Assembly (NCBI GenBank): GCA_017355425.1
Contig: CP070233.1
Location: 3,265,501-3,329,500 of the forward strand
From: Dolichospermum sp. DET69
Lineage (GTDB): Bacteria > Cyanobacteriota > Cyanobacteriia > Cyanobacteriales > Nostocaceae
Direction of reading: 5' to 3'
Length of the DNA stretch: 64,000 nucleotides
Below the pieces are notes generated by a model. It worked only from the letters and a program-made list of their open reading frames with translations, ran no database searches and was not told the origin of the DNA. Shown in pieces: positions 1-64,000 of this stretch. Position numbers and translations under genes: made by a program. The first letter of the stretch is position 1, and every line of letters starts with the position of its first letter.

Positions 1-136
1 CCTGCCCGTCCTGATATTATTAGCAGGCTGTTTGGCCTGCACCACAAGAAATCTTGGGATATTTTTTTATTTGGAAGTCTCTAACTAATTTCATCCTTCA
101 TAGTTCATCAGAACGTTGACTTAAAGAGCAGCAAAC

Positions 137-1255
137 ATGAATCCAGGAATTGACCTCCAAGGAACTTTTATTCAATCTGTCAGGGACTTAGGCGTACCCC
201 CAGGAGCAGCCAAAGCCCTATGGATGCCATTACCAATGGTTCTGATGCTAATTGGGGCTACAGTCGGCGTACTAGTTGCCACATGGCTAGAACGGAAAAT
301 CTCTGCGGCTGTACAGCAACGAATTGGGCCTGAATATCAAGGACCTTTTGGATTGCTAGTGCCTGTGGCAGATGGTCTGAAGCTAGTATTTAAAGAAGAT
401 ATCATCCCCGCTAAAGCAGATCCTTGGCTATTTACCATCGGTCCAATTATTGTCGTCTTGCCAGTATTTCTGTCGTATTTAATTGTGCCATTTGGACAGA
501 ATATTATCATTTCTAATGTGGGCATGGGCGTGTTTTTGTGGATTGCATTATCCAGTATTCAGCCCATTGGGTTATTAATGGCAGGCTATGCCTCTAATAA
601 TAAATACGCCCTGTTGGGAGGTTTACGGGCGGCAGCGCAGTCCATCAGTTATGAAATACCCTTGGCATTGAGTGTACTAGCGATCGCCATGATGTCCAAC
701 AGTCTCAGCACCGTTGACATTGTGAATCAGCAATCTAACTTCGGTATTTTAGGCTGGAACATTTGGCGACAACCATTAGGTTTCATGATTTTTTGGATAG
801 CCGCATTGGCAGAATGCGAACGCTTACCCTTTGACTTACCAGAAGCAGAAGAAGAACTAGTAGCCGGGTATCAGACCGAATACTCAGGCATGAAATTCGC
901 GCTTTTTTACCTCAGTTCCTACATTAACCTGGTACTTTCTGCTTTACTAGTAGCAATTTTGTACCTTGGTGGTTGGCATTCTCCCATCCCCCTGCACCTG
1001 ATTACTGACTACTTAGGAGTTAGTGAAAGTGACCCGGCAATTCAGGTAGTCACAGCGGTTATAGGCATCACGATGACCGTAATTAAAGCCTACCTACTCG
1101 TATTTCTGGCCATTCTCATTCGTTGGACAGTACCACGAGTCCGAATTGACCAATTGCTAGACTTAGGATGGAAATTCCTTTTACCAATAGGCTTGGTAAA
1201 TCTCCTCTTAACCGCAGCCTGCAAACTAGCCTTTCCCTCACTTTTCGGTGGGTAA
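137..1255 (+). CDS. ndhA: NAD(P)H-quinone oxidoreductase subunit 1 (NdhA)
   Basis: A 372-residue polytopic membrane protein of the NDH-1 (complex I-like) membrane arm in the thylakoid, where it helps form the plastoquinone site and couples ferredoxin-driven electron flow to proton pumping. The text [20 protein letters not shown] near residue 52 and the acidic [20 protein letters not shown] loop near residue 227 are the hallmarks of the NuoH/ND1/NdhA family. About eight hydrophobic segments are visible and the length is normal for cyanobacteria. It is the first gene of the ndhA-I-G-E cluster, with 256 bases of repeat-rich spacer before ndhI. The ATG at 137 gives the expected N-terminus. Very confident. 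Confidence 0.97.
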
Positions 1256-1403
1256 ACAGCAGTTGTCACTCGATTTTGGATTGACGATTTTGGATTTTGG
1301 ATTGACTCCACCAAACAAGTGTAGAAGCTCGAAAATTTTAGATTTTGGATTGACAATTTTTCCGTTGTGAGAATGACGGGGCTTGTACCAAATTTTTTTA
1401 AGC

Positions 1404-1438
1404 TAAAATCTAAAATCTAAAATCTAAAATCTAAAATT
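1404..1438. repeat. Heptamer tandem repeat (TAAAATC)
   Basis: Four exact TAAAATC heptamers followed by one TAAAATT, in the 256-base gap between ndhA and ndhI. Looser copies of the inverted motif (GATTTTGGATT) lie at about 1272-1350. Such short tandemly repeated heptamers are a known trait of heterocystous cyanobacterial genomes. No gene is seen in this gap. Confidence 0.9.
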
Positions 1439-1511
1439 CCCGGTCAGTGGTCAATATCATTAATAATTGGCAACTGACAACTGAACAAAAAAGTCAAGAG
1501 AAAAACAGATA

Positions 1512-2087
1512 ATGCTAAAGTTCCTCAAACAAGTTGGTGATTACGCCAAAGAAGCCATCCAAGCAGGTCGTTATATTGGTCAAGGATTATCCGTTACCTT
1601 TGACCACATGAAACGGCGACCCGTTACCGTCCAATATCCCTACGAAAAATTAATTCCTGGTGAAAGATTTCGCGGTCGCATTCACTACGAATTTGACAAG
1701 TGTATTGCTTGTGAAGTCTGTGTGCGTGTATGTCCCATCAACCTCCCTGTAGTTGACTGGGAAATGGACAAAGGAACTAAAAAGAAAAAGCTCAAACACT
1801 ACAGTATTGATTTTGGCGTTTGTATCTTCTGTGGTAACTGCGTGGAATATTGTCCCACTAACTGTTTATCCATGACAGAAGAATATGAACTAGCCACTTA
1901 CGATCGCCATGAACTTAATTACGATAGCGTCGCTCTAGGACGTTTACCCTATAAAGTTACAAATGATCCAATGGTAACACCACTCCGTGAACTTGTTTAC
2001 CTACCTAAAGGCGTAATGGACCCTCACGGAGTTCCCGCCGATGCCCCTCGTGCTGGTTCTCGTCCAGAAGACTTGGTAGAAAAATAG
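1512..2087 (+). CDS. ndhI: NAD(P)H-quinone oxidoreductase subunit I (NdhI)
   Basis: A 191-residue iron-sulfur subunit of NDH-1 that carries electrons through the peripheral arm towards plastoquinone. Two 4Fe-4S motifs are visible: [12 protein letters not shown] near residue 63 and [12 protein letters not shown] near residue 104, each CxxCxxCxxxCP as in NuoI/PsaC-type ferredoxins. The N-terminus ([24 protein letters not shown]) is typical of the cyanobacterial/plastid subunit. It is followed after 87 bases by ndhG. Confidence 0.97.
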
Positions 2088-2093
2088 GTGACA

Positions 2094-2121
2094 GTTGACG
2101 GTTGACGGTTGACGGTTGACG
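2094..2121. repeat. GTTGACG heptamer repeat ahead of ndhG
   Basis: Four exact tandem copies of GTTGACG in the ndhI-ndhG spacer. The reading frame of ndhG stays open through this array, so an automatic call from a TTG at 2109 would add a false N-terminal extension encoded by the repeat. Confidence 0.9.
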
Positions 2122-2174
2122 GTAATTACCAATTACTAGTCAGCATTTATCAAACATTAAAAGGATCGAAAGAA

Positions 2175-2786
2175 GTGAATTTAGCTGAAGGAGTACAGTC
2201 TGTATCATTTGGCATTCTTGCTGTGATGATGATTGGGGCAGCACTAGGTGTAGTGCTATTCTCTAACATTGTCTATTCCGCCTTTTTGCTGGGAGGAGTA
2301 TTCATCAGCATGGCGGGATTATACCTATTGCTAAATGGTGATTTTGTCGCATCGGCACAAATACTAATTTATGTTGGTGCAATTAACGTTTTAATTCTGT
2401 TTGCCATTATGTTGGTAAACAAAAGACAGGATTTTTCACCATTGCCTAATGCTGGAATCCGTAAAGTATTTACAGCTTTAGTCAGTTTTGGACTATTTGC
2501 TCTCTTAAGTACAATGGTGATAGCTACGCCTTGGGCTTATACAACTAATCCTGTAGTTAATCAAAATTCCATCGTTGTCATTGGGGAGCATTTCTTTAGC
2601 GACTTCTTGCTACCCTTTGAATTAGCTTCCGTCCTCTTGCTAATAGCGATGGTAGGAGCAATTATTTTGGCACGTCGTGAATATATCCCCGACACAGTAC
2701 CAACCTCTGAACTACAACAAACAATTTTAACCCTACCAGAACGCCCCAAAGAACTCATATCCACTGGTAGCAGCACTGACAACTAA
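2175..2786 (+). CDS. ndhG: NAD(P)H-quinone oxidoreductase subunit 6 (NdhG)
   Basis: A 203-residue membrane subunit of NDH-1 (NuoJ/ND6 family) with five hydrophobic helices. The stretch QILIYVGAINVLILFAIMLV is the conserved ND6 helix that contains the pi-bulge region. I place the start at the GTG at 2175 (protein MNLAEGVQSVSFG), because the upstream open frame is made of the GTTGACG repeat and NdhG relatives begin with a similar MNLAEGVQ text as I recall them. The sequence AAAGAA just upstream is only a weak ribosome site. It is followed 19 bases later by ndhE. Confidence 0.93.
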   Translation: MNLAEGVQSVSFGILAVMMIGAALGVVLFSNIVYSAFLLGGVFISMAGLYLLLNGDFVASAQILIYVGAINVLILFAIMLVNKRQDFSPLPNAGIRKVFTALVSFGLFALLSTMVIATPWAYTTNPVVNQNSIVVIGEHFFSDFLLPFELASVLLLIAMVGAIILARREYIPDTVPTSELQQTILTLPERPKELISTGSSTDN

Positions 2787-2805
2787 CAACTGACAACCGA
2801 CAATC

Positions 2806-3111
2806 ATGCAACTCCAATACTTTTTATTATTAGCCGCAGCTTTGTTTTGCATTGGTATTTATGGTTTAATTACCAGTCGCAACGCAGTGCGGGTACTGAT
2901 GTCAATTGAGTTATTGCTAAATGCCGTTAATCTAAATTTAATGGCATTTTCCAACTTCCTTGATTCAACCTTAATTAAAGGTCAGGTTTTCACAGTTTTC
3001 GTGATTACCGTGGCAGCGGCAGAAGCAGCAGTAGGTTTAGCAATCGTTCTGACTATTTATCGCAACCGCGATACTGTCGATATGGAGCAGTTTAATCTTC
3101 TGAAATGGTAA
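2806..3111 (+). CDS. ndhE: NAD(P)H-quinone oxidoreductase subunit 4L (NdhE)
   Basis: A 101-residue, three-helix membrane subunit of NDH-1 (NuoK/ND4L family). Family text such as [26 protein letters not shown] and [23 protein letters not shown] is present. The conserved glutamates of the second and third helices (IELLLN and AAEAAVG) are intact. It ends 6 bases before the NAD kinase start, so ndhA-I-G-E and nadK are probably co-transcribed. Confidence 0.97.
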
Positions 3112-3117
3112 TAGTGC

Positions 3118-4038
3118 GTGCAACTTAAGCAGGTAATCATCGCTTACAAAGCGCGAGATCCCCAGAGTAAACGCTGGGCTGAACTCTGTGCTAAACAACT
3201 AGAAAATCGTCATTGCCAAGTATTGATGGGACCTAGTGGGCCAAAAGATAACCCCTATCCGGTTTTTTTGGCCTCTGCTAATCAACCAATTGATCTAGCT
3301 TTGGTACTCGGTGGTGATGGTACTGTCTTAACCAGTGCTAGACATTTAGCCCCAGCAGGCATCCCCATTCTTGGAGTGAATGTGGGAGGCCATTTGGGGT
3401 TTTTAACTGAATCAGTAGACGAGTTTCAAGATCCAGAAATTGTTTGGGACAGGCTGTTAGAAGATCGTTATGCTATCCAACGCCGCATGATGTTACAAGC
3501 AGCGGTATATGATGGGACTGGCTCAAATTTAGAACCTGTGACGGAAAGTTACTTGGCTTTAAATGAGTTTTGTGTCAAACCCGCTTCTGCTGACAGAATG
3601 ATTACCTCAATTCTGGAAATGGAAATTGATGGTGAGATAGTTGATCAATATGTAGGAGATGGATTAATTATCTCTACTCCCACAGGTTCTACTGGTTATA
3701 CAGTTTCTGCCAATGGACCAATTATCCACGATGGGATGGAAACAATTACCATCACTCCCATTTGTCCCATGAGTCTTTCTAGTCGTCCTCTGGTTTTACC
3801 CCCTGGTTCTGTGGTCAGTATTTGGCCTTTGGGGGATTATGATTTAAGTACCAAACTGTGGATGGATGGTGTGTTATCTACTTCCATTTGGCCAGGACAC
3901 CGTGTTGATGTGCGAATGGCTGATTGTCGAGCTAAGTTTATTGTTTTACGCGCAAATAATTCATATTATCAAACATTGCGGGAGAAATTACTTTGGGCTG
4001 GGACAAGAGTTCGCTACAACAATAATCACCGCAGTTGA
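3118..4038 (+). CDS. nadK: NAD kinase
   Basis: A 306-residue cytosolic enzyme that phosphorylates NAD to NADP using ATP. The kinase motifs GGDGTVL (near residue 66), NVGGHLGFLTE and the NAD-binding GDGLIISTPTGSTGYTVSANGP are all visible. The start is a GTG at 3118, 6 bases after the ndhE stop. Its place directly behind the NDH-1 genes links NADP supply with NDH-1 function, and I recall the same order in other Nostocales. Two NAD kinases are common in cyanobacteria; this window holds only this one. Confidence 0.95.
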   Translation: MQLKQVIIAYKARDPQSKRWAELCAKQLENRHCQVLMGPSGPKDNPYPVFLASANQPIDLALVLGGDGTVLTSARHLAPAGIPILGVNVGGHLGFLTESVDEFQDPEIVWDRLLEDRYAIQRRMMLQAAVYDGTGSNLEPVTESYLALNEFCVKPASADRMITSILEMEIDGEIVDQYVGDGLIISTPTGSTGYTVSANGPIIHDGMETITITPICPMSLSSRPLVLPPGSVVSIWPLGDYDLSTKLWMDGVLSTSIWPGHRVDVRMADCRAKFIVLRANNSYYQTLREKLLWAGTRVRYNNNHRS

Positions 4039-4098
4039 TTTTTATGTGTTTTTTCTAAACTTTTCCCCAGTGCGCTCGTATTTGTAAATTCATTTTTG

Positions 4099-4128
4099 CC
4101 CCTGATTTCAATACATCTGGGGTTTTTT
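4099..4128 (+). terminator. Possible intrinsic terminator after nadK
   Basis: CCCC (4099-4102) and GGGG (4119-4122) can pair, with imperfect extension inwards, and are followed directly by six T. It lies about 60 bases behind the nadK stop and would end the ndhA-nadK transcript. The stem is short, so confidence is moderate. Confidence 0.5.
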
Positions 4129-4159
4129 AATATCTACTATTACTGACAATTAAAAGTAT

Positions 4160-4296
4160 GGACTAAGTAGGTAAACATAATAAAAACGATATATGTTTAG
4201 TTTTGTGAAAACCGTGAAACGACCTATTTGCAAGGCATTCATTGAATTTACATTTCGTCATATACCTTTAATTTTTTCTGTTTACCTACTTAGTCC
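4160..4296. repeat. Small inverted-repeat element (MITE-like, 137 bp)
   Basis: GGACTAAGTAGGTAAACA at 4160-4177 is repeated exactly in inverse form at 4279-4296, giving perfect 18-bp terminal repeats around a 101-base centre. Weaker inverted similarity continues inwards. No reading frame is inside. I could not find a clear target duplication. It is probably a non-autonomous insertion element. Confidence 0.65.
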
Positions 4297-4300
4297 GGTA

Positions 4301-4386
4301 CGGCGTAAGTTAATGAACCATTCCGAATCTGTGAAAAGCTTATGCTGTATTCATTCTCAATTCTAAATTCTAAATTCTAAATTCCG
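4301..4386 (+). repeat. Dispersed repeat, copy 1 of 3
   Basis: The text AATGAACCATTCCGAATCTG, then a GCTTATGCTGTATTCATTCT block, then repeated AAATTCT heptamers ending in CCG, recurs at 11150-11233 (inverted) and 55098-55160. All three lie in gaps between genes. Together with the 137-bp element and the hairpin at 4471, it fills the gap 4039-4548, in which I see no gene. Confidence 0.75.
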
Positions 4387-4470
4387 AGAAAGCGGTACTA
4401 GGTGAATTTGTATCTTATCACCAGATTTTTTGAGCAGTTAAGCTCATAATGAAAAAAAGATAATAACCAG

Positions 4471-4499
4471 ATCCCCGACTTCTTAAAGCAGTCGGGGAT
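4471..4499. repeat. Hairpin repeat ATCCCCGACT...AGTCGGGGAT
   Basis: A 10-bp perfect stem with a 9-base loop (TCTTAAAGC). Diverged relatives lie at 48221-48253 and 50565-50597, so this is a dispersed hairpin family. Here it is 50 bases upstream of the acyltransferase gene and has no T tract on the plus strand. Confidence 0.75.
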
Positions 4500-4548
4500 A
4501 TATCTTCTATGTTGGTAAAATATTTTACAAATCTATGTAGGAAAATAG

Positions 4549-5337
4549 ATGGAACTTTCTGATCGCTACAATAATTATCAACTCCATCTTTCTGATTTTC
4601 CCACTTTGCAAACTGATAAATATATCCTGCGTCTAGCTGCAAATGCCAAAGAACTAGAATCTATTTTTCAGTTGCGGTTTGAAGTGTTTAACCTCGAACT
4701 GGGTTTAGGATTATCTAGTTCTAATATTGGCCAGATGGATAAAGATAAATTTGATGAAGTTTGTCATCATTTGTTACTTATTTCTAAAAATACAGGTGAA
4801 ACAATTGGTACTTATAGAATGCAAACTTATACAATGGCTGCTCAATATCTAGGATTTGATGCGGCTGATATATTTAATCTTCACGGTATTCCTGATGCTG
4901 TGCTTCAATCTTCTGTTGAGGTAGGACGAGCTTGTATAGCTAAAAAGTACCGCAATAGTCATACTTTATTGTTACTGTGGAAAGGATTAGCTAATTATTT
5001 AATTTGGACTAAAAAACAATATTTTTTTGGTTGTGCATCTTTACTTACACAATCCCATTGGGAAGCGGCTTGTACTTTTAATTATTTAAAGCACAATAAT
5101 TTTATACATCCTGATATTTTAGTATGTCCTCATGCAAAATACCTAATAGAAACCTTACAAAATCATCCAGATAAATATAATATATCAATTCCTAATATTC
5201 TTCAGGCATATCTAAATATTGGTGCTAAAGTATGCAGTTTACCAGCTATTGATAAACAATTTAAAACTATTGACTTTTTAGTTATTTCTAATATTGCTGA
5301 TTTTACTAAATGGCATCATGGCAGGAGTCAGGAGTAA
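4549..5337 (+). CDS. GNAT-fold acyltransferase (OlsB/hemolysin-like)
   Basis: A 262-residue protein that resembles the GNAT-type N-acyltransferases related to OlsB and N-acyl amino acid synthases. Seen: LRFEVFNLELGLGL near residue 42, DEVCHHLLLI near residue 68, and SSVEVGRACIAKKYRN near residue 122, which correspond to the R(Y)xVF, D..xxHLL and ELxRxxVxxxYR blocks of that family. Substrate cannot be read from sequence; an acyl-ACP and an amino acid or amine are typical. It stands alone between repeat-rich gaps. The ATG at 4549 follows TAGGAAAA, a usable ribosome site. Confidence 0.7.
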   Translation: MELSDRYNNYQLHLSDFPTLQTDKYILRLAANAKELESIFQLRFEVFNLELGLGLSSSNIGQMDKDKFDEVCHHLLLISKNTGETIGTYRMQTYTMAAQYLGFDAADIFNLHGIPDAVLQSSVEVGRACIAKKYRNSHTLLLLWKGLANYLIWTKKQYFFGCASLLTQSHWEAACTFNYLKHNNFIHPDILVCPHAKYLIETLQNHPDKYNISIPNILQAYLNIGAKVCSLPAIDKQFKTIDFLVISNIADFTKWHHGRSQE

Positions 5338-5380
5338 AAATCTGTTATGGGCTGATTTTTATGAATATTAATATAAACAC

Positions 5381-5481
5381 TATAGCGGTTATTGTTGGGA
5401 TTCAATACAATTGAGGGCGGGGAAACCCCTACGGGTTTTGAAATTTAATCACTGTATCTCATTCAAGTGCATACCGCTATA
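5381..5481. repeat. TATAGCGGT-family small repeat
   Basis: About 100 bases bounded by TATAGCGGT and the inverse ACCGCTATA, with a G/C-rich centre (GGGCGGGGAAACCCC). Relatives sit at 14054-14590 (interrupted) and 63108-63213, and a partial one near 39509. This is a dispersed MITE-like family without a reading frame. Confidence 0.7.
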
Positions 5482-5494
5482 AGTAGGGCTTAGT

Positions 5495-5585
5495 GACATA
5501 CTCCACACACTCCCTTTCAGGTGAGTGTGGGCAACGAGCGCGACTCTTCTATGAAGACATTGACTGAGCTTTAAGACCGTGTGTC
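5495..5585 (+). repeat. Fragment related to the orphan RNA element at 56.8 kb
   Basis: The text CTCCCTTTC.GGTGA.TGT..GCAACGA..GCG and a later TTAAGACCG/TTAAAACTG block are shared with 56813-56890. The segment ends just before the inverted repeat of the adjacent insertion element. It looks like a truncated copy of the structured element described at 56600-57075. Confidence 0.4.
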
Positions 5586-5599
5586 CCACGGTTCTTGAT

Positions 5600-6713
5600 C
5601 CCACATTCCGCACTTCAATGAGTAGTATGCAAAAACTACATTCACGGGTAATTCAAAACAATAGTTCGTAAAAATTACGTTACTATCAAAAAATAAATTA
5701 TGCACACAAAAATTCTAGCTCTTTTATTGTGTCTAAAAAGCCAGTGAAATAGTTGAATTTGAATTTTTAAATCAGTTAGAGAAACACAAAACCATGCAAT
5801 AGGGAATTATAGATTTTAGAACTAACATAATAAATAATATTTTTGACAAGCATTCGGTAGGAATTGCAAGAGGCGACAATGTTCCTTCGTTAAGTTAAGA
5901 ATTCTCTGAACTCCTTGTGCAATCAGAATATGAATCCCCTGAAAACATTGAAATATCCACCTTAATGTGGGAGATTCCGTGGGTTTATTTAGTTGATTTT
6001 TAACAGTAGCTTTTTGTGTTTTTAATGCAATTCGTAATTGTCTTTGTCCCAGATTATAAACCAAAAGACATAATGCCATTAACATCATCATTGTCTCTAC
6101 TCTTTCTGGATTTTTCACAAAAAGACTATCGGCAAAAAATAACGGGTCTTTGATAAATCTAAATCCTCGCTCTGTTGATTGCTGTTCTTTATATATTCTC
6201 AATATTTCTGTAGGTGCTAATTTTGTTGTGTCTAAAATATTCGAAGAATAAAATAAATCGACCACAAGAATTTTGATGTTTTGTGATTAACTCCTGATTT
6301 TCTATTAATTTACATTTGACTTGATACACTACTGTTGTTCCTTTCTTTAATTTCTCGCTAATTTCTATGTCCGATGTTTGATGATATTTTAATTTTGCTG
6401 TCATGTCTTTAATTTTTAATTCTGCTAAAGATTTTGAACAAAAATCTTCTTTTTCTAACTTGACTAGCTGTTTATTAGTTTTTAGAAACTCCTCTGAGAT
6501 TTTTTGAGTTAATTTCTTTAAATCTGCTTTTTTTCTGTCTGTGCTTTCAATTAATAACCATCTTTGCTCTATTCCTCCATAAGATACTTGTTCTTCTCCA
6601 TAGCTATATCCTTTGATTTCACAGGCTTTCATGTCTTTACTTATAAATGCTTTCACTAAGTTTTTGGCTTTTTTAATGGATAATGTACTACAAAATGAAG
6701 TGCGGAATGTGGG
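5600..6713 (-). mobile_element. IS1634-type element, internally deleted
   Basis: Perfect 18-bp inverted repeats bound the element: CCCACATTCCGCACTTCA at 5600-5617 and its complement at 6696-6713. The 1.1 kb between them is shorter than a full IS1634-family element (roughly 1.7-2 kb as I recall), because the first half of the transposase gene is missing. A solo copy of the same end sequence lies at 42058-42080. Flanking TTGAT and TTGGT could be a decayed target duplication. The element cannot move by itself. Confidence 0.75.
5822..6695 (-). pseudogene. IS1634-family transposase, truncated and frameshifted
   Basis: The minus strand encodes the middle of a DDE transposase (KKAKNLVKAFISKDMKACEIKG, then YGGIEQRWLLIES) and then, after a frame change at about 6240-6256, its C-terminal part with EQQSTERGFRFIKDPLFFAD and ALCLLVYNLGQRQLR, the Y(2)R(3)E(6)K-type block of IS1634/IS4 relatives. 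The first half, with the start and the first catalytic aspartate, is absent, and the terminal inverted repeat sits directly upstream. Clearly inactive. Confidence 0.85.
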
Positions 6714-6800
6714 TTGGTACGAAATCCTCACTTGTATATTGCCTTTTTCAATAATTGGTGTTACTTTTTTAGTATACGCTGATTAGAAAAATACGTCAAG

Positions 6801-7220
6801 ATGCTCATGAAAAATGATTTTACGTCCAAAGGTAGATCGGTAAGTGATTTAAAAGTGCATTTAGTTTTAACAACCAAATATAGACGGAAAGCCTTTACAG
6901 GTGAGATGTTGGTACGACTTCACGTTATTTTAGAAGAACTTTTAATTAAATGGGATTGCAAACTTGTAGAGTTTAACGGTGAAGAGGATCATATCCATTG
7001 CTTATTCCAATATCATCCTGATATAGAATTGAGTAAATTAGTTAATAATTTGAAGTCAGTTTCTTCTAGAAAGTTACGTCAGGAATTTTCAGAACATCTA
7101 GCAAAGATTTACTGGAAAGATGTTTTTTGGAACGGGTCGTATTTTGTAGCTAGTTGTGGAGGCGTTACTATATCAACATTACGCAAATACATTGAAAATC
7201 AAAATCAACCCGAAGAATAA
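6801..7220 (+). CDS. tnpA: IS200/IS605-family transposase TnpA (Y1 HUH)
   Basis: A 139-residue single-strand transposase. The HUH pair is seen in DHIHCLFQ near residue 54, and the catalytic tyrosine is in STLRKYIENQ near residue 131. The N-terminal VHLVLTTKYRRKAF is typical of the family. No TnpB gene follows. A structured right end lies at 7310-7336. The frame is intact, so the element may be active. The ATG at 6801 has no obvious ribosome site; the second ATG at 6807 is an alternative start. Confidence 0.9.
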   Translation: MLMKNDFTSKGRSVSDLKVHLVLTTKYRRKAFTGEMLVRLHVILEELLIKWDCKLVEFNGEEDHIHCLFQYHPDIELSKLVNNLKSVSSRKLRQEFSEHLAKIYWKDVFWNGSYFVASCGGVTISTLRKYIENQNQPEE

Positions 7221-7309
7221 AATTTGTTCATTTCGTCGCTGTAGCCTTCTTTGTTTTCGCTACGCTCAAATATAAGTCAGGCTACGCAACTCAACTCACG
7301 CGCATTCAT

Positions 7310-7336
7310 CCCACGCTCCTAAGCGTGAGACGTGGG
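7310..7336. mobile_element. Right-end hairpin of the IS200/IS605 element
   Basis: CCCACG (7310-7315) pairs with CGTGGG (7331-7336) around ACGCT/AGCGT, about 90 bases behind the tnpA stop and followed by GCTTCTGCTGATTA. Subterminal hairpins near tnpA stop codons are the recognition ends of this family. The motif CGCTGATTAG upstream of tnpA (6777-6786) may mark the left side. Confidence 0.6.
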
Positions 7337-7519
7337 GCTTCTGCTGATTAAGCTAAAAGAAAGCAAAAGCGTTGATAGATCAAGTTTTACAGAGTTCTAT
7401 CAGCAAACAAGTGCCAGATTATTAAGCCAAGATGTTGAAAACCTTTACATTTTCACTCTTCTATAACTGGGTAAATGTGAGGTCTCGTTGACTAGCCGTT
7501 CTTCTTTCTTCTTTCTTCT

Positions 7520-7607
7520 GACTCGGTGACTCGGTGACTCGGTGACTCGGTGACTCGGTGACTCGGTGACTCGGTGACTCGGTGACTCGGTGACTCGGTG
7601 ACTCGGT
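7520..7607. repeat. GACTCGGT octamer tandem repeat (11 copies)
   Basis: Eleven exact tandem copies of GACTCGGT. A related array mixing GACTCGGT and GACTCCT lies at 23604-23671. The array produces a spurious SPSHRVTE repeat frame on the minus strand. It fills part of the 7221-7719 gap, which otherwise holds only the transposon end and the region upstream of gshA. Confidence 0.95.
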
Positions 7608-7719
7608 GACTCCTATCCCATGGCTTACGCTATCAGCAAACCCTATGTAACCAAAAAGTGCAAAAAATCGTCTAATTAGATACAATTTATTAACATTAAG
7701 AGAAGTTTTGGAGAATAAC

Positions 7720-8859
7720 ATGGTCTTATTAAAAGGCTTTGAGATTGAGATGTACACTGGTACGCCTCAAGGTGAAATTGTGGGACTATCAGACAAAATT
7801 ATTGCGAATCTAGATGGGTTTATGCGTGAGCCAGATAGTCGTAATGTGGAGTACATAACTCAACCATCCATGAATTATGAAAATCTATTATGCGCTTTGC
7901 TACGCCCACGAAAAGAGTTGCGGAATTACCTCCAAAGCTTGGATAATTATACTTTGATACCGGGTAGTACATTATCTTTGCAGGGAAGCAATCACTTTTT
8001 GCGTTCTGACCCTACCAATCCCTATCATGACTACATTGAACAAACTTATGGGACAAAAGTAGTTACTGCCAGCGTGCATATCAATATCGGTATCAGTGAC
8101 CCAGAAATATTAATGCGTGCCTGTCGGGTTATCAGAATGGAAGCACCTTTATTCCTGGCCATGAGTGCCTCATCTCCTTTCTTAGATGGTCAAACTACTG
8201 GTTATCATTCCACACGCTGGGGACTATTCCCCCAAACCCCTGATCATGTCCCCTTGTTTGCTAGTCATGCCCATCATATTCAATGGGTAAATGAACAATT
8301 AGCCGCTGGAGCAATGCAAAATGTCCGGCATTTATGGGTATCAGTGCGCCCAAATGGCGATCGCCGTCCTTATGACCTAAATCGGTTAGAATTGCGAATT
8401 TGTGATTTAGTGACCGATCCTATTGCTTTATTAGCGATGACTGCTTTATTAGAAGCACGGTTAATCCAAATTATTGACAACCCGACTATTGATCCTTTAA
8501 CTCAAAGTCCGTTTTCTCCCGAAGAATTGATTACCTTAACCATGAAAAATGAAATGGTTGCTGCAACTGACAGTCTTGATGCTAAATTACAGAGATGGCA
8601 AGATGGTAGCAGTATTCTTGCTAGAGATTGGATAGCAGAAATCTATCAAGATGTTTGGAGTATTACTAAACAACAGGGCTTTAGTTGTTTCCTATCCCCC
8701 TTGCAAAAAATCCTGCGGGAAGGCAATGAAGCTCAACAGTGGTTGCAATTACATAAGGTCGGCGTTGATATTCAACGTGTGATGACTCAAGCGATTCTTG
8801 CTACCCAAGAACGGGAAACTGAACTAGAAAGCAAACTATGTTCATCTATCAGGGAATAG
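7720..8859 (+). CDS. gshA: Glutamate-cysteine ligase, cyanobacterial type
   Basis: A 379-residue enzyme of the first step of glutathione synthesis, joining glutamate and cysteine with ATP in the cytosol. The whole length matches the cyanobacterial glutamate-cysteine ligase family as I know it (GFEIEMYTGTPQGEIVGLSDK at the start; ASVHINIGISDPEILMRACR and LNRLELRICDLVTDPIALLA inside). The start is the ATG at 7720, preceded by TTGGAG eight bases upstream; a TTG at 7708 lies in that ribosome site and is rejected. Single gene, not in an operon. Confidence 0.93.
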   Translation: MVLLKGFEIEMYTGTPQGEIVGLSDKIIANLDGFMREPDSRNVEYITQPSMNYENLLCALLRPRKELRNYLQSLDNYTLIPGSTLSLQGSNHFLRSDPTNPYHDYIEQTYGTKVVTASVHINIGISDPEILMRACRVIRMEAPLFLAMSASSPFLDGQTTGYHSTRWGLFPQTPDHVPLFASHAHHIQWVNEQLAAGAMQNVRHLWVSVRPNGDRRPYDLNRLELRICDLVTDPIALLAMTALLEARLIQIIDNPTIDPLTQSPFSPEELITLTMKNEMVAATDSLDAKLQRWQDGSSILARDWIAEIYQDVWSITKQQGFSCFLSPLQKILREGNEAQQWLQLHKVGVDIQRVMTQAILATQERETELESKLCSSIRE

Positions 8860-8924
8860 CAAGAGCGACGAGGGAAGAGGGAAGAGAATGTTTTCAGTCA
8901 TTATAAAAATAAGAAGTAAGCAAA

Positions 8925-9199
8925 TTATACAAAGAATATCACGAATTGATTGCGTCCTTGTTGTTTAGCGCGGTAGAGTGCTTGATCAGCTTGTTCAATT
9001 AGAGTAGCTTCTGATAATTCAGCAGCAGGTATTTGGCTAGTTATACCAAGACTAATGGTTACTGTATCACTTACTTTTGAGGCTTGGTGAGGAATGGCTA
9101 AATCTTTAATTGCATCATGAATCCGTTGGGCGATCGCCATTGCTCCTATAATATCAGTATTAGGTAAAATCACCGCAAACTCTTCTCCACCATAAGGTT
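8925..9199 (-). pseudogene. GGDEF-domain fragment (diguanylate cyclase remnant)
   Basis: The minus strand encodes the C-terminal part of a GGDEF domain: YGGEEFAVILPNT (the catalytic GGEEF), then TVTISLGIT and ADQALYRAKQQGRNQ. Directly before the GGEEF motif there is an in-frame TAA, and no upstream domain is found. It is a 5'-truncated remnant, now next to an EAL-domain gene. Confidence 0.8.
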
Positions 9200-9257
9200 C
9201 TTAGCGGTACTTTGGTGAATATTTTAGCAAACCAGTTGGCGGAGTGATCATTCATTC

Positions 9258-9644
9258 TTAAATAATCTTTTCCTCCACGGGACGTTCTATATCATCCTCA
9301 CCCAAATACTCGCCATTTTGGATTTCCAAGATTATCAAAGGAATCAAACCGGGATTTTCTACCTTGTGCAGTGTGGCTGCTGGCACATAAGTTGATTGAT
9401 TGTGATTGAGTAATATTTCTTGATCTCCACAAGTTACCCTAGCCACGCCAGAAACCACTACCCAATGTTCATGACGATGGTAATGGATTTGGGCTTTAAT
9501 GCCATGTTTAGGCTTGATTTCTACCCGACTGATCCGATAATTTTGTCCTTCTTCGATAACTTCCACATAGCCCCAATAGCGATTTCCTGCATGAGACGAA
9601 TTTATACTCAGATTTGATAGTATTTCCACTTCGTTTTGATTCAT
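9258..9644 (-). CDS. Cupin protein, mannose-6-phosphate isomerase type II C-terminal-like
   Basis: A 128-residue single cupin. The metal-binding pattern is visible in QIHYHRHEHWVVVSGVARVT (three histidines and glutamate-like positions) and VPAATLHKVENPG. This is the fold of the C-terminal domain of bifunctional mannose-1-phosphate guanylyltransferase/mannose-6-phosphate isomerase, here as a stand-alone protein, a common cyanobacterial form. Likely a sugar-phosphate isomerase, but substrate is not proven by sequence. Confidence 0.8.
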   Translation of the reverse strand: MNQNEVEILSNLSINSSHAGNRYWGYVEVIEEGQNYRISRVEIKPKHGIKAQIHYHRHEHWVVVSGVARVTCGDQEILLNHNQSTYVPAATLHKVENPGLIPLIILEIQNGEYLGEDDIERPVEEKII

Positions 9645-9686
9645 ACAATTTTACCAATTACTTATTACTTATTACCTATTACTACC

Positions 9687-10892
9687 CTAAACAGAAAAAG
9701 ATTTATTAGTTAATAATAGCTTGTAAAATTCTAACGCAGGTAAGGCTGGACTATATATAAAACCTTGAATTGCATCACAGCTATTTTCCCGTAAAAGTGC
9801 TAATTCTGCTTCAGTTTCCACCCCTTCAGCAATAATTTTCAGATGAAGATCATGTCCTAATTGAATCAAACTTTTTGTAATTGCTGCTTTGCGGTAATCA
9901 TTATTAATATCTTTGATAAAATCACGATCAATTTTGAGTGTATCCATTGGTAATTGTTTAAGATACATTAAGGAATTATTGCTAACTCCAAAATCATCAA
10001 TGGCAATTTTTACTCCAAAAGAGCGTAATTTTTCCATGGTAGTTATAGCCAAATTCATATCTTCCATAATCATTCTTTCTGTTAATTCAAGCTCTAAACA
10101 ATTTGCTTGAATATTATGGCTAGATATCAAATTAATAACTTTGGGAATTAAATTTACTTGATTAAATTCAACTGGTGAGAGATTAACCGCTATCGTTAAG
10201 TTATGAATGCCAATATCTTGCCAAATTTGCATTTGCTGGCCAACTGTCTTGAAAACCCAATTACCAATATCAATAATTAATCCATGAGACTCTGCCAAAG
10301 GAATAAATTCCTGTGGTGATATTCTTCCTAACTCTGCATTCTGCCAACGCAACAGACTTTCTGCGGAAGTAATTCTGCCAGTATTCATATCAATGATTGG
10401 TTGGTAATGAATCTCAAAACCCTCATAATTTTTCTCTTTTATTGCCAGTTTCAACTGATTTAAAACTAGCTGCATTCTCGATGTTAATTTATGAGAAATA
10501 GTCGACAAATTCTTCTTTAAATTTGCATATTTTTCCAACTTGTTCAAAACAGCACTCAATAATTCAGCCCTGGTAAATGGCTTAGTCAGGTAATCATCTG
10601 CTCCCATATTCATCCCTTGACGGAAATCAGATTTAGCAGCATTAGCAGTCAAAAAAATGAAAGGGATAGTTGATGTTGATGGCTCTTGACGTAATGCTTT
10701 TAATACGCCATAACCGTCTAGTTCTGGCATCATTATGTCACAGAGAATTAAATCTGGATATTCTGATATAGCCATCTCTACACCTATTCTACCATTAGCA
10801 GATGCTACGGGTTCAAAATTCTCAGTTTCTAGTAGATCTAATAAATTATCTCGTACTGATTCCTCATCTTCAATAACTAGAATTTTCGACAT
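9687..10892 (-). CDS. Response regulator with EAL phosphodiesterase domain
   Basis: A 401-residue protein with an N-terminal receiver domain (phospho-acceptor aspartate in DLILCDIMMPELDGYG near residue 54; LTAN and TKPF motifs) and a C-terminal EAL domain that would hydrolyse cyclic-di-GMP. The signature is ESLLRW instead of EALLRW, but other catalytic residues are present (VNLSP, LELTERM, IDDFG, LKIDRDF, AEGVET, IQGF), so activity is likely. A short coiled segment joins the domains. The start is the ATG at 10892, with GAGGT 6 bases before it; an ATG 12 bases upstream overlaps that site. No kinase gene is nearby. Confidence 0.92.
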   Translation of the reverse strand: MSKILVIEDEESVRDNLLDLLETENFEPVASANGRIGVEMAISEYPDLILCDIMMPELDGYGVLKALRQEPSTSTIPFIFLTANAAKSDFRQGMNMGADDYLTKPFTRAELLSAVLNKLEKYANLKKNLSTISHKLTSRMQLVLNQLKLAIKEKNYEGFEIHYQPIIDMNTGRITSAESLLRWQNAELGRISPQEFIPLAESHGLIIDIGNWVFKTVGQQMQIWQDIGIHNLTIAVNLSPVEFNQVNLIPKVINLISSHNIQANCLELELTERMIMEDMNLAITTMEKLRSFGVKIAIDDFGVSNNSLMYLKQLPMDTLKIDRDFIKDINNDYRKAAITKSLIQLGHDLHLKIIAEGVETEAELALLRENSCDAIQGFIYSPALPALEFYKLLLTNKSFSV

Positions 10893-10920
10893 AATTAACC
10901 TCATTTTTATTTTGATTATT

Positions 10921-11080
10921 TACAAAAGAAGGGAACTCTTAACTGGGAACAGATAAGAAACACTCATTTGCACCAGTTTAGAGCTTCAGTCAAAAAAAAG
11001 ATGTTTTTACAAGATGCGTAGCCCGAAAAAAACAGTGTCATTATTTCAATCTCATGTTTTTAAACATGAGTTTTTCCTGT
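10921..11080 (-). repeat. 160-bp dispersed repeat (copy 1 of 2)
   Basis: About 160 bases recur with high identity, inverted, at 48398-48553, where they sit inside a broken peptide gene. The element holds a hairpin of CTCATGTTT and AAACATGAG and the text CGGGCTACGCATCTT. The rest of the 10893-11291 gap holds the repeat at 11150 and no gene. Confidence 0.8.
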
Positions 11081-11149
11081 TCCGGTGTGCCTATTCCCTG
11101 TTCCCTCTGAACTACCATATCTTGATTTTGATAAGTAATACCGCAGGAG

Positions 11150-11233
11150 GGAATTTAGAATTTAGAATTTAGAATGAATACAGGATTCAGCTTTTCACAG
11201 ATTTGGAATGGTTCATTAACTTACGTCGGACTG
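11150..11233 (-). repeat. Dispersed repeat, copy 2 of 3
   Basis: An inverted copy of the repeat at 4301-4386, starting with AATTTAGAATTTAGAATGAA and containing TTTCACAGATTTGGAATGG. It lies just downstream of the GH10-like gene. Confidence 0.75.
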
Positions 11234-11291
11234 TACTAGGTTTATACTCTAATCTAATAAATATGTATTAACCTTACCAGGTATCAAAACA

Positions 11292-14042
11292 TCATTTAAC
11301 ATTTATACCATTTCTTTGCCGCACATTTAATCTTCTTTCACCAAAACGGATTAGTCGTTCAATAGCTAAAAGTCGGTTTTCCCAAACTTTAACCTGATAG
11401 GCATAGGGTTGATTTTTTGCTTGCATCTGTGAAAATTGAGACTGGACGTTATTGAGAGCTTCCCTGACTGTAATTAAATTAATGGCAGAAGGTACGGATG
11501 CTAGTTGATTTAACGCATCCTGTAAATCCTGATCCAGCTTTTTAAACTCAGCAGAGGTCATTGCAGATATAGGCAATTGACCATTATTTTCTACCACTTG
11601 CCATTCTCTCTGCAAAGCTGCATAACGAAAGGCCGCAGTGCGAAAAGGTTGACGCTGGGGCATAGGTTCATTTTTAATCCCTTGGGTACTATTAAACATT
11701 TGTTCTAGTTCAGGATTAAAATTTTCCGCTGCAAACAACGCATAACCATTAACTGGCAAGTCTCGCAGCAGTTGCAGTTGATCAAATGCACCCATAGTTG
11801 GTAATGATAATAGACGGATTCCCGGAATTAACAAAGTAGCACCCAATTTTGTAGAATTAATCCAGGGTTGGGCTAATCCTTGAAACCGAGGTGTATCCAA
11901 AGCATAGGTCATGGGCATAATTAAATCTATATCTCCTCTTCTGGCCCATACTTCCCAATGTTGTTGAATTTTTTCTATGCGTTCATATTCTGGTAAGGGA
12001 AAAACGGCTACTGAGAGAATGAGAGTGTTACGTTTTTTTCGTAATGTCTGCGATAGTTCAGCTACAAAACTATCAACCTGTTGAGTCCGGAATGCTGTCC
12101 ACTGTTGCCACAAATCCCGTTGATTGGGAGAGATATTTAAGGGGTCAATCCCCGTTTGTTGTTGAAATTGCGCCCTTGCTGCTTTACCATAGCCATAGCT
12201 GCGACCAACAAAGGGGTCTTGGAAAGGATAACGAATATAATCTAAATGGATACCATCTACTTGATACTTGGTAACAATTTCTGTATACAGTTTGATTAAA
12301 TACTCTCGGACTTGGGGATTAGCTGGATCTAAAAAAGGTTTAGTTTGACCAACGGGAATAATATTACCTTTATTGTCATAATTAGCCCAATCAGGATTTG
12401 CTGCTAGTACGGGTCCTAAATAATCAGGATTAACATTAATAATTTCATTATGACGGCTATTACCAGCGGCAAATACCCACACCCAAGCGTGTAACTCCAT
12501 CCCCCGTGAGTGAGCTAGTTTTACAGCACTTTCTAGGGGGTCCCAACCACGAATCAAGGGGTTTTGTTGGGGTGCTACCTGACTGGGATAAATAGGATAA
12601 CTAGCATTGATGGTTTCCAGAAAAATGGTATTAATTCCGGCTCGTGCTAGTTTATCAAATATTTTGGCTAATTCGGCTTCATTACCTGCTTTAATAATCG
12701 TGCCTCTGTCTAACCAAATTGCCCGAATTTCTGGTTGTGCTAATCGTTGATTAACTGGAAATTGCTGCCATAAATTTGCTTTAGCTTGTAACCATGTCTG
12801 CCGCGCTAGAGCATACTTTTTTTGTTGGATTAATAAGGGGAGATTTTTGGTTGTTTCTCTAGCTTTTGTGAAGGTTTCTGCTAAGTTTGCTGTTTGTTGG
12901 TTGGAAGATGCTGTTTTTATTGTTTCTGTTTTTTCCAAGGGGGAAGTCGTGGCACTATTATTGATATTTTTATAACTATTATAAGCTGATACTGCTAGAT
13001 GGGTACTTTCTATTCTACCAATGAGATTTTCTAATTCTTTTTGCAAGGAAATTGCTTCTTTTTGATCAATCGGTTCGTTAGAATTGGGTATAACATCTAA
13101 ACGGACATTTTGTTCTAGTTGATTAATTGGATCAATTAAATTTTCGGTGGTGAGTTTAGAAACAATTGATAATCCTGTATTTTTAGATTCTGCTGGTAAT
13201 TGGGAAGTAACAGTTGGTTTTTTAACAGTCTTTTTAACTGGTTGTAACTTAGCAGTAACAGTTGGTTTTTCAGAAGTTTGCAGTTTTGGGGGTTCAGTAA
13301 TTAGATTGGGCTGACAATTTGGCGCAGGATTGGCAATTTTCTGTTTGCTATTAACTGGTAATTTTAAATAACGACTTAAAGATACTTTTAACCAAGCAAT
13401 ATCTAATCCCGCAGATGCTGCTGTATTTATTCCCCAATTCCAACCTAATAAGGTAGATTTTTCAGTTGTTAATATTGCTGTTAGACGATCTTTAGCGTTC
13501 CAAACGACTGTACTTTGAGTAGGAGAATTATTGGGAATAATTACCCCCCCTTTAATTGCACCAAACAATTCTTTTTGATTTATCCAATCAGGAACAGTGG
13601 TATTTGTAGGTTGTAGATTTTCAGTAGTATTTAAACTAAATCCCCAATAACCTCCTAAGAGTTTTCGTAATAATTGACGAACTCCAGGAGTGGATAAATT
13701 ACCAACTGGTCCACTAGCGATTAAATATCCACCTTGACTTACCCATTGATCTAAAGCGATCGCCTGTTCCGTTGTCAATACCTCGACATTGGGCAAAAAT
13801 AATACCTGTGGTTTACCCCAATCATCCTTATGTTTAACCTGACTCAAAGGAATCACACAATAGTTCACATTTAGCTTTTGTAATCGGTTGCTAATTCCTT
13901 GCCATTGTTCAGGATTATTTTGACTATTAACCACACTAAATACAGGTCTATCCTTAATAGCTTTAGCTGGCAATACACCCAAAACATTAAACAACAACAG
14001 ATTAATATTTAAAATAACGAATCCGAATATTTTTTTAGTCAT
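11292..14042 (-). CDS. Secreted GH10-like (GHL10) glycoside hydrolase family protein
   Basis: A 916-residue protein with an N-terminal signal-like hydrophobic stretch (FGFVILNINLLLFNVLGVLPAKA). A region of about 200 residues resembles a glutamine-amidotransferase-like fold, followed by a low-complexity Pro/Thr/Lys linker and then a (beta/alpha)8 domain from about residue 440. That domain shows REIRAIWLDRG-like text, INTIFLETINASYPIYPS, ELHAWVWVFAAGN and VDGIHLDYIRYPF, the marks of the GHL10/DUF187 family that I know as family 10-like glycosylhydrolases. It probably acts on cell wall or extracellular glycans. It is monocistronic. Confidence 0.85.
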   Translation of the reverse strand: MTKKIFGFVILNINLLLFNVLGVLPAKAIKDRPVFSVVNSQNNPEQWQGISNRLQKLNVNYCVIPLSQVKHKDDWGKPQVLFLPNVEVLTTEQAIALDQWVSQGGYLIASGPVGNLSTPGVRQLLRKLLGGYWGFSLNTTENLQPTNTTVPDWINQKELFGAIKGGVIIPNNSPTQSTVVWNAKDRLTAILTTEKSTLLGWNWGINTAASAGLDIAWLKVSLSRYLKLPVNSKQKIANPAPNCQPNLITEPPKLQTSEKPTVTAKLQPVKKTVKKPTVTSQLPAESKNTGLSIVSKLTTENLIDPINQLEQNVRLDVIPNSNEPIDQKEAISLQKELENLIGRIESTHLAVSAYNSYKNINNSATTSPLEKTETIKTASSNQQTANLAETFTKARETTKNLPLLIQQKKYALARQTWLQAKANLWQQFPVNQRLAQPEIRAIWLDRGTIIKAGNEAELAKIFDKLARAGINTIFLETINASYPIYPSQVAPQQNPLIRGWDPLESAVKLAHSRGMELHAWVWVFAAGNSRHNEIINVNPDYLGPVLAANPDWANYDNKGNIIPVGQTKPFLDPANPQVREYLIKLYTEIVTKYQVDGIHLDYIRYPFQDPFVGRSYGYGKAARAQFQQQTGIDPLNISPNQRDLWQQWTAFRTQQVDSFVAELSQTLRKKRNTLILSVAVFPLPEYERIEKIQQHWEVWARRGDIDLIMPMTYALDTPRFQGLAQPWINSTKLGATLLIPGIRLLSLPTMGAFDQLQLLRDLPVNGYALFAAENFNPELEQMFNSTQGIKNEPMPQRQPFRTAAFRYAALQREWQVVENNGQLPISAMTSAEFKKLDQDLQDALNQLASVPSAINLITVREALNNVQSQFSQMQAKNQPYAYQVKVWENRLLAIERLIRFGERRLNVRQRNGINVK

Positions 14043-14053
14043 TAGTCATTAGT

Positions 14054-14590
14054 TATAGCGGTATGCACTTGAATGAGGTAAATCATAGCCCCCTCAGTGC
14101 TTGCCTACGGTGTACACACAAGTCTTCTAGAGTTGCCCCACAACGTTTAGATCCCCCCAACCCCCCTTAAAAAGGGGGGCTAAATTCTTCAAAGTCCCCC
14201 TTTTTAAGCTATCCATTACCCACATCTTTCTTAACAATCTTGAAACATTTATGTGGCAACGGTTTCAACGCTTGAAAATTTCCCTACTCTTGACAAAATG
14301 TACCTTATTCTTCTTGATAAAACCCTGATTTTATTGAGAATCATCAACGGAGGATTAAGGTTTGGGGTTTGAGAGCGATCGCTCTTATCGAATGTTAAGA
14401 AAGATCCCGGTAATGGATAGCTTAAAAAGGGGGGCTAAATTCTTCAAAGTCCCCCTTTTTAAGGGGGATTTAGGGGGATCGGATAACGTTTAGCATCCTG
14501 TCTAGAGATGTGTGTACACCGTAGCAGTGCTTGCGGGGAGGGGGTTGGGGGTGGGGTTCTTGTATCTCACTCAACAAAAGAAACGCTATA
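14054..14590. repeat. TATAGCGGT-family repeat interrupted by a 420-bp element
   Basis: TATAGCGGTATGCACTTGAA at the left and CGCTATA at the right bound a repeat of the family at 5381 and 63108. It is split by the 420-bp element at 14105-14524. Removal of the insert and one 10-bp duplicate restores CCCTCAGTGCTTGCGGGGAG. No gene lies in the 14043-14637 gap. Confidence 0.75.
14105..14524. mobile_element. 420-bp non-autonomous inverted-repeat element with 10-bp target duplication
   Basis: CTACGGTGTACACACA at 14105-14120 is inverted at 14509-14524. The arms continue as an imperfect inverted repeat of about 120 bases, including AAAAGGGGGGCTAAATTCTT on both sides. CAGTGCTTGC flanks the element exactly at 14095-14104 and 14525-14534. 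It has no reading frame and could fold into one very long hairpin. A direct insertion product by all signs. Confidence 0.85.
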
Positions 14591-14637
14591 TTAGTCATTA
14601 GTTAGAGAATAGGCAAGAATTTTGTAAATTATCAATC

Positions 14638-15963
14638 CTATTCAAGACAAGTATTGATTAATTCTTCAACTCCCGCTACAGGGAAAATACTGACATTTAA
14701 TTCTTGAGATATTTCCTCTACTGTCATATCATCGAGAAATACCAATTCTCCATGCTTAAGCATGACACTAGGTAATAAAATTCCCTCTCCTAAATCTTGA
14801 CCTTTTAAGTTCAAAAGTAAATCATGTCCGGTTAATAACCCAGTAACACTGATACTTTGTCCCCAATAATCACTACATAAAGCCCGCATATTCACTTCTA
14901 AACCTTGGACATTATTTAACTGTTGTACCAGGGGTTGAAATGCTGTTTCCACTGCATTACCAACAACCCAGGTTAATCTACGTTGATTGGTAATTTTTGG
15001 TGGTAATATTTCTCTGGCAATTTCGGTAAACTGTTTGATAAATAACCGAATTGAACCCACACCATTATCAATTTGTGGATATTCTTCATATTCAGCTTCT
15101 GTGGGTAATTCTTCCCCAGCAATTAAAAACCATTCGTCAGCTAACCATACTCCACTAGAACCAAATTTTTTCCTAAATTGCTGACAAAGTAATTTAACTT
15201 GAGAAATTACCTCTTGTGCCTTTTCTTTTGTCACAGGAATCAACTCATCTTCTTGAGGACGAAACCGCGTCAAACCCACAGGAACAACTGCTACTGATGC
15301 TACTGTTGGTAATTCTCCAGCATGAAAAGATGTTAAATCCTGTAATGTCCTTTCCAGATGTTCCCCATCATTTATACCAGGACAAACAACAACTTGAGCA
15401 TGAATTTGTAATCTGCGTTCTTGAAACCATTTAATCTGTGATAATATTTCCCCACCTCGATTATTCTTTAATAGTCTAATTCTCACATCTGCTTCTGTAG
15501 AATGGACAGAAACATACAAAGGTGATAACCGCATTTGTTCAATTCTTTGCCATTCTTTGGCTGTTAAATTCGTGAGAGTTAAATAAGAACCATATAAAAA
15601 ACTTAGGCGATAATCATCATCTTTTAAATATAAACTAGTCCGTTTTCCCGGTGGTTGTTGATCAATAAAGCAAAAGGGACAACGGTTATTACACTGAATT
15701 AAACCATCAAATAAAGCTGTATCAAATTCCAGTCCTAAATCCTCATCATCATCTTTTTCAATTTCTACATGATGGGTTTTTCCAGTGGTATCTAAAACTT
15801 CTAATTCCAGAATTTCATCAGCACATAAAAACTGATAATCAATTAAATCACGGGGTTTTGTGCCGTTAATAGCCACAATCGCATCACCGGCTGCAAAGCC
15901 AATTTCAGCCGCAATTGAGTCAGGAAGCACTTTAGTAATTTTAGCAGGTTGAATGGTAGTCAT
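14638..15963 (-). CDS. DUF512 radical-SAM-like iron-sulfur protein (cyanobacterial)
   Basis: A 441-residue protein with an N-terminal PDZ-like segment (KVLPDSIAAEIGFAAGDAIVAINGTKPRD) and a CNNRCPFCFIDQQPPGKRTS motif near residue 91, a Cx3Cx2C cluster as in radical-SAM enzymes, then the DUF512 C-terminal region. This is the cyanobacterial family (TIGR03279 as I recall). Function unknown; conserved in nearly all cyanobacteria. It stands alone, between repeat-filled gaps. Confidence 0.88.
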   Translation of the reverse strand: MTTIQPAKITKVLPDSIAAEIGFAAGDAIVAINGTKPRDLIDYQFLCADEILELEVLDTTGKTHHVEIEKDDDEDLGLEFDTALFDGLIQCNNRCPFCFIDQQPPGKRTSLYLKDDDYRLSFLYGSYLTLTNLTAKEWQRIEQMRLSPLYVSVHSTEADVRIRLLKNNRGGEILSQIKWFQERRLQIHAQVVVCPGINDGEHLERTLQDLTSFHAGELPTVASVAVVPVGLTRFRPQEDELIPVTKEKAQEVISQVKLLCQQFRKKFGSSGVWLADEWFLIAGEELPTEAEYEEYPQIDNGVGSIRLFIKQFTEIAREILPPKITNQRRLTWVVGNAVETAFQPLVQQLNNVQGLEVNMRALCSDYWGQSISVTGLLTGHDLLLNLKGQDLGEGILLPSVMLKHGELVFLDDMTVEEISQELNVSIFPVAGVEELINTCLE

Positions 15964-16117
15964 TAGTCAGTTGTCATTAGTCAGTTGTCAGTTGTCAGTT
16001 GCTAAGAGGATGTTTGATAGCTTGGGTTGTATCCAATACCTGTAGATCCCCTAAATCCCCCTTAAAAAGGGGGACTTTGATCTATTTATTCCCCCCTTGA
16101 TAAGGGGGGGGTTAGGG

Positions 16118-16335
16118 CTGACAGGTGTAGGTTTTTAATATTCTCTGTAAAGGCAAGACCAGGAAGACAAGGAGGGATAGTAGACAAGGAAGATTTTATC
16201 CATAAAATACCCAATTTATGGTTTGTTTTATGACCAATCATCCATTTCTTGTCCGGTTTTCCTCCCTTGTCACCTTGTCTGCCTTGTCTTCCAAGTCCTG
16301 TCCTCACCCAATTGTAAAAAACCTACACCTGTCAG
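16118..16335 (-). mobile_element. 218-bp MITE family, copy 1
   Basis: It begins CTGACAGGTGTAGG and ends with the inverse CCTACACCTGTCAG. An 11-bp duplication GGGGGTTAGGG lies on both sides (16107-16117 and 16336-16346). It appears identical, as reverse complement, to the copy at 54831-55048. The interior contains complementary purine- and pyrimidine-rich arms (GACAAGG/CCTTGTC). The rest of the 15964-16492 gap is CCCCC/GGGGG-rich repeat sequence without a gene. Confidence 0.88.
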
Positions 16336-16492
16336 GGGGGTTAGGGGAGATCTGAGAGTTCTTGATCCACTATGAGAGACTTTTCAAACAACCTCTAAGG
16401 AATAGAGAGCATAAATTTTAGACAGAAGTTAATTAAAGATAACCTAAAATTTAATATCTCAGTCCATAAATACAAGGAATATTCTATCAGAA

Positions 16493-17419
16493 TTATCCTT
16501 GCCAACCTGCGGCGATCGCTAATAATATAGAAATACCAAAAGCTAATCTATACCAAACGAAAACAAAGGTGTTTTTGGTTTGCAAGTATTTGAGTAAAAA
16601 GGCAATTGATAAATAAGAAAAAATAAAGGTAGAAATGATGCCAACAATTAACAAGATCAGAATATTATCAGGTAATTCTCCAGCTTGAAACAGCTTGAAG
16701 ATTTTCAAACTTTTATATAAAGTCGCAATTGTCAAAGTGGGAAACCCTAACAAAAATGAAAATCTTGCTGCTGCTTCTCTTTCTAAACCTAAAAATAAGC
16801 CAGTAGTTAAGGTTGAACCAGAACGAGAAACCCCAGGAACTAAAGCTAAAGTTTGTCCTAATCCTACCAAAATACCATCCTTAATTTCCAAAGCATTAAA
16901 ACCTCGTTTTCTAGTTCCCAATTTTTCGGCTAAACCTAATAATATTGCCATAATAACGGACATTATTGCAATAATTAACGAACTTTCTGGAATAACATCT
17001 TTCAACAAAAAACCAATAGTTAAAGCTGGAATTGTCCCAAAACCAATTCCCACAACAATTTTCCAGTCCTCACTTTCCCAGTCTTTAGTTTTAAAAGCTT
17101 TAATTGCACCTTTAACTAAACTGGAAATTACAGCCCAAAAATACCACAAAATGGCAACTACACTACCAAATTGAATAGCATCAACAAAATCTTTATCCCC
17201 CAGTTCTTTCCAACCAAATATCTTTGTTACAATTAATAAATGTGCGGTACTACTAATTGGTAAAAACTCTGTAATTCCCTGGACAATCCCTAAAATAAAC
17301 GCTTGTATCACTCCAGGAATCAAATCAACTTGATTACTAACTGTTGTGCTGGATACTCCTACCTGTAGCAGTTGTGATGATAGTAAATTTATACTACTTA
17401 GGTCTAAGATAATTGTCAT
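16493..17419 (-). CDS. uppP: Undecaprenyl-diphosphatase (UppP/BacA)
   Basis: A 308-residue polytopic membrane phosphatase that recycles undecaprenyl diphosphate to the monophosphate carrier of cell wall synthesis. The two active-site motifs are clear: GIVQGITEFLPISSTAHLLI and PGVSRSGSTLTTGLFLGL. About eight membrane helices are present. I choose the ATG at 17419, preceded by GGGAG 8 bases upstream, rather than an upstream start at 17440. It is monocistronic. Confidence 0.95.
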   Translation of the reverse strand: MTIILDLSSINLLSSQLLQVGVSSTTVSNQVDLIPGVIQAFILGIVQGITEFLPISSTAHLLIVTKIFGWKELGDKDFVDAIQFGSVVAILWYFWAVISSLVKGAIKAFKTKDWESEDWKIVVGIGFGTIPALTIGFLLKDVIPESSLIIAIMSVIMAILLGLAEKLGTRKRGFNALEIKDGILVGLGQTLALVPGVSRSGSTLTTGLFLGLEREAAARFSFLLGFPTLTIATLYKSLKIFKLFQAGELPDNILILLIVGIISTFIFSYLSIAFLLKYLQTKNTFVFVWYRLAFGISILLAIAAGWQG

Positions 17420-17620
17420 CAAATAAACTCCCAAGATCAATGCGTAATTCTAGCAAATTATCCAACTTTATTTAATCATGGTCAGTCTGGTTAGGCAAAT
17501 ATTATGGAACTTATAGATAAGGAACAGCAAAACTCAACAAAAAGGAACAAACCACGAAGGAACGAAGAACACGAAGTAAAGAAGGTTTCAAAGAGATTTT
17601 GCGTAAGTCCTCAGCATCAC

Positions 17621-17895
17621 CCTGTAAATCCTTAAATCGGTGGATATCCTGATTCTGAAAATTAAGACTTGACAAGACGCGATTTTTAATTTATACTTAT
17701 GTTACGAATGGAAATCTGTCCGCACATATATACAGCACTTCCCGATGTTATGAGGTACAAGAACCCCACCTCCAACCCCCTCCCCGCTTGCGGGGAGGGG
17801 GCTAAGATGTACCTCATAAGAGCAAAAACCGCTGTAGTAATATTTTCAACTAATAAATCTGAATCAGGATGTCCACCGATTTAAGGATTTACAGG
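17621..17895. repeat. 35-bp inverted repeats enclosing a small TACAGC-family repeat
   Basis: CCTGTAAATCCTTAAATCGG... at 17621-17655 is inverted at 17861-17895 with one mismatch, and a third diverged copy is at 18051-18085. Between them, 17731-17836 is a repeat bounded by TACAGC and GCTGTA with AACCCCACCTCCAACCCCCT inside; the same family hosts the 218-bp elements at 47.2 and 54.8 kb. The 17420-18282 gap has no gene that I can support. Confidence 0.75.
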
Positions 17896-18282
17896 ATGTT
17901 AGTTTGAGTTAAGAATTTTTTTCGATTTAAAAATTCCTATGATGTAGGGATTTTTGATGGCTGATTTTTTGTTAATTCTGTATTAACTCTCACACTTGAT
18001 AGAATTAATCATCAAATCAATATTCAAAACGTCAGACTTTAAACCAAAATCCTGTAAATCCTCAAATCCTGGTTATCCTGATTCAGACAAATAGTCAAAA
18101 GGGTGTAGAAACAAATATCCAGCCCTCTATAACTTTTAATTACTAAGGAATGAGGATTAAATAAAGTGCAAATCTTGATGGATGTAATTTAACATTAGGT
18201 TAGACGGTCGTTATCAAGAATTGTAAGTTAATAAATCCACGTTCCTAAGGGCTGAAACCCTGATATAGGAATATTTTGAAAA

Positions 18283-18356
18283 TGGCTCAGGTCAGATTTG
18301 AACTGACGACCCCAGGCTTATGAGTCCCGTACTCTAACCAACTGAGCTACTGAGCC
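18283..18356 (-). tRNA. tRNA-Met (CAT), elongator type
   Basis: On the minus strand GGCTCAG pairs with CTGAGCC as a 7-bp acceptor stem, with D arm GCTCAGTTGGTTAGAGT, anticodon loop CTCATAA (anticodon CAT) and T arm GTCAG-TTCAAAT-CTGAC. The discriminator base is A and no CCA is encoded. The 5' GGCTCAG with fully paired 1-72 argues for an elongator methionine tRNA, not the initiator. Confidence 0.93.
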
Positions 18357-18432
18357 ACGTTGTTTTATCAACTTATATTAAGATAGCATACAAATTTGCA
18401 TCTGACAACTATCAATTTACAAATTTTTGCCT

Positions 18433-18463
18433 CAAAAATAAAAAGAGGGAGTATACCTCCCTC
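18433..18463 (-). terminator. Intrinsic terminator of the M23 peptidase gene
   Basis: On the minus strand GAGGGAG, a 5-base loop, and CTCCCTC form a perfect 7-bp stem followed by TTTTTATTTTT. It starts 22 bases behind the stop codon at 18485. Confidence 0.88.
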
Positions 18464-18484
18464 AATTAATTAGAAAATTAGGAA

Positions 18485-20857
18485 TTACAGACGAGGGGGT
18501 AAGAAAGCGATAGGGTTAACAGCACTCTTCCCAGACGGATGAACCTCAAAATGGCTGTGAGGTCCAGTGCTGAAACCAGTGCTGCCCATAGCCGCAATTG
18601 TCTGACCTTGTGTCACTCGTTGACCAGGTTGCACCAAAACTCGGCTGTTGTGTCCATAGCGAGTCAAGCTGCCATCATCATGGCGGATATCTACAACGTT
18701 GCCGTAACCACCGCTATTCCAGCCAGCCTTCTCAACTACACCAGCAGATGAAGCATAAATGGGTGTGCCAGTTGAGTTAGCAATATCAATCCCTCTGTGC
18801 ATTTTGCCCCAGCGCCAGCCATAACCAGAGGTAAGAACTCCCTTAGCTGGCCAAATATAGCCTGTGGCAGCAGAATTAGATGGGAAACTAGGATTATCTT
18901 CAGTGCTTCGAGGCAAGTGTATATCCACTGCTGCTATAGGTGGTAAAGCAGGAGAAACAGAAGTTCCTCGCAATTTTCCTAAAGAGTCAGACGCATTGGC
19001 ACGAGCAGGAGGCACTGTTAACTTAATCCCAGATGAATTGCGAGGAGAATTCCATCTAGCACCAGTTTTACCAGGCAGGAATTCTGGGTTAATTGGCTCG
19101 TTGGTAGGAGCAGATGCTGTTACTAGAGTCTTAGGCAGTTGATTGCTGTAACTTGGCAATATTGCTTGAGGTATAGCAATCTGGATGGCATTTGCTTGAG
19201 ATGCTACGGAATTACTGGATGATTCAACAGCAACAGATTGACTATTGTTTTCATAACCTGTAACAGCTATACCAGCTTGTTGAGCGCGGTATTTATAACG
19301 TAATCTCTCAATTTCTGCCTGCAAGCTGCGGATACGTTCATTACCTTTGGCTTTAGATACTTTTTGCACGGGTTTTTGTGACCCCTGCTTTTGGGAAAAA
19401 GTTCTTGGTAATGGAGCATCACCACCTAAGCCATAAGAGTCACTGGGAGTAGGTAAGGCTTTGGGAATAACAATAGGAATAGTAGTCTGCCCTTGGTTAT
19501 CCGTCGCTATGGGCGCAGGAACATTAATCCGGTTAGCGATACTAGGATAATTATTCCGTTCTTGCTCCCCTGTCGCTACTGGCACTGGGATAGTTACACT
19601 ATCAACAGCAGGAGTTTCAATCTGTTCTTGCTGCTGGGTTACTATTGCAGAAGGAACTGAAATACTAGTATTGTTAGCGACAAATGATCTAGGGTTAAAA
19701 CTAGGAGTATTTAAAGAAGAATTATCTACTCTGCTAGAAGTTTCTAATACCTTATCCGGAGGAATAATTAACCGTTGATTAATTTGCAGTTGATTAGGAT
19801 CGCTCAGACTATTAACTCTAACTAGCTCAGAAACTGAAGTACCGTAGTTGTTAGCGATTTCTGCTAAGGTGTCTCCAGGCTTAACTTGATATGTTGAGGG
19901 AGACAATTGAGCGACAACTTTTGTTGAGGCTGATGCAGGTATGGGTACTTGCTGTATCGTCGCACTTGTTTCTTTGTTCTGTTTCAACTGAGAAATAAGT
20001 TCTGATTGGTGAGAATCAGTCAAATTCTCAGATTGTTCTGGTACGGATTTATTTGCTACAGTGGTTGGCTGTGCTGCCTTAATCCCAGTTTTTAATGAAT
20101 ATTGGGTTTGTTCAGAGCGTAACTGAGCCAAACTATTTCTTAACCGGCTTGACTTTTCCTGTAAGCGGTTTAAAGCAAATTCTTGTTGTGCTTTTAGTTG
20201 GGCATCAACATTACCGTTGGCTAACTCCCCTGCTGGCAAATTTTGGGTACTGCCAGTAACCTCTTCCACTTTAGACAACTGTGTTGCTGTCTCAGGTAGT
20301 TGGTTACCCGTTGGTAATGTCGCCTGAACTGGGCGATCGCTCACTCCCTGTGATAGTTGTGAGGAGACAGAATTATTGTCGGCGGTTTTGGCTGGGGAAA
20401 TTACGTTGGATGCAGTGCCTTCAACGGCTATGTTGTTGGTTGCAATTTGCCATTTAGCTTCAAGCCCAGGCACTTGTGAAACTACTGTTGGTTCCAATAT
20501 ACCGGAATTAGCAAACGCCCCTGCTGATGAGACGGTATGGGATTCCAGTTTAGTGGTGGCAAATTTCATCTCAGTCTCGGAAGCAGCCGACATTGTTGAA
20601 GCTGCTTTTTGACTGCCAACAGGAGCGGCTGCTTGGGCTTGATCGCTTTGTCGAGTCACCAAAAGGCTGGTTGCTCCCATTGATATTGCCAAGCCAATCA
20701 TCGCTGCCCGATGAGTCCGCGCCCGGCGGGTCATTTTGGGATTGATCTCATAATTTGTTTGCTCTACCGGGGCATCATCGTTGCTGGGGGTATTGTTCAA
20801 CACAGCCTTCTCTCTTTTTTTTAATGCTCGTTTCAAAGACGACCTCCTAATGATCAC
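18485..20857 (-). CDS. LysM / M23-family peptidoglycan peptidase
   Basis: A 790-residue envelope protein. A membrane anchor (AAMIGLAISMGATSLLV) is near residue 52. A LysM domain (YQVKPGDTLAEIANNYGTS) is near residue 325, followed by long Ser/Pro/Gln-rich linkers and a coiled segment (RIRSLQAEIERLRYKYRAQQ). The C-terminal M23 domain shows zinc ligands in GKMHRGIDIA and GPHSHFEVHP. Such proteins cut peptide cross-links or activate amidases during septum formation; in filamentous cyanobacteria this is tied to cell division and septal junctions. The ATG at 20857 follows an AGGAGG ribosome site. Only the GHSHFE-type ending GPHSHFE is slightly unusual. Confidence 0.9.
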   Translation of the reverse strand: MIIRRSSLKRALKKREKAVLNNTPSNDDAPVEQTNYEINPKMTRRARTHRAAMIGLAISMGATSLLVTRQSDQAQAAAPVGSQKAASTMSAASETEMKFATTKLESHTVSSAGAFANSGILEPTVVSQVPGLEAKWQIATNNIAVEGTASNVISPAKTADNNSVSSQLSQGVSDRPVQATLPTGNQLPETATQLSKVEEVTGSTQNLPAGELANGNVDAQLKAQQEFALNRLQEKSSRLRNSLAQLRSEQTQYSLKTGIKAAQPTTVANKSVPEQSENLTDSHQSELISQLKQNKETSATIQQVPIPASASTKVVAQLSPSTYQVKPGDTLAEIANNYGTSVSELVRVNSLSDPNQLQINQRLIIPPDKVLETSSRVDNSSLNTPSFNPRSFVANNTSISVPSAIVTQQQEQIETPAVDSVTIPVPVATGEQERNNYPSIANRINVPAPIATDNQGQTTIPIVIPKALPTPSDSYGLGGDAPLPRTFSQKQGSQKPVQKVSKAKGNERIRSLQAEIERLRYKYRAQQAGIAVTGYENNSQSVAVESSSNSVASQANAIQIAIPQAILPSYSNQLPKTLVTASAPTNEPINPEFLPGKTGARWNSPRNSSGIKLTVPPARANASDSLGKLRGTSVSPALPPIAAVDIHLPRSTEDNPSFPSNSAATGYIWPAKGVLTSGYGWRWGKMHRGIDIANSTGTPIYASSAGVVEKAGWNSGGYGNVVDIRHDDGSLTRYGHNSRVLVQPGQRVTQGQTIAAMGSTGFSTGPHSHFEVHPSGKSAVNPIAFLPPRL

Positions 20858-21591
20858 TAGCGTTCAACTGATCTTGATTTTTAAGTTGGATATTAATTCA
20901 TGATTGATCTGATATCAAACCACATATCAAGATCACATTCACCAGAGACACTTACGCAAGATTAACGTGCTTCTCTGATTTAAACAAGTTCTACACCTTA
21001 CTAAACCCTAAAGTTTTTCTGTGTTCTTGTCTAAGTCACTCCTCACAACCCCAAAATTTTCACTCTTGACTCATTTCTGTGGCAAAGCACAGAACTAAAC
21101 AAATATCATAACTTGGCTAGGTCTATTGTCTCTATTAGTTCATGAGCTTCTACAATTTATGCAAAAGCAATGATCCCGCTATCGACATTTTCAAGATCTT
21201 TTGACTAAATCCGTTTTATCAATAGTAGACTTTACGTTTATTCTTCCCTAAAACACAACCGTATACAATACCTGCAATTTTTTTCTTGTTTTTGTTGTGT
21301 TTCTGAATACAAAGTTATCCAAATCATTGAGAGTAAAGGTTTTGGGTAATTTTATCTTTTTGAACTCATTAGCCCAGAATTAACTAAACTCTATCCTTGG
21401 TCTTGAGATCACCCTGAAAATATCTATACAAATTTCTTATGTTACTTTAAAGGGGCTTGTCAGTATTTACCATTATACACCTCTCGGCTGGAGTATGTTA
21501 TACAACATTATTCTAACAGATTTCGGCGTGATTGATCTGGTAAATATGTTTCTATCACACTTAATCCCAAATTTTGATTGGTGAATATGAG
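20858..21591. other. Gene-free upstream region
   Basis: These 734 bases separate the M23 peptidase and trmL, both on the minus strand. I see no reading frame, RNA gene or repeat that I can support. The part next to 20858 must hold the peptidase promoter and ribosome site. Confidence 0.5.
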
Positions 21592-22053
21592 TTATTGTAA
21601 ATATCCTAACTGACGACGACATTCAAATAAACCTACGGCCACGCTGACTGATAGGTTCAAGCTCCTCACACCAGGTTCATACATGGGAATATACAAGGTG
21701 GAGTCACAAGTGGAGAGAATAGAATCTGGTAAACCTTCTGTTTCACTGCCAAAGTACAGCCAATCATCCGCTTGAAACTGAAAATTAATGTAGTTAAAAT
21801 CACCACGAACACTAAAACCTAAGCGTCTACCCCCACGTTGTTTATGTACATTTTGAAATGTTTCTATGGATTCATGATAATGGAATTTAACGTAAGGCCA
21901 ATAATCTAACCCAGCTCGTTTTAGATAGCGATCGCTAATTTCAAATCCTAACGGACCTACCAAATGTAATTCCGTGCCTGTAGCGGCACAAGTCCGGGCA
22001 ATATTGCCCGTATTAGGAGGAATTTGTGGGTTGACTAAAACTATCTGGGGCAT
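21592..22053 (-). CDS. trmL: tRNA (cytidine/uridine-2'-O-)-methyltransferase TrmL
   Basis: A 153-residue SPOUT (SpoU) methyltransferase that methylates the wobble nucleotide (position 34) of some leucine tRNAs. The three family motifs are visible: PPNTGNIARTCAATG near residue 12, LYFGSETEGLP near residue 99, and MYEPGVRSLNLSVSVAVGLFE near residue 123, which form the SAM-binding trefoil knot. Length is normal for TrmL. Confidence 0.92.
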   Translation of the reverse strand: MPQIVLVNPQIPPNTGNIARTCAATGTELHLVGPLGFEISDRYLKRAGLDYWPYVKFHYHESIETFQNVHKQRGGRRLGFSVRGDFNYINFQFQADDWLYFGSETEGLPDSILSTCDSTLYIPMYEPGVRSLNLSVSVAVGLFECRRQLGYLQ

Positions 22054-22198
22054 CTTTTTAAATCTAAATTGTATATTAGAGAAATTCTTGCTCTCTAAAA
22101 ATCTACCAAAATGCAGAGGCGATAGATAGTTTTTTTTAATATGTACGAAGTATTTCCTATGGATTATTTTTTTAAATTATTTCAGAGAGTGATTTTTT

Positions 22199-22957
22199 CT
22201 AAAACCATCCGTCCTGTTCGAGAGTTTCGATTAATTGCAAGCCGCGAGGATCTCCTACCCCCAAGAGCGAGGCTTTAGTATCTGCTCTCACACCTAAATC
22301 TTTGTCCTCAGCAAAAGCTTGAATTAATGCATCTATGGCTGTAGCATAGACAACATTAGAAGGTAGTTCTTTACAAAGTTGGCCGATTGTCCAAGCAGAG
22401 TTACTGCGTACGCCAGCTATGGGATCTTTCACTAAAGCTTCTATCAGGGCAGGCATCGCGCCAACAATGGCTTCATAACCTACTACTGTCATCTGTGCTA
22501 GGGCGCTCGCAGCCCAGAGACGAACGGCGGGGATATCGGTTCTGAGGGCATCTGTGAGGGGTGGTAAGGAACGGCGATCGCGGCAATTACCCAAAGCCCA
22601 CACGACACCTTTACGAACATAACCATTAAAATCGCGGTTGAGTTGCATAATTAATGGTTCTACGGCTTCCTGGGAGGGATTGCGACCGATACCATAAGCA
22701 GCACTAACTCGAACCAGGGGACAATTATCTGTGAGCAAATGGATCAGATGGGCTGTTGCCCGTTCATCTTGAATATCACAAAAAGCACGCGCTGCTAACA
22801 TCCGTTGTTGGGGCTGGGGATTTTCTAAAAGTACCAGCATTAATTCCGGATCAGGTTTTGCCACTTCTGACTCAGCAGTAAGTGGTTCTAGTTGGTCTAG
22901 GGGGCTTTCTAGCTCCGCTTCGGCATCGAGTAGGCTTAGTTCGTATTCGTCGTACAT
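22199..22957 (-). CDS. HEAT-repeat protein
   Basis: A 252-residue protein made of about six HEAT/PBS-lyase-like repeats (for example RMLAARAFCDIQDERATAHL and VRKGVVWALGNCRDRRSLPP). The acidic N-terminus (EYELSLLDAEAELESPLDQLE) is variable. Such proteins in cyanobacteria are often scaffolds or bilin/phycobilisome-related factors, but nothing here fixes the role. It is spaced 49 bases from the downstream GNAT gene on the same strand. Confidence 0.8.
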   Translation of the reverse strand: MYDEYELSLLDAEAELESPLDQLEPLTAESEVAKPDPELMLVLLENPQPQQRMLAARAFCDIQDERATAHLIHLLTDNCPLVRVSAAYGIGRNPSQEAVEPLIMQLNRDFNGYVRKGVVWALGNCRDRRSLPPLTDALRTDIPAVRLWAASALAQMTVVGYEAIVGAMPALIEALVKDPIAGVRSNSAWTIGQLCKELPSNVVYATAIDALIQAFAEDKDLGVRADTKASLLGVGDPRGLQLIETLEQDGWF

Positions 22958-23006
22958 AATTTTTACTGTAACCCCTGTTCCCTGTTCCCTTTCACCTGTT
23001 CCCTAA

Positions 23007-23501
23007 TTAAAGTGATTTTACCATCCAAAGGGATTGTTCTTGATAACCGAGTTGATGGTAAAGATTTAATGCGGATGTGTTAGATAGAAATACTTGTAGT
23101 CCAATTTGACGAGCGCCTTGTTGTTTAGCCCAATTTTCTAAGTATTGCATCAAGGCTTGACCTATACCCTGTCGGCGATGTGTTGGGATAACATACAGGA
23201 GAAAGATATGGGGATGGCGATCGCCACTTACCTGATCTATAGCATTTCCCACCCAGAGACAAGCTATGGGAACGGGTGATCCCATCTGATTACCTATTCC
23301 CTGGTCTTCATATACCCACCAAATAGGAGTATCACGGGAAAAATATTGCTCAACTGTATGGGCTAAGTGGGAAAAGTTTTGATCAGGGAATTGTTCTTGG
23401 TAAGTCCGCTGCATGAACTTGACCAAGAGAGCTTTATCTAGAGTTGAACCTTGACCAATAGAATAGCCTAGCAGTAAATTCAAAATAAACTTATTCCCCA
23501 A
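23007..23501 (-). CDS. GNAT-family N-acetyltransferase
   Basis: A 164-residue acetyl-CoA-dependent acyltransferase. The acetyl-CoA loop is visible in IFLLYVIPTHRRQGIGQALMQYLENWA and the C-terminal LQVFLSNTSALNLYHQLGYQ is typical. The start is uncertain: the first usable codon is a TTG at 23501 and no ATG exists before residue 30 (KFMQRTYQ). It shares strand with the HEAT gene. Substrate unknown. Confidence 0.85.
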   Translation of the reverse strand: MGNKFILNLLLGYSIGQGSTLDKALLVKFMQRTYQEQFPDQNFSHLAHTVEQYFSRDTPIWWVYEDQGIGNQMGSPVPIACLWVGNAIDQVSGDRHPHIFLLYVIPTHRRQGIGQALMQYLENWAKQQGARQIGLQVFLSNTSALNLYHQLGYQEQSLWMVKSL

Positions 23502-23603
23502 TTACTTAAGGCTTGCATAAAAGAAAGTAAAAACGAACTCTTCCTTCTTCCTTCTTCCTTCTTCTTTCTTCCTTCGTGTCCTTCGCTCCTTCGTGGTTCA
23601 TTA

Positions 23604-23671
23604 ACTCCTGACTCCTGACTCGGTGACTCCTGACTCGGTGACTCCTGACTCGGTGACTCCTGACTCGGTGA
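23604..23671. repeat. GACTCGGT/GACTCCT alternating tandem repeat
   Basis: Four GACTCGGT octamers alternate with GACTCCT heptamers, giving a 15-bp unit. Related to the octamer array at 7520. It runs up to the stop codon of the next small gene. Confidence 0.85.
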
Positions 23672-23809
23672 CTACTTAATTATCATCCCAATAGGGGCAG
23701 GGGCTGCCATATCGGAGGGTAAAAAGATGCGGGCGCTGACGGCTACTAAAGCCAGGGTAAATATCAACAGTGCCAGGAAAGGAGCGATATATTGACGAAA
23801 AATAGCCAT
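23672..23809 (-). CDS. Small single-pass membrane protein (45 aa)
   Basis: A 45-residue frame, MAIFRQYIAPFLALLIFTLA at the start, one transmembrane helix of about 20 residues, then ARIFLPSDMAAPAPIGMIIK. It has good codon use, a hydrophobic/amphipathic layout and sits 55 bases upstream of the next membrane gene's end, on the same strand. The ARIFLP-D-AAPAP tail seems familiar from conserved small cyanobacterial proteins, but I cannot name a function. Too short for many gene finders. Confidence 0.6.
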   Translation of the reverse strand: MAIFRQYIAPFLALLIFTLALVAVSARIFLPSDMAAPAPIGMIIK

Positions 23810-23864
23810 ATTGTTAATTATGAATAAATAGCAACAACATTGATTCTAGCGAACTGTTTTAATA

Positions 23865-24266
23865 TTATTGCTGATCTTGGTCTAACTCATTTAAAACTTT
23901 TTCACAGTACCAATTTTCTGGCATTCCCGGAACGTTTTGTTTAGCTTGGTCAATTAGTCTTTCAGCCGCAGCCACGTCTCCAGATAATCTAGCGATTAAG
24001 CGGTTTTTTAGGTAGTTGCCAGTTACTTCTTCGTCTACTTGGTTGGGTATACTGGGTTTGAGTGCCTGAAGAGGTTCACGGCGCAGTTGCCAAAATAGGA
24101 CGTAATAAAGTGTACCAAAAATTAGAATCAGGCTAATTGTTCCCAGGAGTGTGAGGAAATTAAAAGCCAGATTTTGCAGAACTAATTGTGAAAGTACATA
24201 GCCCAGTAATAGACCCGTGACTATCAGAACAAATGTACCAACAAGAATAACTACTTGCGTTCCCAT
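23865..24266 (-). CDS. Two-helix membrane protein of unknown function
   Basis: A 133-residue protein with two transmembrane helices (residues about 5-27 and 36-58) and a cytosolic tail with NRLIARLSGDVAAAERLIDQAKQ. The 5' end overlaps the 3' end of the ampG-like gene by 16 bases, so the pair is translationally coupled. Conserved cyanobacterial hypothetical by impression; role unknown. Confidence 0.75.
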   Translation of the reverse strand: MGTQVVILVGTFVLIVTGLLLGYVLSQLVLQNLAFNFLTLLGTISLILIFGTLYYVLFWQLRREPLQALKPSIPNQVDEEVTGNYLKNRLIARLSGDVAAAERLIDQAKQNVPGMPENWYCEKVLNELDQDQQ

Positions 24267-25540
24267 ATATCTTCTTCTTCTTTTAGTCCTGGTCTGGTGG
24301 CTGCTAATGCTTTGGGATTCCAGGGAGCAAACAATGGTAACAGGAGAAGTCCCGGTACAGCAGCAAAAATACTAATAATGAAAAATAACGGCCAACCCGT
24401 ACTTTTTGCTAAAGAACCTGCTGGCGCAACTAGAATATCACGACTGACGGCCATAAAACTAGAAAGTAAAGCATACTGAGTTGCGGAATAACGCTGATTA
24501 CACATATTCATCAAAAAGGCAACGAAGGCGGCTGTTCCTAACCCAGCACAAAAGTTTTCTATATTAATTGTCAGTACGAGAACTTGATAATTTTTACCAA
24601 CTTGTGCCAGAACAAGATAAGCTAGATTGCTGACTGCTTGTAAAGCACCAAATACCCAAAGTGAACGATTCAGTCCAATTTTACTCAAAATTGCGCCACC
24701 TGCCAATGTGCCAACTATTGTGGCAATTAGTCCCATTCCGCCTTGAAGTGCGCCAATATCAGTTTGTGTAAAGCCCGTTTGCAGTAAAAACGGCGTAGAC
24801 ATATTGTTAACAAAGGAATCACCGAGTTTATAGAGGACGATAAACAACAGGGTGAGTATGGCGTGAAATACTCCTTGACGTTCGATAAATTCCCTAAAGG
24901 GTAAGATTACGGCTGCCCTTAAGGAGTCTGGTGGACTGATTTCTTTTGGTTCTGGTGCCAAGAGGGTGGCAATAATACCGATTCCCATGCCTAATGATAG
25001 TAATAAATATACTGATGACCAAGCTATTCTATCGGCAAGAATCAGGGCTAATGAACCTGTGAGGAGGAGGGCAATCCGATAACCGAGGACAAATACTGCT
25101 GCACCTGCGCCCATTTCTAGTGGGTTGAGAACGTCCGTCCGGTAAGCATCAGCGGCGATGTCTTGGGTGGCACTGAGGAAGGCAATAACTACGGCGTTGA
25201 TGGCTAGGAATTGCAGGGCTTGTTTGGGTTGCTGTAAGGACATACAGGCGATCGCTATGAGTAACCCAATTTGCAGGGTAATTAACCAACCCCGTCTTCT
25301 CCCTAAAAATGGCAAGGTAAACCAGTCTAACAGCGGCGACCAGAGAAATTTCAAGGAATATGGCACACCTACTAGGCTAAATAAGCCAATGGCGGTTAAA
25401 TCTACTTTTTCAACCGTCATCCACGCTTGTAAGGTCTTGCTGGTCAAAAACAAGGGCAATCCTGATGAAAAACCGAGTAAGATCAGAGCCGCCATTTTCT
25501 GGCTACCGAAAACGCGCAGTAGGGATTTGACTGGATTCAT
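24251..25540 (-). CDS. AmpG-like MFS permease
   Basis: A 429-residue major facilitator with 12 hydrophobic helices. FSSGLPLFLTSKTLQAWMT, ATQDIAADAYRTDVL and YKLGDSFVNNM match the AmpG group, which imports muropeptides released from the wall for recycling. The start is the ATG at 25540; the frame continues to a TTG 15 bases further up. It lies 17 bases downstream of the dndE stop, so it may be read from the dnd transcript, although its function seems unrelated. Confidence 0.88.
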   Translation of the reverse strand: MNPVKSLLRVFGSQKMAALILLGFSSGLPLFLTSKTLQAWMTVEKVDLTAIGLFSLVGVPYSLKFLWSPLLDWFTLPFLGRRRGWLITLQIGLLIAIACMSLQQPKQALQFLAINAVVIAFLSATQDIAADAYRTDVLNPLEMGAGAAVFVLGYRIALLLTGSLALILADRIAWSSVYLLLSLGMGIGIIATLLAPEPKEISPPDSLRAAVILPFREFIERQGVFHAILTLLFIVLYKLGDSFVNNMSTPFLLQTGFTQTDIGALQGGMGLIATIVGTLAGGAILSKIGLNRSLWVFGALQAVSNLAYLVLAQVGKNYQVLVLTINIENFCAGLGTAAFVAFLMNMCNQRYSATQYALLSSFMAVSRDILVAPAGSLAKSTGWPLFFIISIFAAVPGLLLLPLFAPWNPKALAATRPGLKEEEDIWERK

Positions 25541-25557
25541 TTTTTGTAATTGCAAAA

Positions 25558-25953
25558 TCAGGATCTTACTTTATTTGTGGTTAGTTCAATTAAGTCTTCA
25601 ATTTTCTTAATATTCTGATCTCCTGCTAGGTAGCCAATACCGCGATGTAAGTGTAAACGAAATTGGGTAATTAAGGTTTCTCTATCTGTATCGAAGCCGT
25701 CGTTGTAGCATCTTTGTTTGAGAGCTAAAAGCAAAATATCGGATATTTCTCCCCCAAAAACCCGCCATGTCATCTCTACGTTACTGTCTTGGGGGATAGG
25801 TACGGGTGAAGGCGCTGCGGGTTCTGCGAGGGAACGACAAAACGCCCACCTGCATAGTATGTTCCATTGGTCTATTTTGGTGCTGCGTTTGAGTTTGAGT
25901 AGTTGTTCTTTGGCTGTTTGGGACAGTTTAATTCTTTCTATTGGTGATTCCAT
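25558..25953 (-). CDS. dndE: DNA sulfur modification protein DndE
   Basis: A 131-residue DndE, a nicked-DNA-binding helper of phosphorothioate modification. Seen: RIKLSQTAKEQLLKLKR and WNILCRWAFCRSLAEPA near residue 30, then MTWRVFGGEISDILLLALKQRC, with an RLHLHRGIGYLAG motif at the C-terminus, the layout of the family. The ATG at 25953 is the real start; the open frame upstream is only the heptamer array (a repeated ITNYQLP text). It belongs behind dndD but is separated from it by the four-helix-bundle gene and the arrays. Confidence 0.88.
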   Translation of the reverse strand: MESPIERIKLSQTAKEQLLKLKRSTKIDQWNILCRWAFCRSLAEPAAPSPVPIPQDSNVEMTWRVFGGEISDILLLALKQRCYNDGFDTDRETLITQFRLHLHRGIGYLAGDQNIKKIEDLIELTTNKVRS

Positions 25954-25960
25954 GATTTTG

Positions 25961-26065
25961 GTAATTGGTAATTGGTAATTGGTAATTGGTAATGGGTAAT
26001 TGGTAATGGGTAATTGGTAATTGGTAATTGGTAATTGGTAATTGGTAATTGGTAATTGGTAATTG
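25961..26065. repeat. GTAATTG heptamer array (15 copies)
   Basis: Fifteen tandem heptamers, thirteen GTAATTG and two GTAATGG, directly upstream of the dndE start. A shorter array of the inverse heptamer (TTACCAA) lies at 26431-26458. The two arrays bracket the four-helix-bundle gene. Confidence 0.95.
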
Positions 26066-26068
26066 GTA

Positions 26069-26431
26069 TTAGTTATTACCAATTGAATTTAAATAAGCAT
26101 TTAACTTCGCGGGAAGTTCATTAATTATCGGTTTGAGAATATTTACTTGTTCAACTGTTAATAATTTACGGGCATAAGCAAGCCGCAACCAATGAATTGT
26201 TTCATTTAGAGAACCTCTAGCTATTTTAATAAAGCGTTTATTATCTTGAAAGTTATAACGTCCTCTCCCTTCTGCTATATTTGCTCCGATGCTATCTGCT
26301 GAACGGACAATCTGCTTACCAATTGTATCTTTAGCAAAATTATCCCATGTCATAACTATTTTCCAAATTTCATTTGCTAATTTTTCTGACAATTTATAAA
26401 CTTGCAACTCTTCAAAATCCGGTCTTCCCAT
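26069..26431 (-). CDS. Four-helix-bundle protein (23S intervening-sequence type)
   Basis: A 120-residue helical protein. FEELQVYKLSEKLANEIWKI, GKQIVRSADSIGANIAEGRGR and FIKIARGSLNETIHWLRLA are the signature blocks of the family first seen in intervening sequences of 23S rRNA genes and related to Avd of diversity-generating elements. The start ATG at 26431 touches the right-hand heptamer array. The gene sits between dndD and dndE, a place where I do not expect it, with inverted heptamer arrays on each side. It may be mobile. Role unknown. Confidence 0.85.
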   Translation of the reverse strand: MGRPDFEELQVYKLSEKLANEIWKIVMTWDNFAKDTIGKQIVRSADSIGANIAEGRGRYNFQDNKRFIKIARGSLNETIHWLRLAYARKLLTVEQVNILKPIINELPAKLNAYLNSIGNN

Positions 26432-26458
26432 TACCAATTACCAATTACCAATTACCAA
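26431..26458. repeat. TTACCAA heptamer array (4 copies)
   Basis: Four exact TTACCAA heptamers, the inverse orientation of the array at 25961. It overlaps the dndD stop codon (TAA at 26452-26454) and the start codon of the four-helix-bundle gene. Confidence 0.92.
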
Positions 26459-28440
26459 AAATAACCGGGTTTTATTGTGGTTTCTCTTTTGTTGGAGTTG
26501 TATTCGAGGAGGTATTCACGGGCTATGGCTTCGGTTTCTTGCAGGTTTTGATATTCTTGTAGACCAATTTCGGTGTCGGTGGAAAGGAGGATAACTTGAT
26601 GGCTGGCTGAGGGGAAATACCTCTCTACTAGGTTGTGACGGTGGGAGGAGTCTAGTCTTCCTAAGGGGGTGTCTATGGCGACTGGTAAGCGTCTTCCTGA
26701 TACTTTGGCTAGTCCCCACAAAAATGCGATCGCTAATAGTTGTTTTTCACCAGCAGAAAGCCGATGTTTGGGGACTTGTTTTCCGTTTAAATCATATAAT
26801 GATAAGCCAAAGGTTTTAGCATCAATAGCAATGCGATGTACTAGGTCTGATTTATGTAATAAATACAAGAAACAGTTTTTTACTTCTTCTTCTAATTTAT
26901 TCAGTTTTCTCAGAGTTAATCTTTCTCGAAACAATTTTAATGTTTGTTGAACTTTTAACGCCGAATCAATAATGTGTTCACTATTTTGATATTTAAGATT
27001 TTCTACAGCATATTCATTTAATTCTTGTCTCAATTTTTTAGTTTCTGTGTCTAATTCTATCAGTTTTTGACTCATTATATCTGACTGAGATTGAATTTTA
27101 TTAACTTCAGTTTGTGCCTGTTTTACTGCTTTTTGTAGTTTTGTATATTCTTCGGGTGCAGCCGCAGTTTGCACTTGTCTTTCTAAGGTGAGGATTTCTT
27201 CTTCATAATTATTTAATTCATCTAATTGCTTTTGGGCAGTATTTTGGGAAATTTGCAACCGATAGGTGATATTGTCAACTAAACTTAAACTTTCTTCATC
27301 TCCATTTAACCAATTATTTTTTGTTGATAAATTATTGGTATATAAGTTATTGATATCTTCAGCTAAAAAAGATTGAATATTAGTAACTTTATTAGTTTCT
27401 AGATTTAATTGTTGTAGCCAATTTAGTAATCTTTCATCTCTAGCAATTAAGACATCTTTGGCTAATTGGATTTGTTGAGTTTTCAGTTCTTGTTCTCCCT
27501 GTCTTTGGACTTGAGATAATAAAGGACTAATTAACGCCAAAGGTAAAACATCAGCGGCTAGTTCACATAAGGATTCACGGACGTTATTAGCAATTTTAAT
27601 TTTCTCTTCCTTTTGGTTTTCTAATTGGCTACGTTCAGCCGCAATTTTACCACCTTCATTTACAAATCTATCTAAAGCTTCTTCATGAATTTTTTCTAAT
27701 TCTGTAACTTCAAGATTGAGGGCTTTGAGTTTTTCTTGCTTATTTTCGTATTCTTGCTGTTTTTCATTAATTCGGGTTTCAATTTCTTCTAATTTTGCTA
27801 AATCTTTGTTATCTGCAAATTCCCGTTTTTTGCGATTTACTAAAATCTCTAAATCAATTGCTAATTTATCTGCTAATTCTAAACCTAAAAGTCCGTTAAT
27901 AGCATCCACAACTATTGGTGGTGGTATTTCCTGTTCTGCAAGTTCTTTAACTTGTTCACCGTCAAAGAGAAATAAATTAGAAATACCTAAAGGTAAGATA
28001 TTTTCTATATATTCATCCCAGATATTTACTAATGAATCAATTGGCCATGTTTCATCATCTCCTAATATTCCTAAATGATCTTTACCATCTTTGGGATTTT
28101 TTTCCCAAGTCCGCACAACCCGATATCTAATCGGTTTATCATCTTCGATATGTTCAAAAACTAATTCGATGCGAGTTTTTTCTGTGGGGGTAGCTTTACT
28201 ATTTACACATTGATTTAAAAAATCTGTATAACTCAGATTTCCCCGTGTTGAACATTGGGCGCGTTGTCCATATAAAGCCAGACGTATAGCATCCATAAGG
28301 GTGGTTTTTCCACCGCCATTCATTCCTCCTAAAAGGATAATTGGCCGGGCGTTATCTTCATCAATTTGCGGGTTGAGGTTGATGATTTGTTTTCCAGCAT
28401 AGGGACCGAAGTTTTGCAGGACTAATTCTAGGAAGATCAT
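26452..28440 (-). CDS. dndD: DNA sulfur modification ATPase DndD
   Basis: A 662-residue SMC/RecN-like ATPase of the Dnd phosphorothioation complex. Walker A is in LLGGMNGGGKTTLMDAI, the family text NLFLFDGEQVKELAEQE follows, two long coiled coils fill the centre, and the C-terminal SAGEKQLLAIAFLWGLAKV signature and VAIDTPLGRLDSSHR Walker B are intact. The start is the ATG at 28440 (MIFLELVLQNFGPY). The track upstream is repeat sequence. Directly upstream lie ten tandem 164-bp repeats, each with a copy of the first 17 bases of this gene. It should be co-transcribed from dndC across that array. Confidence 0.93.
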   Translation of the reverse strand: MIFLELVLQNFGPYAGKQIINLNPQIDEDNARPIILLGGMNGGGKTTLMDAIRLALYGQRAQCSTRGNLSYTDFLNQCVNSKATPTEKTRIELVFEHIEDDKPIRYRVVRTWEKNPKDGKDHLGILGDDETWPIDSLVNIWDEYIENILPLGISNLFLFDGEQVKELAEQEIPPPIVVDAINGLLGLELADKLAIDLEILVNRKKREFADNKDLAKLEEIETRINEKQQEYENKQEKLKALNLEVTELEKIHEEALDRFVNEGGKIAAERSQLENQKEEKIKIANNVRESLCELAADVLPLALISPLLSQVQRQGEQELKTQQIQLAKDVLIARDERLLNWLQQLNLETNKVTNIQSFLAEDINNLYTNNLSTKNNWLNGDEESLSLVDNITYRLQISQNTAQKQLDELNNYEEEILTLERQVQTAAAPEEYTKLQKAVKQAQTEVNKIQSQSDIMSQKLIELDTETKKLRQELNEYAVENLKYQNSEHIIDSALKVQQTLKLFRERLTLRKLNKLEEEVKNCFLYLLHKSDLVHRIAIDAKTFGLSLYDLNGKQVPKHRLSAGEKQLLAIAFLWGLAKVSGRRLPVAIDTPLGRLDSSHRHNLVERYFPSASHQVILLSTDTEIGLQEYQNLQETEAIAREYLLEYNSNKRETTIKPGYFW

Positions 28441-30063
28441 GGTTTTTGGGATGTTTGTGTTAATCATACCGGGCGGTTATAAACCGCGTCTACACAGGCG
28501 AAACCCACCTTCGTGGGTTAAATTTATTCATTTTTTCTTAGTCCACGAAGGTGGACTTTGTTTGTGTAGACGCGATTTCCAATCGCCAATTCTAGGAAGA
28601 TCATGGTTTTGGGGATGTTTGTGTTAATCATACCGGGCGGTTATAAACCGCGTCTATACAGGCGAAACCCACCTTCGTGGGTTAAATTTATTCATTTTTT
28701 CTTAGTCCACGAAGGTGGACTTTTTTTGTGTAGACGTGATTTCCAATCGCCAATTCTAGGAAGATCATGGTTTTGGGGATGTTTGTGTTAATCATACCGG
28801 GCGGTTATAAACCGCGTCTATACAGGCGAAACCCACCTTCGTGGGTTAAATTTATTCATTTTTTCTTAGTCCACGAAGGTGGACTTTGTTTGTGTAGAAG
28901 CGATTTCCAATCGCCAATTCTAGGAAGATCATGGTTTTGGGGGTGTTTGTGTTAATCATACCGGGCGGTTATAAACCGCGTCTACACAGGCGAAACCCAC
29001 CTTCGTGGGTTAAATTTATTCATTTTTTCTTAGTCCACGAAGGTGGACTTTGTTTGTGTAGAAGCGATTTCCAATCGCCAATTCTAGGAAGATCATGGTT
29101 TTGGGGGTGTTTGTGTTAATCATACCGGGCGGTTATAAACCGCGTCTACACAGGCGAAACCCACCTTCGTGGGTTAAATTTATTCATTTTTTCTTAGTCC
29201 ACGAAGGTGGACTTTTTTTGTGTAGACGTGATTTCCAATCGCCAATTCTAGGAAGATCATGGTTTTGGGGATGTTTGTGTTAATCATACCGGGCGGTTAT
29301 AAACCGCGTCTATACAGGCGAAACCCACCTTCGTGGGTTAAATTTATTCATTTTTTCTTAGTCCACGAAGGTAGACTTTGTTTGTGTAGACGCGATTTCC
29401 AATCGCCAATTCTAGGAAGATCATGGTTTTGGGGATGTTTGTGTTAATCATACCGGGCGGTTATAAACCGCGTCTATACAGGCGAAACCCACCTTCGTGG
29501 GTTAAATTTATTCATTTTTTCTTAGTCCACGAAGGTAGACTTTGTTTGTGTAGACGCGATTTCCAATCGCCAATTCTAGGAAGATCATGGTTTTGGGGAT
29601 GTTTGTGTTAATCATACCGGGCGGTTATAAACCGCGTCTATACAGGCGAAACCCACCTTCGTGGGTTAAATTTATTCATTTTTTCTTAGTCCACGAAGGT
29701 GGACTTTGTTTGTGTAGACGCGATTTCCAATCGCCAATTCTAGGAAGATCATGGTTTTGGGGGTGTTTGTGTTAATCATACCGGGCGGTTATAAACCGCG
29801 TCTACACAGGCGAAACCCACCTTCGTGGGTTAAATTTATTCATTTTTTCTTAGTCCACGAAGGTGGACTTTGTTTGTGTAGACGCGATTTCCAATCGCCA
29901 ATTCTAGGAAGATCATGGTTTTTGGGATGTTTGTGTTAATCATACCGGGCGGTTATAAACCGCGTCTATACAGGCGAAACCCACCTTCGTGGGTTAAATC
30001 TATTCATTTTTTCTTAGTCCACGAAGGTGGACTTTGTTTGTGTAGACGCGATTTCCAATCGCC
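28424..30063. repeat. Ten tandem 164-bp REP/BIME-like units
   Basis: The starts 28424, 28588, 28752, 28916, 29080, 29244, 29408, 29572, 29736 and 29900 are spaced by exactly 164 bases. Each unit carries two inverted REP-like hairpins (GGCGGTTATAAACCGCGTCT and, inverted, GGCGATTGGAAATCGCGTCT) with stems CCACCTTCGTGG. Each also carries ATGATCTTCCTAGAATT on the minus strand, the start of dndD. Variant bases (TACACAGG/TATACAGG; GGTGGAC/GGTAGAC; GACGCG/GACGTG/GAAGCG) are shuffled among units. A further REP is at 30549-30599 next to the transposase. The 62-residue plus-strand frames in each unit are not genes. Confidence 0.97.
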
Positions 30064-30075
30064 AATTCTTCTAAT

Positions 30076-30507
30076 CTAATCGCCAGGAGTTTTTGTTTCC
30101 AAGTTCATTTCCCATGTAGAAATAAGTAATTTTTCTTGATGATGTATTTGTTGATTTCTAATGTAATTAGCTACATTATCTATAGCATCATAACTAACTG
30201 TAAATGCACCATAACTTCCTTGCCATTTAAAAAATTCTTTGGGTTTAATTTCGTGATTAATAAAATGAGAAGAACTACCCTTTGCTTGTTTGATAACTTC
30301 GGATACGCTAACTGTTGTGGGAAATCCTGTTAAAAGATGAACATGATCCTCAATTCCCCCAATGGCAATAACTGTACATTTTAATTCCTCACACTCTTTA
30401 ATAATTGCTGCATAAACTAATTGCTGAATTTCTGGTATAATTAATGGCAATCTATCCCATGTTGCCCAAACATAATGTAAATACAATTGTGTAAAATTTG
30501 CCCTCAT
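30076..30507 (-). CDS. REP-associated tyrosine transposase (RAYT, TnpA-REP)
   Basis: A 143-residue Y1 HUH transposase. LYLHYVWATWDRLPLI at the start, GIEDHVHLLTGFP (HUH histidines) near residue 60 and the tyrosine in NVANYIRNQQIHHQ near residue 120 fit the RAYT family, which nicks REP hairpins. It lies between dndC and the 164-bp array, with a REP hairpin just upstream (30549-30599). I choose the ATG at 30507 (MRANFTQ). The longer open frame runs through the REP. The frame is intact. Confidence 0.9.
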   Translation of the reverse strand: MRANFTQLYLHYVWATWDRLPLIIPEIQQLVYAAIIKECEELKCTVIAIGGIEDHVHLLTGFPTTVSVSEVIKQAKGSSSHFINHEIKPKEFFKWQGSYGAFTVSYDAIDNVANYIRNQQIHHQEKLLISTWEMNLETKTPGD

Positions 30508-30548
30508 ATATTTTCTAATTGGTAAAATTTGATATTTCATTAACCCGT

Positions 30549-30600
30549 AATTAACCCACGAAAGTGGGTTTTGCTTGTGTAGACGCGGTTTCCAACCGCC
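30549..30600 (-). repeat. REP hairpin upstream of the RAYT gene
   Basis: On the minus strand it reads GGCGGTTGGAAACCGCGTCT, then ACCCACTTTCGTGGGTTAAT. It matches the half-units of the 164-bp array. It starts 18 bases behind the dndC stop. REP hairpins near the gene are expected for an active RAYT. Confidence 0.88.
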
Positions 30601-30618
30601 CCTTATTCTAAGCACCCA

Positions 30619-32235
30619 TTATTCCACATTATCATCCTTTTTTGCATATTTGATATTAGCCCAACTTGGTACTTTACTCTCTTCCTTATCAGGCGTATCT
30701 CCTAAACTTAATTGCTTGAATTTTTCCCGAATTGTAGCTACGTCACCTTCTAATGCTGCTTGTCGTAAATCCCGTTTTAAATGGGCATTTTCAATGGCTT
30801 GCTTTGGAGAACGAGAACTTGTATCAAAGCATTTTTCTAGGCTGTCGTAGATACCGACACGGCGAGTTTTTTTCTTAAATTGCCTTTCTGTATCTAATAG
30901 TCTGGCCATTAATTCTAAGTGCATTCCGTCACCGTCACAAATTTCTTCTAATACTCCCCATTCATCACTTCCAAGTATGCTATGGTCAGCACCAGGACGG
31001 GGATCTTTAAATACTTCTTCTGTGACTTCTTCATATATGCGGGGGACACTATCATCAAATTCGTGTTTTTCTTCTAACCATATTCGACGAATTTCACTCA
31101 ATTCTGCTTGAGAAATCAGAGTAATATCGCGCATATTTTCAGGCGCATTTTGACGCATTTCTTTTTGCGCTGTTAATAATTTTCTGAGCCAATATTCTCG
31201 CCAATATTTTGTATATGGACCGGGTATAGGTTCAACAGATGTTTCACCCTCTATATTGCGTTCAAATAATTGAACTTCTCCCCGTAAACGCCGAAAATCT
31301 CTTTTTTCACGGTCATTTTCAATATCTAATTCTCGACGAAAATCAACTATTGGTTGTAACCATTCTTTTTCATCATTATTTTGAATCATTGCGTTCAAAG
31401 ATTTATCACGTTCCACAAGCGTGCAAACCCAGCAACCAAAACGAGAACTACCACAACTAGGAGTAGAAGTATCAACAACTAAAGGACATTCATTATCTGC
31501 TGTTGATTCTCTATACATAGTAAATAAATCTTTATTACTATGTCCCCAAGGATTTTCCCATTGCATTAAATATACCCAAACCTCATCAGTTCGCCAATCT
31601 TCAATAGGACTATAAACAAGTGAATTAGGTAAGCTGGCATTAGGACTAAGGCGATCGCGCACTCGTCTTTCTTCATATTTTTTCATTGTGGCAGCGCGAC
31701 GAGGGCTTTCTGCTTTACGAATACCTAAGATTACAATAGCTTCACCGCTACTTCTCACAACATCACGAATAAAACGATTAGATGGATTGATTTTCAACCG
31801 TCCAGTACACCAACGAAACTTTTGACGGGGTGCAGGATACCCTTTACCAATTAAACCTACCCAGTATGTATCCGCAATTTCTGGTTCTAATATATGGGGT
31901 TGCATTGGCATTCTCTGCTCTTTAGCAGCTAATTCTATATGCTTATGAGAACTACGCACCCAAGTAGAAACATAGGGATTTTCTACCCCTGTATCTGTTG
32001 TAATTACATGAATTGGCTTAGTTCTTTTTTCCGGTGGAAGTCCAGAAATTGCACTCCATATAAGCTGTAAAGTAGCAGTGCTGTCTTTTCCACCTGAATA
32101 GCCTACTACCCAAGGTATCTCATCTAAACAATACAATTCTTGAATTTCTGTAGACAGAACTTGGATATACTCCACTAACTCTGGTACAGTACGATTCGGC
32201 TGATTTTTATTTTCTGGTTGTTGTGCTGTAGTCAT
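30619..32235 (-). CDS. dndC: DNA sulfur modification protein DndC (PAPS reductase-like)
   Basis: A 538-residue ATP-pyrophosphatase-like enzyme that helps insert sulfur into the DNA backbone. The PP-loop is in VVGYSGGKDSTATLQLIWSA near residue 45. A cysteine set that could hold the 4Fe-4S cluster is visible (WCTGRLKI, NECPLVVD, TPSCGSS, GCWVCTLVERD). Length and motifs match DndC. It is divergent from the dndB-like gene, with 175 bases between the starts (32236-32410) that must hold both promoters. The partner cysteine desulfurase DndA is not in the window; in many hosts IscS replaces it. Confidence 0.94.
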   Translation of the reverse strand: MTTAQQPENKNQPNRTVPELVEYIQVLSTEIQELYCLDEIPWVVGYSGGKDSTATLQLIWSAISGLPPEKRTKPIHVITTDTGVENPYVSTWVRSSHKHIELAAKEQRMPMQPHILEPEIADTYWVGLIGKGYPAPRQKFRWCTGRLKINPSNRFIRDVVRSSGEAIVILGIRKAESPRRAATMKKYEERRVRDRLSPNASLPNSLVYSPIEDWRTDEVWVYLMQWENPWGHSNKDLFTMYRESTADNECPLVVDTSTPSCGSSRFGCWVCTLVERDKSLNAMIQNNDEKEWLQPIVDFRRELDIENDREKRDFRRLRGEVQLFERNIEGETSVEPIPGPYTKYWREYWLRKLLTAQKEMRQNAPENMRDITLISQAELSEIRRIWLEEKHEFDDSVPRIYEEVTEEVFKDPRPGADHSILGSDEWGVLEEICDGDGMHLELMARLLDTERQFKKKTRRVGIYDSLEKCFDTSSRSPKQAIENAHLKRDLRQAALEGDVATIREKFKQLSLGDTPDKEESKVPSWANIKYAKKDDNVE

Positions 32236-32410
32236 TTTTCCCTACCTACGTATATATGGACTGAAACTCAATACTTCCCTTCGGAGGAAATCATTTAGTA
32301 TATAAAAAAACCTGGCTATGAGTGCAAAATATTTTTAAAAATTGCATCCTTAGTATCCATTTTTTTGGACAATAAAGCAAGAGTTATTCACTAAGTTTTC
32401 AAAAATCAAT

Positions 32411-34012
32411 ATGAATGATAGTACAAGCACACTAAATAATCAACTCGCTAACGAGTATCTAGAACGGGAAAATAAGGATAAACAGGTATTAGCTTTACTG
32501 CTAGAGCGGTTTTTAGAGAAGAAAGATCAAATTCTTGTCCAAAAAACCGAAATGGGTGGTACTGAGGCTTATGTAGGTTCTGTGACATTGGAATGGTTCG
32601 CGGGACGGGTACATTTTGCGTCTGGTTTACCCCTGCTGCAAAAAAAGTACAACCCAGAGACAGATAATATTGAAATTGACGCTGACAGTATTGATGAAAT
32701 CCAACAACGCCCTATTGATTGGTCACGTCAAGCCCCGTTAGTACAGTATTTAGCAGCAAGAAAAAATCATAAATTTCCGGCTGTGTTGGTAGTAATTAAT
32801 CAACCTTGGGTAGATAACCCCAAAGCAGCGGAGTGGAATAGTCAAGGACGGGCTAAAAAAGCGACTACTGATTTTATACCCTTAGATAAAGATGGTAAAG
32901 TTGGTTTACTGAATATTTCTGAAGAAAATGTGACAATTTATGCTTTAGATGGTCAGCATAGATTAATGGGTGTACAGGGTTTAATGGAGTTAATTAAATC
33001 TGGTAAACTCCAACGTTATAAAAAGGATAAAACTGCTGATGAAAGTTTTATTACTTTATCTGATTTAATTGATAAATATCAAGTAGAACCTGCTTATTTA
33101 CAAAATTTACGTCAAGAGAAAATTGGGATTGAATTTATTTGTGCGGTCAATACTGGAGAAACCCATACAGAAGCAAAACGACGGGTAAGATCAATTTTTG
33201 TTCATGTAAATTTAATGGCTGCACCTTTAACTAAGGGTCAGTTAGCCCAATTAAATGAAGATGATGGTTTTGCTATTGTAGCGCGAAAAATTGCAGTTAC
33301 ACATCCACTTTTAGAACAAAAACCCAATCGCAATCCGCGTGTTAATTGGAATAGTGCCACAGTAGCCGCTAATTCTACAGTTTTGACGACGCTGCAAGCT
33401 TTACAAGATATGTCCCAAAGGTATTTGGGTCAAAAGTTCCCCCACTGGAAACCTTTGGAAAAAGGGTTAATTCCCATGCGTCCAGAAAATGAAGAAATTC
33501 AGGAAGGAATTACAGATTTTAGACTACTTTTTGATAATTTAGCGAATCTTCCCAGTTATAAAATATTGGAACACGAAGATACAACTGTTTTGCGTCGCTT
33601 CCATTTTGAGAAAGACGGAGGTGAGGGAAATATGTTATTTCGTCCAGTTTCTCAAGTTGCTTTAGCGCAAGCTTTGGGAACTTTGGTATTTAAAAAAGGT
33701 TTTGCTTTGACGGATATTTTTAAGAAGTTGGAGAAATTTGACCGTCAAGGAGGTTTTAGTGGTATGGAATATCCTCAATCTTTATGGTATGGGGTTCTGT
33801 ATGACCCCAATAAGAAGCGGGTACAGGTAGTAGGAAAAGATTTAGCTGTGAAGTTATTAATTTACATTTTGGGAGGAATGACTGAAAAAATGGAAGTTCC
33901 TGCTTTACGTAAGGCTTTAGCTAATGCTAGGACTATAGAAGAGCAAACTATAGGTTTTGATGGAAAGTTGGTCAAACCGCAAGATGTAGGACTTCCATCT
34001 GTACTGAGTTAG
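32411..34012 (+). CDS. DGQHR-domain protein, DndB-type (533 aa)
   Basis: A 533-residue protein with the DGQHRLMGVQGLMEL motif near residue 185 and RSIFVHVNLMAAPLTKGQLAQLNEDD downstream. The DGQHR signature defines DndB-like regulators of the Dnd system. It is longer than the usual DndB (about 370-390 residues). It is followed after 101 bases by a second DGQHR gene. It is likely a regulator or specificity factor; I do not assign dndB because of the second, better-sized copy. Confidence 0.85.
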   Translation: MNDSTSTLNNQLANEYLERENKDKQVLALLLERFLEKKDQILVQKTEMGGTEAYVGSVTLEWFAGRVHFASGLPLLQKKYNPETDNIEIDADSIDEIQQRPIDWSRQAPLVQYLAARKNHKFPAVLVVINQPWVDNPKAAEWNSQGRAKKATTDFIPLDKDGKVGLLNISEENVTIYALDGQHRLMGVQGLMELIKSGKLQRYKKDKTADESFITLSDLIDKYQVEPAYLQNLRQEKIGIEFICAVNTGETHTEAKRRVRSIFVHVNLMAAPLTKGQLAQLNEDDGFAIVARKIAVTHPLLEQKPNRNPRVNWNSATVAANSTVLTTLQALQDMSQRYLGQKFPHWKPLEKGLIPMRPENEEIQEGITDFRLLFDNLANLPSYKILEHEDTTVLRRFHFEKDGGEGNMLFRPVSQVALAQALGTLVFKKGFALTDIFKKLEKFDRQGGFSGMEYPQSLWYGVLYDPNKKRVQVVGKDLAVKLLIYILGGMTEKMEVPALRKALANARTIEEQTIGFDGKLVKPQDVGLPSVLS

Positions 34013-34113
34013 CCAAGTTAGCGAATAATATCACTCTGTGGTTTTCACTGATGTTCAAGTATGTCACTGTTGCTTATTATGTTTATTAACATAACTAAGT
34101 ATACAGGGTTTAT

Positions 34114-35289
34114 ATGTCTCAAACAAACGATGCTAACAGCAATAGCAATCTATCTGATATCAAAGCTAATTTCATTACCGTTCTTGCACCGCTTTTTTCT
34201 AAACATTATCTAGAGTCATGCTATCCAGGGTTAATTTTTCACCAGGGACAGCGAAAAATGTTGCAAATAAATGTACGCGCTAAAGATTTACCCACTCTTC
34301 TTCAAGCTAAACCTTCTACTAAGAATGATCCTGATTCGGGTAAAAATCGTCCAGAGGTTAAGGGTCATGCGAAAGAAATAAAGGACTATGTTATAGAACG
34401 CGCTCAAGCTAACAAACCGTGGGTTTTAGGAACAATTACAGCCAATGTTGATGAACAGGATATTAAAATACATGAATTAGGAAACGGATTTTGTATAGTC
34501 GTTATTCCTAATGGTATTAAATTAGATATTACTGATGGACAACACCGTAAAACTGCAATTCATGAATTAATTTTTAGTAGTGATAGCCATTTAATTGATA
34601 ATAACCAGTTTGCAATTACTCTCATTTTAGAAGGAGAACAACGCCAGTGTCAAACTGACTTCAAAGATATGGCTCAAACTAAACAACTAGATAATTCATT
34701 ATTGTTATCATTTGGCGAGTTTGAAGGTAGAGTTGGTATTACTAAAAGCCTAATACAACAAGTAAGAATGTTTAATGAAAAAACCAATAAAATTGGAAGA
34801 AGCGCATCTACTAAGCAAAAGTTGATTTATACAACTAACTTTTTGGCACGTTTTGTAAGTTGTGTTTTTGTAAATAATCCAAACGATGAACTTAAAGGTT
34901 ATAACGTTGAGAAAGTATCTGAATCTTTAACTGATTGCTTGAATAAATTTTTCTCAGAATGTAAAGATACAAAAGGAATTTCTGAAACATCGATTGACAA
35001 GCTTACAGTTCATCAAGTAGGTTCATTTCAGGAATCTTGTTTATTGGGGGTAAGTGTTGGTATCGAAATATTGGGAAGATTGTTGCACTACACGTATGAT
35101 GAAGATAATAATTATTTTGATGAACAGCGAGTTGCTCAACTAGCAGAACTTGACTGGTCACGGAGAAATAGTCTTTGGGAAAATAATGTAATCAGAAAAA
35201 CTGGTAATTCTGATTATGAAATTGTTAATAGAGTAAATCCTGTAGCAGATGCTGTCAGAGCAGTAAAAGTTGCACTAGAATGGACATAA
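34114..35289 (+). CDS. dndB: DNA sulfur modification protein DndB (DGQHR family)
   Basis: A 391-residue protein with KLDITDGQHRKTAIHELIF near residue 145 and EVKGHAKEIKDYVIERA at residue 88, matching the DndB family in size and layout. DndB is known as a repressor/modulator of dnd genes in Salmonella and Streptomyces. It converges with dnd-associated gene 4, with only 8 bases between stop codons. Two DGQHR genes in tandem suggests a paired function. Confidence 0.85.
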   Translation: MSQTNDANSNSNLSDIKANFITVLAPLFSKHYLESCYPGLIFHQGQRKMLQINVRAKDLPTLLQAKPSTKNDPDSGKNRPEVKGHAKEIKDYVIERAQANKPWVLGTITANVDEQDIKIHELGNGFCIVVIPNGIKLDITDGQHRKTAIHELIFSSDSHLIDNNQFAITLILEGEQRQCQTDFKDMAQTKQLDNSLLLSFGEFEGRVGITKSLIQQVRMFNEKTNKIGRSASTKQKLIYTTNFLARFVSCVFVNNPNDELKGYNVEKVSESLTDCLNKFFSECKDTKGISETSIDKLTVHQVGSFQESCLLGVSVGIEILGRLLHYTYDEDNNYFDEQRVAQLAELDWSRRNSLWENNVIRKTGNSDYEIVNRVNPVADAVRAVKVALEWT

Positions 35290-35297
35290 ATTGATAG

Positions 35298-35771
35298 TCA
35301 AGACAGGAATTTTGTTAGATCAAATTCCTCGTCTTCTTTTTCTATCTTTGTTCTTTCATAACTGAGAAATAGTAAAATTCGCTCAGAATAATCTACTGCA
35401 CCACGTAACTCATTTTGTAATATTTCCAGTCCAGCATTAGCATATTCTTCAAAAATATGGTTACGTTGAATATCGTATTCTTCCTCATTGAGAGAGAGTA
35501 TTTTAATTTCCTTAGTTTCATTTATTCCCAATAATTTAATTAAAATATCATGTCCAGTTGTAGCAAAAACTTCTAACCGAATTGGAGCAGGTTCACGTTT
35601 AGAAATCTCCTCCAAAGGAACACGCTTTTTATACTTTACACCCAAAGCAGCAGCAAAAACAATCACATCAGCGAAAGTCTGAAAAGGACCAGTTCCCCCA
35701 TCAGCAGAAGTTAAACTTTTTACTAATTCAGCTTTATCCTTAGCAATCCTGATTCTACCAGTTTCCGCCAT
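35298..35771 (-). CDS. Dnd system-associated protein 4
   Basis: A 157-residue protein. RIRIAKDKAELVKSL, GPFQTFADVIVFAAALGVKY and HIFEEYANAGLEILQNEL match what I recall of the DNA phosphorothioation-associated protein 4 family (TIGR04062). The start is set at the ATG at 35771; the frame continues upstream through non-conserved text. It is the last gene of the minus-strand operon from 39362. Function unknown, but its presence ties that operon to phosphorothioation. Confidence 0.8.
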   Translation of the reverse strand: MAETGRIRIAKDKAELVKSLTSADGGTGPFQTFADVIVFAAALGVKYKKRVPLEEISKREPAPIRLEVFATTGHDILIKLLGINETKEIKILSLNEEEYDIQRNHIFEEYANAGLEILQNELRGAVDYSERILLFLSYERTKIEKEDEEFDLTKFLS

Positions 35772-35884
35772 AATTATAAAATATACATTTTTAAAATCAT
35801 AAACCAAACCTAACTTACTAATATCACATTTTGGCATTCTTCTTTGCGTCTTTGCTTCTTAGCGTCTCTGCGCGAAACAAAAAA

Positions 35885-36445
35885 TCAAAAAACATCCTCA
35901 TAAACCAGAGAAAGAGGAAACGTAAAATCAACACTAACTAAATGTACCTCATCACCCTCAACAAAAGGATGTAACTCCCATAAACCCTTCTCGTTTAAGC
36001 GAAAACAATCTAAACTAATTTTATCAGCACTAATTAAAACATATTCTTGTAAAGTTTCAATCCTTCTATATTGCTGAAACTTTCCCCCCCTATCATAAGC
36101 TTCCGTACTTGGAGAAAGCACCTCAACAATTAAACAAGGAAATTGAATAAACTTAATCGCTTGTTTATCCCGTTGATCACAACTTACCATGACATCTGGA
36201 TAATGAAACGGACCATTTCCCGATATACCCACTTTAGCATCTGCCATAAAAGGACGACATTTCCCCCCACGCAAATGATTTTTTAACCCAGCAGCCAAAT
36301 TTAAAGCAATAGTAGTATGAGGGATAGTTCCCCCAGTCATAGCAAAAACTTCACCATTAATATATTCATGTTTAATATCTTGCTGTTCTTCCCACTCCAA
36401 AAACTCTTCAGGACTCATATAAATTCTATCAGGAATAGCAACCAT
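35885..36445 (-). CDS. Uma2-family (DUF820) putative endonuclease
   Basis: A 186-residue PD-(D/E)XK-fold protein of the family much expanded in cyanobacteria. Seen: YMSPEEFLEWEEQQDIKHEYINGEVFAM, the core YPDVMVSCD (aspartate) and CLIVEVLSPSTEAYDRGGKF (E-x-L). The catalytic residues are conserved. It lies 24 bases from the next Uma2 gene in the operon with the DndD-like ATPase. Role unknown; a nuclease partner is plausible. Confidence 0.88.
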   Translation of the reverse strand: MVAIPDRIYMSPEEFLEWEEQQDIKHEYINGEVFAMTGGTIPHTTIALNLAAGLKNHLRGGKCRPFMADAKVGISGNGPFHYPDVMVSCDQRDKQAIKFIQFPCLIVEVLSPSTEAYDRGGKFQQYRRIETLQEYVLISADKISLDCFRLNEKGLWELHPFVEGDEVHLVSVDFTFPLSLVYEDVF

Positions 36446-36469
36446 GATTTTTTCTCCTTTTTTGATAAA

Positions 36470-37111
36470 TTAACTAAAAATTCCCAACAACCAACGATTC
36501 ACCTCACCATCATCTTGAGTTAAACTGCGGTGAATAGCTTCCTTAACAGTAGCTAATTGTAAACCTGGTAACACCTTTGATTCCTCAATTCTCCTACTAC
36601 CACCATCAACTATTTCAAAAGCAATAATATCATCATTATTAGCATTCATTACCCAATATTCCTTTACCCCTAAACGTTCATAGAGTAACCGCTTAAAACC
36701 CAAATCATCATTAATAGAAGAAGCAGCAATTTCTACAACTAAAGTTGGTGCTGCTAACTCATTAATATTTACAGGAGAATTATTCAAAGGGGGAAATTTT
36801 ATTTTCTCACCAATATAAAAAGCTAAATCAGGTTGACATTCACTTTCACTAGTTCTGCGAAAACTGGTATTTACCCAGCCTTTAATCTTAATGTTTTTCA
36901 ATGTCGCATACAGATTAACAACATTTGCAACAACATTATTATTGTTTCCATGAATTGAACCAACTGGTGACATTTCTATCCTCATGTAATCTTGATAATA
37001 ATAAAATCTTCCCTGTTGATAATTAGGATGATCAACAAATTCCATAAACTCATCCCAACTGACATTTACCCAGGTATCTGTAACGATATTTAGTAAATTA
37101 GCAATAACCAT
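36470..37111 (-). CDS. Uma2-family (DUF820) putative endonuclease
   Basis: A 213-residue relative of the previous gene. MEFVDHPNYQQGRFYYYQDYMRIEM, then CQPDLAFYIGE and PTLVVEIAASSINDDLGFKR with the family's D and E-x-(A/V) positions, are visible. It starts 5 bases behind the stop of the ATPase gene, which suggests coupled translation and a functional link. Confidence 0.88.
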   Translation of the reverse strand: MVIANLLNIVTDTWVNVSWDEFMEFVDHPNYQQGRFYYYQDYMRIEMSPVGSIHGNNNNVVANVVNLYATLKNIKIKGWVNTSFRRTSESECQPDLAFYIGEKIKFPPLNNSPVNINELAAPTLVVEIAASSINDDLGFKRLLYERLGVKEYWVMNANNDDIIAFEIVDGGSRRIEESKVLPGLQLATVKEAIHRSLTQDDGEVNRWLLGIFS

Positions 37112-37116
37112 GAAAC

Positions 37117-39192
37117 TTACCTCTCTCTTTCTACTTCAATAATTTCCGTATATTCAAAACCATTCAAACTTTGTCTAACCAAAGAATATCTTTCCCTCCC
37201 CAACTCAATAAAATCCTGTTCACAATTAGGCTTAGAAGAATAATAAACTAACACATATTCCTTCCCAATTTTATCAGCAATTTCCTCCTCAACTTCTACC
37301 CTCCATTGAGTCTTAGTTACTAACACAATTAACTGATTTGCTAACTTAGGAATAGTTCTCGCAATGTGACGACGAGAATTAGTATCTAAACTCCCAAAAG
37401 GAGAATCCATAACAATAGGAAAAGTGCTACTATCAGGAACCATCATCATTTTTCGATTTTCACTCCAGTCACGCACCTTATCAATAATACTAGCGATAAA
37501 AGATAAACTGAGAATTTGATTTTCTCCCGTTGAAGCTGCAACTTGTGCTTCAATTCCCGTCGTATTTTCCACCAAACTTAATTCATACTTTTCGCTAATT
37601 TTGGGAATATAAGGAGTAAAAGAAATAGCCGAGAAAATTTCCTGCACTCGTTGTTCCAATTGCAGACGAAATTGATTTTCTTGACGGTTTTTAACTTCCG
37701 ATAACCGTTCAATAGCATCTTGAGTAGCATTAATCCGACGTTGTGCTAAAGATTGTTTTTCCTCATTCTGTTTTTGTTTAGAAATTTGTTTTATCAAAGC
37801 ATCAATATCTGTTTTTAGGTGAGAAACTTCCTGTTGATTTGCACCCTGTTCTCGATTTAATTCATCAATTTTAGCTTCAATTTCATCCAGGCGTTTTTGT
37901 AAACTACTAATTTCCTCATTCGGATCTTTTCGTAATTGTTCTTGAATACCAGATAATTCCAGTTCAACTTGTGATAAATTTTCCCTTAACTGGTGAATTC
38001 GGGCTTGTTCTCTATCTGCTTCTTCCCAAAAAGAATCAGCTTGATTATCAATTTCATCAACTTGTGCGCTCATTCTAATTGCGGTTTCTTCCACAGTTGA
38101 AGAACCTGCTTTTTTCATGAGATTTTTGACATGAAAATGAGTATGTGTTCCTTCTCTTAAATCCGCACCACAAATACATCTTCCAGAAGTGAGTAAATCA
38201 TTGACAAATTCCCGCGAAATTCCCGCAGTTAATTCACCACGTTGTTTTAAATCTGTGAAGATTTCCCGAAACTTAGTAGTAGTTTCTGACAACAGCACTG
38301 TATAACCCCGTGCGGAAATAACTTTTTTTAAATTCTCCCGTGTTTTTTTCAATTCGTCCCGTAAACTGTCTTTTTGCGATTCTAAACTTTGCTTTCTTTC
38401 CTGTAATTCCTTAACAGCACTCAATTCTCGTAACTTATTACTAACTTCTTTTTTTAATGTTTGATAATTTTCCAACTCTTGATTTATTTCTGTTTGACGT
38501 TTATGGATATTTTCAATTTCCAGTTCTTGCTTTTCTTGCTGATTCAACAACTGTTTAGTTTCCGCGTCACCAATATGTTTTAAATCAGTTTCTAAAGTTT
38601 TTTTAGCATCTTTCAGGTGTTTAATAGAAAGTTCAATGACTTCCACACCCAAAAAAGTTCTAATTGCTGCTGCAATTTCCGCTTTATTATCAGAACGAAC
38701 AATTTCTTCAATGCGTTCACCGTCAAAGAAAAAATATTGATGTAAACTTGCTGGTAAAATCTGAGTAATAATTTCCTCAGCTTGCTGAAGAGGAAAATAC
38801 CATTTTCCGTCATCTCCAGCAACTTGAATTTTTAACTGAGTTTTCCCAGCTTCAATAAAATCACTTTCATTTTTATAAACCCGACAACCACGAGTAGCAC
38901 GATAACGATTACTTTCATGTTCCCAACCAACTTCTACCCAACATTCCACAGGTTGACTAGGTTGAGATTCTGCAATTGCGCGTTTATTTACTAACTGTTC
39001 AGTTGACGCAAAAGCCGCACTAAATTTTTCATATAAAACCCAAGTAAACGCATTCAAAATACTAGTTTTACCCGCTCCATTACTCCCGTAAATCATGGTA
39101 GTATTTCTAACATCTCCACCAGCTAAAGTTATTTCGGGAGTTTTCCCATAAAAGGAACGAAAATTACATAATTTAATCGAAGTTAGCTTCAT
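37117..39192 (-). CDS. Second DndD-like SMC ATPase
   Basis: A 691-residue ABC-type ATPase: Walker A in MIYGSNGAGKTSILNAF, FFFDGERIEEIVRS shared with DndD, two coiled coils, a CICGADL hook-like motif near residue 340, and the C-terminal VMDSPFGSLDTNSRRHIART Walker B region. It is related to DndD but clearly a separate lineage (centre and hook differ). Its first codon overlaps the stop of a 57-residue protein by ATGA. It is followed by two Uma2 genes and dnd-associated gene 4. It may serve a restriction or sensing role, as an accessory to the modification genes. Confidence 0.87.
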   Translation of the reverse strand: MKLTSIKLCNFRSFYGKTPEITLAGGDVRNTTMIYGSNGAGKTSILNAFTWVLYEKFSAAFASTEQLVNKRAIAESQPSQPVECWVEVGWEHESNRYRATRGCRVYKNESDFIEAGKTQLKIQVAGDDGKWYFPLQQAEEIITQILPASLHQYFFFDGERIEEIVRSDNKAEIAAAIRTFLGVEVIELSIKHLKDAKKTLETDLKHIGDAETKQLLNQQEKQELEIENIHKRQTEINQELENYQTLKKEVSNKLRELSAVKELQERKQSLESQKDSLRDELKKTRENLKKVISARGYTVLLSETTTKFREIFTDLKQRGELTAGISREFVNDLLTSGRCICGADLREGTHTHFHVKNLMKKAGSSTVEETAIRMSAQVDEIDNQADSFWEEADREQARIHQLRENLSQVELELSGIQEQLRKDPNEEISSLQKRLDEIEAKIDELNREQGANQQEVSHLKTDIDALIKQISKQKQNEEKQSLAQRRINATQDAIERLSEVKNRQENQFRLQLEQRVQEIFSAISFTPYIPKISEKYELSLVENTTGIEAQVAASTGENQILSLSFIASIIDKVRDWSENRKMMMVPDSSTFPIVMDSPFGSLDTNSRRHIARTIPKLANQLIVLVTKTQWRVEVEEEIADKIGKEYVLVYYSSKPNCEQDFIELGRERYSLVRQSLNGFEYTEIIEVERER

Positions 39193-39362
39193 TGCACCGC
39201 TTCCTTCACAATAGTGAGAATATCATCATTAATATGACCTTTGCTTTTTCTATCTAATCGGTTTTTCTCTAATTTACATACCTTCTCAATAATTTGCTTT
39301 ACCTCAGGAGGTGCGCTGGTAATTGGTTCTTGAACATCTTCAATGTTTGATTCTGGTATCAT
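39189..39362 (-). CDS. 57-residue protein coupled to the DndD-like ATPase
   Basis: MIPESNIEDVQEPITSAPPE at the start, then a basic, helical C-terminus (VCKLEKNRLDRKSKGHINDD). Its TGA overlaps the ATPase ATG (ATGA), a classic coupling signal, and it is the first gene of the operon. I do not know a family. Too short for most gene callers. It may be a small subunit, an antitoxin-like regulator or DNA-binding partner; none is shown. Confidence 0.7.
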   Translation of the reverse strand: MIPESNIEDVQEPITSAPPEVKQIIEKVCKLEKNRLDRKSKGHINDDILTIVKEAVQ

Positions 39363-39599
39363 TTTCAAACAGCAATAGATTTATTTTCTATTTTAACCAG
39401 TTCTGATCCTATTTTTATCTATCTGTCAATTACAAATCTTAACGCAGCCAGAAGCCAGGGAATAAATTCCCTGTCTGATAGCTAAAGTCGGTTAAAACCG
39501 ACTATTATAGTGGTATGCACTGGGATGAGATACACAATTGACCAGAAAATTTATACACTAAAAGCTTTCAAGTCTGTTCTCTTTTCCCTGCTATATCAA
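39363..39599. other. Promoter side of the minus-strand operon plus repeat fragments
   Basis: Contains inverted repeats AGGGAATAAATTCCCT near 39462 and AGTCGGTTAAAACCGACT near 39487, and a fragment of the TATAGCGGT family (TATAGTGGTATGCACTGGGA) near 39508. I see no gene. Confidence 0.5.
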
Positions 39600-39853
39600 A
39601 TTAAAATGGAAATCGTACCCTAGCTTTAGGAAAACTAACCATGAGAGCATAAATAAACGGAGTAATCTGTAGTTTATGTGAACCAAACCACTCAAAACAT
39701 GAGTAAACGTTATCTAGGTCATAACACCTTGGGATTCGCTAGTCCCCTGCCATGTTGCTACTTATTAAACAATCCGCAAGGATAGTGTATTTAGCATAAC
39801 AAGCTCAGATAACAAGGTTGAAGCAAACATTACCCTGAAAAGGTGAAATTTAA
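39600..39853 (+). ncRNA. Probable omega RNA (HEARO) of IscB
   Basis: IscB nucleases use a guide RNA encoded directly upstream of their gene. Here the 250 bases before iscB hold no frame but show short pairing stretches and two motifs shared with orphan elements at 56.6 and 59.95 kb: GGAAAACTA..TGAGAG at 39629-39647 and ACAAGCTCA..GGTTGA at 39799-39821. The RNA would end near ACCCTGAAAAGGTGAAATTT at the iscB start. The 5' end, and so the guide, is not placed by sequence alone. Confidence 0.65.
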
Positions 39854-41131
39854 ATGTCTAATTTTGTTCTAGTTCTGGATACCAACAAAAAACCACTTAC
39901 TCCAATCCATCCAGGAGATGCACGTTTTTTATTAAATCAACAAAAAGCTGCTGTATTTAGAAGATTTCCATTTACCATAATTTTGAAAGAACCTAAATCT
40001 GACGTTCCAACTCAACCGATTGAATTAAAAATAGATCCAGGGAGTAAAACTACAGGTTTTGCGTTAGTTCAAAATAATAAAGTCATCTGGGGTATGGAAT
40101 TACAACACAGAGGTTTAGCTATTAAAGAAAGCCTAGAAACTCGAAAAGGAGTAAGGCGAGGAAGACGTTCTAGACATACTCGTTATCGTCAAGCTAGATT
40201 TCTTAACCGCACTAAACCTCAAGGTTGGTTAGCACCTTCTTTAAGCCATAGAGTTTTAACTATTAACACTTGGGTCAAAAGATTATGTAATTTTGCCCCA
40301 ATAACTGACATAGTTCAAGAGATTGCTAGGTTTGACCTACAGCAGCTAGAAAACCCGGAGATATCAGGCTTTGAGTATCAACAGGGAGAGTTACAAGGGT
40401 ATGAAGTCCGTGAATATCTTTTGAATAAATGGAATAGAAAATGTGCATACTGTAATGCTGAAAATGTCCCTTTACAAGTTGAGCATATTAAACCAAAAGC
40501 CAAAGGAGGAACTAATAGAATTTCTAATTTGTGTCTAGCTTGTGAGAAATGCAATATCAAAAAAGGTACTCAAGATATTGAGAAGTTTTTAGTAAAAAAG
40601 CCTGAGTTGTTGAAGCAAATTTTATCCCAAGCCAAGCACCCACTAAAAGATGCGTCTGCTGTAAATTCAACGAGATGGGCTTTATTTAATAAGTTAAAAG
40701 AAACTGGATTACCTATAACAACAGGTTCAGGAGGTTTAACTAAGTTTAATAGAACTCGTTTAGGATTGCCTAAAACTCATTGGATTGATGCTGCTTGTGT
40801 AGGGAAAGTTGAAACTCTCAAAATACTTACAACAAAAATTTTAACAGTAAAAAGCACGGGGCATAGTTGCAGAAGATTCTGTAGGATCAATAAATTTGGT
40901 TTTCCTTGCACCGAGCCTAAACAAATATTCACTCATGTTTCTACAGGAGATTTTGTTAAGGCTACTTTGCACAAAGATCGTAAAAATATAACTTCTGGAA
41001 ACTATGTAAGTCGTGTTAAAACTCCCACAAAAAACGGATGTGAGATTGTTATCAATGGTTTTAGAGTTGAATTTTCAACAATGAAAGATATTACTAAGGT
41101 TCATTGTAGTGACGGATATAGCTACGTTTGA
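39854..41131 (+). CDS. iscB: RNA-guided HNH/RuvC endonuclease IscB
   Basis: A 425-residue IscB, the ancestor group of Cas9. Order seen: PLMP-type N-terminus (PLTPIHPGDARFLLNQQKAAV), RuvC-I with aspartate (ELKIDPGSKTTGFAL), arginine-rich bridge helix (KGVRRGRRSRHTRYRQARF), RuvC-II glutamate (DIVQEIARFD), HNH (CAYCNAENVPLQVEHIKPKA then NLCLACEKCNIKKG), RuvC-III (HWIDAACVG) and a C-terminal target-interaction region. All catalytic residues look intact. No TnpA gene and no clear transposon right end follows; the next gene starts 21 bases later. Confidence 0.94.
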   Translation: MSNFVLVLDTNKKPLTPIHPGDARFLLNQQKAAVFRRFPFTIILKEPKSDVPTQPIELKIDPGSKTTGFALVQNNKVIWGMELQHRGLAIKESLETRKGVRRGRRSRHTRYRQARFLNRTKPQGWLAPSLSHRVLTINTWVKRLCNFAPITDIVQEIARFDLQQLENPEISGFEYQQGELQGYEVREYLLNKWNRKCAYCNAENVPLQVEHIKPKAKGGTNRISNLCLACEKCNIKKGTQDIEKFLVKKPELLKQILSQAKHPLKDASAVNSTRWALFNKLKETGLPITTGSGGLTKFNRTRLGLPKTHWIDAACVGKVETLKILTTKILTVKSTGHSCRRFCRINKFGFPCTEPKQIFTHVSTGDFVKATLHKDRKNITSGNYVSRVKTPTKNGCEIVINGFRVEFSTMKDITKVHCSDGYSYV

Positions 41132-41151
41132 CTACGGAAAACTACAATTTT

Positions 41152-41724
41152 ATGAGATTAAATGCAGAGACAGTTACTATTGCTAAATGGAGTTTAGACG
41201 ACTATCATCGTATGATTGAAATTGGCCTTTTAGCTGGTCGTCAAGTTGAACTACTAAATGGAGAAATTATCAACATGGCACCGGAAGGACCAGAACACGC
41301 GCAAATTAATACTGACTCTGCTGAATATTTGCGAGAATTACTCGGTTCAAAAGCACTGGTAAGAGATGCAAAACCTATTACAATACCTAATAGCAATTCA
41401 GAACCAGAACCAGATTTAGCAATAGTTGAACCACTGCGGGCTATTTATCGCAGTCATCATCCTTATCCTGAAAATATATTTTGGTTAATCGAATATTCTA
41501 AAACTACCCTAAGTAAAGATTTAGATGTAAAACGCAAAACCTATGCTGCTGCATTAATTAATGAGTATTGGGTAGTAGACTTAAAAAATCAACAATTAAA
41601 AGTGTTTAGAGAACCAATAAATGGTAATTATTCTAGAGAATTAACCTTTACTTACGGTGAAATATCTCCCTTAGCATTTCCAGAAATTAAAATTTCTATT
41701 CAACGGTTACTACAAGGATTTTAA
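41152..41724 (+). CDS. Uma2-family (DUF820) putative endonuclease
   Basis: A 190-residue Uma2 protein: YHRMIEIGLLAGRQVELLNGEIINMAP, SEPEPDLAIVEP (aspartate) and NIFWLIEYSKTTLSKDLDVKR (E-Y-S). The start is the ATG at 41152; the frame opens earlier at a TTG overlapping the iscB stop. Its position right behind iscB may be chance. Confidence 0.87.
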   Translation: MRLNAETVTIAKWSLDDYHRMIEIGLLAGRQVELLNGEIINMAPEGPEHAQINTDSAEYLRELLGSKALVRDAKPITIPNSNSEPEPDLAIVEPLRAIYRSHHPYPENIFWLIEYSKTTLSKDLDVKRKTYAAALINEYWVVDLKNQQLKVFREPINGNYSRELTFTYGEISPLAFPEIKISIQRLLQGF

Positions 41725-42057
41725 CAACTAGAGTTTAGACTAAATTTGATTTTTAAAGCTACAACCCTTATGTAACAAAGGGTTTCGATTTTGGATTTCT
41801 ATCAATCGTAAAAATCATCAAAACATTTCTGGATAATACTTTGGCGGTTTAATACATTAAGGGACTGACGTTTCAGAGGTATCAACCTATCTTCCGCACC
41901 CTCAACTGTCACAATCGGTTTTTACTGTTTTTTATGATGAAATGAGGATGTATTGTATACCGAATCTCGATAAATTAACGGATACATGATGCCGACAAGG
42001 CATAATTTGTATCCAAAAATCAAGAGAAAATCAAGTGATAATACTATGTGACACCCC

Positions 42058-42080
42058 AGGGTGCGGAATGTGGGATCAAG
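42058..42080 (-). repeat. Solo inverted-repeat end of the IS1634-type element
   Basis: GGTGCGGAATGTGGGATCAA matches the terminal repeat of the element at 5600-6713 (GTGCGGAATGTGGG). No second end or transposase lies nearby, so it is a leftover after deletion or a one-ended remnant. Confidence 0.65.
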
Positions 42081-42191
42081 GCTTTCAGAATCATCAAATT
42101 AAAATAGTTTTGGGGGTTGACTTGCACAGTTAGATGTGATATTGTGATAATGGGAATCTGTACTTCCATAAAAATTTCACTTACACTCCAT

Positions 42192-42221
42192 TATACTAAT
42201 ATAGCACATCGCCGGCGATGT
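42192..42221 (+). promoter_or_regulatory. -10-like box and 16-bp palindrome upstream of uvrB
   Basis: TATACT at 42192-42197 is followed, at the distance where transcription would start, by the perfect palindrome ACATCGCCGGCGATGT (42206-42221). The uvrB start is 81 bases downstream. The layout suggests an operator over the start site. It does not resemble the cyanobacterial LexA box I know, and no -35 box is clear. Confidence 0.35.
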
Positions 42222-42302
42222 TGCAAGCCGACTCCCAAAAAAAATTTTGCGCCAGATATAAAAGAAATTGTGTAGAATTGGATATTATGATCAAGCTAGA
42301 TA

Positions 42303-44297
42303 ATGGATTTTCAACTCCAAGCACCCTTTGTCCCTACCGGTGATCAACCACAAGCGATCGCTCAACTTTCTGCCAGTATTCAAGAAGGAAATCATTATCA
42401 AACATTACTCGGTGCCACAGGAACGGGTAAGACATTTTCCATAGCCGCTGTCATTGAAAAAGTCGGTAGGCCTACCCTAGTATTAGCACATAATAAGACC
42501 TTAGCCGCCCAGTTATGTAACGAACTGCGGGAGTTTTTTCCTCATAATGCAGTTGAGTATTTTGTCAGTTATTACGATTACTATCAACCCGAAGCATACC
42601 TTCCCGTTACTGATACTTATATAGAAAAAACATCAGCAATTAATGAAGAAATAGATATGTTGCGACATTCCGCAACTCGTTCTTTATTTGAACGCAAGGA
42701 TGTAATTGTTGTAGCTTCCATTAGTTGTATTTACGGTTTAGGAATGCCGGCGGAATACCTGAAAGCCGCAATTCGGTTACAATTAGGAATGGAAATTGAT
42801 CCCCGTCAAGTTTTAAGGGATTTAACAGCAGTTCAATATACTCGTAATGACATCGAAATGGGGAGAGGAAAATTTCGGGTTCGCGGTGATGTTTTAGAAA
42901 TTTCCCCTGCTTATGAAGATAGAATTATTCGCGTGGAATTTTTCGGTGATGAAATTGATGCAATTAGATATGTTGATCCTGTTTCTGGGGAAATTCTCCA
43001 CAGTTTAGAAGCGGTTAATATCTATCCTGCGCGTCACTTTGTTACCCCCAAAGAAAGAGTAGAAATTGCTTGTGCAGATATCGCTGATGAATTAAAACAG
43101 CAACAATTAACATTAGAATCCATGGGTAAATTAGTCGAAGCCCAACGCATAGATCAACGCACCCGTTATGATTTAGAAATGTTACGAGAAGTGGGATATT
43201 GTAACGGCGTAGAAAATTACTCCCGTCATTTAGCAGGTAGACAAGCGGGAGAACCTCCAGAATGTTTAATTGATTATTTTTCTAAAGATTGGTTATTAGT
43301 GATAGATGAATCTCATGTTACTGTTCCCCAAATTCGGGGAATGTATAACGGAGATCAAGCTAGGAAAAAAGTATTAATTGATCATGGTTTTCGGCTTCCC
43401 AGTGCGGCGGATAATCGTCCTTTACAAGCGGAAGAATTTTGGCAAAAAGTTAATCAATGTATTTTCGTTTCTGCGACTCCAGGAAATTGGGAATTAGAAA
43501 TTTCTGAAGATAATATTATTGAACAGGTAATTAGACCAACGGGAGTAATTGACCCAGAAATATTTGTGCGTCCCACTGAGGGACAAATTGATGATTTATT
43601 AGGAGAAATAAAAGATCGAGTTGACCTTCAGGAAAGAACTTTGGTTACTACATTAACTAAACGCATGGCGGAGGATTTAACTGAATATTTAGCAGAGAGG
43701 GGAATTAAAATCAGATATTTGCATTCAGAAATTAATTCTATTCAACGCATTGAAATATTACAAGATTTGCGAAATGGGGTTTTTGATGTGTTAGTCGGTG
43801 TCAATTTACTGCGGGAAGGTTTAGATTTACCCGAAGTTTCTTTAGTAGCGATTATGGACGCAGATAAAGAAGGTTTTTTGCGGACTGAACGTTCTCTAAT
43901 TCAAACTATCGGTCGGGCTGCGCGTCATATTAGAGGAAAAGCAATTTTATATGCTGATAAATTAACAGGTAGTATGATTAAAGCCATTGATGAAACTGAT
44001 AGAAGAAGAGGAATTCAAACGGCTTATAATAAATTGCATGGAATTACACCTCAACCGATTATCAAAAAGTCTACTAATTCGATTTTATCATTTTTAGATG
44101 CCTCTCGGCGGTTAAATGCAACTGATTTAAAAATGGTTGATGAACATTTAGATGAAATATCCTTAGAAGACATTCCAGAGTTAATTATGCTGTTAGAAAA
44201 ACAAATGAAGGAAGCAGCGAAGAAGATGGAATTTGAAGAGGCTGGAAAATTGCGCGATCGCATTAAGCATTTGCGAGATAAAATGTTGGGTAGATAA
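42303..44297 (+). CDS. uvrB: Excinuclease ABC subunit B (UvrB)
   Basis: A 664-residue DNA repair helicase that loads with UvrA on damage and then recruits UvrC. Seen: Q-motif and Walker A ([20 protein letters not shown]), beta-hairpin region ([16 protein letters not shown]), [14 protein letters not shown] Walker B, helicase motif [20 protein letters not shown] and the C-terminal UVR domain ([17 protein letters not shown]). Complete and of normal length. It is preceded by the palindromic promoter region. Confidence 0.98.
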
Positions 44298-44310
44298 AAT
44301 AAATGTATAA

Positions 44311-44563
44311 TTAACGCCTTACTAACTTCTTTTGCATAGCAGCATCTTGAATAACATATTTATTGCTAGTAAACACCTGAATACCTGGAACAACACTATA
44401 ATCCATATCATCAGTAATAATCTTAACTGTTCCTGCTCCTGCTTGTAAATGCAGCATTTGCATAAGTTTGCCAAAACCAGACGTTAGTATCTACAAAGAA
44501 AATGTCACTTTGCTGTGGGGTATCAGTTTTGATATCTATGATATCAGCTTGAATAATCGCCAT
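44311..44563 (-). pseudogene. PIN-domain toxin, internally deleted and frameshifted
   Basis: From the ATG at 44563 the protein starts MAIIQADIIDIKTDTPQQSD and reaches FFVDTNVWFWQTYANA (the first PIN aspartate, DTNVW), then runs into a stop. Shifting frame gives GTVKIITDDMDYSVVPGIQV and a C-terminus KYVIQDAAMQKKLVRR, the final PIN part. The middle of the domain is missing. It starts 3 bases behind the stop of the STAS-like gene and was clearly its operon partner. Confidence 0.75.
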
Positions 44564-44566
44564 ACT

Positions 44567-44914
44567 TCAAAAACTTGCAGCCATATCTGTTATCACCGTA
44601 TCCACAGCATTACGATATTTTTCATCAGAGTAATAACGTTTAGCTCTAGTCATTACGTGATTAATAACATCCCATCCATCAGCATTGAGAGAAGTAAATT
44701 CAAGCAATTGATTCAACTTCTCAGATGGGATATCTTTTAACAATTGACCAAATGCAAAATTCACAAATGGAGATGCAAAAACCTTCACTCCTGCAAAATC
44801 TAACTCCACAGTTTCATCAGTTAGTAAACATGGATGAATCTGATCATATAACTTTTGTCCACCATCAGGAGTGATGGCATACTCGCCAACTATATCGTAA
44901 ACTTTATACAGCAT
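44567..44914 (-). CDS. STAS-like (DUF4325) protein
   Basis: A 115-residue protein with ETVELDFAGVKVFASPFVNFAFGQLL, the STAS-like DUF4325 core. The gene is intact and was coupled with the PIN gene behind it. In such pairs the first gene could act as a partner or antitoxin, but I know no proof for this pair. Start ATG at 44914; the 44915-45122 spacer has no gene. Confidence 0.72.
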   Translation of the reverse strand: MLYKVYDIVGEYAITPDGGQKLYDQIHPCLLTDETVELDFAGVKVFASPFVNFAFGQLLKDIPSEKLNQLLEFTSLNADGWDVINHVMTRAKRYYSDEKYRNAVDTVITDMAASF

Positions 44915-45122
44915 GGACTTATCTCCCTCTCTCTAAAGCTTCAGCTTCTTGAGTTTAGGAACTTCTGAAGCTAAACAGTAGTATTTTTCATCACATCGGA
45001 AAGCTATATTGACTAGCGTTCCCGAAAAGTTAGTACAAACGTTTTCGTATTTAACTCCATTATCCCCTATATTGACATAGCTGTCATTACTGAAAATCAT
45101 GAGATTTCCATGATTTTTTCTA

Positions 45123-45536
45123 TTATTCTGTAATTTTTCCTCTAGTCAATTTAATTTGTCCCCGTTTGTTTTTACTATCAAGACGTTTTCTTTGAGAATT
45201 GCGAGTTGGTTTAGTTCGTTTACGTTTTCGGGGTAAAACAGACACACTTTTAATCAGTTCTTGAAGTCGTCTGCAAGCCTCCTCCTTATTCTGTTCTTGA
45301 CTGCGGTATTCCTGCGCTTTAATAACCACAACTCCCTCAAGAGTAATGCGGTGATCTTTCAATTTAAAAAGCCGTTCTTTATAGATTTCTGGTAACGACG
45401 AAGCACCAATATCAAAGCGCAAATGAATAGCAGTAGCTACCTTATTAACATTTTGACCACCTGCACCCTGAGAACGAATTGCACTAATTTCAATATCGCT
45501 ATCAGGAATAATTACTGTCTGGGAAATTTCTATCAT
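45123..45536 (-). CDS. arfB: Peptidyl-tRNA hydrolase ArfB (YaeJ-type release factor)
   Basis: A 137-residue ribosome-rescue factor that frees stalled ribosomes. The catalytic GGQ is in AIRSQGAGGQNVNKVATAIHL near residue 24, and the basic tail (LPRKRKRTKPTRNSQRKRLDSK), which enters the empty mRNA channel, is present. Length is normal. The gene stands alone. Confidence 0.93.
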   Translation of the reverse strand: MIEISQTVIIPDSDIEISAIRSQGAGGQNVNKVATAIHLRFDIGASSLPEIYKERLFKLKDHRITLEGVVVIKAQEYRSQEQNKEEACRRLQELIKSVSVLPRKRKRTKPTRNSQRKRLDSKNKRGQIKLTRGKITE

Positions 45537-45591
45537 TTATATGCAGTAAGTCACATCTATAATAGTTGTAAAAAATATAGACAAATATCTT

Positions 45592-46804
45592 TTACTTTGA
45601 AAGTGTTACCTTTACTGGGGAAACTACAATCCCCTGTATCCCATCTGCAAAAGCATTAGGGATTGCTTTTTTGAGAATATTTAGTGAACCATTTACATCT
45701 GCATTAATTAAAATACCAAGAGCCGATTTATATAGACCACGTTTAATTCTCTTACCGCTAAAAGAATGGGTTTCCCCTTTTTTATATTTGGGGAGTACAT
45801 CTTGATCTAAAAAACTAGATTTAGATGTATAGCTTTCTTCGGTGATAATTACAGATATTCCCTGTAATTCTGCTTTATAAGTCAACTGTTCAATAAATCT
45901 AGTATGTGGTATTTGAGTAAAATTTTGGTTATTTTTAGAACCTATATTAAGTTCTTGTTTCCAACCTTCATTTTTGCCAATTACCAAAGTACCTATATTT
46001 AATTCAACTAACTTATTGATTAAATATCTGCTGGCTTTATGCAAGTAGTCATCAACCTTCAAATTGCGTTTTGTACAGAGAGTCTGTAATCTTTTTGATG
46101 TCTTATTTTTGAGAATCGCCTGTAATTCAGCTTTCTTTTTGTTAAAAAAATGATTAATGGATTTTAACGGTCTGCCATTGATCAAGAAAGGTATTAAACC
46201 TGCTTGATTGAAAGTTACAGAAGCCAAATTATTTAATCCTAAATCAATACTGGCAATTCTTTTATTATCTACCTGTTTTGGTTTTTCTTCTTGATGATAA
46301 ATCACCTCAACAACATAATGATTAAGCTTGGGAATCACCCTAACTTGTGCTATTTCTTTAGCCTGAGTAGGGAAAACTATCTCAGTCTGGCTAAGTTTAA
46401 TAAGTCCTTTTGATAGAAATGGTTTAGACAAAGCCTGTATGGTATAAACTAACAGGTTTCTCCCATTTTCCTTATGTTTGTATTTAGGTAATTTTGGTTT
46501 ACCCAAAAACTTAGATGGGTTTTCTTGATCAGCTTTTTGTGCTTGAAAAAATGCTTTCCAATTCTTATCTAAAATTATTAATATTTGCTGGCTTACTTTC
46601 GCTGGTAGATTTTTGTAATCAAACTCACTTTGTAATAATTTTTGGATCTGATTATAATTGAGAATCTTACCAGTTTCAAAGAAGGATTGTCTAATTAAGT
46701 AGTTGGCAGCATTATAGAGATTTTTGGAAAGAAAGCACAGCCTATCAATTTCTTGATAGTTTTTATGAGTTTTTTTGATGATATGTCTTTGAAGCTAGTT
46801 TCAT
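45592..46804 (-). pseudogene. TnpB RNA-guided nuclease of an IS607 element, 5' frameshift
   Basis: The frame from about 46790 to 45592 encodes most of a TnpB: KNYQEIDRLCFLSKNLYNAA at the N-terminus, RuvC aspartate in RIASIDLGLNNLASV, glutamate in VIGKNEGWKQELNIG and the last aspartate in ILINADVNGSLNIL. The zinc-finger cysteines of many TnpBs are absent, as in this subgroup. A good ribosome site GAGGAGG precedes an ATG at 46804 (MKL), but the frame breaks after the third codon with TAG. It looks like a short deletion near 46794. A TTG at 46506 could start a shorter product. Confidence 0.75.
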
Positions 46805-46823
46805 TCATCCTCCTCAAGACATT

Positions 46824-47012
46824 TTACAATGCACTCAGTTTTCCTAGTCCGTCTCTGGCATAGATAACTACTCCTGTTTTGATTGGTTTATCGAAGTTGA
46901 CTCTTGACTACCTGTTGTTAATTGTGTAGCGTTGAGTTCACCTCGTTTCCACATTCTCCAGGCTGTTTTATAACTAACTCCTATTGATGAGTGCATAATC
47001 TGATAGTTTCAT
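46824..47012 (-). pseudogene. IS607-family TnpA (serine recombinase) remnant
   Basis: The minus strand starts MKLSDYA, then after a one-base shift continues HSSIGVSYKTAWRMWKRGEL (the MerR-like DNA-binding domain of IS607 TnpA), QLTTG and a stop; VVIYARDG follows, the beginning of the recombinase domain, which is then cut off. The catalytic domain is deleted. It lies directly upstream of the tnpB remnant on the same strand, the order of IS607. The element is dead. Confidence 0.75.
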
Positions 47013-47126
47013 GGAGAGTCTTTCTCGACCTTCACAATTATTTTAAGACATTTATCTATATTTGGCAATGCCTAGCTATAAAATCAGAGAAGTTTGCCAA
47101 TACTAGATCCTAACATACAGCAGTGT

Positions 47127-47450
47127 TACAGCACTTCTGGGTGTTATGAGGTACAAGAAGCCCACCCCCAGCCCCCTGACAGGTGTAGGTTTTTTACAAT
47201 TGGGTTTTATGTTGGACTTGGAAGACAAGGAAGGAAAGTAGACAAGGGAGTGTGAAGAGAAAGAACCGGAAAATTCTGCAAATCTTCATGGGTTTTAATT
47301 CTTCTTTGTTCTTCTTCCTTGTCCACTTTCCCTCCTTGTCTGCCAAGTCTAGCCCTATTATAAATCTCAATGTAAAAAACCTACACCTGTCAGCCCCCAA
47401 CCCCCTCATCGCAACCGATGAGGGGGCTAAGATGTGCCTCATAAAAGCGG
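47127..47450. repeat. TACAGC-family repeat that hosts a 218-bp element
   Basis: TACAGCACTTCTGGGTGTTA at the left and GGGGGCTAAGATGTGCCTCA on the right match the small repeat at 17731-17836. It is split by the 218-bp element at 47176-47393. The gap 47013-47492 has no gene. Confidence 0.7.
47176..47393 (+). mobile_element. 218-bp MITE family, copy 2
   Basis: CTGACAGGTGTAGG at the left, CCTACACCTGTCAG at the right, exactly 218 bases like the other two copies, but with a diverged interior. The flanks are CCCCCAGCCCC (47165-47175) and CCCCCAACCCC (47394-47404), an 11-bp duplication with one change. It is the oldest-looking copy of the three. Confidence 0.85.
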
Positions 47451-47492
47451 AGAGAAGATAATAAATAACCTTCTCAAAATAAAAGTTAATGT

Positions 47493-47750
47493 TCAGACTA
47501 CTAAATAGATAGATGTTCTGGCAAAATCAAGAGTAAAAATCTTATTGTCATAGAAACCAAATGGTCCCCTATTTGTTGATTGAGTGGCATTTATACCATC
47601 ATAAATGGTTGTTAACTGGGTACCAGAACTCCCCAAGAAAGGTAAAAAAGGTATACCACCTAAAATTTGTTGGACTTGTTCTGAATTTAAGTTAGACAAG
47701 AAAGTCTTTTCTTCAATAGGTTGCAAGTCAGAAATTATGATTGTAGCCAT
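47493..47750 (-). CDS. Double-glycine-leader peptide precursor A
   Basis: An 85-residue precursor. The leader SDLQPIEEKTFLSNLNSEQV then QQILGG (residues 31-32) fits leaders cut by C39 peptidases. The 53-residue core is IPFLPFLGSSGTQL, then TTIYDGIN, later FGFYDNKIFTLDFARTS. The core shares YDGIN, DNK(F/I) and D(Y/F)ART with precursors B and C. No cysteines, so no lanthionine or disulfide signs. The exporter genes lie upstream on the same strand. Function of the mature peptide is unknown. Confidence 0.75.
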   Translation of the reverse strand: MATIIISDLQPIEEKTFLSNLNSEQVQQILGGIPFLPFLGSSGTQLTTIYDGINATQSTNRGPFGFYDNKIFTLDFARTSIYLVV

Positions 47751-47823
47751 GATCTTATTTTATAATCAAAAAGTTAACAGTTCTGCGATTGTGACAAAAT
47801 TGCTATTGAATCTGCGGCAATAA

Positions 47824-48099
47824 TTAACGCCCTACCCAAGCATTAACTGTTCGGGCATAATCTATCGTATTGAATTTATTATCATGAAAGCTACCTGCTC
47901 CTTCATAAGTGTTTGAGATAGTATTTATACCATCATAAACTGTAGTTATATAAACACCAGAATCTAGACCCAATCTGGGATAAAGTCCCCAAAAATTACC
48001 ACCTAAAACAATACCAATTCCTTTTTCTATCACTTCTGAATCATCCATAAAGCTTTCTATCTCAGGAAGATATAAGTCTTTAATTACTATTCTTTTCAT
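47824..48099 (-). CDS. Double-glycine-leader peptide precursor B
   Basis: A 91-residue precursor. A leader of 34 residues ends GIGIVLGG. The core NFWGLYPRLGLDSG, then TTVYDGINTISNTYEGAG, then FHDNKFNTIDYARTVNAW, is nearly parallel to precursor C. The start ATG at 48099 has a GAGGA ribosome site. Leader D-x-Y-x-x-E-I-E-S-F text is like known GG leaders. Same family as A and C. Confidence 0.8.
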   Translation of the reverse strand: MKRIVIKDLYLPEIESFMDDSEVIEKGIGIVLGGNFWGLYPRLGLDSGVYITTVYDGINTISNTYEGAGSFHDNKFNTIDYARTVNAWVGR

Positions 48100-48220
48100 G
48101 ATCTTATCCTCTGAATCTTCAGTTGGATTGACTCTTATATTTTTGCATTATTCTCTAAAAAATGACCTAAAAGTTGCATATCAATGTCTTTTTTTATGGA
48201 CATAATTCAATACCAAAATC

Positions 48221-48253
48221 AAATCCCTGACTTCTTAAAGAAACCAGGGATTT
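48221..48253 (-). repeat. Hairpin repeat, possible terminator
   Basis: AAATCCCTG (48221-48229) pairs with CAGGGATTT (48245-48253). On the minus strand it is followed by GATTTTGG, so it may end transcripts behind the broken precursor. A relative of the hairpins at 4471 and 50565. Confidence 0.6.
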
Positions 48254-48275
48254 GATTATTTAAATATTCAAATAT

Positions 48276-48356
48276 TTAAACTACTAAACAGATAGCACTT
48301 CTTGTAAAATCAAGGGCAAAAAACTTAGTTTTATAGAAATCAAATAGATGTTCATA
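48276..48356 (-). pseudogene. Broken fourth peptide precursor
   Basis: Only a C-terminal core remains: HLFDFYKTKFFALDFTRSAI then CLVV, matching FGFYDNKIFTLDFARTSIYLVV of precursor A by position. The leader and the first half of the core are gone; 40 bases upstream starts the 160-bp dispersed repeat (48398-48553). An open frame fused through the repeat is not a real gene. Confidence 0.7.
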
Positions 48357-48397
48357 TAAAACTAATTCAGAGGGAACAGGGAACGGGCAACTTTCTA

Positions 48398-48553
48398 ACA
48401 GGAAAAACTCATGTTTAAAAACATGAGATTGAAATAATGACACTGTTTTTTTTCGGGCTACGCATCTTAAAAAACATCTTTTTTTTGACTGCGCTTTAAA
48501 CTGGTGCAAATGAGTGTTTCTTATTTCCAGTTAAGAGTTCCCTTCTTTTGTAA
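48398..48553 (+). repeat. 160-bp dispersed repeat (copy 2 of 2)
   Basis: Inverted copy of 10921-11080 with the CTCATGTTT/AAACATGAG hairpin and CGGGCTACGCATCTT. It lies between precursors C and the broken fourth precursor, where it replaces the 5' part of that gene. Confidence 0.8.
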
Positions 48554-48575
48554 TTAATTTTGTCTCATTACTTAA

Positions 48576-48842
48576 TTAACGAGATATCCAAGCATTAACT
48601 GTTCGAGCATAATCTGTTGTATTAAATTTGTTATCATGAAAGTTACCTGCTCCTTCATAGGTTTTTGACATATTATTGATACCGTCGTAAGTTGTCATGA
48701 TAGAAACATTAGGATTCAACCCTGAATAGGGATAACTGCCCCACGTCCCTCCTAATACAATGCCTACTTCTATGACATCTAAATCATCAATGAATGGTTT
48801 TAATTCAGTAGTATAAAAGCTATCAATCATTATTTTTTCCAT
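48576..48842 (-). CDS. Double-glycine-leader peptide precursor C
   Basis: An 88-residue precursor, MEKIMIDSFYTTELKPFIDD, leader ending GIVLGG (residues 31-32), core TWGSYPYSGLNPNV, then TTYDGINNMSKTYEGAG and FHDNKFNTTDYARTVNAW. The ATG at 48842 has a GGAGG site 8 bases upstream; an earlier TTG overlaps that site and is rejected. It is the first precursor behind the exporter genes. Confidence 0.8.
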   Translation of the reverse strand: MEKIMIDSFYTTELKPFIDDLDVIEVGIVLGGTWGSYPYSGLNPNVSIMTTYDGINNMSKTYEGAGNFHDNKFNTTDYARTVNAWISR

Positions 48843-48982
48843 TGTCCTATCCTCCAAATTATTAGTTGGGTCAACTTTTATATTTTTGCATTATTTTCTT
48901 AAAAATGATCTAAAATTTGCATACTAATGCCTTTTTCTTTTGGACATAATTTAATGAATTTTGTCTGCAATCCTAATTTTCT

Positions 48983-50515
48983 TTAAAGCTCTAAACCATT
49001 TTTTTGCAACTTCTTAAATGGATCTAAAATGAAGTCAACAACTCGACGTTGACGAATAATTACTTCGGCACTTGCTGTTTGCCCAGGAGTAAGAGGAATC
49101 TGTTTGTTCCCAACTTGAATATAAGGATTGTCTAAAGTAATATCTAATTCATAAGTTTCTATGCGATTGGCACTATTTTCCTGAATCTTAGAATTAGGTG
49201 AAATCCAATTAATTCGTCCTGATACAATTCCATATTCTTGGAAAGGATAAGCATCAAATTTGATTTTTACTGGCATTCCTGCTTTAACAAAACCACTGCT
49301 TTGACTAGGCATACGGGCTTTTAAAATTAAAGCAGCATTTTTTGGGGCAATTTGAGCAATCATTTGTCCTGGTTGGACGACAGAACCAGGTTTTTTAATA
49401 GGTAATTCAAATATTGTGCCATCAATAGGAGAGCGGACAATGCGCTGTTTCATCTGTAAATTCAAGGATATAATCTGTCCTTTTGTTTGCATAACTTCTG
49501 ATTGAACAGAAGTAATTTGATTTTCTAAGTCTTTAAACTGTTCCTGACTTTTTAGTAATACTAATTCTCCTCCTTGCATAGCACTTTTATAACTACTTTC
49601 TTCTTCTTCTAAACGGAGTTTTGCTTGTTCAATTTCTGAGCGAACTTGATTCATGAGAGACTGATAACGGCTGATTTCTTCTTTTAGTCGTAATTGTGCT
49701 GTTTGAATATTAAATTTTGCTTCTTCTTGTGAACGTTGACTTTCTTCGGCAATTTTTTCCAATTCTACTAATTTAGTTTGAGGAATTATCCCTTCCTTTA
49801 ACAGTAGACGGTAGCGCTGAACTTCAGAAACATCTCGACGGAAACGACTTGTAGCTAACCTGTAGTTAGTTTGAGTAGATCGTATATTCTGTTTTGCCTG
49901 ATCAATTTGGGCTAATTTCTCCAAATTTTGGAAATTATAAGCATTTTTTTTGGTCTCAAATGTTTGCTGTGCCTGATTAAGTTGAGCAATTTTCTCTAAT
50001 GATTGAGATTGGTTTTGCTGACTTTGAATATTAATAGACATTAAGACTTGATTTTTCAATATTTCTAATTGAGCTTGACGATTAGTTAACCCTTCCAATT
50101 TAGCTTTTGCCTGTTGTATTTCTGTTTTCAAAACTTCAGATTCCATTTCTACTAAAACCTGTCCAGCTTGAACCTGTGTTCCTTCTTTAACATTAACAGC
50201 AATAACACTACCTGTTACCACACTATCTAATTTCTGTGTTGCCCCTTTCGGTTCTATCCTGCCACTAGCACTTCCTGTTTCATCAACTTTAGTTAACATT
50301 GCCCATGGCAAAATAATTGCTGCAAAACTGACCAGCAAATACAACATTGAACGAGTCCATGCTTTTGGTAAAGCATCTAATAATTCTTCTGTACCATAAA
50401 ACCAATCCTTGGCTTTATCTAATGTCTGGGGTTGATTTTGGATAAAAGCAGTAGATTCAGTTTGATTCTGCGGCTTTATGGTAGTTTGTGATTGTGTATA
50501 AACTATCTGTGGCAT
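48983..50515 (-). CDS. HlyD-family periplasmic adaptor
   Basis: A 510-residue membrane fusion protein of a type I-like exporter. One N-terminal helix (MLYLLVSFAAIILPWAML) near residue 60, a lipoyl half-motif (VTGSVIAVNVKEGTQVQAGQVLVEM), a long alpha-hairpin coiled coil (residues about 140-355), the second lipoyl half (VRSPIDGTIFELPIKKPGSVVQPGQMI) and a beta-barrel C-terminus. It bridges the inner-membrane exporter to the outer side. It follows the exporter after 103 bases that hold a hairpin. Confidence 0.93.
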   Translation of the reverse strand: MPQIVYTQSQTTIKPQNQTESTAFIQNQPQTLDKAKDWFYGTEELLDALPKAWTRSMLYLLVSFAAIILPWAMLTKVDETGSASGRIEPKGATQKLDSVVTGSVIAVNVKEGTQVQAGQVLVEMESEVLKTEIQQAKAKLEGLTNRQAQLEILKNQVLMSINIQSQQNQSQSLEKIAQLNQAQQTFETKKNAYNFQNLEKLAQIDQAKQNIRSTQTNYRLATSRFRRDVSEVQRYRLLLKEGIIPQTKLVELEKIAEESQRSQEEAKFNIQTAQLRLKEEISRYQSLMNQVRSEIEQAKLRLEEEESSYKSAMQGGELVLLKSQEQFKDLENQITSVQSEVMQTKGQIISLNLQMKQRIVRSPIDGTIFELPIKKPGSVVQPGQMIAQIAPKNAALILKARMPSQSSGFVKAGMPVKIKFDAYPFQEYGIVSGRINWISPNSKIQENSANRIETYELDITLDNPYIQVGNKQIPLTPGQTASAEVIIRQRRVVDFILDPFKKLQKNGLEL

Positions 50516-50564
50516 AAGTAATTTGAAAGGTCTATATTTTTGTAGTTGTGTGTTAACTGAATAT

Positions 50565-50597
50565 AGATCCCCGACTTCTCTAAGAATTCGGAGATCT
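50565..50597. repeat. Hairpin repeat between exporter and adaptor genes
   Basis: AGATCCCCGA (50565-50574) pairs with TCGGAGATCT (50588-50597) with one mismatch. It is of the 4471 family. Without a T tract on the minus strand it is not a clear terminator, but could damp expression of the adaptor. Confidence 0.65.
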
Positions 50598-50618
50598 GGT
50601 TTAGTTGCAATTAAACAA

Positions 50619-53339
50619 TTAATTTGTTTGTGCTAATTGTTGTTGATTGAGATAGAAATAATGTCCTTTTTTGGTAATTAATTCTTCATGTGTACCACTT
50701 TCTACTAAAACTCCACGATCTAAAACTAAAATTAGATCAGCATTACGAACTGTGGAAAGACGGTGAGCAATAATTACACTTGTACGTCCTTGGAGAATTT
50801 TTTTGAGGTTATTCTGAATAATTCGTTCTGATTCAGCATCAAGGTGACTTGTAGCTTCATCTAATATTAAAAGTCGGGGATTTCCTAATAAAGCGCGAGC
50901 AATTGCTAACCGTTGGCGTTGTCCTCCTGATAACATTCCTCCCCCTTCACCAATTTGAGTTTCATAACCCATTGGCATCCTTTTGATAAACTCATCTGCA
51001 CCTGCAAGTTGGGCAGCTTCCATAATCTCTTCTAAGGAAGCTTCAGGATGGGCAATTGTGATATTTTCTCGAATTGTTCCCCCAAATAAAAAGGTATCTT
51101 GATCAACAACTCCTATTTGCGATCGCAAGGAATGTAAGGAAATACTAGTTACATCTTGATTGTCAATTAAAACTTTTCCATCTGTCGCTAGATATAACCC
51201 CAAAATCAATTTAGAAAGTGTTGTTTTCCCAGAGCCACTGCGGCCAACAACTGCTACAGTTTGCTCAGGTAAAATTTCAAAGCTGAGATTTTCGAGAATA
51301 TTAATTTCACTTTCGGGATGATAGCGAAATGTAACATTATTGAAATTAATCTTCCCAACTAATCTAGGTAAAAATTGCCGAGGCTGATGTTCTAAATCTT
51401 CCTCTGGCTGTGCTTCTAATACATCATTAATCCGTTCTGTAGCCACAATTACTTCTTGTAATTGATTCCACAAAATAATTAATCTTTGGAAAGGCTGAAT
51501 AATATTACCCAGCAACATATTAAAAGCAACTAATTGACCAATAGTAAGTTGGTTCTGAATAACTAACCAAGCCCCAAACCATAGCAGTCCTGTACTTACT
51601 AAAGATTGAATAGTAGAGCTAACTAATTGCAGTTGATTACTAATTAATTGACCACTAAAGTTTTTCTTGATTAAATTATTCAGCAATTCCTCCCAATGCC
51701 AACGAACTGTTTGTTCAATGGCCATGGAGCGAATCGAAGAAATTCCCGTCAAGCTTTGAATTAAATAACTATTTTCCAATGTTCCCGCAGTAAATACCTC
51801 CCGACTAATTCGCCGCAAAAAAGGTGTGGCAAAGAATGTTAATAACACAAATGGTGGGACAATTGCTAATGTCATTACAGCCATTGGTGGACTATACCAA
51901 AACATTAATCCCACATAAATAAAGACTGTCAGTAAATCCAAACCAATAGATAATGCCTCACCCGTAAGAAAACGTTGAATTTTTTGATTTTCTTGGACAC
52001 GGGAGACAATATCACCCACATAACGAGATTCAAAAAATGACAGAGGTAAACTAAATGTATGTTTAATAAAACCTACCATTAAAGCGACACTAATTCGGTT
52101 GGCTGTGTGGTCAAGTAAATATTGCCTTAACCCATTAATAGCAACACGAAATAAACCAAAAATTAACAAGCCAAAACCTACAGTATTTAAGGTTAAGACA
52201 CTACCTTGCACAATGACTCTATCTAATAAAAGTTGAGTAAATAAAGGTGTGACTAATCCAAATACCTGGATTAATACCGAAGCCATAAATACTTCTAGCA
52301 GAACTTGAGAATGAGGTTTAACTAAATCCAATAACTGCCAAAATGGTGTATTAGCTTCTTGGGTTTTTTTGAGTGAAGTTGTAGGCTGTAATAATAAAGC
52401 GTAACCAGTCCAACCTGCAAGAAATTCCTGGACACTAAGCTGACGTTGCCCAATAGCGGGATCGGCAATAATTACCTGTTTTTTGGTAATTTCATAGACA
52501 ACAATATAATGTTTACCCTGCCAATGAGCGATCGCTGGTAAAGGTTGTTGGGCAAATTTATCCAAACTGGCTTTCACTGGCCGGGTAGCAAAACCAAGAC
52601 TTTCGGCTGCTGCACTCAAACTTCGCATGGATGCCCCACTACGGCTAATATTAGCCAGATCCCGCAGCTTATTAATACTCAGGTTTTTACCCCAATAACG
52701 ACCAACCATAACTAAACAAGCAGCACCACAATCAGCAGAACTTTGTTGTTCAAAAAATGGATAACGTTTGGTAAATTTACGCCACCAATTTCCGGCGATT
52801 ACAGTAGGAATAGGAAAGTATTTAGGGCGTTTTTTGGCTGGTGTTTGTGTGGGAATTACTGGTTGAGTAAAATTGGCACTTTTGACAGTTTTCGAGGCTA
52901 CAACCAGGGGAATATCGGGAGATTTGGGAGGATTAATTACCTCTGCCTTATGTAGCAAAAGATCATAAACACTAGGAAATTCTCCCATTACCTTCTTCAC
53001 CGTTGATTGGGGAAGATAGGCAATTTTTAAATTTACAGAAGCTCTAGCAACATAACTACTAAAATCTTGTTCTGGAAATAAAGTTAACTCCCCAAATGAT
53101 GCCCCTGGAGTCAGAGTATTAATTAAATCATTAGAGCTATCTAACAATCTCACCTTACCCGACAGCACAATATAAATTCCCGGTTTTGCTGTTTCCGCTT
53201 GCCAAAATTGTTTGGCTACTGGTGGTTCAATAATTTCTAAAGCCTGGATACAATCTGTAACTGCTTGATCTGATAACCTATCACCCAAGACTTGCTTAAT
53301 CTGTGTAGCTAACTCTTTCTGAGAAAACGCTGATAGCAT
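50619..53339 (-). CDS. Peptidase-containing ABC exporter with cNMP-type domain (HetC-like layout)
   Basis: A 906-residue protein: an N-terminal cyclic-nucleotide-binding-like domain (PGIYIVLSGKVRLLDSSNDL, GASFGELTLF), a C39 peptidase domain (catalytic cysteine in QQSSADCGAACLVMVGRYWG near residue 205, histidine in WQGKHYIVVYE, aspartate in IADPAIG), six membrane helices, and an ABC domain (Walker A GRSGSGKTTL, signature LSGGQRQRLAIARALL, Walker B LLILDEATSHLD, H-loop IIAHRLS). It cuts GG leaders and exports the peptide. The order cNMP-C39-ABC is that of HetC. It is followed by the adaptor and precursors. Confidence 0.93.
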   Translation of the reverse strand: MLSAFSQKELATQIKQVLGDRLSDQAVTDCIQALEIIEPPVAKQFWQAETAKPGIYIVLSGKVRLLDSSNDLINTLTPGASFGELTLFPEQDFSSYVARASVNLKIAYLPQSTVKKVMGEFPSVYDLLLHKAEVINPPKSPDIPLVVASKTVKSANFTQPVIPTQTPAKKRPKYFPIPTVIAGNWWRKFTKRYPFFEQQSSADCGAACLVMVGRYWGKNLSINKLRDLANISRSGASMRSLSAAAESLGFATRPVKASLDKFAQQPLPAIAHWQGKHYIVVYEITKKQVIIADPAIGQRQLSVQEFLAGWTGYALLLQPTTSLKKTQEANTPFWQLLDLVKPHSQVLLEVFMASVLIQVFGLVTPLFTQLLLDRVIVQGSVLTLNTVGFGLLIFGLFRVAINGLRQYLLDHTANRISVALMVGFIKHTFSLPLSFFESRYVGDIVSRVQENQKIQRFLTGEALSIGLDLLTVFIYVGLMFWYSPPMAVMTLAIVPPFVLLTFFATPFLRRISREVFTAGTLENSYLIQSLTGISSIRSMAIEQTVRWHWEELLNNLIKKNFSGQLISNQLQLVSSTIQSLVSTGLLWFGAWLVIQNQLTIGQLVAFNMLLGNIIQPFQRLIILWNQLQEVIVATERINDVLEAQPEEDLEHQPRQFLPRLVGKINFNNVTFRYHPESEINILENLSFEILPEQTVAVVGRSGSGKTTLSKLILGLYLATDGKVLIDNQDVTSISLHSLRSQIGVVDQDTFLFGGTIRENITIAHPEASLEEIMEAAQLAGADEFIKRMPMGYETQIGEGGGMLSGGQRQRLAIARALLGNPRLLILDEATSHLDAESERIIQNNLKKILQGRTSVIIAHRLSTVRNADLILVLDRGVLVESGTHEELITKKGHYFYLNQQQLAQTN

Positions 53340-53360
53340 TTCCTAACCTCCAAAATACTA

Positions 53361-53957
53361 TTATTTATTGGTCTGCATGAGATTAAATGACCAATGAAAA
53401 CTAGGTTCAGTTGGAGAATGTAAATCACTAATTTTAATTGCCAAATCCTGATTATCAGTAGTTATCACTGGGGAACTTTTCCGTTTAGTAGAAAGTCCCA
53501 TTTGTTTAAGTAAGCGGTTAATGTGGCGATCGCTAATTTGAATTCCTAACTCTTTCGCTAGATGTTTACTCAACCATTGAGCCGTCCAATCACCAAAAGC
53601 ATAGCCATATTCACGGGGACTAGAATTAACTAATTCTTTCAATCTTTCAATATATTCATTATTAACAATCTTTGGTCTCCCTAATGGACGTTGATTCCAT
53701 TTGTGTGCCATACCTGACTCAGCAATACCGATCCAATATCTGGACATCTCCTGAGAACAACCAATCATTTCACAAATATGAGTTTGGGATTTTCCCATAT
53801 CTGCTAATAACATAATCTCAATTCGTCGCCGATATTCTGGTTGCGAATTACTTTGTAAATTTTTTAGCAACACCTTCCGCTGAAAAGGAGTTAAAAACTT
53901 ACTTTGATATGGATCGTAAATATTAACAACCTGATCTTGATGAGAATAAGATGACAT
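53361..53957 (-). CDS. Helix-turn-helix regulator (IS630 N-terminal-like)
   Basis: A 198-residue protein with two DNA-binding blocks: SQTHICEMIGCSQEMSRYWI near residue 60 and a winged-helix part ending ISDRHINRLLKQMGLSTKR. They match the N-terminal, DNA-binding half of IS630-type transposases; no DDE catalytic part follows. Such HTH proteins often precede peptide exporter genes in cyanobacteria, by my recollection. It ends 21 bases before the exporter and is likely the operon's regulator. Start ATG at 53957 with GGTAAG upstream; ATG at 53996 is an alternative. Confidence 0.75.
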   Translation of the reverse strand: MSSYSHQDQVVNIYDPYQSKFLTPFQRKVLLKNLQSNSQPEYRRRIEIMLLADMGKSQTHICEMIGCSQEMSRYWIGIAESGMAHKWNQRPLGRPKIVNNEYIERLKELVNSSPREYGYAFGDWTAQWLSKHLAKELGIQISDRHINRLLKQMGLSTKRKSSPVITTDNQDLAIKISDLHSPTEPSFHWSFNLMQTNK

Positions 53958-53996
53958 AATTCTTACCAGTTGTTTTCTATTTTTAAATTTGGGCAA

Positions 53997-54713
53997 ATCT
54001 ATCTATTGCATCTATGGCTAAAATACAGATGCAAAAACTTTTACAGATATAGAGTCATAGGACAGGCCGCACTATGATCATTTAATCTGTAAGATATTTG
54101 ATGAGTATTCATTTAATTTTCAATATCTATGCAACAGGCATAGCTGCTCTCTCCCCCAATAAACAGCATTGTCTGGTAAAACACCCACAGATAAACACTA
54201 GTATTCAGCTTAATCAATCAATTCTAAAATATTAAATTCACCAACAATTACGGAAAAGTTGTACTAAAAATTGTAGCCTCAAAGTAGATAAGCTCAGAAA
54301 AGATATAATGTACCTCTTACACTAGCCTAAAATCAAAAAATTCTCATCAGCAGACTTTCTTAAATATGAAATCGTCTGTCCGATAGTATGGTATTAGCCG
54401 TTCAGTTTAGATAAAAAAGTGACAAAGCTTTAATTGTTATCTTTAAATTCTGCTATATCTTCTTCTAAAATTTATATAAAAAATAAAATCTTCATCTCAG
54501 CTTCATCATATCCTTACATAAAATTTATATAAATTAAAAGCTGATAAAAATCAAGCCATTAATCAGTAATCCCTAACTATGAAATAATTTGTGATATTCC
54601 TAGTACACAAAGGCAGCAATTAACCAACTATTAAAAATACCTGAAAAGCCTCCATAGTCTGATTTTTTAATTTTTAATTCCGTCTTGCGGTACTAGTAGA
54701 GTCCGGTGTAAGT
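53997..54713. other. Gene-free region upstream of the peptide operon
   Basis: About 700 A/T-rich bases that must contain the promoter of the minus-strand regulator-exporter operon. Repeat fragments (CCGTCTTGCGGTACTAGTAG, AGTCCGGTGTAAGTTAC) are near 54680. I see no frame or RNA that I can support. Confidence 0.5.
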
Positions 54714-55097
54714 TACAGCGGTTTTCGCTCTTATGAGGTACATCTTAGCCCCCTCATCGCACCCCCCTCAATCCCCCCGCAACGGGGGGAAGAAAAGGAT
54801 AAACTTTTGATATTGGAGGGGGTTGGGGGTCTGACAGGTGTAGGTTTTTTACAATTGGGTGAGGACAGGACTTGGAAGACAAGGCAGACAAGGTGACAAG
54901 GGAGGAAAACCGGACAAGAAATGGATGATTGGTCATAAAACAAACCATAAATTGGGTATTTTATGGATAAAATCTTCCTTGTCTACTATCCCTCCTTGTC
55001 TTCCTGGTCTTGCCTTTACAGAGAATATTAAAAACCTACACCTGTCAGGGGTTGGGGGTGGGGTTCTTGTACCTCATAACACAAAGGAAGTGCTGTA
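54714..55097. repeat. TACAGC-family repeat that hosts a 218-bp element
   Basis: TACAGCGGTTTTCGCTCTTA at the left and AGTGCTGTA at the right end a repeat of the 17731 family, split by the 218-bp element at 54831-55048. Confidence 0.75.
54831..55048 (+). mobile_element. 218-bp MITE family, copy 3
   Basis: Terminal repeats CTGACAGGTGTAGG and CCTACACCTGTCAG, exact 11-bp duplication GGGTTGGGGGT on both sides (54820-54830 and 55049-55059). By eye, its reverse complement is identical to the copy at 16118-16335 over all 218 bases. Confidence 0.9.
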
Positions 55098-55160
55098 ATG
55101 AACCATTCCGAATCTGTGAAAAGCTTATGCTGTATTCATTCTAAATTCTAAATTCCGCCC
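55098..55160 (+). repeat. Dispersed repeat, copy 3 of 3
   Basis: AATGAACCATTCCGAATCTG, GCTTATGCTGTATTCATTCT and two AAATTCT units, then CCGCCCTGCGG. Matches 4301-4386. Confidence 0.75.
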
Positions 55161-55208
55161 TGCGGTACGAGCTTTATCTCAAAATTAATTCCTTTTATTT
55201 TTCTTCCC

Positions 55209-56174
55209 ATGATTGATACCCTATTTCATGCCTACACACCATTACTGATCTGGATAGGCTTAGGACTTGCATTATCTCGCATCACTGTAGATAATTTTCT
55301 CAAGTGGTTAGGTCAAGGACTTTATTGGGTGGGTATTCCTCTACAACTTTTAGTATTAGCGCGGCATACAAATACATCTGCGGGAGGATTTATCCCGGGA
55401 ATAGCGATCGCAATTTTGCTTCTGAGTTTAGTTTTAGCATTGTTAGCTTGGTGGGTTTGGCAATGGTGCATAACTACTAAACCCACAGTCAAACTGGAAA
55501 CTGTAGATGTGCCAGAGTCGATGATTAAAGCTAGTTTAGGTAGTTTTATTCTGGCAACAATCTTAGGCAATACTGGTTTTGTCGGACTTACTCTTACACA
55601 AGTGCTAACCAGTCCTGAAAATACTGGTTCAGCAGTATTATTTAGCGTCACTAATAATGTAGTCGGTACATATGGGATGGCGATTTTAATTGCTAGTTAT
55701 TTTGGTCAGAGAAAAACCGAAAACCATTGGTGGATACAGGTAAGAGATATAGTTACAGTCCCCAGTTTATGGACATTTTTTATAGGGTTAAATACTCAGT
55801 TTATCGAATTACCAGCAACGGTTGAGTCAGCTTTAGATCAAGCTGTTTGGGTAGTTATTGGATTAGCTTTATTACTGGTTGGTTTGCGACTAGGAAAAAT
55901 GAGATCATGGGGAAGTTTAGCGATCGCTGCCATTGCCAGTGCTATAAAAGTATTTATTATCCCAATGCTTGTAGGATTAGGTGCAACCTACTTCGGCGTA
56001 ATAGGAGAACAGCGGTTAGTGCTAGTCCTCATGTCTGGAACACCCACAGGGCTTTCTGTACTGATTTTGGCGGAAGTTTATGATTTAGATCGGGATTTAT
56101 TATCTAGTAGCATTGCTTTAACTTTTGTCGGTTTATTTTTAGCCCTCCCTCTGTGGTTAGTTTTATTTAGCTAA
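55209..56174 (+). CDS. AEC-family (auxin efflux carrier-like) transporter
   Basis: A 321-residue membrane protein with about ten helices. ASLGSFILATILGNTGFVGL and LMSGTPTGLSVLILAEVYDLD (the two family-typical asparagine/proline breaks) fit the AEC/BASS-like fold. The substrate is unknown; bacterial relatives export or import organic acids. The ATG at 55209 has TTCTTCCC upstream only, a weak ribosome site. The protein is complete. Confidence 0.85.
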   Translation: MIDTLFHAYTPLLIWIGLGLALSRITVDNFLKWLGQGLYWVGIPLQLLVLARHTNTSAGGFIPGIAIAILLLSLVLALLAWWVWQWCITTKPTVKLETVDVPESMIKASLGSFILATILGNTGFVGLTLTQVLTSPENTGSAVLFSVTNNVVGTYGMAILIASYFGQRKTENHWWIQVRDIVTVPSLWTFFIGLNTQFIELPATVESALDQAVWVVIGLALLLVGLRLGKMRSWGSLAIAAIASAIKVFIIPMLVGLGATYFGVIGEQRLVLVLMSGTPTGLSVLILAEVYDLDRDLLSSSIALTFVGLFLALPLWLVLFS

Positions 56175-56599
56175 ACTCATATAGCAGGAAACAGGGAAGG
56201 TAAAAAGGCAATTTTTGACAATAAATTTAATTTTGTCCGACTACTTACATGGAAAAAAGAAGCTGTAAAATTATACAGCCTCTAAATTTTGTTATCTCAA
56301 TTGCCAGTTGACATAACAGTAATAATGTGAAAGTAACAAAATGATTTCACCATGACTTTTCTATTTCCTCATCTACCTTTGTAACTAAAGTTAGCCAAAC
56401 TTTAGTCACACTAAATTCAGTATTAGAAGTCATATAGCCATTTCCATCTGATTAGGGCAACCCACCACCCTAATGGAAAACTACTCAAACTTCCAAAGGA
56501 AAAAGAACCACCGTTAGTCACAGTTCATCAGTCTGAATGGAGAATTTATTTAATTAATGAGAAACTAAATGCTCAAGCAATCAGCCTATGTGTTTCATA

Positions 56600-57075
56600 A
56601 GAATACCCGGTAAGTGGGAAACTCAGCGGCTTGGCTCCCTGAGAGGGAAACGACACGGGCGGTAATAAAGGCTTTGAATCTTTTTTCATTACCGCCTTGG
56701 AGTTAAGAAATTCGGGGTACTTTTGTGATGTACTTTCAACGGGACAATTACCGATTCAAATTTCCCAACTCTGTACGCATAATGTTTTGCTCACTCATAG
56801 CCTCCCTTTCGGGGTGATGTTAGCAACGACTGCGTTATAAGAGCTTGTTATACTTGCAACACTGTTTCAGTGACCTTAAAACTGTTTAATTGCAAATGAC
56901 AGAGCAAGGAACTAGCTATGCCTGACGGCACGCTGGCGCGAACGCATTCGGTGGGTGTCGTGACTCAAATAACGGCTACCCTTCGACTTACGTTCAGGGT
57001 GGTCCAGTACAGCTTGTTTGATTACTCTTGCAAGCTCAGTCCCTTTAGGGCTGGGTTACTGACGTCCAGACACAA
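56600..57075 (+). ncRNA. Orphan structured element related to the IscB omega RNA (copy 1)
   Basis: It starts with GGTAAGTGGGAAACTCA (56609-56625), TGAGAGGGAAACGACACG (56640-56657), a hairpin GGCGGTAAT..ATTACCGCC, a CTCCCTTTCGGGG hairpin near 56813 and ends CAAGCTCAGTCCCTTTAGGG (57031-57050). The first and last motifs recur at 59.95 kb and, more weakly, before iscB. No iscB follows. The gap 56175-56599 before it shows no gene. Confidence 0.5.
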
Positions 57076-57265
57076 ACAGTTTTTTGGGAAAAATGCAATT
57101 TGTCCGCCATGAACTTTTGTTTAGGTTGCTATTTCTAATTTATAAGATGTTACCAGTGTATATTTGCCATTCTGGCAGATTTTTACAACGAATTGCTGTA
57201 ATTGCAGTTACTCAGATTTTCGCTCACTTATACTAAGTAACAAGCAATTACTGGATTATCTGTAA

Positions 57266-57649
57266 CTATGCTGACTTTTTTTCTCTATTATTAGCGCGTG
57301 CATCTGCCTTTTGCTTGCCTCCCACTTCCATATAAGCTAGATCTTTAATCTTGCTCAAACAGCTAGATGCCAGATTGCTTTCGGATCTTTTCTCTGTGGT
57401 TGGTTTCGCAATTTTTAGAGTTTCATTATTTTGTGTATTTGAGCGACCCGTGCGAGCATTTTCCTTCAGGATGCGGTTATAAGTGCGATAAGGGATATAG
57501 TGCATGGGATTATAGCCAACGAACCGCAACATTAAAACACAAGCCCAAGAATACTTTCCTGCCAAAATCGCTTCGACTACTTGGTCTAACTGTTCAGGAT
57601 GGATTTTTGGTTCTAAGTTGTTACCACTGCCAGCAATATCTTGATTCAT
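57266..57649 (-). CDS. HetP-family heterocyst differentiation protein
   Basis: A 127-residue protein: [40 protein letters not shown] and RILKEN form the conserved HetP domain (residues 20-68), followed by a variable basic/polar tail. HetP and its homologs control commitment to heterocyst development. Anabaena has several; this copy is not next to hetC, so I do not use the symbol hetP. The ATG is at 57649. The gene stands alone in a 4.3-kb region without other genes, and has a HetR-like palindrome about 0.8 kb upstream. Confidence 0.82.
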
Positions 57650-59944
57650 AATCTTTAGTTGTCTGTGAATTGAGTAAATTAGTCCAGTGTCTGCAAATGC
57701 AATAAACAGCTTCAGCCAAATTGCTGTTGCGGGAATGACCGGAATCTATAGCTAATCAATTGGTGGCAGCGGTGGAAAAGAGTCACAACTTTTGGTAAAA
57801 GTACGGTACTTGCGAACACGGATACCTGACGGAAAGGGAATTTAGAGAACTGTATCTCTAAAATTACCGGTTGAACTGAAACATTTGAACTGATGATTTT
57901 TTTCATAACCTGACCTGTGATTGCAAACCTGATTGTTTTTAATCAAGCCTGTGTACTGCTGTGCCTTGCCGTGTCTACCCTGATTTTCTGGGCAGTTTTA
58001 CAGTTTTCATTTAGTAATGTCTATAGCTCACAGAGATAATATGTATTAATTGAGTCTGGGCTTCAGATTTATACTTACTAATGAATCAAAGGTAAAAATT
58101 TACCTTTTTGCTGATTTCTACCGGGAGGAATTAAGTTCGACGTAGCTTTTCGTAGATGCGATTGTGTACTGTTGAAACTTCCAAGTGGAAATTTTCTGCT
58201 TCACCCTAAGTTACTGCTGTATAACTTCTTACCATTTTCTTTATGGCTTTTGCTGTAAAAGCTCACAATTGCTGAATGGAATCAGGAAAACCATTGATTT
58301 CTCAATTTCAAAAGCCACATTTTTATTTATACTATTTTTTGTCGCTAATGTCATCTGCCAAGGTGGCAAGATTTAAGTTAAATTTACTGAACTTATCTAG
58401 ATATTTACTTATGTCTTGTGCAAGTTTGAGTTTTGTCCTCACTTGGAAAAAAAGAGGGGGTGTTACCCCCCAGTTTAATCTGAATAGCAGATGCTATTAT
58501 TGTTATACAAAGCAAAAATACTACCAATAGACTTTATTCATGCTCCTAGCATATAAATAGTATTTTCATCCATGTATCCTAAGCAAAAATAAATTTTAAT
58601 CCTAAAAACATGATATTTACAATATATTATTTTTGACTAAAATTCCTTCTGTACAAGCAATACAAGATTTTATGGCGCACCCAATATAATAAAAATGGGT
58701 TCAAACATTAACTAAGAAATAATCCAATAATTAGCGACGTGATTCATTAATTAAAAACCCGATCTTGGATATTCATTTAAATTATCAATATATTTGCTTT
58801 TAGATAAAAAATACCTCTGACTAGATGTGTATGCCAAAAACTGTATCACCATGAACCTTTGATTATTATCTAATTTGGTTACTGACAGCTATTTATTTAT
58901 TCAACAGTATTGCCATTAACTTAAATCACCAGTTCGCTAATTATATGTATCTAATTTATTAAGACGAGTAAGATTACAGTAATATTCATTAAGCTGATTC
59001 ACTAGCAATAACTATGATTATTTATTATCAATTGCCCCAGCATATTCTGCTGAAAGCGGATACTTCGGTATAGAATCAGGATTGAGTCCGTATGGCTAAG
59101 TATTTTCTAAGAAATTAAATCGTCTCAAATTTCCGGATGTGATCTGTAACTGTTCAGCTTTGAGAGGGAATTGCTAACTTGTGATTTTCTGGACAACTTC
59201 TTAAAAAATGTATGAGGTAATTGCTTGACAGATCATAATGAGGAGGTTATAGTGTAACTCCCAAGCTGTTTAAATCTTTAAGCAACAGGGGAAATTTTCA
59301 CAAGCAGTTCGCCAGATCAAAATTTTGACTATCTTAAAACTTAACTGGGAACTTATCACCTAAACTGCGAGTCATAAATACAAACTGCATTTGAACCTGA
59401 TGATATAGATTGATAAAGCTCCTGCTGTCCTTGCTTTATTCAACTATCCTGCAACTACTCGTATTATTACATAGTGGAAGTCTACTGATAAGTTCTGCTC
59501 TATCTGAAACTAGATGAGAGAATTTTTCGAGTGGGTAATTTCAATCTTTTTATTTCCCATAGCCCTAAATAAAGTAGGGAATTGGTGGTTATTTTTGCGT
59601 GTTTTGGCAAAAACGCGAGTTTAGAAATTATCCTTGTAGCTAAATCAGAGACAAGAGGCAGATTTTAAAGCATTGGTTTTCAGATTTAAATTCCTCAACT
59701 CTTAACCATTACTGATTTTTTAGCTAAATTCCGGAAATAATAGGAAAACAAAATTTGCCGGAGATGGTATTATAATCAAATAATTAAGAAATTCTGTATT
59801 TTTTATATATTGTCAAGTATTGATTTAAAATCACTTTTTTCTAATACCATGTCTTTGTAAGGCTGCGCTGAATTTTTTGATCTTTTATTTCTTTCTTCGC
59901 GTCCTTTGCGTCTTCGTGGTTCAAAATCTTATCTAATTTCATAA
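57650..59944. other. Long gene-free region upstream of the hetP-like gene
   Basis: About 2.3 kb, A/T-rich, with no convincing protein frame. It contains the palindrome at 58454-58471. The leader from there to the start codon would be up to 800 bases. Beyond 58500 I see no repeat or RNA that I can name. Confidence 0.55.
58454..58471 (-). promoter_or_regulatory. Candidate HetR-binding palindrome
   Basis: GAGGGGGTGTTACCCCCC contains GGGGT-GTT-ACCCC, the same arrangement as the HetR site upstream of Anabaena hetP, GAGGGGTCTAACCCCTC as I remember it. It is 805-822 bases before the hetP-like start codon; Anabaena hetP also has a far upstream transcription start, near -728 by memory. The distance and motif agree; binding is not shown. 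Confidence 0.6.
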
Positions 59945-60300
59945 AACCTCGCGGTATGCGGGAAACTCAGTGGCTAAAGCCGGTGAGAGGGAAGCGACAC
60001 GAGTGAATTTATTCACTGTGGTATTTAAATGCTGATTTTTGAATGGATATAATCCCGGGAACCAGCAAACCCGTTCAAGTCCCCTCGCCCAACTAATCCA
60101 AAATGTCTTGTCTTTAACCAACGACTTAACAAACAGTCTTGCAGATAATCCGATAGCGTAGCGTGGCGTAAGCCATACTGGGGAAGTATTCGGAAGTGCG
60201 TATCAGGATTAGTCTCAATGGGCTAGTCGCTGCTTGTGTTGTAAAGTTTGTTCTTTACAAGCTCAATCCCTTTAGGGTTGAGTCAGTGACACAGAATTGG
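59945..60300 (+). ncRNA. Orphan structured element related to the IscB omega RNA (copy 2)
   Basis: GCGGTATGCGGGAAACTCAG (59951-59970), hairpin GGC-TAAA-GCC, TGAGAGGGAAGCGACACG (59984-60001), hairpin GTGAAT-TT-ATTCAC, and CAAGCTCAATCCCTTTAGGG (60258-60277), then GTTGAGT. The same order as copy 1, with different hairpins at equal places, as in a structured RNA. There is no protein gene inside. Confidence 0.5.
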
Positions 60301-60360
60301 TATAAACTATTGGGCAGGAAAATGCCCAAGCATGGGCAGGCAAGATGCCTACCCCACAAG

Positions 60361-60520
60361 ATTGACATACTCCCCATCCTAGAAGGGTGAGGATTCTGGA
60401 TTCAAACAACAGTTGCGGGCATAACCCGTCTTACACTATCTCGCCCAACAGACAATGCCCTGCCTGTTCTCACCATTATATCAAAAAGCCGTCCTAGAAG
60501 GACGGGGCTTTAAACCCAAA
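60361..60520. mobile_element. Palindrome-ended IS200/IS605 remnant (PATE-like)
   Basis: Left, TTGACATACTCCCCATCCTA with the hairpin ATCCT-AGA-AGGGT; right, CCGTCCTAGAAGGACGGGGC (60491-60510), then TTTAAACCC. These are the end hairpins typical of IS200/IS605 elements in cyanobacteria, with only about 130 bases between and no transposase. Confidence 0.5.
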
Positions 60521-60535
60521 TTTTTGGTAAAATAG

Positions 60536-62956
60536 TTAGGTATTCATTAACAAATAAATTCCCCAAATAGCCATAGGACGGAGATAGGTACTAGCGCGAA
60601 AAGTGCCATTAGCGGTGATTGCTTCCGGGGTACGGAATTGCAAACCATTGTCATAAATTTGCCTAACCACAGCCTCAGTTAACCGCATTGCCTCATTTTT
60701 CATCTCCATTTGCACAAGGAAGGCTGCTAGACCGAAGTTAATCCCTGTCCAAACTTCCAAAGGGTGAGTAGAATTGGGATTTTCGGGTAAACCATTGGGA
60801 AGAACACCGTTAGCAGCGCCGAATTTACCATTTTGGAACTTGAGAAAACAGGAATCATATACTTTTGTTAAGGCAGACAAGGCGCGATCGCTGGGGACAA
60901 TATCTGGTAAACTCAATAAACGAGCGTAGAATTGCCCACACAATTGGTCAGCCATAACTACATCAGAACCACTCTCACTATCCAAGCGGTAATATTCACC
61001 ATTCCAAAGCTTCTCTTGATAAATTGGTTTTGATTGATTTAACCAACCTTGATAAATTAATTTTTGTGCCTCTGCGTTCTCTGTGCCTCTGTGGTTCGTT
61101 AAAATATCACAAATAGCAATAGCAGACTCCAAAGCAGCTAACCACAAACCGCCACAATAAGCACTAACACCTTGTAAACGCCAATCATCAAAAGTTTGGT
61201 CAGGAGCGCCGGAATTTTCTGGTATACTATCCCCATCGAGATCAAATGTTTTCACATAATCGAGAGTTTGGACAATAGCGTCCCAACAATCTGCTAAAAA
61301 CTGGATATCATTTGTACCAGTAAACAGAAAATCTCGATATACCTGCAAAACAAAGTCACAACCTAAATCTTTCCACAGGTTGCAATCTTGATAACTAGTA
61401 TAATTGGTTTTTTCCCAAACGTGTTCATTAGGTGCGCCTAAATCGTGGGGTGTCGCACCGGCAATTTTCCGAACTGCGAGGGGACTTTCGGATTTGATGG
61501 TTAAATAATAACCGATAATTCTGGTTCTGTCATCACTGTGGGGAATTGCTCTAGCAAAAGCACGAATTACGGATTTTTCTAGTTCGGGAAATAACATCAA
61601 TAACCCAAAGGAACCGTATAACCGCACATCTAGACTTTCATACCAACGGTAATCTAAACACTCTAACACAGCGAATTGTCCAAAGGGATCTTTTTCTGAT
61701 GCTGCATTCCAGAGAGTTCCTCCACTGGTTAAGTCGTAGAGTTCGTTGAATAAGGCCATTTTGAACCAGTCGGGTAAGTCTTCTCTCTCGATAATTGGTT
61801 TTTGCCAGTCTTCGATGAGCGATCGCCAATTATGATATTCTTTGAGTGCAGTAGTCGCAATCTGCCAAGCATTTTCACCATTACAACCAAAGAAGTCAGT
61901 ATATCTGCGGTAATAGTTCACCCCCGCTGCAAATTCTGTTACCGGAAAATCCCAACTTAGCACAAAAGGAATTTCTAAACTTTCTCCAGGTTGCAAAGTG
62001 AAACGCACCGCAATAGCAGCACCTAATCTTGTATTTTCATCTGCGGGAGTTTCATCTATATAATTAGGTAAAGAACCATTTGTAGAAAAACTTTGCCAAA
62101 CATCTTCACCATTACCCACAGGATTAAATCGGGAATGATGAAATATTTCCACTTGAGGATTTTTTGCAGTCGCAATACACCAAGTTCCGTCCCCTTCTTG
62201 GACAGTTGGACTATCAGCAACTTGACCTAAAACGCAACCAAAATATTTATCATCTTCTGCTAAACAATTATAATTTCCTTGACTTTCTCCCCAGGGTGGT
62301 AGATATTCATAAACGGGACTTCCATCATCTCTAACTCGCACTTCAGGAGATTTCAAAGTATTAGTAAACCAACCTGCCATATTCTCCCAAGTTAGCATGA
62401 TACTAATAGTGATTGGTGCTGTTGTGGGGTTGTGTGCTGTCCACAAGAAAACCGCTACAGGATAACTTGTTTCTTGATAATTATCTGCCCAAATTGGGGA
62501 AAATTGCTCACAGGTTAATTGAGTTTTTAAGACATTTTTATAAACAAACCAGCTACGCGGATAAAGTGCATGATATGTTCCTATATTTTGTGGGGTGGGC
62601 ATCTTGCCCGCCTCTAATTCTGATACATTTGAAATAGACTGATACCATTGCCAAGATTGCAGTGTATTATCTTCTGGTGGTTGGGTAGATAATGCGTAAG
62701 CAAATCCTGATTCAAAGATGCTAAATTGACAAGCAGGAACATTTTTAAAAGTATGTTCTCCTCCGTCAATGTGCCACAGGTTAAAATCTCCCCGTGAAGA
62801 ACGGCCTATACACCCTGCACCAAAGCCACCAAGGGGCATTCCGTGCCAGGGACCATCATCTATATTATCAGGATAACGGACGGTGTAGGGTTTATCCCAG
62901 CCTAAGCCAATGGGACGTTTCCAGGAGCAGGGGGGTATTTGTGGGTGGTTTGTCAT
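60536..62956 (-). CDS. GH116-family beta-glucosidase/glucosylceramidase-like protein
   Basis: An 806-residue protein of glycoside hydrolase family 116 (bile acid beta-glucosidase group). N-terminal domain (HGMPLGGFGAGCIGRSSRGDFNLWH near residue 39), then an (alpha/alpha)6 catalytic domain with LFNELYDLTSGGTLW (the nucleophile glutamate, near residue 410) and SGAPDQTFDDWRLQG (the acid aspartate, near residue 575). No signal peptide, so likely cytosolic. It probably cuts beta-glucosides; the true substrate is unknown. It is monocistronic. Confidence 0.9.
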   Translation of the reverse strand: MTNHPQIPPCSWKRPIGLGWDKPYTVRYPDNIDDGPWHGMPLGGFGAGCIGRSSRGDFNLWHIDGGEHTFKNVPACQFSIFESGFAYALSTQPPEDNTLQSWQWYQSISNVSELEAGKMPTPQNIGTYHALYPRSWFVYKNVLKTQLTCEQFSPIWADNYQETSYPVAVFLWTAHNPTTAPITISIMLTWENMAGWFTNTLKSPEVRVRDDGSPVYEYLPPWGESQGNYNCLAEDDKYFGCVLGQVADSPTVQEGDGTWCIATAKNPQVEIFHHSRFNPVGNGEDVWQSFSTNGSLPNYIDETPADENTRLGAAIAVRFTLQPGESLEIPFVLSWDFPVTEFAAGVNYYRRYTDFFGCNGENAWQIATTALKEYHNWRSLIEDWQKPIIEREDLPDWFKMALFNELYDLTSGGTLWNAASEKDPFGQFAVLECLDYRWYESLDVRLYGSFGLLMLFPELEKSVIRAFARAIPHSDDRTRIIGYYLTIKSESPLAVRKIAGATPHDLGAPNEHVWEKTNYTSYQDCNLWKDLGCDFVLQVYRDFLFTGTNDIQFLADCWDAIVQTLDYVKTFDLDGDSIPENSGAPDQTFDDWRLQGVSAYCGGLWLAALESAIAICDILTNHRGTENAEAQKLIYQGWLNQSKPIYQEKLWNGEYYRLDSESGSDVVMADQLCGQFYARLLSLPDIVPSDRALSALTKVYDSCFLKFQNGKFGAANGVLPNGLPENPNSTHPLEVWTGINFGLAAFLVQMEMKNEAMRLTEAVVRQIYDNGLQFRTPEAITANGTFRASTYLRPMAIWGIYLLMNT

Positions 62957-63107
62957 GGTTTGAGTTTCACGGTTGACGCTAATGAAGACTAGCGCGATGT
63001 GTGATTTTTCTCAAGTCGTGATGGAAAAATATTTTTATTTCGCTTCTATCCGCAATTCATTGATAGAGATTAAAAAACTCAATCTCAAAGAAAACAAGAA
63101 ATCATAC

Positions 63108-63213
63108 TATAGCGGTTATCGCTCTTGATGCAATACAATCAAGGGCGCAGACCCTGCGCCCCTACAGAGTTTGGGATTAGCTGACTGTATCTCACAAAGA
63201 GTGCATACCGCTG
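63108..63213. repeat. TATAGCGGT-family small repeat
   Basis: TATAGCGGTTATCGCTCTTG at the left, ATACCGCT at the right, GGGCGCAGACCCTGCGCCCC in the centre. Same family as 5381-5481. The gap 62957-63263 has no gene. Confidence 0.7.
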
Positions 63214-63263
63214 GAGTAGTTATTAGGTTGAGAATAGCCCAACCTACAAATCCTATCATCACT

Positions 63264-64000
63264 TTAATCTAAATCAGGTTCAACACCTAAAGCACGCAAT
63301 TGGGCAATTAATTTTTCTGTTTTTCGTCGTTCTTGTTCAGCTTTTCGTCGTTCTTGTTCCGCACGTTGTCGTTCTTGTTCAGCTTTTTCTTTTTCTAATT
63401 CTGCGGGAGTTAACACCCAATTACCATTTTGATCATACCAACGTAACCAAGGCATTTGCACATTTTTATAACGACCTTCCCAAATTCCTAAACCTAATTC
63501 TAAGCCGGGAATCCAAAAGCGAGAATTAGCATCCAAAATCGTTGATCGTAAAGTTTCAATATAGCGATCGCCTGTCAATTCAAACATCCTAAACTCATAT
63601 TTATAACGATCAAATATGGCATAATAGGGTATTCTTAAAATCTTTTCGTAAACTTCCCATTTACCCGGAGGTTTTTCTACATCTCGCAATATTTGACCTA
63701 AATCTTCTTTTTCTGTTCCTGGTGACAATAACTCCACCACAATATAAGGATTAACAGATTCTTGCCAAACTACATAACTTAAACGCAAATCTTTCTGATC
63801 ATACAAATAAGGAACACCCACAACTGCAAACCAATCTGGGCGTTTATACCACAATGGATGACGGGAATCAAAATAAAGATTTAGATCACTAGCGGTAAAT
63901 ATTTCCTCATTTGCATAATTAGGAGGAAGAAATGTATCTGCTAATAATTGTGGTTGCAATAAATGAAATTGATCTGGCAAACCTCTTTCCTCCGGGTCTT
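63264..64000 (-). CDS. Uma2-family protein with coiled tail (cut by window end)
   Basis: At least 238 residues. The Uma2 core shows PLWYKRPDWFAVVGVPYLYD and NPYIVVELLSPGTEKEDLGQ. The C-terminus is a charged helix of repeated QERRKAE units and ends LRALGVEPDLD. An internal TTG at 63980 is not the likely start: the frame continues to the window edge with text DPEERGLPDQFHLLQPQLL, so the true start is outside. Role unknown. Confidence 0.85.
   Translation of the reverse strand, partial: DPEERGLPDQFHLLQPQLLADTFLPPNYANEEIFTASDLNLYFDSRHPLWYKRPDWFAVVGVPYLYDQKDLRLSYVVWQESVNPYIVVELLSPGTEKEDLGQILRDVEKPPGKWEVYEKILRIPYYAIFDRYKYEFRMFELTGDRYIETLRSTILDANSRFWIPGLELGLGIWEGRYKNVQMPWLRWYDQNGNWVLTPAELEKEKAEQERQRAEQERRKAEQERRKTEKLIAQLRALGVEPDLD

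Follow-up and report, generated by a model that had tools for sequence, protein, structure and literature searches.

Among the closest described systems are the Group II putative bacteriocin clusters of cyanobacteria (Wang, Fewer and Sivonen 2011, PMC3140520), for which the available text lists a long-type CAP_ED-C39-ABC transporter, HlyD, a SurA-like rotamase, HetP-like genes and several precursors with double-glycine (GG) leaders, and stresses how scantily the precursor cores are conserved. Cyanobacterial HopA1/phosphotransferase loci also encode GG-leader precursors, and the cores of their Family 1A are described, in the accessible part of that study, as highly variable and without conserved Ser, Thr or Cys (PMC8153245). 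In Synechococcus elongatus, the EbfG1-4/PteB system comprises several small GG-leader proteins whose export depends on GG motifs as well as on a C39 transporter and which serve biofilm formation, according to the available portions of two reports (PMC4997328, PMC9981879); the first of these describes mature EbfG1-4 as having no homology to other cyanobacterial proteins. The CTB family bacteriocins (NCBIfam NF038167), with which PMC9846622 and PMC9679502 deal in their accessible text, likewise derive from cyanobacterial GG-leader precursors. HetC of Nostoc PCC 7120 has a cNMP-C39-ABC domain plan; its cNMP domain is required in vivo and has ppGpp-binding activity in vitro, and the available text of that study reports no GG-leader gene near hetC and calls finding the missing HetC substrate the crucial next step (PMC10986499). 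Substrates of cyanobacterial cNMP-C39-ABC exporters are hardly known.

We analysed a 64,000-nucleotide stretch of DNA from the bloom-forming cyanobacterium Dolichospermum sp. DET69 (the window). An HTH gene, a cNMP-C39-ABC exporter, an HlyD adaptor and three precursors with GG leaders form a single row on one strand, preceded upstream by a HetP-family gene (Table 1). A sequence-only reading had described the HTH gene, the exporter with its cNMP domain, the adaptor and the three small genes, and both the Pfam domains and the gene order bear this out. The exporter has the composition of a C39 (PCAT) double-glycine export system, with Peptidase_C39 (1.6e-43), ABC_membrane (9.4e-47) and ABC_tran (4.9e-35) domains and an intact catalytic Cys motif (ADCGAACL at residue 202), and it carries a cNMP_binding domain (6.7e-10) as well. 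Genes with GG-type leaders adjoin it, as in such systems (3/3 precursors). The export locus is of a known type. The window copy differs from the Group II clusters, as these are described, in having neither the rotamase nor the further genes.

Table 1. Features of the export locus in the window, listed in the direction of the row and followed by the upstream HetP-family gene.
Feature	Positions in window	Strand	Basis or remark
HTH_32 regulator-like gene, 198 aa	53361-53957	-	first gene of the row; Pfam HTH_32 7.4e-11
cNMP-C39-ABC peptide exporter, 906 aa	50619-53339	-	Pfam domains; C39 Cys, Walker and signature motifs
HlyD adaptor, 510 aa	48983-50515	-	Pfam HlyD_3 4.3e-23; NCBIfam TIGR01843 229 bits, above cut-off
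Precursor A1, 88 aa counted from ATG	48576-48842	-	predicted core 56 aa past GG
Remnant of type B, no gene, confined to the final 22 residues	48279-48344 (about)	-	tblastn and B profile
Precursor A2, 91 aa	47824-48099	-	predicted core 57 aa past GG
Precursor B, 85 aa	47493-47750	-	predicted core 53 aa past GG
HetP-family gene, 127 aa	57266-57649	-	NCBIfam NF037966 2.6e-34, 116.6 bits vs cut-off 45

The three precursors had been read as sharing one core motif. Their likeness is indeed far beyond chance: local alignment of the cores scores 220 for A1-A2, 88 for A1-B and 113 for A2-B, against maxima of 55, 43 and 49, respectively, in 2000 shuffles each. The cores nevertheless belong to two types, A (DNKxxTxDYxR) and B (DNKxxTxDFxR..YLVV), and the remnant of a second type B precursor had been overlooked, giving the order A1, decayed B, A2, B along the row. 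This remnant (L001, 1201-1266) is 59% identical to residues 64-85 of B by tblastn, scores 19.3 bits against the B profile and is also present in genome G128 (L005, L034). Types A and B fall on opposite sides of one branch (support 97/94); when the C-terminal motif that gave the types their names is left out, the split takes 3 changes, compared with 1 when it is included. The description of the leaders as ending in GG holds for the window but not in general. At the strict site, GG occurs in 15/17 type A rows but in only 3/16 type B rows, the others having GT (5), GS (4) or DT (4). A looser count of GG anywhere in residues 23-44 (46/46 A, 27/36 B) overstates the frequency, and we prefer the strict counts. 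The window cores were correctly read as free of cysteine, a residue found in 0/46 A and 3/36 B cores.

The precursors match no Pfam or NCBIfam model above its cut-off, so the core is new to both collections, in agreement with the earlier statement that no named bacteriocin or signal is known to have it. A match of P0001 to DUF6645 (Pfam E 0.046, 14.2 bits vs 27 needed) was judged to be due to chance. The best score of A/B against the CTB model NF038167 is 18.9 bits (cut-off 32), mostly over the leader; 3/51 members match at E <=0.01, none of the window precursors does, and true CTB members lie near other exporters of the window's genome. Since many matches to a broad profile share just the leader, we did not accept the whole set as family members and retained only matches with the C-terminal motif. 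Among these, DNKxxTxD with its near-constant Thr is conserved across genera and in 83 distinct sequences, which sets A/B apart from the variable cores described for Group II and Family 1A; going by their description as lacking homologs in other cyanobacteria, mature EbfG1-4 would differ from A/B too. Literature found by text searching gives the core no name, a result that covers named descriptions, as the motif itself is unsearchable as text and single members may sit in supplements. A plasmid collection queried with one type A protein returned zero matches, and solved structures gave a single match (E 0.27). AlphaFold mean pLDDT was 37.8 for type A (17 rows) and 40.2 for type B (16 rows). Selection has kept both cores among close genomes, with a median dN/dS of 0.37 for A and 0.48 for B by the Nei-Gojobori method on few close genomes, three to four times the exporter value of 0.11. 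For a different precursor type the core dN/dS was 0.86, a value from only 6 pairs on which we do not rely.

Full-length matches occur in 59/217 genomes of the window's family, and none was found outside the family among 386 genomes of the phylum. The two types mostly occur together, both being present in 41/45 distinct genomes read. Co-occurrence of the core with the exporter had been proposed as a check, and the outcome is mixed. Precursors and exporter locus adjoin in 11/12 named loci: in 10 the precursors directly follow hlyD, and in the 11th (L045) they lie between hlyD and the rotamase gene. An exporter ortholog was present in 31/31 core-bearing genomes and in 29/40 family genomes without the core (order sample, counted by hand; Fisher p 0.0016 in a test that ignores relatedness of the genomes). 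The exporter is thus common where the A/B core is absent, and in L041 and several other genera A/B have no relative of this exporter beside them within the stretches read; many A/B pairs stand alone.

Based on these observations, we see an even chance that this transporter cuts and exports both A and B and that the two act jointly as extracellular matrix, surface or signalling peptides. The genes for the A and B precursors close the exporter operon at its 3' end. The C39 domain of the exporter would recognise their leaders and cut at GG or, less strictly, at Gly-x, and the released cores, ~53-57 residues long, would leave by way of HlyD and an outer-membrane channel whose gene lies elsewhere. 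Outside the producer, A and B may be used jointly, most likely on the producer's own kind, where they would serve as a surface or matrix component or as a signal and would not kill as a bacteriocin does. The EbfG proteins offer a possible precedent for such export, by analogy. Against this reading stand the type B sites, which are mostly not GG, the many lone A/B pairs, the A and B dN/dS values that exceed that of the exporter, and the extra changes that the A/B split takes when the naming motif is left out. As a conserved paired core beside a cNMP-C39-ABC exporter, A and B are candidate substrates with predicted masses, and they offer a built-in contrast to the variable precursors that loci of this type also encode.

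The orthologous loci of relatives bear on how the precursors might be processed before export. There, besides a HetP-family gene, the HTH gene, the exporter and HlyD, the export locus holds genes for a rotamase, for HopA1 and an LxmK-like kinase, and for further GG precursors; A/B are found between the hlyD and rotamase genes. Group II gene content (long-type transporter, HlyD, SurA rotamase and further genes), matched by description to the available text of PMC3140520, is found in L036-L039, L042 and L043. HopA1 (3.8e-62) and the kinase share the export locus in six Dolichospermum/Anabaena loci, and such a pair also lies near A/B in L045-L047, but not in the window, L040, L044 or the other-genus loci read. 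The earlier statement that no known RiPP enzyme gene lies beside the precursors is accordingly true only locally, because the locus is split in the window's genome and its HopA1/kinase half is retained 2.2 Mb away. We consider it possible, if on the doubtful side, that A and B are RiPPs whose core Ser/Thr are dehydrated by the LxmK-like kinase and HopA1 before export, which would be compatible with exported, co-acting peptides. Class V lanthipeptides owe their dehydrated Ser/Thr to HopA1 and a kinase, as far as the accessible text of PMC9486802 describes them; the window cores hold 9-12 Ser/Thr each, and the A/B leaders resemble those of other precursors in the relatives' locus. However, the window cores have no Cys for the lanthionine ring closure of class V (LanK/LanY) products, the kinase scores 82.5 bits against an LxmK cut-off of 315, the enzyme pair is distant in this genome and several A/B pairs stand by themselves. 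A broader version of the co-acting peptide reading, which we think rather unlikely, is that A and B make up a two-part extracellular system peculiar to heterocystous filaments that joined a RiPP export locus already in place, and that in the window lineage A/B and the exporter parted from the modification genes. If so, one cNMP-gated exporter would release peptides of several unrelated families that share a leader code, a single export machine would be shown to serve them all, and peptide release would be coupled to a nucleotide signal.

Killing of related strains is an unlikely role: A and B would then form a two-peptide bacteriocin or microcin-like pair, with immunity from an unlinked gene or from the exporter. 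The GG leaders, the C39 exporter and the two short co-occurring peptides, encoded together as in class IIb, agree with this, and clusters with this exporter type are termed putative bacteriocin clusters in the available text of PMC3140520. Beside the peptides, however, we found no shared candidate immunity ORF across 12 loci, in a search that covered linked ORFs of at least 30 aa; small ORFs other than the precursors lie on the coding strand, and none is common to more than 4/12 loci. This result and the cross-genus conservation of the cores argue against a classical bacteriocin, and one type B leader scores 13.0 bits against the 21.5 required by a class IIb model, a comparison of the leader region only.

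The exporter had also been called HetC-like. The domain plan is the same, and we liken the two by domains only: among the other long exporters in the window's genome, the closest two are ~37% identical to the window exporter, and neither was pinpointed as HetC, a HetP-family gene being absent from the 1.5-kb flanks of L086 and L087 when HetC was sought among this genome's exporters. The GG-leader genes beside the window exporter are a further difference from hetC as reported. A role of A and B in heterocyst-related signalling from cell to cell is very unlikely: the shared domain plan, the upstream HetP-family gene and the restriction of A/B to the window's family fit such a role, but the paralogs are distant, HetP-like genes beside such clusters are already reported as common in the available text of PMC3140520, and 158/217 family genomes have no full-length A/B match, so the peptides are not needed for heterocysts in general. 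In the named exporter-bearing loci of the Dolichospermum group, the HTH gene precedes the exporter gene in 10/10 and the HetP-family gene lies upstream of the HTH gene in 9/10, L034 being the one in which it was not seen. The HTH gene itself resembles the first half of an IS630 transposase (NCBIfam 72.4 bits, below the cut-off of 100).

The sequence-only reading had described an export operon whose three double-glycine (GG) precursors share a new-looking core. We find the operon where it was placed, and the exporter keeps the C39 cysteine motif and the Walker and signature motifs on sequence inspection. Alikeness among the three cores, measured by alignment against shuffles, is well above that of shuffled sequence. 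No Pfam or NCBIfam model scores above its cut-off in the window precursors; at E <= 0.01, 51 family members match no Pfam family and two NCBIfam families, the CTB bacteriocin (3 members; top score 18.9 bits versus a cut-off of 32) and TraK (1 member). The paired conserved core is also unnamed in the literature found by full-text search, a search to which precursor tables in supplements are external. True CTB bacteriocin genes do occur in the window's genome, at C1:2976493 (L145) and C1:1018792 (L146), a few kb from two other C39 exporters (C1:2979040 and C1:1015920).

Genes of the export locus in the window
Feature	Position	Strand	Basis
HTH_32 protein gene	53361-53957	-	Pfam
cNMP-C39-ABC exporter gene	50619-53339	-	Pfam domains and motifs
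HlyD adaptor gene	48983-50515	-	Pfam/NCBIfam
Precursor genes (three)	48576-48842, 47824-48099, 47493-47750	-	ORFs of window

Precursors with the C-terminal motif, collected from 12 named loci and further genomes, comprise 83 distinct sequences: 46 of type A, ending in DNKxxTxDY(S/A)R(S/T) with a mostly polar or aromatic tail, and 37 of type B, ending in DNKxxTxDF or DL with a mostly hydrophobic tail (e.g., YLVV). A tree of 82 rows, built after leaving out a single short B sequence, places A and B on opposite sides of one branch with support of 97/94, present in 98% of bootstrap trees. Because the type names came from the C-terminus, the tree was rebuilt without it as a control; type labels were still strongly clustered (3 changes versus a shuffled mean of 26.9), with an imperfect split. 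Profiles of both types were scanned over stretches from 49 entries, four of them judged by identical scores to repeat a genome already included. A and B occur together in 41 of the 45 distinct genomes, a scan that largely covers the sequences used to build the profiles. One 3-kb stretch each of G324 and G389 has a single type, and neither type exceeds the cut in G256, where a contig end cuts it, or G330, where stops break it. In L045, L056, L057, and L141, type B scores borderline or weak. The order A1, 22-residue B remnant, A2, B in the window and in G128 would fit duplication of an A-B unit followed by decay of one B.

The expectation that the core would accompany this exporter elsewhere was partly borne out. 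An exporter ortholog of at least 79% is present in all 31 core-bearing genomes of the order sample (including G256 and G330), versus 29/40 family genomes without the core at a threshold of at least 73% (hand counts; Fisher p 0.0016, which ignores kinship), and A/B adjoin exporter genes in 11 of the 12 named loci, the exception being Aphanizomenon flos-aquae FACHB-1287 (L041). A/B stand alone in several other genera; in L058, L060, and L065 the pairs lack the exporter and have genes for a cytochrome P450 and a phosphoketolase-like protein nearby. Exporter orthologs (at least 73% identity over the aligned part) are found in most family genomes of the sample, with or without A/B. Since A/B occur apart from the exporter in L041 and other genera, and the exporter occurs without the core, A/B do not have to sit beside the exporter, nor does the exporter require A/B. 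A 51-row profile matched 101/217 genomes of the window's family at E <= 0.001, with alignments inspected among the matches listed; by table scores, 59 genomes in 22/56 genera match at 2e-15 or better, the next best being 2e-8. Across the phylum, 31/386 genomes match, 28 of them in this family. The other three were rejected as core carriers: the matches in G211 and G042 span just the leader side (1-55 and 1-37 of 86), and that in G698 is a short frame with stops. The core is therefore confined to one family in these samples.

In relatives, the gene order is a HetP-family gene, HTH, exporter, HlyD, and PPIC rotamase, then convergent HopA1 (PF17914, 3.8e-62), an LxmK-like kinase (82.5 bits versus a cut-off of 315), and more GG precursors with cores quite unlike A/B. 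In six loci (L036-L039, L042, L043), A/B are flanked by hlyD and the rotamase gene, and HopA1 and the kinase follow; L044 has the rotamase and lacks the other two in the 3 kb read, and L034 and L035 run out at a contig end. A/B occupy the same place in L045 and L046 of other genera, and L047 and L052 have B alone there. The rotamase/HopA1/kinase half is missing from L040 and the window. Hence the remark that no known RiPP enzyme lies beside the precursors stands for the window and fails for the relatives' locus. In the window's genome this half, comprising rotamase, HopA1, kinase, and six other precursors, sits 2.2 Mb from the operon at C1:5513.7-5519.8 kb; rearrangement therefore best explains why the RiPP enzymes are missing from the window locus. 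A second HopA1 gene lies apart, at C1:4676508 (L149). The locus type is already known: the relatives' layout fits both the Group II clusters (PMC3140520) and the Family 1A peptide loci that contain HopA1 and a phosphotransferase (PMC8153245), as far as the available text of each describes them. Family 1A has a variable core in that description, a feature A/B do not share, and we therefore file A/B, by their conserved core, as a variant of the known locus type.

The exporter's C39 domain would remove the precursor leader, the cores would exit through HlyD, and A and B would work together outside the cell. The GG stands at the strict site in 3/16 type B rows; most of these rows have a relaxed predicted site, which poses a genuine problem for the simplest leader-cutting model. 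The kinase/HopA1 pair may dehydrate A/B cores before export. As for the role of the exported cores, we would rate action on the producer's own kind as likelier than killing, giving it an even chance overall. In the available text of the sources, EbfG proteins, whose export involves a C39 transporter, function in biofilm (PMC4997328, PMC9981879), and HetC, whose cNMP-C39-ABC domain plan the window exporter shares, is a proposed signal exporter (PMC10986499). No candidate immunity gene was seen among ORFs of at least 30 aa after hlyD in 12 loci. The widely shared coding-strand ORFs there are the precursors alone; among smaller groups, four close relatives share a 31-34 aa frame spanning the A-B gap, and the window and L034 share a repeat-derived frame. 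The remaining shared groups lie on the opposite strand. Median dN/dS among close genomes is 0.37 for the A core (leader, 0.66), 0.48 for the B core (leader, 0.32), 0.11 for the exporter, and 0.18 for HlyD, indicating that selection maintains both cores, loosely.

A 304-aa ORF at window 45592-46506 (-), presumably an IS605-type OrfB/TnpB, lies directly beyond the precursors, near the point where the remaining ancestral locus is absent. By eye, a repeat with gacaggtgtaggttttttac flanks the operon on both sides (~47130-47440 and ~54730-54860), and a HEARO RNA (RF02033, 91.4 bits) lies at 56814-57063 (-), in the gap that separates the operon from the HetP-family gene. Beyond the HetP-family gene, L100, L101, L102, L112, and L113 carry another gene for an ABC exporter, which shares 45-51% identity with the window exporter over the part read. 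Exporter length is ~905-912 aa in the Dolichospermum group versus ~1012-1041 aa in orthologs of many other genera (window and L097-L114), the extra length being on the N-terminal side.
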